Under the pieces are notes generated by a model, which was not told the DNA's origin, made no database searches, and saw only the letters and a program-made list of their open reading frames with translations. Source: Acidobacteriota bacterium (GTDB lineage Bacteria; Acidobacteriota; Blastocatellia; Pyrinomonadales; Pyrinomonadaceae). Taken from it: a stretch of 17,575 nt of DNA. The stretch's first letter is position 1; the number at the start of each line of letters is the position of its first letter. The stretch is taken from positions 1 to 17,575 of the forward strand of contig JADYZI010000226.1 in the NCBI GenBank assembly GCA_020853255.1, written 5' to 3'. A program made the translations under genes and the position numbers. This document shows positions 1-17,575 of the stretch, piece after piece.

Positions 1-2
1 CA

Positions 3-599
3 AAGCACTGGCAGGATATCGGCGGGATGAAGTTCCGCGAGGTCAACGGACAAGATCTGCTTGTTTTCAAACCGGATGAGAACGGACGGATGCAGTTGAT
101 AATTCCATATCCGTTCATGGTCTTTAAACGCGTCGGCCTTTGGGAAAACAATGCCGTGCTTATGCCCGTGCTTGTCGTGTCGCTGGCCGTAATGCTTCTG
201 ACACTCATTCTCTGGTTCGTTGGGTGGTTGGTGCGGCGTCATTACGGCAAGACGCTTGAACTTCCGCGGTTTGACATGCGGCTGCGCTGGGCGGTGAGGG
301 CCGTGTTCGCTCTGGCGATAATATTCGTGGTCTCATTGCTCGGCTTGCTCATTTACGGCATTCAGAACCTTGATTTTCTTGGCGGCACGGGCGGTCTGCT
401 GATCCAGTTGTCCCAGGTTGTCGGCATCATTGCCTCGATCGGAATGCTTGTCGTTTTCTTTAATGCATTCCATGCGTGGCGAAGCTCGATCTACGGGATC
501 TGGGGCAAACTGCAGGCGACACTGTTTGCTCTCGTCGCTCTCGGATTTCTTTGGTTCGTGTTTGCGGGGCATCTTATCTACATCAGTTCAAACTTCTGA
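3..599 (+). CDS. C-terminal membrane part of a probable serine hydrolase (5' truncated)
   Basis: The reading frame is open from base 3 without a stop, so the true start lies before the window; an internal ATG at 27 is not a convincing start. The visible part begins with a short soluble stretch containing VFKPDENGRMQL, then has about four hydrophobic segments (counted from the ATG at 27: roughly residues 45-69, 88-112, 124-147 and 163-186) and ends in a short hydrophilic tail. A beta-strand tail followed by such a membrane block is, from memory, typical of the C-terminus of beta-lactamase-family (class C-like) serine hydrolases in Acidobacteria. The catalytic domain is not in view, so this assignment is inferred from the tail alone. 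It could be another membrane-anchored protein. Its stop lies 9 bases before menC, so the two may be co-transcribed. Confidence 0.55.
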   Translation, partial: KHWQDIGGMKFREVNGQDLLVFKPDENGRMQLIIPYPFMVFKRVGLWENNAVLMPVLVVSLAVMLLTLILWFVGWLVRRHYGKTLELPRFDMRLRWAVRAVFALAIIFVVSLLGLLIYGIQNLDFLGGTGGLLIQLSQVVGIIASIGMLVVFFNAFHAWRSSIYGIWGKLQATLFALVALGFLWFVFAGHLIYISSNF

Positions 600-608
600 G
601 GCTATTAC

Positions 609-1730
609 GTGTTGAAACTTAACAAGCTTGAATTGCGCGAGATCGTTCTGCCGCTGAACGCACCGTTCGAAACCAGTTTCGGAACATCCGTCGAGCGGCG
701 GATAATGGTCATTCGTGTTTTTGATAAAGACGGCGCCGTTGGGTACGGCGAATGCACGGCACCCGAAAATCCGTTCTATAACCACGAGACGATCGAGACG
801 GCGTGGACGATAATCTCAAAATTTGCAGCCCCGCTGCTTGCTTCGGCAAATGTCGGTGCGGCGGAAGATGTGGGAACAGCGCTTGCCCCGATCCGCGGCA
901 ACCGAATGGCGATCGGCGGCGTCGAGGCGGCCGTTTGGGACCTCGAGGCAAGGCTGGCCGACAAGCCGCTTTGGCAGCATCTCGGCGGAACACTTCCTGA
1001 GATAAATTGTGGTGTATCCATCGGGCTGCAAAGCTCGCCCGAGGTTCTGCTTGAAAAAGTGACCCGCGAGGTCGAAGCCGGTTATCAGCGAATAAAGTTG
1101 AAGATAAAACCCGGCCAGGATATCGAACTGGTAAGGACCGTGCGCGAAAAGTATCCGGAAATTCTTTTATCGGTTGATGCTAACTCGGCCTACCTGCTTG
1201 ACCGCGATGCGGAATTGCTAAAGCAGCTCGATGACTACGGCCTGCTGATGATAGAACAGCCGCTTGCGGCCGGCGACCTTGTGGACCATGCGCGGCTGCA
1301 GCGAAAAATAGATACAGCGATCTGCCTTGATGAGTCGATAACAACTCTTTCGGATGCAAAGCACGCAATTGTTCTCGGTTCATGCCGGATCATCAATATC
1401 AAACTCGGCCGCGTAGGCGGCCATGCGTCGGCCCGTGCGATCCAGGAACACGCAGCGAGCAGCAATATCCCCGTCTGGTGCGGCGGGATGCTCGAGAGCG
1501 GCATTGGCCGGGCGCACAATATTGCAATGTCCACGCTCGCCGGCTTTACACTCCCCGGCGACGTGTCCGCCTCCGCACGCTATTGGGCCGAAGATATAAT
1601 CGATCCGCCTGTGACCGTCAGCGCCGCAGGCACGATAACTCCGCCGTCGCGGCCTGGGATCGGCTATGAGGTAAAAGAACCGCTGATCGAAAAATTGACC
1701 GTCCGCCGCGAGGAGATCAGTCTTGTGTAG
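609..1730 (+). CDS. menC: o-succinylbenzoate synthase / N-succinylamino-acid racemase (enolase superfamily)
   Basis: A full-length (373 aa) member of the muconate-lactonizing subgroup of the enolase superfamily, closest in appearance to type-II MenC (Bacillus, Amycolatopsis NSAR/OSBS). MenC dehydrates SHCHC to o-succinylbenzoate in menaquinone synthesis; many homologues also racemise N-succinylamino acids. Visible features are the N-terminal capping domain (PFETSFGT, GYGECTAPENPFY), the barrel lysines K163-L-K165, the metal ligands D190 (VDANSAY), E216 (IEQPL) and D241 (CLDES), the second catalytic lysine K265 (INIKLGRVGG), and the C-terminal GGMLESGIGRAHNIA and LPGDVSAS motifs. The spacing of these residues equals that of Amycolatopsis NSAR shifted by two. 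The start is GTG, seven bases after a GAGG that overlaps the upstream stop. No other men gene is in the window, so synthase versus racemase cannot be decided from context; a dipeptide epimerase is less likely. Confidence 0.9.
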   Translation: MLKLNKLELREIVLPLNAPFETSFGTSVERRIMVIRVFDKDGAVGYGECTAPENPFYNHETIETAWTIISKFAAPLLASANVGAAEDVGTALAPIRGNRMAIGGVEAAVWDLEARLADKPLWQHLGGTLPEINCGVSIGLQSSPEVLLEKVTREVEAGYQRIKLKIKPGQDIELVRTVREKYPEILLSVDANSAYLLDRDAELLKQLDDYGLLMIEQPLAAGDLVDHARLQRKIDTAICLDESITTLSDAKHAIVLGSCRIINIKLGRVGGHASARAIQEHAASSNIPVWCGGMLESGIGRAHNIAMSTLAGFTLPGDVSASARYWAEDIIDPPVTVSAAGTITPPSRPGIGYEVKEPLIEKLTVRREEISLV

Positions 1731-1737
1731 CCACCGA

Positions 1738-1752
1738 GGTAAAAATTTTACC
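1738..1752. repeat. Perfect short palindrome after menC
   Basis: GGTAAAAATTTTACC has 7-base arms around one central A and starts 7 bases after the menC stop. It is AT-rich in the centre and lacks a T-run, so it is not a standard terminator; it may be a protein-binding site or chance. Confidence 0.35.
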
Positions 1753-1848
1753 CGCACGTAGCAAACTAACCGAAAGCCCAATTACCTTGACGCAAAGCTA
1801 AATATCGCGTAAAACAATTCTACTTTCTCGCGATTACGCGACAGTTTT

Positions 1849-1873
1849 AGCCCACAGACCCTTCGGGCTTTTT
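1849..1873 (+). terminator. Possible weak intrinsic terminator
   Basis: AGCCC (1849-1853) can pair with GGGCT (1865-1869) across an 11-base loop and is followed by further T residues to 1873. The stem has only five pairs, so activity is doubtful. It lies between menC and the sdhC start, where an operon boundary would be expected. Confidence 0.3.
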
Positions 1874-1921
1874 CGGCAATTCGGATAATATAGATAATCA
1901 TCGGAGGTAAAACGCGGCCAG

Positions 1922-2731
1922 ATGGCATCGAACCTGGTTCAAATAACGCGCCGAGGCTTTGGTGAAACGATGCGGCGGGACGGATGGTGGATACCGTCGC
2001 TGCTGACGTTTCTCGGCTTTTCGGCATTTATCGTCTATTCGACGTGGGCGGCGTTTCAGGGCGAGCATTATTCGTTCGGGCCATACCTTTCGCCGATGTA
2101 CTCGCCGCTGATCTGGGAAGCTGCCGGCCAGCCGCTTTCACATCATTCGTGGCTTGGAGCATGGCCCGCGTGGCTGCCGACATATCTCCTCGTACAGCCG
2201 ATCACGCCCGCAATTCTGATCTTATGGGCACCCGGCGGATTTCGTTTTACCTGCTATTACTATCGCGGCGCATATTACAAAGCGTTTTGGGCCGACCCGC
2301 CCGCGTGCGCCGTCGGTGAGCCGCGCAACGAATATCGCGGCGAAAAGAAATTTCCGCTGATATTGCAGAATGTCCATCGATATTTTCTCTACGTCGCACT
2401 CGTTTTTATTGTCATCCTCGCGTACGACGCCATCGCCGCTACGCAGTTTGCTGACGGTTTCGGCATCGGCGTCGGAACGCTCGTTATGACGATCAATGTG
2501 ATCTTATTAGCGTCGTACACCTTCGGCTGTCACAGCCTTCGCCACCTCGTCGGCGGCCGCTGCGACACAATGTCAAACAAACCCGTCCAGCACAAACTCT
2601 GGCAATGGGTCAGCAAGCTGAATGGCAAACACATGCTTTTCGCATGGCTATCGCTGTTTTGGGTCGGGTTCACGGACTTCTACATCCGAATGTGCTCGAT
2701 GGGTTATTTTACTGACTTCAGAATTTTTTGA
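1922..2731 (+). CDS. sdhC: Succinate dehydrogenase membrane subunit, Sdh1-like (type F complex II candidate)
   Basis: This 269 aa membrane protein precedes sdhA and sdhB and resembles the single large membrane anchor of mycobacterial Sdh1 (Rv0249c, about 273 aa) rather than the small SdhC/SdhD pair. It should anchor SdhAB and pass electrons to quinone. About five hydrophobic segments are visible, near residues 24-44, 84-103, 150-172, 183-203 and 237-257. Conserved-looking Cys and His residues occur as C111 (RFTCYYYRGAYY), C129 (DPPACAVGEP), H152 (NVHRYF) and a cluster C203, H204, H208, C214 (FGCHSLRHLVGGRC). In the published M. smegmatis Sdh1 structure a Rieske-type [2Fe-2S] cluster with two His ligands lies in the membrane subunit. 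Which of these residues would be ligands here is not determined. GGAGGT at 1903-1908 is a strong ribosome site, 13 bases before the ATG, slightly long. A following REP/RAYT element separates it from sdhA. Confidence 0.82.
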   Translation: MASNLVQITRRGFGETMRRDGWWIPSLLTFLGFSAFIVYSTWAAFQGEHYSFGPYLSPMYSPLIWEAAGQPLSHHSWLGAWPAWLPTYLLVQPITPAILILWAPGGFRFTCYYYRGAYYKAFWADPPACAVGEPRNEYRGEKKFPLILQNVHRYFLYVALVFIVILAYDAIAATQFADGFGIGVGTLVMTINVILLASYTFGCHSLRHLVGGRCDTMSNKPVQHKLWQWVSKLNGKHMLFAWLSLFWVGFTDFYIRMCSMGYFTDFRIF

Positions 2732-2750
2732 GTTTTTCGCATCTTGCTCT

Positions 2751-2830
2751 TTTAAGTTGCCTCCAGCTTTAGCTGGTGGAAAAGATTGTTTTTTTAAGTT
2801 GCCTCCAGCTTCAGCTGGAGGAAAGGATTC
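2751..2830 (+). repeat. Two tandem REP hairpins downstream of sdhC
   Basis: Two direct copies of a 38-base unit (2751-2788 and 2793-2830) have a 42-base period. Each starts TTTAAGTTG and carries a hairpin. In the second copy CCTCCAGCT (2802-2810) pairs perfectly with AGCTGGAGG (2813-2821). In the first, CCTCCAGCT (2760-2768) pairs with AGCTGGTGG (2771-2779) with one mismatch. A third related copy lies in opposite orientation at 3408-3434, so the transposase gene between them is bracketed by its likely REP partners. The hairpins follow the sdhC stop by about 20 bases and could protect the 3' end of that message. Confidence 0.85.
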
Positions 2831-2842
2831 AAAGTAGGAGGA

Positions 2843-2890
2843 GGCTTTAGCCGAACTTTAACAAAAGAATTTCCTGTTGGTTTTAGCCTA
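2843..2890 (+). repeat. Left inverted repeat of the RAYT element
   Basis: It begins with GGCTTTAGCC, itself a small palindrome, continues GAA, and ends TTTTAGCCTA seven bases before the RAYT start codon. Read on the opposite strand, 3340-3386 gives a closely matching sequence with a few substitutions and small indels. Confidence 0.75.
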
Positions 2891-2897
2891 AAATGCC

Positions 2898-3347
2898 ATG
2901 CCCTGGGTCAGAGTTTGGTTGCATTTCGTCTGGTCAACCAAAAACCGTCATCCATACCTGACCGATGAGATCCGATCTAAGGTGTTGGCTCACATCCGCG
3001 AAAATGCGCGAGTGAAAGGGATTTACATTGACTTTATAAACGGATGGGTCGATCACGTTCATTGTTTGATCTCGCTGGGAACCGATCAGACAATTGAAAA
3101 GATAATTCAATTGATAAAGGGCGAGTCGTCATTTTGGATCAACAAGAACAAACTGACCAAAACAAAGTTCGAGTGGCAGGATGAATATTTCGTTGTTTCT
3201 GTTAATGAGGGATCACTCGACGGTGTTAGAAAATATATTGCGAAACAAGAGGAGCATCACAAAGGAATTTCTTTTGATGAAGAGTTTGAGAGTTTTCTGG
3301 CGAGAGCAGGATTTCAAAAGTTCAATGATTGCGGCAAGTCAGGCTAA
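2898..3347 (+). CDS. REP-associated tyrosine transposase (Y1 HUH, IS200-like)
   Basis: This 149 aa protein has the complete single-domain Y1 transposase core. The HUH motif is H53-V-H55 within VDHVHCLISL, and the catalytic tyrosine is Y113 in RKYIAKQEEHH, with Q117 four residues later as in IS608 TnpA. The N-terminal WLHFVWSTKNRHPYLT is the usual beta-1 strand of the family. RAYTs cut and rejoin single-stranded DNA at REP hairpins and are thought to spread REPs rather than whole IS elements. No essential motif is missing, so the enzyme could be active. An out-of-frame ATG at 2893 is ignored; ATG 2898 is the first in frame and has no clear ribosome site, suggesting low translation. Its stop codon lies within the right inverted repeat. 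There is no associated TnpB gene. Confidence 0.9.
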   Translation: MPWVRVWLHFVWSTKNRHPYLTDEIRSKVLAHIRENARVKGIYIDFINGWVDHVHCLISLGTDQTIEKIIQLIKGESSFWINKNKLTKTKFEWQDEYFVVSVNEGSLDGVRKYIAKQEEHHKGISFDEEFESFLARAGFQKFNDCGKSG

Positions 3348-3386
3348 CGCCAAAAGGAAAATTCTTGGTAATTTCGGCTAAAGCCG
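3340..3386 (-). repeat. Right inverted repeat of the RAYT element
   Basis: This is the inverted partner of 2843-2890. It overlaps the last codons and stop (3345-3347) of the transposase gene and ends in CGGCTAAAGCCG, a perfect small palindrome with AA in the loop. Confidence 0.75.
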
Positions 3387-3407
3387 TTTGTTTTGCCGCA
3401 TCGCTGT

Positions 3408-3434
3408 CCACTAGCTGAAGCTAGTGGCAACTTA
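3408..3434 (-). repeat. REP hairpin immediately upstream of sdhA
   Basis: CCACTAGCT (3408-3416) pairs perfectly with AGCTAGTGG (3419-3427), followed by CAACTTA. On the opposite strand it begins TAAGTTG, like the copies at 2751-2830. Two base changes in one arm relative to the copy at 2793 are matched by two in the other arm. It ends 8 bases before the sdhA ATG, so no ordinary ribosome site fits between hairpin and start. Confidence 0.85.
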
Positions 3435-3442
3435 GTTTCTTA

Positions 3443-5251
3443 ATGACCGAATACACAACATTTGAACACGACGTACTTGTCATCGGTGCCGGTGGTGCTG
3501 GGTTGCGTGCGGCGATTGAAGCGAGTGCGGCCGGCGTAAGCGTCGGGCTGATCTGCAAATCGCTGCTGGGCAAGGCCCATACCGTGATGGCCGAGGGCGG
3601 GATGGCGGCGGCGATGGGAAATGTTGACGACCGCGACAATTGGAAGGTTCATTTCTCCGACACGATGCGCGGCGGCCAGTATGTGAACAATTGGCGGATG
3701 GCAGAGCTTCACGCAAAGGAAGCCCCGGAGCGTGTTAGAGAGTTGGAAGCCTGGGGTGCGGTTTTCGACCGGACTAAAGACGGCAAGATACTTCAGCGCA
3801 ATTTCGGCGGACATCGCTATCCGAGATTGGCTCATGTCGGCGACCGGACGGGATTGGAACTTATCCGAACGCTTCAAGATCACGGCATTCATCAGGGCAT
3901 TGATGTCCACATGGAAGTGACGGTGATCTCGCTCTTGAAAGACGGCGACCGCGTTGTCGGCGTATTAGCCTACGAACGCGAGCATGGCCGGTTTCGAGTG
4001 TTCAAAGCAAAGGCGGTGATCCTCGCGACAGGCGGCGTCGGCCGGGCGTTCAAGATCACGTCGAACAGTTGGGAAGGAACCGGCGACGGCCACGCACTTG
4101 CGTATCACGCTGGAGCCGAGTTGATCGACATGGAGTTCATCCAGTTCCACCCGACCGGAATGGTCTGGCCGCCATCGGTCCGCGGAATTCTTGTGACCGA
4201 AGGCGTTCGCGGTGAAGGCGGCATCCTCAAAAACAGTGAAGGCAAGCGGTTTATGTTCGACGACATCCCGCCGCTTTACAAAGATCAAACCGCGAGCGAC
4301 CCCGAAGAAGGCTGGCGATATACTCAAGGCGACAAGACGGCCAATCGCCCACCGGAACTGCTCACGCGCGACCATGTCGCGCGCCGCATAAACCGCGAAG
4401 TGAAAGCCGGCCGCGGTTCGCCGCACGGCGGTGTTTATCTCGACATTGCGTGGATAAAAGAAAAGCTGCCGAACGCGGCCGAGCATATCAAGAAAAAGCT
4501 TCCCAGCATGTATCACCAGTTCATGCAGCTTGCAAATCTTGATATCACGACCACGCCGATGGAGGTCGGCCCAACGACGCATTACATAATGGGCGGCATC
4601 CGCGTTGATGCGGACACGCAAGCCTCGACCTTGCCCGGCCTGTTCGCATGCGGCGAATGCGCATCGGGCATAAATGGAGCGAATCGTTTGGGCGGCAATT
4701 CGCTTTCCGATCTGATCGTATTTGGTAAGCGGGCCGGTGAATATGCTGCCGAGTTTGCGAAAGAGAACGGCCACGGCACGATCGCTCAGGAGCAGATAGA
4801 ACAGGAATCAAAACGTGCACTCACTCCGTTTGACCGCGAAGGCGGTGACAATCCGTTCGTTGTTCAGCACGATCTACAAGACATGATGCAGGCAAAGGTC
4901 GGCATTGTCCGCATCGAAGAAGAAATGCAGGAAGCGTTGGTTGGCCTACGAGGATTGAAAGATCGTGCCGAGAAATGCTCCGTCACCGGAAATATCGACT
5001 ACAATCCGGGCTGGCATACCGCGCTCGACCTGCGAAATCTTTTGACCGTTTCCGAAGCGATCACCCGCTCCGCCATTGAACGAAAAGAAAGCCGCGGCGG
5101 CCAATTCCGCGAAGATTATCCGAACAAAGAACCGGAGTTTGCAAAATTCAACATCGCGGTCAAAGAAGTGAACGGCGAAATGCAGATATCTCATGTCCCG
5201 CTGCCGGAAATGCCGGCGGAGCTGAAACAAGTGATCGAAGAAAACAAGTAA
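3443..5251 (+). CDS. sdhA: Succinate dehydrogenase flavoprotein subunit
   Basis: The 602 aa protein carries all landmarks of the SdhA/FrdA family. The FAD-binding motif is GAGGAGLRAA (residues 15-24). H46 in KAHTVMAEGG is the expected covalent flavin attachment site. Likely substrate residues are H236 (QFHPTGM), R309 (TRDHVARR), H380 (GPTTHYIMGG) and R415 (NGANRLGGNSLSD). The capping domain and C-terminal helical domain are complete. It oxidises succinate to fumarate on the cytoplasmic face and passes electrons to SdhB. Gene order C-A-B and lengths parallel mycobacterial Sdh1. Direction (oxidation or fumarate reduction) cannot be read from sequence. The start is ATG 3443; it lacks a clear Shine-Dalgarno because a REP hairpin ends 8 bases upstream. 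The stop codon TAA (5249-5251) forms the first bases of the inverted repeat of the following GxxExxY cassette. Confidence 0.95.
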   Translation: MTEYTTFEHDVLVIGAGGAGLRAAIEASAAGVSVGLICKSLLGKAHTVMAEGGMAAAMGNVDDRDNWKVHFSDTMRGGQYVNNWRMAELHAKEAPERVRELEAWGAVFDRTKDGKILQRNFGGHRYPRLAHVGDRTGLELIRTLQDHGIHQGIDVHMEVTVISLLKDGDRVVGVLAYEREHGRFRVFKAKAVILATGGVGRAFKITSNSWEGTGDGHALAYHAGAELIDMEFIQFHPTGMVWPPSVRGILVTEGVRGEGGILKNSEGKRFMFDDIPPLYKDQTASDPEEGWRYTQGDKTANRPPELLTRDHVARRINREVKAGRGSPHGGVYLDIAWIKEKLPNAAEHIKKKLPSMYHQFMQLANLDITTTPMEVGPTTHYIMGGIRVDADTQASTLPGLFACGECASGINGANRLGGNSLSDLIVFGKRAGEYAAEFAKENGHGTIAQEQIEQESKRALTPFDREGGDNPFVVQHDLQDMMQAKVGIVRIEEEMQEALVGLRGLKDRAEKCSVTGNIDYNPGWHTALDLRNLLTVSEAITRSAIERKESRGGQFREDYPNKEPEFAKFNIAVKEVNGEMQISHVPLPEMPAELKQVIEENK

Positions 5252-5325
5252 CCACGAAATGGCACGAAAGATCACCAAAATAGGAGTTTCAACTTTCGTG
5301 TAAGTTCCTGAAATTTAGTGGTTAC
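5249..5325 (+). repeat. Left flank repeat of the GxxExxY cassette, able to fold on itself
   Basis: The region begins TAACCACGAAATGGCACGAAA and overlaps the sdhA stop. Its 3' end, ATTTAGTGGTTAC (5313-5325), is an imperfect reverse complement of its 5' end. It also pairs with 5711-5737 on the far side of the GxxExxY gene. ACCACGAAA and CACGAAA blocks are shared by both flanks. Confidence 0.7.
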
Positions 5326-5333
5326 CATCTTAA

Positions 5334-5711
5334 ATGGCAGAGTTGATCTTCAAAGATGAAGTATATTCGATCGTCGGGGCAATGTTTGAAGTTTATAAGA
5401 CACTCGGAACTGGTTATTTGGAGGCGGTGTACCAAGAGGCGTTGGCGGTTGAGTTTGGGCAACGCGGAATCCCGTTCGAGCGCGAACACCAACTCTCGAT
5501 CTTTTATAAGGACGTGAAACTGCAAAAGAAGTATTGCCCGGATTTCGTGTGCTTTGGGCAGATCATTTTAGAGTTGAAAGTATTACCCAAAATGACGAAG
5601 ATCGAGATAGCTCAACTTATCAACTACTTAAAGATAACGAAGATGAAGCTCGGGTTGCTCGCAAACTTTGGCAGTTCACCGCAACTCGAATGGAATAGAT
5701 ACGTTCTTTAG
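5334..5711 (+). CDS. GxxExxY family protein (predicted PD-(D/E)xK-like fold)
   Basis: A 125 aa protein with the defining motif G27-Y-L-E30-A-V-Y33, preceded by an N-terminal helix ending in VYKTLGTGYLE. Further residues fit the nuclease-like fold assigned to the family (PDDEXK_3): D70 in YCPDFVC, E80-L-K82 in ILELKVLP, and Q94 in AQLINYL. Biological function is unknown; family genes are common in multi-copy in some environmental phyla. No Shine-Dalgarno is obvious before ATG 5334. The gene lies between sdhA and sdhB, bounded by inverted ACCACGAAA/CACGAAA repeats. This suggests insertion as a cassette; a functional link with succinate dehydrogenase is unlikely. The frame is intact, so the gene may be expressed with the operon. 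Confidence 0.88.
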   Translation: MAELIFKDEVYSIVGAMFEVYKTLGTGYLEAVYQEALAVEFGQRGIPFEREHQLSIFYKDVKLQKKYCPDFVCFGQIILELKVLPKMTKIEIAQLINYLKITKMKLGLLANFGSSPQLEWNRYVL

Positions 5712-5737
5712 TGCTTTTTCGTGAAGTTTCGTGGTTC
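5711..5737 (-). repeat. Right flank repeat of the GxxExxY cassette
   Basis: Read on the minus strand this gives ACCACGAAA, three different bases, CACGAAA and a terminal CAC, in the same order as the left flank at 5250-5275. It starts at the last base of the GxxExxY stop codon and ends 10 bases before the sdhB ATG. Confidence 0.7.
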
Positions 5738-5747
5738 CAGTTCTTTT

Positions 5748-6494
5748 ATGGCACAAACAACATTCAGCATACGACGCGGCGGGAGCGAGGGTGGTGAGTT
5801 GGTCGATTATCGGACCGAGGTGACCGAGGGCATGGTCGTGCTTGATGCGGTGCATCAGATACAGGCCGAATCGGCGCCCGACCTGGCGTGCCGCTGGAAC
5901 TGCAAGGCGGGCAAATGCGGCTCATGCTCGGCGGAGATAAACGGGAAGCCAAAGCTGATGTGCATGACGCGGCTCGACACGATCGATATCACACAGCCGG
6001 TAACCATAGAACCAATGCGCGCCTTTCCGCCGATAAAAGATCTCGCAACCGATGTTTCGTGGAATTTCGAGGTCAAAAAACGCATCAAGAAATTCAGACC
6101 GCGAAAGCCCGACGCCGAGGACGGCACATGGCGAATGCAGCAATCGGACGTTGACCGCGTACAGGAATTTCGGAAATGCATTGAGTGTTTTTTGTGTCAG
6201 GACGTTTGCCACGTTCTCCGCGATCATAATAAGCACGCCGAATTTGCCGGCCCGCGGCATTACGTTTACACCGCCGCATTGGAAATGCACCCGCTCGATA
6301 CGGAAAACCGGATCGACGAACTGAAAAGCGAGATGGGCATCGGCTATTGCAACATCACAAAATGCTGCACAAAGGTCTGCCCTGAGCATATAACCATCAC
6401 GGATAATGCTATTATTCCGTTAAAGGAACGCGTCGTTGACGAGCATTTCGATCCGCTCGCAAAGCTCGTTAAGATCTTTAGACGTAAATCATAG
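5748..6494 (+). CDS. sdhB: Succinate dehydrogenase iron-sulfur subunit
   Basis: From ATG 5748 the protein is 248 aa, the same length as mycobacterial Sdh1 SdhB. The [2Fe-2S] ligands are C52, C57, C60 and C72 (NCKAGKCGSC, LMCMTRL). The [4Fe-4S] and [3Fe-4S] ligands are C144, C147, C150, C154 (CIECFLCQDVC) and C201, C207, C211 (CNITKCCTKVCP), in the standard spacing. Extra cysteines occur at C48 and C206. The subunit relays electrons from SdhA flavin to the membrane anchor. A longer frame from GTG 5721 is possible but those nine codons fall in the GxxExxY flank repeat, so ATG 5748 is preferred. The ribosome site is poor. The gene is separated from sdhA by the GxxExxY cassette. Confidence 0.95.
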   Translation: MAQTTFSIRRGGSEGGELVDYRTEVTEGMVVLDAVHQIQAESAPDLACRWNCKAGKCGSCSAEINGKPKLMCMTRLDTIDITQPVTIEPMRAFPPIKDLATDVSWNFEVKKRIKKFRPRKPDAEDGTWRMQQSDVDRVQEFRKCIECFLCQDVCHVLRDHNKHAEFAGPRHYVYTAALEMHPLDTENRIDELKSEMGIGYCNITKCCTKVCPEHITITDNAIIPLKERVVDEHFDPLAKLVKIFRRKS

Positions 6495-6504
6495 AATCTT
6501 GTGC

Positions 6505-6533
6505 TTGTGCTGCCTGCATTGTGTACAAATAAT
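6505..6533 (+). promoter_or_regulatory. Possible sigma70-type promoter for the DUF6978-like gene
   Basis: TTGTGC (6505-6510) and AATAAT (6528-6533) are separated by 17 bases, and the start codon follows at 6557. The match is fair for -35 and -10 boxes. It would give this gene pair a promoter separate from sdh. Confidence 0.35.
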
Positions 6534-6556
6534 ATCGCTGAATTTGCATCCTAAAT

Positions 6557-7048
6557 ATGGCTTTCGAGTCGATTACAGATAGAAAGATCGCGGAATTGCT
6601 TCAGATGCGGAAACGTGTGACTTATCCTGGCACTCGAGCCAAGAACAAGGATGGCCATGAACAATTTAATTACAAGGTAATATCTTCTGACGATGCGGAT
6701 CTAGAGTTCTCGCTTTACACTCGCCAGAATCTTCGAGCAGGTATGGAAGACGACTTTTCGTGTGGAGTAAGCTGGCTCGCTCCGAACGGTGAGGTATTGA
6801 CGCTTGCCCGCTATAACGGTTCGAGTCATCCGCACCGTAATCAAATTGAAGGAAACGTACTCAGTTGTGAATCTCATATTCATACGGCCACCGAACGCTA
6901 TATTCGGGCAAACAAGAAAGCGGAGGGATTTGCTGTGCCGACGGATCGATATCGGACCTTGAAGGGAGCTCTTCATTGCCTTGCTTCGGATTGCAGCATT
7001 GTTGGTTTATCAACGCAGGCGGATGCCCCGTCCCTTTTTGAGCAATGA
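6557..7048 (+). CDS. DUF6978-like protein, first gene of a two-gene unit
   Basis: A 163 aa soluble protein of no known function. The central part has a conserved-looking block: ARYNGSSHPHRN (residues 84-95) and SHIHTATERY (106-115). Histidines H91, H93, H107 and H109, with N87, N95 and R114, could form a metal or phosphate site. From memory this pattern resembles the DUF6978 family found beside DUF1828 proteins; I rate the family name as moderately sure. The stop overlaps the start of the next gene by four bases (ATGA at 7045-7048), which indicates translational coupling. Base composition is visibly more AT-rich than the sdh genes, suggesting acquisition. No membrane segment or signal peptide is visible. 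There is no strong ribosome site. Confidence 0.6.
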   Translation: MAFESITDRKIAELLQMRKRVTYPGTRAKNKDGHEQFNYKVISSDDADLEFSLYTRQNLRAGMEDDFSCGVSWLAPNGEVLTLARYNGSSHPHRNQIEGNVLSCESHIHTATERYIRANKKAEGFAVPTDRYRTLKGALHCLASDCSIVGLSTQADAPSLFEQ

Positions 7049-7830
7049 ATTTCGATCTTACGAAATTACAGAACAGTCTCTGCGAATCTCTTTGTTCGGA
7101 AGTGAGACTGCGCGAGAAGAACGGGAACCTTATCTCGGTAGATACTCCGTTTTCATTCCCTGATGGTGATCCATTGCAGATTTATTTGCGGGAGATGCCA
7201 GGTGGAATTCTCCGATTGACCGACATGGGTCATACGTTGATGCACCTGAGTTATGAAAATGACGTTGACAAGTTCAGGGTCGGTACACGTGGAAATTTAT
7301 TTCAGGGAATTCTTGCTGAATTTGACGTCGATGATGAAGATGGAGAATTATTTGTCAGCACAACAATTGATCGAGTGCCGTCTGCCATATTCAAGCTTGG
7401 TCAGGCATTAACTAAGATCAATGACCTTACTTTTTTGAATCGCGCGCGGGCAGAGTCTACCTTCTACGATGACCTCAAAGAGGCTCTGGAAAATGTTGTC
7501 CCTACCGATCTTATCAAACCCGATTATATTTATTCGGACATGGAGAATGCAGCGGATTATCCCATTGACTACCGGATTGAAGGAAAACATGCGCCGCTTT
7601 TCATGTTTGGTGTGCCAGGTCGTGACAAGGCCCGCCTTACAACGATAGTGCTAGAGAGACTACTGAGAAATAAGGCTGATTTTGACTCTTTAATTGTCTT
7701 CGCCGACCAATCAACACTGCCCCGTGGGGATGTCGCCCGACTAAGTAATACAGGCGGCGAAATGATTGCGTCGCTTGATGCTGTTGACGATTTTCGCCGA
7801 AAACTATTACGGCGCATCTCGCTTAATTGA
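7045..7830 (+). CDS. DUF1828/DUF1829 domain protein, second gene of the unit
   Basis: A 261 aa soluble protein. Residues about 30-120 match the DUF1828 pattern (FPDGDPLQIYLRE, GGILRLTDMGHTLMHLSY). Residues about 160-250 match DUF1829 (YPIDYRIEGKHAPLFMFGV, ARLTTIVLERLL). The function of both domains is not known to me. RIEGK (residues 177-181) contains an E-x-K that might belong to a restriction-nuclease-like fold, but the required upstream Asp is uncertain and this is speculation. The gene is coupled to its upstream partner by a 4-base overlap. Families of this kind often occur in phage or defence-rich accessory DNA, so a toxin-antitoxin or antiphage role is a reasonable hypothesis, without direct evidence here. 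Confidence 0.7.
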   Translation: MNFDLTKLQNSLCESLCSEVRLREKNGNLISVDTPFSFPDGDPLQIYLREMPGGILRLTDMGHTLMHLSYENDVDKFRVGTRGNLFQGILAEFDVDDEDGELFVSTTIDRVPSAIFKLGQALTKINDLTFLNRARAESTFYDDLKEALENVVPTDLIKPDYIYSDMENAADYPIDYRIEGKHAPLFMFGVPGRDKARLTTIVLERLLRNKADFDSLIVFADQSTLPRGDVARLSNTGGEMIASLDAVDDFRRKLLRRISLN

Positions 7831-7872
7831 GTTATTGGTGAATGGAACAGGGGATCGTACTGCCAATTAAGC

Positions 7873-8157
7873 ATGAAGTATTCAGAAGCAGCATGGGCTG
7901 AGAAGAAAAAGCGAGGCCTTGTGAAGTATCTGCTGATCGACGGCATTCTCTACACCGGCGGGCCGTTTGCGGTGGTGATGCAGATCATTGGAATTTTTCT
8001 GCTCCGCGATGAGGGGCAGACGATCGGGCAATATTTTACGTCAACCATGACCTGGGTGACATTCATTCTGCACGGAACGTTGTTTGGATCAGTCGTTGGC
8101 TTTTTGAATTGGAAGCGAAATGAAAGCTCGGCCGCGCGAAAGGACCTTTCGCCCTAG
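7873..8157 (+). CDS. Small two-helix membrane protein of unknown function
   Basis: A 94 aa protein with a basic, Lys-rich N-terminus (AEKKKRG), a hydrophobic segment around residues 18-44 and a second around 57-77, then a charged tail. Both ends are probably cytoplasmic. No family recognised. GC-rich codon use returns to that of the sdh genes, unlike the two genes just upstream. There is no clear ribosome site before ATG 7873. Confidence 0.55.
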   Translation: MKYSEAAWAEKKKRGLVKYLLIDGILYTGGPFAVVMQIIGIFLLRDEGQTIGQYFTSTMTWVTFILHGTLFGSVVGFLNWKRNESSAARKDLSP

Positions 8158-8200
8158 GCCCAGCGGTGTTGTACGCACGAACGCAGAAACTCAAACCGTT

Positions 8201-8683
8201 ATGTTCGAACTAAAACCGATCTCACACGAAGCAGTGCCCGCGGCACTTGAAAAGGCGAACCGCTATCGCCTGCTTAACGAACCAGGTGCGGCCGAGAGCA
8301 TTTATCTCGACATCCTGGCGGTCGAACCGGAAAATCAGGACGCGATCAAGAATCTCGTGCTTGCGATGAGCGACCGGTTCGGCAAAGATTATGCCGTCGG
8401 CGATACGAACATCAATGCTTACGTCGCAAAATTAAGCGATCCTTACCAGCGGGCGTATTATACGGGAATCGTTTACGAGAGGCGTGCAAAAGCAACGCTT
8501 GCGAAAGGCGGCCTGCAGGTTTACGAGCTTTTTATCCAGGCGATGGAATGGTTCGAGCGCGCAGAATCACTCAATAGCTCCGGCAATGAAGAGGCAATTC
8601 TTCGCTGGAACGGATGTGCGCGGATCATCAATCAAAATAAATTGCAGCCGCACGTTATGTCGGCGGGCGATACGCTCGAATAG
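8201..8683 (+). CDS. Tetratricopeptide-like protein of unknown function
   Basis: A 160 aa, mostly helical protein from ATG 8201. EKANRYRLLNEPGAAESIY and LAVEPENQDAIKNLVLAM (residues 17-56) look like one tetratricopeptide-type helix pair, and IQAMEWFERAESLNSSGN (112-129) like another. Such proteins usually mediate protein contacts; no partner is evident. A longer frame from ATG 8120 overlaps the upstream gene by 38 bases and adds a low-complexity Arg-rich N-terminus, so the shorter form is preferred. After the stop, GCTGAT (8705-8710) and ATCAGC (8718-8723) form a weak 6-pair hairpin without a T-run. Confidence 0.6.
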   Translation: MFELKPISHEAVPAALEKANRYRLLNEPGAAESIYLDILAVEPENQDAIKNLVLAMSDRFGKDYAVGDTNINAYVAKLSDPYQRAYYTGIVYERRAKATLAKGGLQVYELFIQAMEWFERAESLNSSGNEEAILRWNGCARIINQNKLQPHVMSAGDTLE

Positions 8684-8768
8684 TGATCCGTGCTGTGATA
8701 ATCTGCTGATTGAAAGCATCAGCTTCAAATTCCGTTAACATTCTTAGAATAAGGAAGGTATCAAAGGT

Positions 8769-9122
8769 ATGCCAGGAAAATTTGAGATCAAAACCGGAAA
8801 GAGCGGAAAGTTCAGCTTTAATCTTAAGGCCTCAAACGGCCAGGTCATTCTTTCAAGCGAAACATACGATTCACGAAAAGGTGCCGAGGGCGGCATCGCT
8901 TCGGTAAAAAAGAATGCCGGCAACAATGCCCGGTTCGAACGCAAGACGGCAAAAGACGGCTCGGCCTATTTTGTTTTGAAAGCATCGAACGGTGAGGTCG
9001 TCGGTAAAAGCGAGATGTATAAAACCGTCAAGTCGATGGAAAACGGCATTGCCTCGGTCGGCAAGAATGCTCCTGACGCACCGGTTGTCGATGCTCCGGC
9101 CGCAAGCGCGGCCAAGAAATAG
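8769..9122 (+). CDS. Duplicated DUF1508 (YegP-type, UPF0339) protein
   Basis: A 117 aa small protein made of two tandem DUF1508 repeats: residues about 4-50 (KFSFNLKASNGQVILSSETY, GGIASVKKN) and about 55-100 (AYFVLKASNGEVVGKSEMY, NGIASVGKN). A Pro/Ala tail follows. The family is widespread, compact and of unclear function; Escherichia coli YegP has the same two-repeat design. AAGGAAGG 10-17 bases upstream of the ATG, or the closer AAAGG, may serve as ribosome site. It appears to be a single-gene unit. Confidence 0.88.
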   Translation: MPGKFEIKTGKSGKFSFNLKASNGQVILSSETYDSRKGAEGGIASVKKNAGNNARFERKTAKDGSAYFVLKASNGEVVGKSEMYKTVKSMENGIASVGKNAPDAPVVDAPAASAAKK

Positions 9123-9184
9123 CACGGTCGGATTTAGCCTCCATAAATGGCACGGGCGGAAAACCCCGCGCTTTACCATTCATG

Positions 9185-9230
9185 CTTTGCGCCTTTGCGG
9201 TGAGGATCGTTTTCCCGCAAAGGCGCAAAG
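9185..9230. repeat. 16-base perfect inverted repeat (REP-like hairpin)
   Basis: CTTTGCGCCTTTGCGG (9185-9200) pairs perfectly with 9215-9230 across a 14-base loop. It lies between the DUF1508 and DUF1343 genes, 32 bases before the latter's start. There is no T-run after it, so it is better called a REP-like palindrome than an intrinsic terminator. Confidence 0.75.
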
Positions 9231-9261
9231 TTGCAAATAGATATCAAAACGCCTTACCAAA

Positions 9262-10446
9262 ATGACCACGACATCGAAACGAGTCCGTCCCGGTATCGAA
9301 GTACTCCTTGGCGATAAACTCGCGTCCATACGCGGCGAGCGGATCGGCCTTGTCTGCAACCAGGCCTCCGTTCTGCCCGACCTTCGCCACGCCGCCGATG
9401 TTTTTTTTGAGCATCCGGAAATAAACCTGACCACGCTCTTCGGTCCGCAGCACGGCATTCGCGGCGATGTGCAGTACAACATGATCGAAACGCCGCACGT
9501 CCGCGACACACGGACCGGCCTGATGGTCTATTCGCTTTACAGCGAAACGCGTGTTCCGACCGAAGAGATGGTTGCTGACATCGACACCTTCGTCATTGAC
9601 CTTCAGGACGTCGGCTGCCGCATTTACACATACACATACACGATGGCGAACTGCATGATCGCCGCCGCGGAATTCGGCAAACGCATCATAGTCTGCGACC
9701 GGCCGAATCCGATAAACGGCGTCACGGTCGAGGGCAATGTTACCGAAAAAGAGTTCACATCATTTGTCGGCCAGTTCGAATTGCCGACGCGGCCGGGCAT
9801 GACGATCGGCGAAATGGCGCGGATGTTCAATGAGCATTGGGGCATCGGCTACGAGCTCGAGATCATCGAGATGGCAGGCTGGCGGCGCGAGATGTGGCAC
9901 GAAGAAACAGGCTTGCCGTGGGTTCTTCCGTCGCCGAACATCCCGACCATCGATACATGCGCCGTTTTCCCCGCAACGGTCCACCTCGAAGGCACCGAAC
10001 TAAGCGAAGGCCGCGGGACAACGCTCCCGTTCGAGCTGAACGGCGCTCCGTTCATCGACCCGTATGCCTGGGCCGAAGAATTGCGCAAATTCGATTTTCC
10101 CGGTGTCGCATTCCGCGAGGCCTACTTTCAGCCGACCTTCTGCGAGTTCGCCGGCCAAACATGCGGCGGCGTCCAACTCCACGTCACCGATCGCTCGGCC
10201 TTCACGCCCGTCATCGTCGGCATTGCCATGGTCAAAACCGCCTACGATATGTACACCGAACATTTCCAATGGCGCCAAAACGCGTACGAATATGAATTCG
10301 GCAAAAATCCGTTCGACGTCGTCTGCGGAACGGACAAGATCCGCAAGGCGATCGAATCGAACGCCGCCTTTTCTGATCTGCATGACGCGGCCGGAACCGG
10401 CCTCGCAGAATTTAAGGGAATCCGATCAAAATACTTGCTGTACTAG
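9262..10446 (+). CDS. DUF1343 protein, NamZ-like exo-beta-N-acetylmuramidase family
   Basis: A full-length 394 aa member of DUF1343. Motifs in order are LVCNQAS (residues 30-36), LFGPQHGIRG (59-68), DLQDVGCRIYTYTYTM (113-128), DRPNPING (146-153), PTRPGMTIGEMA (175-186), LPSPNIPT (222-229) and LEGTELSEGRGTTLPFE (242-258). A Bacillus subtilis family member, NamZ, removes terminal N-acetylmuramic acid from peptidoglycan fragments. Two oddities: there is no signal peptide, and an in-frame stop at 9238-9240 rules out a longer N-terminus, so the protein is probably cytoplasmic. The family motif PEHG appears here as PQHG (Q63), which from memory is typical of a separate subgroup and may alter catalysis. 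Activity on muropeptides is therefore inferred, not assured. Confidence 0.85.
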   Translation: MTTTSKRVRPGIEVLLGDKLASIRGERIGLVCNQASVLPDLRHAADVFFEHPEINLTTLFGPQHGIRGDVQYNMIETPHVRDTRTGLMVYSLYSETRVPTEEMVADIDTFVIDLQDVGCRIYTYTYTMANCMIAAAEFGKRIIVCDRPNPINGVTVEGNVTEKEFTSFVGQFELPTRPGMTIGEMARMFNEHWGIGYELEIIEMAGWRREMWHEETGLPWVLPSPNIPTIDTCAVFPATVHLEGTELSEGRGTTLPFELNGAPFIDPYAWAEELRKFDFPGVAFREAYFQPTFCEFAGQTCGGVQLHVTDRSAFTPVIVGIAMVKTAYDMYTEHFQWRQNAYEYEFGKNPFDVVCGTDKIRKAIESNAAFSDLHDAAGTGLAEFKGIRSKYLLY

Positions 10447-10453
10447 CGGCAAA

Positions 10454-10482
10454 GTAATAGTATTACATTGTGGAGTATTACC
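10454..10482 (+). promoter_or_regulatory. Probable VapB operator with two AGTATTAC sites
   Basis: GTAATAGTATTAC (10454-10466) is a perfect palindrome with a central G. AGTATTAC occurs at 10459-10466 and again at 10474-10481, 15 bases apart, the second overlapping the ribosome site GGAG (10472-10475). AbrB-fold antitoxins commonly repress their own operon by binding such sites; this assignment is by position and symmetry only. Confidence 0.6.
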
Positions 10483-10746
10483 ATGAAATTGACGTCTAAA
10501 TGCCAGGTCACCGTGCCGCTTGCGGTTCGTGAGAAACTCGGGCTCTTCCCCGGCTCCGAGGTTGAATTCATTGTCGATGGAAAATTCGCGAAGCTCGTTA
10601 AAGCGAAGAAAAAGAAAGGAACGATGAGTCGCGGCGAGCGGATAGTCGCTCGTGCGATTGGCAAGGGAACGGTAAATCGCGATCTATCAACCGATCAGAT
10701 AATGGCCTGGACACGCGGTTGGGGCGAAGATGATTTTGATCGATAG
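10483..10746 (+). CDS. vapB: AbrB-fold antitoxin (VapB-type)
   Basis: An 87 aa protein whose first 45 residues are a SpoVT/AbrB-type swapped-hairpin DNA-binding domain (MKLTSKCQVTVPLAVREKLG, LFPGSEVEFIVDGKFAKL). The C-terminal part, with LSTDQIMAWTRGWGEDD, is the likely toxin-neutralising tail. ATG 10483 is preferred over the TTG at 10468 because GGAG lies eight bases before it and the domain begins there. The gene overlaps the downstream PIN toxin by 17 bases, the usual coupled arrangement. Confidence 0.88.
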   Translation: MKLTSKCQVTVPLAVREKLGLFPGSEVEFIVDGKFAKLVKAKKKKGTMSRGERIVARAIGKGTVNRDLSTDQIMAWTRGWGEDDFDR

Positions 10747-11131
10747 CAACGTGCTGCTCGATCTTTTCGATCAGCGATCGGAATGGCATGCATGGTCGGC
10801 TGCTGCCTTAGCTTCCGCGGGCGACGCTGCGGAATTGGTGATCAACCCGATCATCTACGCTGAGGCTTCGATCAGGTTCAGAACTCCCACCGAATTCGAC
10901 AACGAATTTCCGCCAGAAGACTTTCTCCGACGTGCATTGCCATTTTCTGCGGCATTTCTCGCCGGTAAGGCACATTTTGAGTATCGCCGACGCGGCGGAG
11001 TTCGCGCCGCGACTCTTCCCGATTTTTTTATCGGTGCCCATGCGCTGGTCGCCGGATACAAGATACTCACGCGCGATCCGCGCCGGTTTCGCAGATATTT
11101 TCCGTCGGTAGAATTGATCGCACCCGAATAG
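10730..11131 (+). CDS. vapC: PIN-domain ribonuclease toxin (VapC)
   Basis: A 133 aa PIN-domain protein. The expected acidic residues are D5 (ILIDSNVLLD), E45 (PIIYAEASI), D98 (LPDFFIGAHA) and D116 (LTRDPRRF), so the metal-dependent RNase site looks complete. VapC toxins cleave specific RNAs, often tRNA, when VapB is degraded. It starts within the antitoxin gene and is its only partner. Nothing indicates a broken or inactive toxin. Confidence 0.92.
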   Translation: MILIDSNVLLDLFDQRSEWHAWSAAALASAGDAAELVINPIIYAEASIRFRTPTEFDNEFPPEDFLRRALPFSAAFLAGKAHFEYRRRGGVRAATLPDFFIGAHALVAGYKILTRDPRRFRRYFPSVELIAPE

Positions 11132-11196
11132 CGAAATAGTTCTATCGTAGATCTGCCCAGGCCGCTGACACAGTGACGAACGACAAAAGAATTCTG

Positions 11197-11226
11197 TTGT
11201 GGTCCATGAAGGCCCTCTGATATATT
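11197..11226 (+). promoter_or_regulatory. Possible promoter of the secreted protein gene
   Basis: TTGTGG (11197-11202) and TATATT (11221-11226) are 18 bases apart, and the GTG start follows at 11248. Only consensus similarity supports this. Confidence 0.35.
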
Positions 11227-11247
11227 GGACTGTCGTAGGAGCCGCCT

Positions 11248-11949
11248 GTGAGAAAGCATTTAAGAATCTGCCTTTTGGTTTTGATCGGTGCCCCGATCAT
11301 CGGCATTGCCCAGAAACCGGCGAAGGTTGTCTTCTGGAGCGACGATGCGGTGTGCGGCCGCAGGAATGAGTTGGTCACAGCCGATGACAAGTTAAGTTGC
11401 AGCAAGACCCGATCAAACGGGAAAGACCGCATGACCTTGGTCCATAACGGGGTCAGTTTGTCAGTGCGTGAGATCGTGGATTACGCGTATTTTTTGCTTA
11501 AGATCGAGATCAAGAATCAGGGCAAAGAGGCAATTTACTTCTATGGCCCTTCCTTGATGGCAGCTCAATATCGCGATGAGGCTGAATTTCTCAATGGAAA
11601 GGAACCGATAGTATTTGGAAAACCATTAACGGCGCCTCCTGCTCCTGTTAGTCAGTTTGGTTCGCCCGGGGGCAAGACAGGAGTTCCTCATAGCCCCAGC
11701 TTTTCCAATCAAACTCGAGCCGCGTCAGAGCCTGGCTCAAAGGGGGCCATAGGAGTTAGCAGTTTGCCATCCCGAACGGTCCCAAATTATACGCCGCGGG
11801 GGCCAGCCCTATACACTTCGCGGATCTTACCCGGCAAAGATGCAGGAGGACTGATCTATTTTCAGCTTGAAAAGCAGTCAAAGTTCAAGATCTTGTTTGT
11901 CGAGATCGGCGATACAAAATACGTTTTTCAGCTGAGGCCTTCCGAATAA
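11248..11949 (+). CDS. Secreted protein of unknown function with Pro/Ser-rich linker
   Basis: A 233 aa protein with a GTG start six bases after TAGGAG (11236-11241). Residues 1-21 form a signal peptide (MRKHLRICLLVLIGAP, cleavage near GIA-QKP). The mature part has a beta-rich domain (about 25-120) with two cysteines (C37, C51) and motifs such as FLLKIEIKNQGKEAIYFYGP that look like an immunoglobulin-like or surface-associated fold. A Pro/Gly/Ser-rich linker spans about residues 128-190. A final short strand region ends KYVFQLRPSE. I do not recognise the family. It probably acts in the periplasm or outside the cell. Confidence 0.65.
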   Translation: MRKHLRICLLVLIGAPIIGIAQKPAKVVFWSDDAVCGRRNELVTADDKLSCSKTRSNGKDRMTLVHNGVSLSVREIVDYAYFLLKIEIKNQGKEAIYFYGPSLMAAQYRDEAEFLNGKEPIVFGKPLTAPPAPVSQFGSPGGKTGVPHSPSFSNQTRAASEPGSKGAIGVSSLPSRTVPNYTPRGPALYTSRILPGKDAGGLIYFQLEKQSKFKILFVEIGDTKYVFQLRPSE

Positions 11950-11985
11950 TCGTCGGGCTCTATTTTCGGGCATCCTCGTCCAAAC

Positions 11986-12019
11986 AAGGCACACTCCCTA
12001 CCGGTCGTGTTTCTGCCTT
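11986..12019 (+). repeat. 34-base dispersed repeat, copy 1
   Basis: AAGGCACACTCCCTACCGGT, continued to GCCTT at 12019, has partly complementary ends (AAGGC/GCCTT). It is matched by 14259-14292 in opposite orientation with a single mismatch across 34 bases. It encodes the last six codons and stop (RQKHDR) of the minus-strand ASCH-like gene. Confidence 0.85.
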
Positions 12020-12588
12020 AGGGCTTTCAATACTTTTTGACCTCTTGGGGAAAGGCGGTAGCCGGGCCGCAGGCTTTCGGTCAGGCCGAGGGCCTTTAGT
12101 TTGCGGACCCAGGGTTTGAATCGCGGAATGTCGAGGCCGATTTGTTCGGCGAGGATGGCGGCGTGTGTATTGGGCTGGTCGCGGATCATTTGCAGATACA
12201 TTTGCGTCCAGTTTCCGCGTTGGCTGCCGGCGTCTAGTTTTTGCAGTTTCGAAATGATCTCATCCAGCTCCTTTTTGCCGAGTTCGTCGTTTTCGCGGAG
12301 AGCTTTTCGCGGGTCTTCACCGATCCATCGGACGCCGATGCGGTAGATATCTTCGTCGCGGTCATAAAGGTCAGCGATAAGTTCGTCTTTAGACGCAAAT
12401 CCCGCGGCTTTTGCGTCTTTAGCGGTTATTTTGCTTTCGGTCACAACATCGACCGAGTCGATCCCGAGAACGCCTAGCTGCGTCATCTGCGTTCCGCCGG
12501 CCTTTACACCTGCACGCTTCCAACGTCGGAAGATAAGGCTGATCTCGCCGGACTGGATGCGTTGTATGATCGCGTTCTTGATGAGCAT
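11998..12588 (-). CDS. ASCH/PUA-like plus winged-helix protein of unknown function
   Basis: A 196 aa protein. The first ~105 residues have ASCH/PUA-like features: a start IIQRIQSGEISLIFRRWKR, then GVLGIDSVDVVTESKIT, KDAKAAGF and IYRIGVRWIGEDPRKALRE. This fold usually binds RNA. The C-terminal ~70 residues look like a winged helix (THAAILAEQIGLDIPRFKPW, LKALGLTESL, GYRLSPRGQKVL). The last residues RQKHDR and the stop come from a dispersed 34-base repeat, so the native C-terminus may differ. ATG 12588 is the first convincing start; upstream is a palindromic repeat. The next gene upstream on the same strand is the DUF853 ATPase. No specific function assigned. Confidence 0.6.
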   Translation of the reverse strand: MLIKNAIIQRIQSGEISLIFRRWKRAGVKAGGTQMTQLGVLGIDSVDVVTESKITAKDAKAAGFASKDELIADLYDRDEDIYRIGVRWIGEDPRKALRENDELGKKELDEIISKLQKLDAGSQRGNWTQMYLQMIRDQPNTHAAILAEQIGLDIPRFKPWVRKLKALGLTESLRPGYRLSPRGQKVLKALRQKHDR

Positions 12589-12594
12589 TTCGAT

Positions 12595-12710
12595 GGAACG
12601 CCGGCGTCCCGCCAGCGTGTGGAAATCCGACTTCTTGCATTTTCCTCACCGACTCTTCGCTTGCAGCCCGCTTCCGTGAGGTACTCACGCCGGCGGGACG
12701 CCGGCGTTCC
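12595..12710. repeat. Large inverted repeat (25-base arms) between two minus-strand genes
   Basis: Positions 12595-12613 are the perfect inverse of 12692-12710 (19 bases, GGAACGCCGGCGTCCCGCC). After one mismatch the match extends another five bases, giving arms 12595-12619 and 12686-12710. The 66-base centre is unique in this window. The right arm ends 4 bases from the DUF853 stop codon; the left arm begins 7 bases before the ASCH-like start. Confidence 0.85.
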
Positions 12711-12714
12711 GATC

Positions 12715-14229
12715 TTAAAACCAGCCGCTTTTCTTTTTCGATCCGCCGCCGAAGATGCTGCCGAGGACACCACGGACGATCGAGTTGCCGATCTGGCGGC
12801 CGATCGAACTGCTGGCGGAGCGGGCGACGCTTTTTGTTATCGATTCGACCAGCGTATCCGGTGCGCGGGCGGCAGCTCGTTCTGCTTTTGCGGCCGCGGC
12901 TTCTTGTTTTGCGGCCTCTTCTGCTGCCTGTAATTGCGCGTCGGCGGCCAGTTTTTCCTGGGCTTTGGCGGACAGCAATTCGAATGCGGATTCGCGGTCA
13001 AGCGCGTTGTCATAAATACCGGCGACAAGCGATGTCGCGATCAATTGCTGCCGCTGTTCGGGTGTGATCGGCCCGATATGGCCCGACGGCGGAACGACGA
13101 ATGCCCGCTCAACCATTGTCGGAACGCCCTTTTCGTCGAGCGTTGAAATTAGAACTTCGCCGACACCGAGTTCAGTTATAACCTTTTCGGTATCAAGCTC
13201 AGGATTTGTTCTGAACGAACTGGCGGCGGCCTTAACGCCCTTTTGCTCCTGCGGCGTGTATGCACGCAGAGCGTGCTGGATGCGGTTGCCCAGCTGTGCC
13301 AAAACTTTTTCAGGAATATCGGCCGGATTTTGGGTTACAAAATAGACGCCAACACCTTTAGACCGAATAAGGCGAACGACCTGTTCGACCTTTTCGGTCA
13401 ACGCCTGCGGAGCGTCGGAGAAAAGCAGGTGAGCTTCGTCAAAAAAGAAAACGAGCTTTGGCTTTTCGAGATCGCCGGCTTCCGGCAATGATTCAAAAAG
13501 CTCTGACAGCAGCCACAGCAGGAATGTCGAATAAAGTTTCGGAGCGTTGATCAATTCATCGGCTGCGAGAAGGTTCAGCACGCCTTTGCCGCCGATCGTC
13601 TGCATAAAATCGTCGAGCTTCACGGCCGGCTCACCAAAAAAAAGATCGCCGCCCTGCTGGTCAAGCTGCAAAAGGCCGCGCTGGATCGCCCCGACCGACG
13701 CCGAAGAAACATTGCCGTATTTCAACGTCAGTTCATCGGCATTCGACCCGACAAACTGCATAAGCGATTGCAGGTCTTTTAGATCAAGGAGCAGCAGCCC
13801 GTTGTCGTCCGCATATTGGAACGCGATCGAAAGCACGCCTTCCTGCGTTTCATTCAACTGCAAAAGCCGAGAGAGAAGTATCGGGCCCATTTCCGAGATC
13901 GTACCGCGCAGCGGGTGGCCCTGTTTGCCGAACACATCCCACAAAGTTGCCGGAAATCCTTCGAAAGCAGGCGTAATGCCAAGCTGCTGGTTCCGCGCAT
14001 CGATCTTCGCGTTTCCGCCGCCGGCTTGCGTAACGCCGCATAGGTCGCCTTTTATATCGGCCATAAAGACCGGCACACCGCGGCGGCTGAATTCTTCGGC
14101 CAGCCGCTGGAGCGTCACGGTCTTCCCTGTTCCGGTCGCGCCCGTTATCACACCGTGCCGGTTTGCCATCTGCGGCAACAGGCAGATCTCGGTCGCGTCA
14201 TGTTTTGCAGTTAAAATTGGTTCTGACAT
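12715..14229 (-). CDS. DUF853 / HerA-like P-loop ATPase (YjgR type)
   Basis: A 504 aa ATPase. Walker A is GATGTGKT (residues 30-37), in a typical context [20 protein letters not shown]. The Walker B strand is LVFFFDEAH (259-267, acidic D264 and E265). A later [16 protein letters not shown] (314-329) probably carries the arginine finger. An Ala/Glu/Lys-rich coiled-coil-like stretch is at about 420-456 and the tail ends [11 protein letters not shown]. This family resembles HerA/FtsK ATPases; its cellular role is unknown. ATG 14229 gives the family start [20 protein letters not shown]. The longer frame up to 14331 runs through the 34-base repeat and the VOC fragment and is rejected. GGAGGA lies about 18 bases upstream, too distant to be sure of. 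Confidence 0.9.
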
Positions 14230-14254
14230 AAATTTAAAATAATATTGTCCTCCG

Positions 14255-14374
14255 TTAAAAGGCGGAAACACGACCGGTAGGGAGTGTGCCTTTTTCGCGG
14301 AAACCCATTCGGTAAAAGTCGATAGCTTCACGGCAGTTGCCCCTGAAAGCTACATACGGGTGTATTCCTATCAT
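14255..14374 (-). pseudogene. Truncated VOC (PhnB/YjdN-like) gene fragment
   Basis: A 39-codon frame begins [20 protein letters not shown], the N-terminus of PhnB-like vicinal-oxygen-chelate proteins, preceded by GAGGAG with proper spacing. After the first helix ([11 protein letters not shown]) the family match ends and the frame runs into the 34-base repeat at 14259-14292, which supplies [11 protein letters not shown] and leads directly to the stop. Family members are around 130-150 aa. The rest of the gene is absent, probably lost with insertion of the repeat or of the block bracketed by its two copies. It starts 34 bases after the YdeI-type gene, which often has VOC neighbours. Confidence 0.75.
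14259..14292 (-). repeat. 34-base dispersed repeat, copy 2 (inverted)
   Basis: This is the reverse complement of 11986-12019 with one mismatch. It marks the point where the VOC fragment loses family similarity. Together with copy 1 it brackets the ASCH-like and DUF853 genes as a terminal inverted repeat would, although such repeats may also be scattered singly. Confidence 0.85.
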
Positions 14375-14408
14375 TGTATTTCTCCTCGTCGATCTACGCT
14401 GTCCCACC

Positions 14409-15017
14409 TCAACACTTCTCGTATTTCCAATTCCGCCGTTTGCCTTCGGCAAGCCATTCAAGCGTAGTGGCAAGCCGTTTTTCGCGAGTTGCGTCTGTCT
14501 TTGCTTCGGTTATCCACTCGATATATTCCCGTCGGCAGCTCGGAGGAAATTTCTCGAACGTCTCTCGCGCAGCCTTGTCTTTTTTCAGCGCAGCGGCGAG
14601 GACATCAGGTATGACAACCTCTTTTCCGGAGCGGCTGCCGTTTTTCGTCTTGGGTACGTTTATCCCTTTATCATTCAGCTCCATTGCCTGATGGATGATG
14701 CCGATGATCACCTTGTCCTTTGGCAGGTCCTTCAACGAAGTGATCCGGCCAAAACTGCCCATCGCGGTCTTGCTCGCGGGGAACGCGTCCGATTCGAGCA
14801 GCTTCTGCTTCCAAAATCCGAACGTGCAATGGGCTTTAAATGAAGCGATGCCGCACATCATTCCCTTGTACTCAAAACTCGGCATTCCCCACTTGATCGT
14901 TTCCGTCACATCCGGGCAGGCCTTGTGGACAAGTTCCCTAAGATGCGTAAGGATCGGCTGAGCAAAGTCGGCGGACCGTTCGATGTATGAATCAACACGC
15001 GGATCAATTAGCGGCAT
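14409..15017 (-). CDS. YdeI/OmpD-associated family protein with DUF1801 domain
   Basis: A 202 aa soluble protein. The N-terminal ~115 residues are DUF1801-like (VDSYIERSADFAQPILTHLR, CPDVTETIKWGMPSFEYKG, GSFGRITSLKDLP). The C-terminal ~75 residues are the OmdA/YdeI-type domain (IPDVLAAALKKDKAARETFE, FPPSCRREYIEWITEAKT, REKRLATTLEWLAEGKR). Function is not well established; homologues are linked to stress or bacteriocin protection. ATG 15017 has a well-formed -10-like box upstream (15062-15067). A VOC fragment follows in the same orientation. Confidence 0.88.
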   Translation of the reverse strand: MPLIDPRVDSYIERSADFAQPILTHLRELVHKACPDVTETIKWGMPSFEYKGMMCGIASFKAHCTFGFWKQKLLESDAFPASKTAMGSFGRITSLKDLPKDKVIIGIIHQAMELNDKGINVPKTKNGSRSGKEVVIPDVLAAALKKDKAARETFEKFPPSCRREYIEWITEAKTDATREKRLATTLEWLAEGKRRNWKYEKC

Positions 15018-15061
15018 ACGAAAAACTCCGAAGCGGCGGATTCTGTTGTGTGAACCGGACG

Positions 15062-15067
15062 ATTATA
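15062..15067 (-). promoter_or_regulatory. Likely -10 element of the YdeI-type gene
   Basis: On the minus strand this is TATAAT, a perfect -10 hexamer, 44 bases before the ATG at 15017. A good -35 is not obvious at standard spacing. Confidence 0.4.
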
Positions 15068-15195
15068 TACGATTTTCATTTCGAATAACTAGCACAAGGC
15101 CGGACCTCCGTCGCGATCTGGCCCCAATTACTGCACCCGGCGAAGTTCTTGCTAAACTCAGAGTATTGGAAGTGAACACCAGGGAGATCTTTTTG

Positions 15196-17034
15196 ATGAG
15201 TAAAACAGTATTTTGGATCGTCAGCCTTGCCCTTTTAACCGTAACCGCCGTCCAGGCGCAGAACAAATTCAACGGCTATTCTTATGACGTTGGCGTGAAC
15301 GAGACGGACAATTGTTCATACCGGTTTTTGCCGCAGGAAAACCGAAAGAACAATATCGAAGTTTTCCTAGCCGGGACCGATCTTAAAAGGCCGGCAACGG
15401 GCATCACCGCCTGTGAGCTAAGCGTCGTCACCGGAAATCGTGTCGCACCCAACGGAGAGCAAAAATGGTGTTTTCAGGGCCCGGAGGAACTGTACGAGAT
15501 CCGCTTGAGCACCGGCGAATCCTATCTTTGGCCGACAATGTCCGGCCGCGACATCGGCTTTTACAACCTCAAAGATTTTCGTCCAATGAAGCGGATAGAC
15601 GGCCCAACACCGAAGTATATTTACAGCGAGCCGGCCGATTATACCAAGGCATTTAAAAACGCGATGATGATAATGGCGGCACGCCGCGGCGGTACGCTTC
15701 TTGTTCCGGATGGCGATTTTATTGTTGGAACTACCGATGGCAACACGCGCGATCCGTCATATAATGGTATAACCCTCACATCGGGTGTGACCGTGACCGG
15801 CGCCGGCGGCGCTTTCTCAAATCCTACCAACAATATGCCCGACCGAATGGGCTCTACGCGGATCCGGCTGAGAAATAAGGACCAGGCCATCTTCCGTATC
15901 GGCGGCTGTACCAATGGCGTGACGGTCCGCAATATCGAATTGCTTGGCAATGCCGCCATCACCGGCGAAGCACCGCGAGATACGGCCGGCACCTACGGCA
16001 TCGAGGCTGTCGGCAAATGGGCGATCGATCCGCGGACCAAGGCTCAATCGGCAAATACCAGCCAATACTTTCGTTTTGAAGACATTGTGTTCCAGAATCT
16101 GGACACAGGCATTTTTGTGCACAACGCCAATACCGGTAGATGCAATTCCGCCGAACAATTATGCAGCAGTTGGCAGTTTGATTTTGTAAAAGTTGACCGC
16201 GGAACGTTTATAAATAACAAGACCGGCATTTCGATAGATACATCCAATACAGATTGGACGATAGCCAATTCACAGTTTCACATGCAGGCGGCGAATGCGC
16301 CGGGCATCGGCATTCGAATAATTCACGGCGGCGCGGTGCTGATCCAGAACAGTTTTGGCGGCGGCTTCAGCTACGGCGGCGACATTGGCGGGACCTTTCT
16401 GCACATTGATTCGGCCGGCACGGTCACCGTCATCAGTTCATCTTCTGAGCGGAGCCAGAAAAGCATCTACACCGCGCCGTGGGGAGCCGTTTCATCTCAA
16501 ACGCTGACGGTTATCGGCAATGTTTTTAATGACCCGATCGAGCTTAACGGGCGAATGAACTTTGTTTCGACCGGAAATTTCTATTACGGCTATACGATGA
16601 AGCTGGCGCCCGACGTGATCGTAAATTCCATAGGGGACAAGTTTTGCCATGACGCGGTCCTTTCACCGGATTGCACCGACCGTGTCGGCGGCGGCAACGC
16701 GGTGAACGCACCAGGTTTCAACGGCGGAAGGGTAATGTTCCGCACCGGCCGGCCGCCCGAAGGTACCGGCAAGAACCGCATAGACCGCCAGCCAAACTTT
16801 TTCGGCTACGATGTTGAGATAAATAAAGGCCTGCTTCAATATGACCCCGAGATCACGTTTCGAGATATTATGGCAATGGCGGCCCAGACCGACGCGGGCA
16901 CGCGTGTTAAGGACGGAGCGATACTTTACTGTAAAGACTGCAAAAAGAATAATTCCGGAATTTGCACCCAGGGCCAGGCCGGCGTTGACGGTGCGTTTGC
17001 CAAGAGGATAAACAGCCAGTGGCGATGCGATTGA
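15196..17034 (+). CDS. Secreted right-handed beta-helix (pectate-lyase-superfamily) protein
   Basis: A 612 aa protein from ATG 15196, nine bases after AGGGAG. Residues 1-21 are a signal peptide (MSKTVFWIVSLALLTVTAVQA, cleavage before QNK). A pectate-lyase-superfamily N-terminal signature follows (FKNAMMIMAARRGGTLLVPD), then parallel beta-helix coils rich in Asn and Gly (GVTVRNIELLGNAAI, FEDIVFQNLDTGIFVHNAN, TVISSSSERS). No polysaccharide-lyase catalytic residues could be assigned, so substrate is unknown. The C-terminus is a Cys-rich tail (YCKDCKKNNSGICTQG, ending WRCD) with the pattern AGVDGAFAKRINSQW, seen in other exported proteins of this phylum. A frame extending upstream to 14983 lacks a signal peptide at its start and overlaps the divergent gene, so it was not used. 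Confidence 0.82.
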   Translation: MSKTVFWIVSLALLTVTAVQAQNKFNGYSYDVGVNETDNCSYRFLPQENRKNNIEVFLAGTDLKRPATGITACELSVVTGNRVAPNGEQKWCFQGPEELYEIRLSTGESYLWPTMSGRDIGFYNLKDFRPMKRIDGPTPKYIYSEPADYTKAFKNAMMIMAARRGGTLLVPDGDFIVGTTDGNTRDPSYNGITLTSGVTVTGAGGAFSNPTNNMPDRMGSTRIRLRNKDQAIFRIGGCTNGVTVRNIELLGNAAITGEAPRDTAGTYGIEAVGKWAIDPRTKAQSANTSQYFRFEDIVFQNLDTGIFVHNANTGRCNSAEQLCSSWQFDFVKVDRGTFINNKTGISIDTSNTDWTIANSQFHMQAANAPGIGIRIIHGGAVLIQNSFGGGFSYGGDIGGTFLHIDSAGTVTVISSSSERSQKSIYTAPWGAVSSQTLTVIGNVFNDPIELNGRMNFVSTGNFYYGYTMKLAPDVIVNSIGDKFCHDAVLSPDCTDRVGGGNAVNAPGFNGGRVMFRTGRPPEGTGKNRIDRQPNFFGYDVEINKGLLQYDPEITFRDIMAMAAQTDAGTRVKDGAILYCKDCKKNNSGICTQGQAGVDGAFAKRINSQWRCD

Positions 17035-17076
17035 AACGTCCACGCGCTCGTTTTGCGGATCCTATACCGCATCGAT

Positions 17077-17333
17077 GCACTTACTCCGTGTGTGCTTCCG
17101 CATCGATCACGCCTTTGCAGAAGCCCGCACGAAGTAAGGGCTTGGATCATGCCATTGCAGAAGCCCGCACGAAGTAAGGGCATTGATCCTATCCCATATC
17201 CATGCACTAACCAGGTACGTGCTTCCGCATCGATGCACTTACTCCGTGCGTGCTTCCGCATCGATCACGCCTTGCAGAAGCCCGCACGAAGTAAGGGCAT
17301 TTCTTCCTGCGGAAGCCCGCACGAAGTAAGGGC
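17077..17333. repeat. Cluster of seven 25-base REP copies in both orientations
   Basis: The gap 17035-17354 holds no gene. It contains seven copies of a unit close to GCAGAAGCCCGCACGAAGTA plus AGGGC. Forward copies are at 17117-17141, 17157-17181, 17274-17298 and 17309-17333. Inverted copies are at 17077-17101, 17204-17228 (diverged) and 17235-17259. Order is minus, plus, plus, minus, minus, plus, plus. The first minus-plus pair and the second (17235-17298) are separated by nearly the same linker, ATCGATCACGCCTT, so the pair has been duplicated. Each pair can fold as a long stem. It is not a CRISPR array: spacing is irregular and orientation alternates. Confidence 0.85.
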
Positions 17334-17354
17334 ATGGATGCATCAAGCGGACGG

Positions 17355-17575
17355 TCAGCGGATCGTCATCAGGATGGTCCGTTCGCGTGGGCCGTCAAAC
17401 TCGAAGAGGTAGATGCCCTGCCACCGCCCGAGCTGCAGTTCGCCTTCCTCGAACGGTACCATCAGGCTGCAGCCGACAAGCGAGGCCTTGATATGAGCGT
17501 CAGAGTTCGGCTCAAAATGCCGGAACGATTGGCCCGTCTGCGGAATAAGCTTACGAAGGAACGAGATCATGTCCA
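17355..17575 (-). CDS. YjbQ/UPF0047 family protein, 3' part (start outside window)
   Basis: The frame is open to the window edge; the ATG at 17570 is likely internal. The visible 73 residues match the C-terminal half of YjbQ proteins: NSDAHIKASLVGCSLMVPFE, GELQLGRWQGIYLFEFDGPR, and ERTILMTIR to the stop. The family commonly has a DAHxKASLxG core with the His near the proposed active site and GTWQ, here GRWQ. Members include enzymes with weak thiamine-phosphate-synthase activity; physiological function is uncertain. Confidence 0.88.
   Translation of the reverse strand, partial: DMISFLRKLIPQTGQSFRHFEPNSDAHIKASLVGCSLMVPFEEGELQLGRWQGIYLFEFDGPRERTILMTIR

Follow-up and report, generated by a model that had tools for sequence, protein, structure and literature searches.

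Free-standing homing endonucleases are conserved nucleases that are locked to particular junctions and patchily distributed, and in enterobacteria intercistronic REPs are held to set subunit ratios or to stabilize parts of the mRNA. REP/RAYT and REPIN elements, according to passages of the papers that describe them, are intergenic palindromes with geneless copies and with a small gene within inverted copies (PMC2817692, PMC3116915). The intervening sequence (IVS) of the Coxiella burnetii 23S rRNA, in the relevant part of its published account, is about 430 to 490 nt long and contains the S23p ORF, with terminal inverted repeats whose stem of ~28 to 30 bp encloses the small ORF, tandem heptamers (GACAGAT) that adjoin it, and a coding sequence described as being in reductive evolution (PMC4990558).

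Here, we compare these systems with the sdh operon of an Acidobacteriota bacterium (Pyrinomonadaceae; GCA_020853255.1), located on a 17,575-nt stretch of contig JADYZI010000226.1 that is referred to below as the window. The cassette between sdhA and sdhB is best read as an inverted-iteron cassette that resembles the 23S intervening sequences but is placed between protein genes. The features are as follows.

1922 to 2731, + strand, sdhC, intact ORF for the membrane subunit of an Sdh1-type succinate dehydrogenase
2753 to 2825, + strand, left end of the Y1/REP-like cassette, two tandem hairpins TTGCC-TCCAGCTTYAGCTGG (repeat search)
2898 to 3347, + strand, Y1 (HUH) transposase of 149 aa, IS200/IS605-like (PF01797, E = 8.6e-28)
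3404 to 3434, + strand, right end of the Y1/REP-like cassette, hairpin CCACTAGCTGAAGCTAGTGGCAACTTA, inverted to the left end
3443 to 5251, + strand, sdhA ORF (NF005866, 979 bits; cut-off, 819)
5250 to 5279, + strand, 5' arm of the GxxExxY cassette, three iterons CACGAAA / CACGAAA / CACCAAA (motif CRCNRAD)
5334 to 5711, + strand, GxxExxY protein of 125 aa with a PD-(D/E)XK nuclease fold (PF13366, E = 3e-39; TIGR04256, E = 2e-40)
5707 to 5736, + strand, 3' arm of the GxxExxY cassette, reverse-complement iterons, the first few bases of which still belong to the ORF
5748 to 6494, + strand, sdhB (NF009052, 404.6 bits; cut-off, 256), alignable with relatives from its ATG onward

The operon is assigned to the Sdh1 type because the SdhA and SdhB equivalog models are passed and the genes stand in C-A-B order. 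Profile searches of sdhC with Pfam and NCBIfam gave no match; a homologue (33 to 98% identical) lies immediately 5' of sdhA in 77 of 80 compared loci. The same C-A-B order is found in mycobacterial (Mycolicibacter) loci L063, L064, L067, and L075, in agreement with the original prediction, which had likened the order to that of mycobacterial Sdh1. ORFs, profiles, and repeats also bear out its description of three open sdh frames with a cassette at each of the two junctions, and of hairpins that reach almost to the genes: the Y1-side arm stops 8 nt before the sdhA ATG, and the GxxExxY-side arm begins within the sdhA stop codon (5249 to 5251). The ORF listing begins sdhB at an earlier GTG (5721); the alignment of relatives supports the ATG at 5748.

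The two cassettes had been proposed to be inserts unrelated to each other, and comparison with relatives supports this. The closest relative found (L001, with 97% amino acid identity in sdhB) lacks both and has other hairpins in both gaps, and touching TAATG or TGATG junctions occur in the more distant relatives L124, L126, and L128. Throughout the window's family, both sdh junctions are mostly filled by differing, often palindrome-bounded units, and the same sdh junctions hold unrelated hairpins and small ORFs in different relatives. Gaps of >40 nt are present at 20 of 27 sdhC-sdhA and 21 of 29 sdhA-sdhB junctions, compared with 8/18 for nuoG-nuoH, 10/16 for nuoL-nuoM, 3/12 for nuoM-nuoN, 2/19 for an atpI-like gene to atpB, and 2/13 for another atp-region junction, where the nuo and atp names represent our reading of gene length and order. 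Omitted from this comparison were atp o8-o7 (14/17; its long gap seems to be native), nuo o0-o1 (5/10), o5-o6 (8/14), and o15-o16 (11/11), nuo o10-o9 (8/19; the ORFs are opposite to the operon strand and probably spurious), and junctions present in four or fewer genomes. Among the loci, L002/L119, L003/L123, L006/L128, L012/L121, and L001/L104 each denote one place under two names. Because nuo junctions are filled too, junction filling is not peculiar to sdh, and a hotspot exclusive to this operon is ruled out, though the sdh junctions are fuller.

The element between sdhC and sdhA looks like the REP/RAYT and REPIN elements portrayed in the passages cited above. Its inverted repeats (2753 to 2780 and 2795 to 2825 versus 3404 to 3434) are 84 to 86% complementary, and the Y1 protein passes the IS200/IS605 model NF033573 (70 bits; cut-off, 55). 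The REP-RAYT label originally given to it holds for the arrangement, with a gene within inverted REP-like hairpins and geneless copies elsewhere, as in RAYT elements, but not for the protein model, since the score against RAYT model NF047646 is below threshold (28.8 bits; cut-off, 80). A geneless composite of Y1-cassette-like hairpins lies 3' of sdhB in L260. Relatives of the Y1 gene occur in 25 of 28 genomes, many of them adjoined by like hairpin ends (judged by eye), and a motif-free test detected inverted arms at 24 of 30 Y1 loci. At the sdhC-sdhA junction, no Y1 gene was found in the other family loci (30 searched, 26 with a measurable sdhC-sdhA gap) or among the 80 compared loci, and the element was seen at this junction in the window alone. 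This sole occurrence at the junction and the unrelated fillings of relatives would suit a reading in which the cassettes are tolerated junk that does nothing, dense operons offering palindromes only their junctions as harmless landing sites. We nevertheless think this reading unlikely because of three properties of the GxxExxY cassettes, namely, selection on the protein, gene orientation, and the match between arms and protein clade, which are described below.

The sdhA-sdhB cassette differs from the REP elements of those passages in that it has no Y1 transposase and in that its arms are tandem iterons, whereas REPs are single. The arms (5250 to 5279 and 5707 to 5736) form an inverted repeat that is 80% complementary, and the 5' arm doubles as the left side of a local hairpin, whose right side was read from the sequence at ~5293 to 5325. 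The protein between them exceeds the cut-offs of TIGR04256 (137.6 bits; cut-off, 35) and PF13366 (134.5 bits; cut-off, 22), and it contains both PD...ELK and G-x-x-E-x-x-Y, as is appropriate to the PD-(D/E)XK fold. The sole matches in a search of solved-structure sequences were S100-A8 (calgranulin A/MRP8) chains (E = 0.02 to 0.26), which were taken as chance. Passages of the literature that name GxxExxY mention neither arms nor operon junctions.

A GxxExxY gene is found at the sdhA-sdhB junction in four relatives as well (L106, L109, L115, and L260). The window and L260 proteins are 95% identical, with 81% nucleotide identity, a dN of 0.037, and a dS too high to compute, a pattern that shows strong purifying selection in this pair and argues against junk. 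The cassette is not a fresh insert, and the earlier view of it as a casual insertion is not supported, given the shared junction and the conserved protein of L260. Relatives carrying both cassettes at the same places had been named as the observation that would favor a fixed operon part; this was found partway for GxxExxY and not for the Y1 element.

The arms and the gene of a cassette belong together. In the motif-free test, the threshold of which was set on control ORFs, inverted arms were detected at 101 of 134 GxxExxY loci (leaving 33 without arms at threshold), at 59 of 68 S23p (PF05635) loci, and at 9 of 452 control ORFs; the counts in other phyla were 15/22, 16/23, and 2/164, respectively. 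GxxExxY arms typically consist of two to four 7-nt repeats. The CRCNRAD motif was derived from the first 53 GxxExxY loci, with later loci serving as the held-out set, and occurs in both arms at 36/54 loci of that initial set, 30/59 held-out loci from the family, and 6/21 loci from other phyla, while both arms have it in the wrong orientation at 9 of 134 loci. (L144 and L259 are one locus; L144 is still counted in the wrong-orientation figure and in the target-site duplication test and was later dropped.) Among armed loci, the gene lies between a stop codon and the start codon that follows it, in the operon direction, at 58 of 101 GxxExxY loci (2 opposite) and at 37 of 59 S23p loci (0 opposite). 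Furthermore, arm type requires 11 changes on the GxxExxY protein tree, compared to a shuffled minimum of 32 (n = 74, one row per recognized junction context), and the 23 shared junction contexts require 22 changes, which is the minimum possible, compared to a shuffled minimum of 50. These values show that arm sequence follows protein clade across differing junctions and that lineages keep their junctions, the latter being a further difference from REP/RAYT and REPIN elements as characterized in those passages. Both the strong directional bias and the tracking of protein clade by arm type are evidence against the cassettes being junk.

S23p, the gene of the 23S rRNA intervening sequences, is a second, unrelated family with the same cassette life, and it is itself present in sister cassettes of the window's class. 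Like the IVS, the sdhA-sdhB cassette has terminal inverted repeats that close off a small ORF, and it matches the IVS in overall length and in the tandem heptamers that adjoin the ORF. It differs in lying between protein genes, outside 23S rRNA, and in carrying the GxxExxY nuclease gene without S23p. Its ORF is under purifying selection, in contrast to the reductive evolution noted for the Coxiella ORF in the part of that account used here. Overall, cassettes that place a small gene after the stop codon of one neighbor and before the start codon of the other form a class that is widespread, occurring in many bacteria, and apparently undescribed.

Geneless palindromes with cassette-like arms are also present at other junctions (12 in 525 kb; 0 in shuffled sequence). 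Genome G032 repeats the 25-nt arm of the GxxExxY cassette that it carries (L324) at 5 of the listed geneless palindromes, and ~12 listed places have a nearly identical loop in common (both by eye). Mobilization in trans of AAA-type palindromes within the same genome was rejected, since their association with AAA-clade GxxExxY is not significant (10/16 versus 5/12 genomes; P = 0.45 by Fisher's test and 0.085 by a one-sided Mann-Whitney test), with clade presence set by identity to the window protein, without a tree, and palindrome counts being the sum of forward and reverse. Direct repeats of at least 9 nt flank the cassette at one locus only among 72 rows (L259, also fetched as L144), which rules out a general target-site duplication, the mark of a DDE transposon or MITE; repeats of at least 6 nt, at 17 of 72 rows, are in slight excess over the 13.6% in mismatched pairs. 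In an unsystematic look, no single genome was noticed to have nearly identical cassette copies with the gene, so that current mobility is at most putative.

The descent of the cassette bears on whether it is a homing-like selfish element, the nuclease of which would cut the cassette-free junction, whereupon repair would copy the cassette in. Free-standing homing endonucleases resemble it in being junction-locked, patchy, and conserved, and its presence in the window and L260, yet not in the much closer L001, is consistent with such a history. For the sdhA-sdhB junction, the tree of the flanks is incompatible with the GxxExxY alignment (AU P = 1.4e-4), and GxxExxY distances are discordant with those of the flanks, as homing would predict; however, the GxxExxY topology is not rejected by the flanks (AU P = 0.22). 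Given this one-sided conflict, the descent of the cassette at that junction may or may not have been strictly vertical. In a context read as sufD/sufS, the flank topology survives the GxxExxY alignment (rho = 0.83; AU P = 0.095), which does not favor homing. Moreover, the cassette has inverted iteron arms, which set it apart from free-standing homing endonucleases, and the same form is taken by S23p, which is no nuclease. We therefore regard homing as a doubtful explanation.

The original prediction had pointed to the lack of a usual ribosome site before sdhA and sdhB. A Shine-Dalgarno-like motif is indeed absent there in the window, but in the family it stands before sdhA in only 2 of 27 loci and before sdhB in only 4 of 29, all six being touching junctions, so its absence is usual in the family. 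At the end of sdhC, the motif is kept in 5 of 7 touching versus 2 of 20 filled junctions (doubly fetched loci excluded), and since it is mostly lost when the junction is filled, initiation has probably changed. Among filled gaps of 40 to 250 nt, folding superior to that of shuffles (z below -3) is found for 18 of 22 at sdh, 9 of 15 at nuo, and 3 of 16 in the atp region. Folding also leaves a slightly shorter outer stop-start path than the mean of shuffles for 16 of 22 sdh gaps (median, 10 versus 16 nt) and for 7 of 15 nuo gaps. These results could be taken to favor regulatory spacers, with hairpins that set Sdh subunit ratios or stabilize parts of the mRNA. Such a role is nonetheless quite improbable, as the nuo junctions are filled likewise, the filling sequences of relatives are unrelated, and the motif at sdhA-sdhB is retained in 14 of 24 filled and 5 of 5 touching junctions. 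Juxtaposition of stop and start by folding was likewise rejected, the effect being small and not general.

For the sdhA-sdhB cassette itself, the outer arms pair in predicted RNA folds, but the fold beats shuffled sequence only modestly (z = -2.0; equaled by 3 shuffles in 100). The window has no Rfam match at gathering score; a hit to a microRNA family (E = 0.93) was dismissed.

Taken together, the sequence comparisons make it fairly probable that the sdhA-sdhB cassette, which is accompanied by a Y1/REP-like element at sdhC-sdhA, is an inverted-iteron unit with arms that pair in the mRNA, a selected protein, and inheritance with its junction. We infer both the mobility and the RNA processing of this unit. 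The cassette would need no promoter of its own and would be read with the operon; in the mRNA, its arms would pair into a stem closing off the small ORF, in the manner of the 23S rRNA intervening sequences, and this stem is probably a site of cleavage by RNase III or an enzyme like it. Such cutting would explain how inserts of this kind are tolerated inside important operons. At the DNA level, the nuclease probably recognizes the iterons of its own clade and rarely moves or preserves the unit. After insertion, the unit would mostly be inherited with its junction, its protein kept by selection, and it would be patchily lost or replaced, as perhaps in L001.

More tentatively, and with a chance that we would place a little short of even, inverted-iteron intercistronic cassettes may constitute a cross-phylum class in which various small genes, each with its own iteron code, colonize stop-start junctions; the intervening sequences of 23S rRNA would then form a branch confined to rRNA, and its geneless members would include many of the intergenic palindromes that lack an explanation. 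If so, the genes on offer would include the GxxExxY nuclease, S23p, and perhaps others, with important operons as hosts, and the rRNA intervening sequences would be tied to the far more numerous elements that lie between protein genes. GxxExxY and S23p, both common families without a known role, share an address composed of inverted iterons, stop-start junctions, operon direction, and an arm code that tracks protein clade, and their own arms provide a testable substrate for both. Hairpins at operon junctions in such genomes need not, then, be regulators built for the operon in which they are found.

The original prediction placed two extra genes between intact sdhC, sdhA, and sdhB, each bounded by inverted repeats, and this arrangement is seen directly in the window sequence:

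1922-2731, sdhC, intact open reading frame (ORF)
2753-2825 and 3404-3434, inverted repeats of the Y1 cassette, 84-86% complementary
2898-3347, Y1 transposase, 149 amino acids (aa), intact ORF with a profile match
3443-5251, sdhA, intact ORF with a profile match
5250-5279 and 5707-5736, inverted repeats of the GxxExxY cassette, 80% complementary
5334-5711, GxxExxY protein, 125 aa, intact ORF with a profile match
5748-6494, sdhB, intact ORF with a profile match

The left arm of the GxxExxY cassette reaches into the stop codon of sdhA, and the right arm overlaps the 3' end of the GxxExxY ORF. In the predicted minimum-energy RNA folds, the outer arms are paired with each other in both cassettes; the Y1 fold is clearly better than those of shuffled sequences (z = -4.5; 20 shuffles), and the GxxExxY fold is modestly better (z = -2.0; 3 of 100 shuffles equally good). 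Directly 3' of sdhB (6557-7830) lies a gene pair, DUF6978-like (under the Pfam cutoff) and DUF1828, the second of which matches the candidate-defense model PDC-M24B; both match phage families (phrog_27326 and phrog_5059).

That the cassettes are inserts, as predicted, is borne out by the relatives. Both genes are missing from L001, the closest relative found (an Acidobacteria metagenome contig; SdhB 97% identical in aa to that of the window), and touching sdh junctions (TAATG or TGATG) are seen in, for example, L124, L126, and L128. The L001 gaps (sdhC-sdhA, 268 nt; sdhA-sdhB, 53 nt) are both filled by other hairpin repeats. Among 31 family loci, the window included, gaps of >40 nt were found at 20 of 27 measurable sdhC-sdhA junctions and 21 of 29 sdhA-sdhB junctions, with contents that vary by genome: iteron hairpins, GC-rich hairpins, small ORFs, and GxxExxY cassettes. 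No Y1 match was found in the 30 other family loci (26 with a measurable sdhC-sdhA gap), and a set of 80 sdh loci gave neither a Y1 nor a GxxExxY match.

Several individual loci are of note. The GC-rich hairpin in the L001 sdhA-sdhB gap (4961-5016) also matches the window at 12593-12617 and 12688-12711, L001 has an extra insert of ~150 nt (1836-1988) before its sdhC that is missing in the window (site 1834/1835), and nothing in L001 matches window positions 6494-7873. The sdhC-sdhA gap of L108 contains, before the full sdhA, a CACGAAA hairpin and a short second sdhA start fragment, along with an apparent HigB/HigA toxin-antitoxin pair (names from our reading of the sequence). The same gap in L109, L116, and L133 is filled by small ORFs resembling membrane proteins, without an evident hairpin, which are possibly a third passenger type. 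L259 has a GAG-type GxxExxY cassette at sdhC-sdhA, bounded by the 10-nt direct repeat ATTGATTTAA.

Casual insertion of the GxxExxY cassette is not supported: the same junction is occupied by GxxExxY in L106, L109, L115, and L260, the last found via the gene and lying outside the 29 surveyed junctions. The L260 contig is assigned to a genome (G080) whose contig C116 bears another sdh operon, so contamination is possible. The window and L260 align in step across sdhA, the cassette, and sdhB at ~80% nucleotide identity, and identity between their GxxExxY proteins is 95% (dN, 0.037; dS, too large for an estimate). The cassette thus appears to be old at this junction. L001 is far nearer to the window (sdhB dS, 0.43) than L260 is, yet it lacks GxxExxY, which suggests that the cassette was lost or replaced in L001 or its ancestor, unless it moved sideways. 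At this junction the trees conflict in one direction: the flank topology is rejected by the GxxExxY alignment (AU P = 1.4e-4), but the GxxExxY topology is not rejected by the flanks (AU P = 0.22), so the cassette may have passed sideways. At a junction read as sufD-sufS, common to eight genomes, GxxExxY and flank distances agree (rho = 0.83; pairs nonindependent), and the flank topology is not rejected by the GxxExxY alignment (P = 0.095). The GxxExxY tree, which is poorly resolved, is rejected by the flanks (P = 3e-6); the downstream flank there was taken as the longest ORF, which is possibly antisense. GxxExxY and flanks are congruent in a third junction context (four rows).

PF13366 is present in 98 of 119 family genomes, at 1 to 10 copies each. 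We compiled 134 GxxExxY loci, including the window, of which 113 were family loci in the motif test and 22 came from other phyla in the motif-free test. The arm heptamers fit CRCNRAD (CACGAAA, CACGAAT, CGCAGAT, CACAGAG, and others), lie 8-12 nt apart, number two to four per arm, and are inverted between sides. This motif occurs on both arms at 66 of 113 family loci (at least three units per arm in 51; any arm, 94) and 6 of 21 loci from other phyla (any arm, 14), compared with 2 of 451 control ORFs (any arm, 48) and 0 of 2,680 shuffles; arms in the wrong orientation were found at 9 of 134 loci. The motif was derived from the first locus set, and 30 of 59 held-out family loci have it on both arms. 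A motif-free inverted-repeat test, with its threshold at the 99th percentile of controls, detected arms at 101 of 134 loci versus 9 of 452 controls.

Left and right arm types match in 69 of 72 elements (shuffled mean, 24.6; maximum, 40), and the protein tree (108 rows) requires 12 changes of arm type (shuffled minimum, 42). With one row per recognized junction context, there are still only 11 changes over 74 rows (shuffled minimum, 32), so the arm-protein link appears to exceed shared descent at a single locus, as far as contexts were recognized; recognition required a match of both flanks, and 37 further pairs matched on one side only. The 65 rows in 23 shared contexts require 22 changes of context label, the fewest possible (shuffled minimum, 50). 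The arms, protein, and place of these cassettes thus appear to belong together. Armed loci lie in same-direction stop-start gaps in 58 of 101 cases (opposite direction, 2), as do 43 of 71 loci that have the motif on both arms (opposite, 1); 232 of 3,000 random points were so placed, most points falling inside genes. L220, L223, and L227 share one junction, where the GxxExxY gene has a complete CACGAAA hairpin on either side.

The 23S rRNA intervening sequence of Coxiella is described as a 428-nt element that has a terminal stem of 28 bp, contains tandem GACAGAT heptamers and a small S23p ORF, and is excised by RNase III (PMC4990558). Given this form, S23p (PF05635) was sought in 28 genomes that had been selected by sdh type, and it occurs in 27 of them (2 to 16 copies each). 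Inverted arms were detected by the motif-free test at 59 of 68 scored loci (70 fetched, 69 located), 37 of the 59 being in operon-direction stop-start gaps and none in the opposite direction. Iteron codes read by eye at 29 loci include GTGACAR, AGTTGCAGG, and GAAGACC; CRCNRAD arms on both sides of S23p were found at 0 of 29 loci. Inverted arms extend to other phyla for both S23p (16 of 23 scored; 30 fetched, 25 located; some few arms consist of simple repeats) and GxxExxY (15 of 22), the control ORFs giving 2 of 164. Arm similarity correlates with protein similarity for GxxExxY (Spearman, 0.48; permuted maximum, 0.10) and S23p (0.23; 0.14), in a comparison that includes loci with shared junctions. 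S23p thus appears to be a second family in the same cassette form.

Arms also occur without genes. Control regions totaling 525 kb contain 12 CRCNRAD palindromes too short for a gene, 10 of them intergenic (shuffles, 0), and by exact pattern, 9 of 28 genomes have CGCAGAT palindromes and 15 of 28 have CACGAAA ones (reversed-pattern controls, 0). Across the 28 genomes, the matching gene clade was not a significant predictor of palindromes. Among the matches listed for one genome (G032), at least five palindromes, by eye, bear the exact 25-nt arm of its own GxxExxY cassette, and at least about 12 places have a near-identical loop; these copies speak for dispersal. RepRanger gives tabulated counts for three Acidobacteriota genomes (PMC12306157). 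GxxExxY is named in two openly available papers and PF13366 in one. Among the matches listed in the open literature on intercistronic palindromes, RAYT, S23p outside rRNA, and similar subjects, we found no account of this cassette class; subscription papers and preprints were outside the scope of the search, and its novelty is therefore provisional.

Junction filling extends beyond sdh, although it is fuller there. In the nuo and atp regions of 20 genomes each, used as controls (gene names by reading), gaps of >40 nt were found, among the junctions kept for comparison, at nuoG-nuoH (8 of 18), nuoL-nuoM (10 of 16), and nuoM-nuoN (3 of 12) and at two atp-region junctions (2 of 19 and 2 of 13). 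As to translation starts, a Shine-Dalgarno (SD)-like motif precedes sdhC at 15 of 24 loci, sdhA at 2 of 27, and sdhB at 4 of 29 (kinship ignored), and all six SD-preceded sdhA and sdhB cases are touching junctions. With a slightly wider motif, and again ignoring kinship, SD-like sequences were found at the sdhC end in 5 of 7 touching versus 2 of 20 filled junctions and at the sdhA end in 5 of 5 versus 14 of 24. Junction filling has thus probably altered the initiation of sdhA, and the contrast is weak at sdhB.
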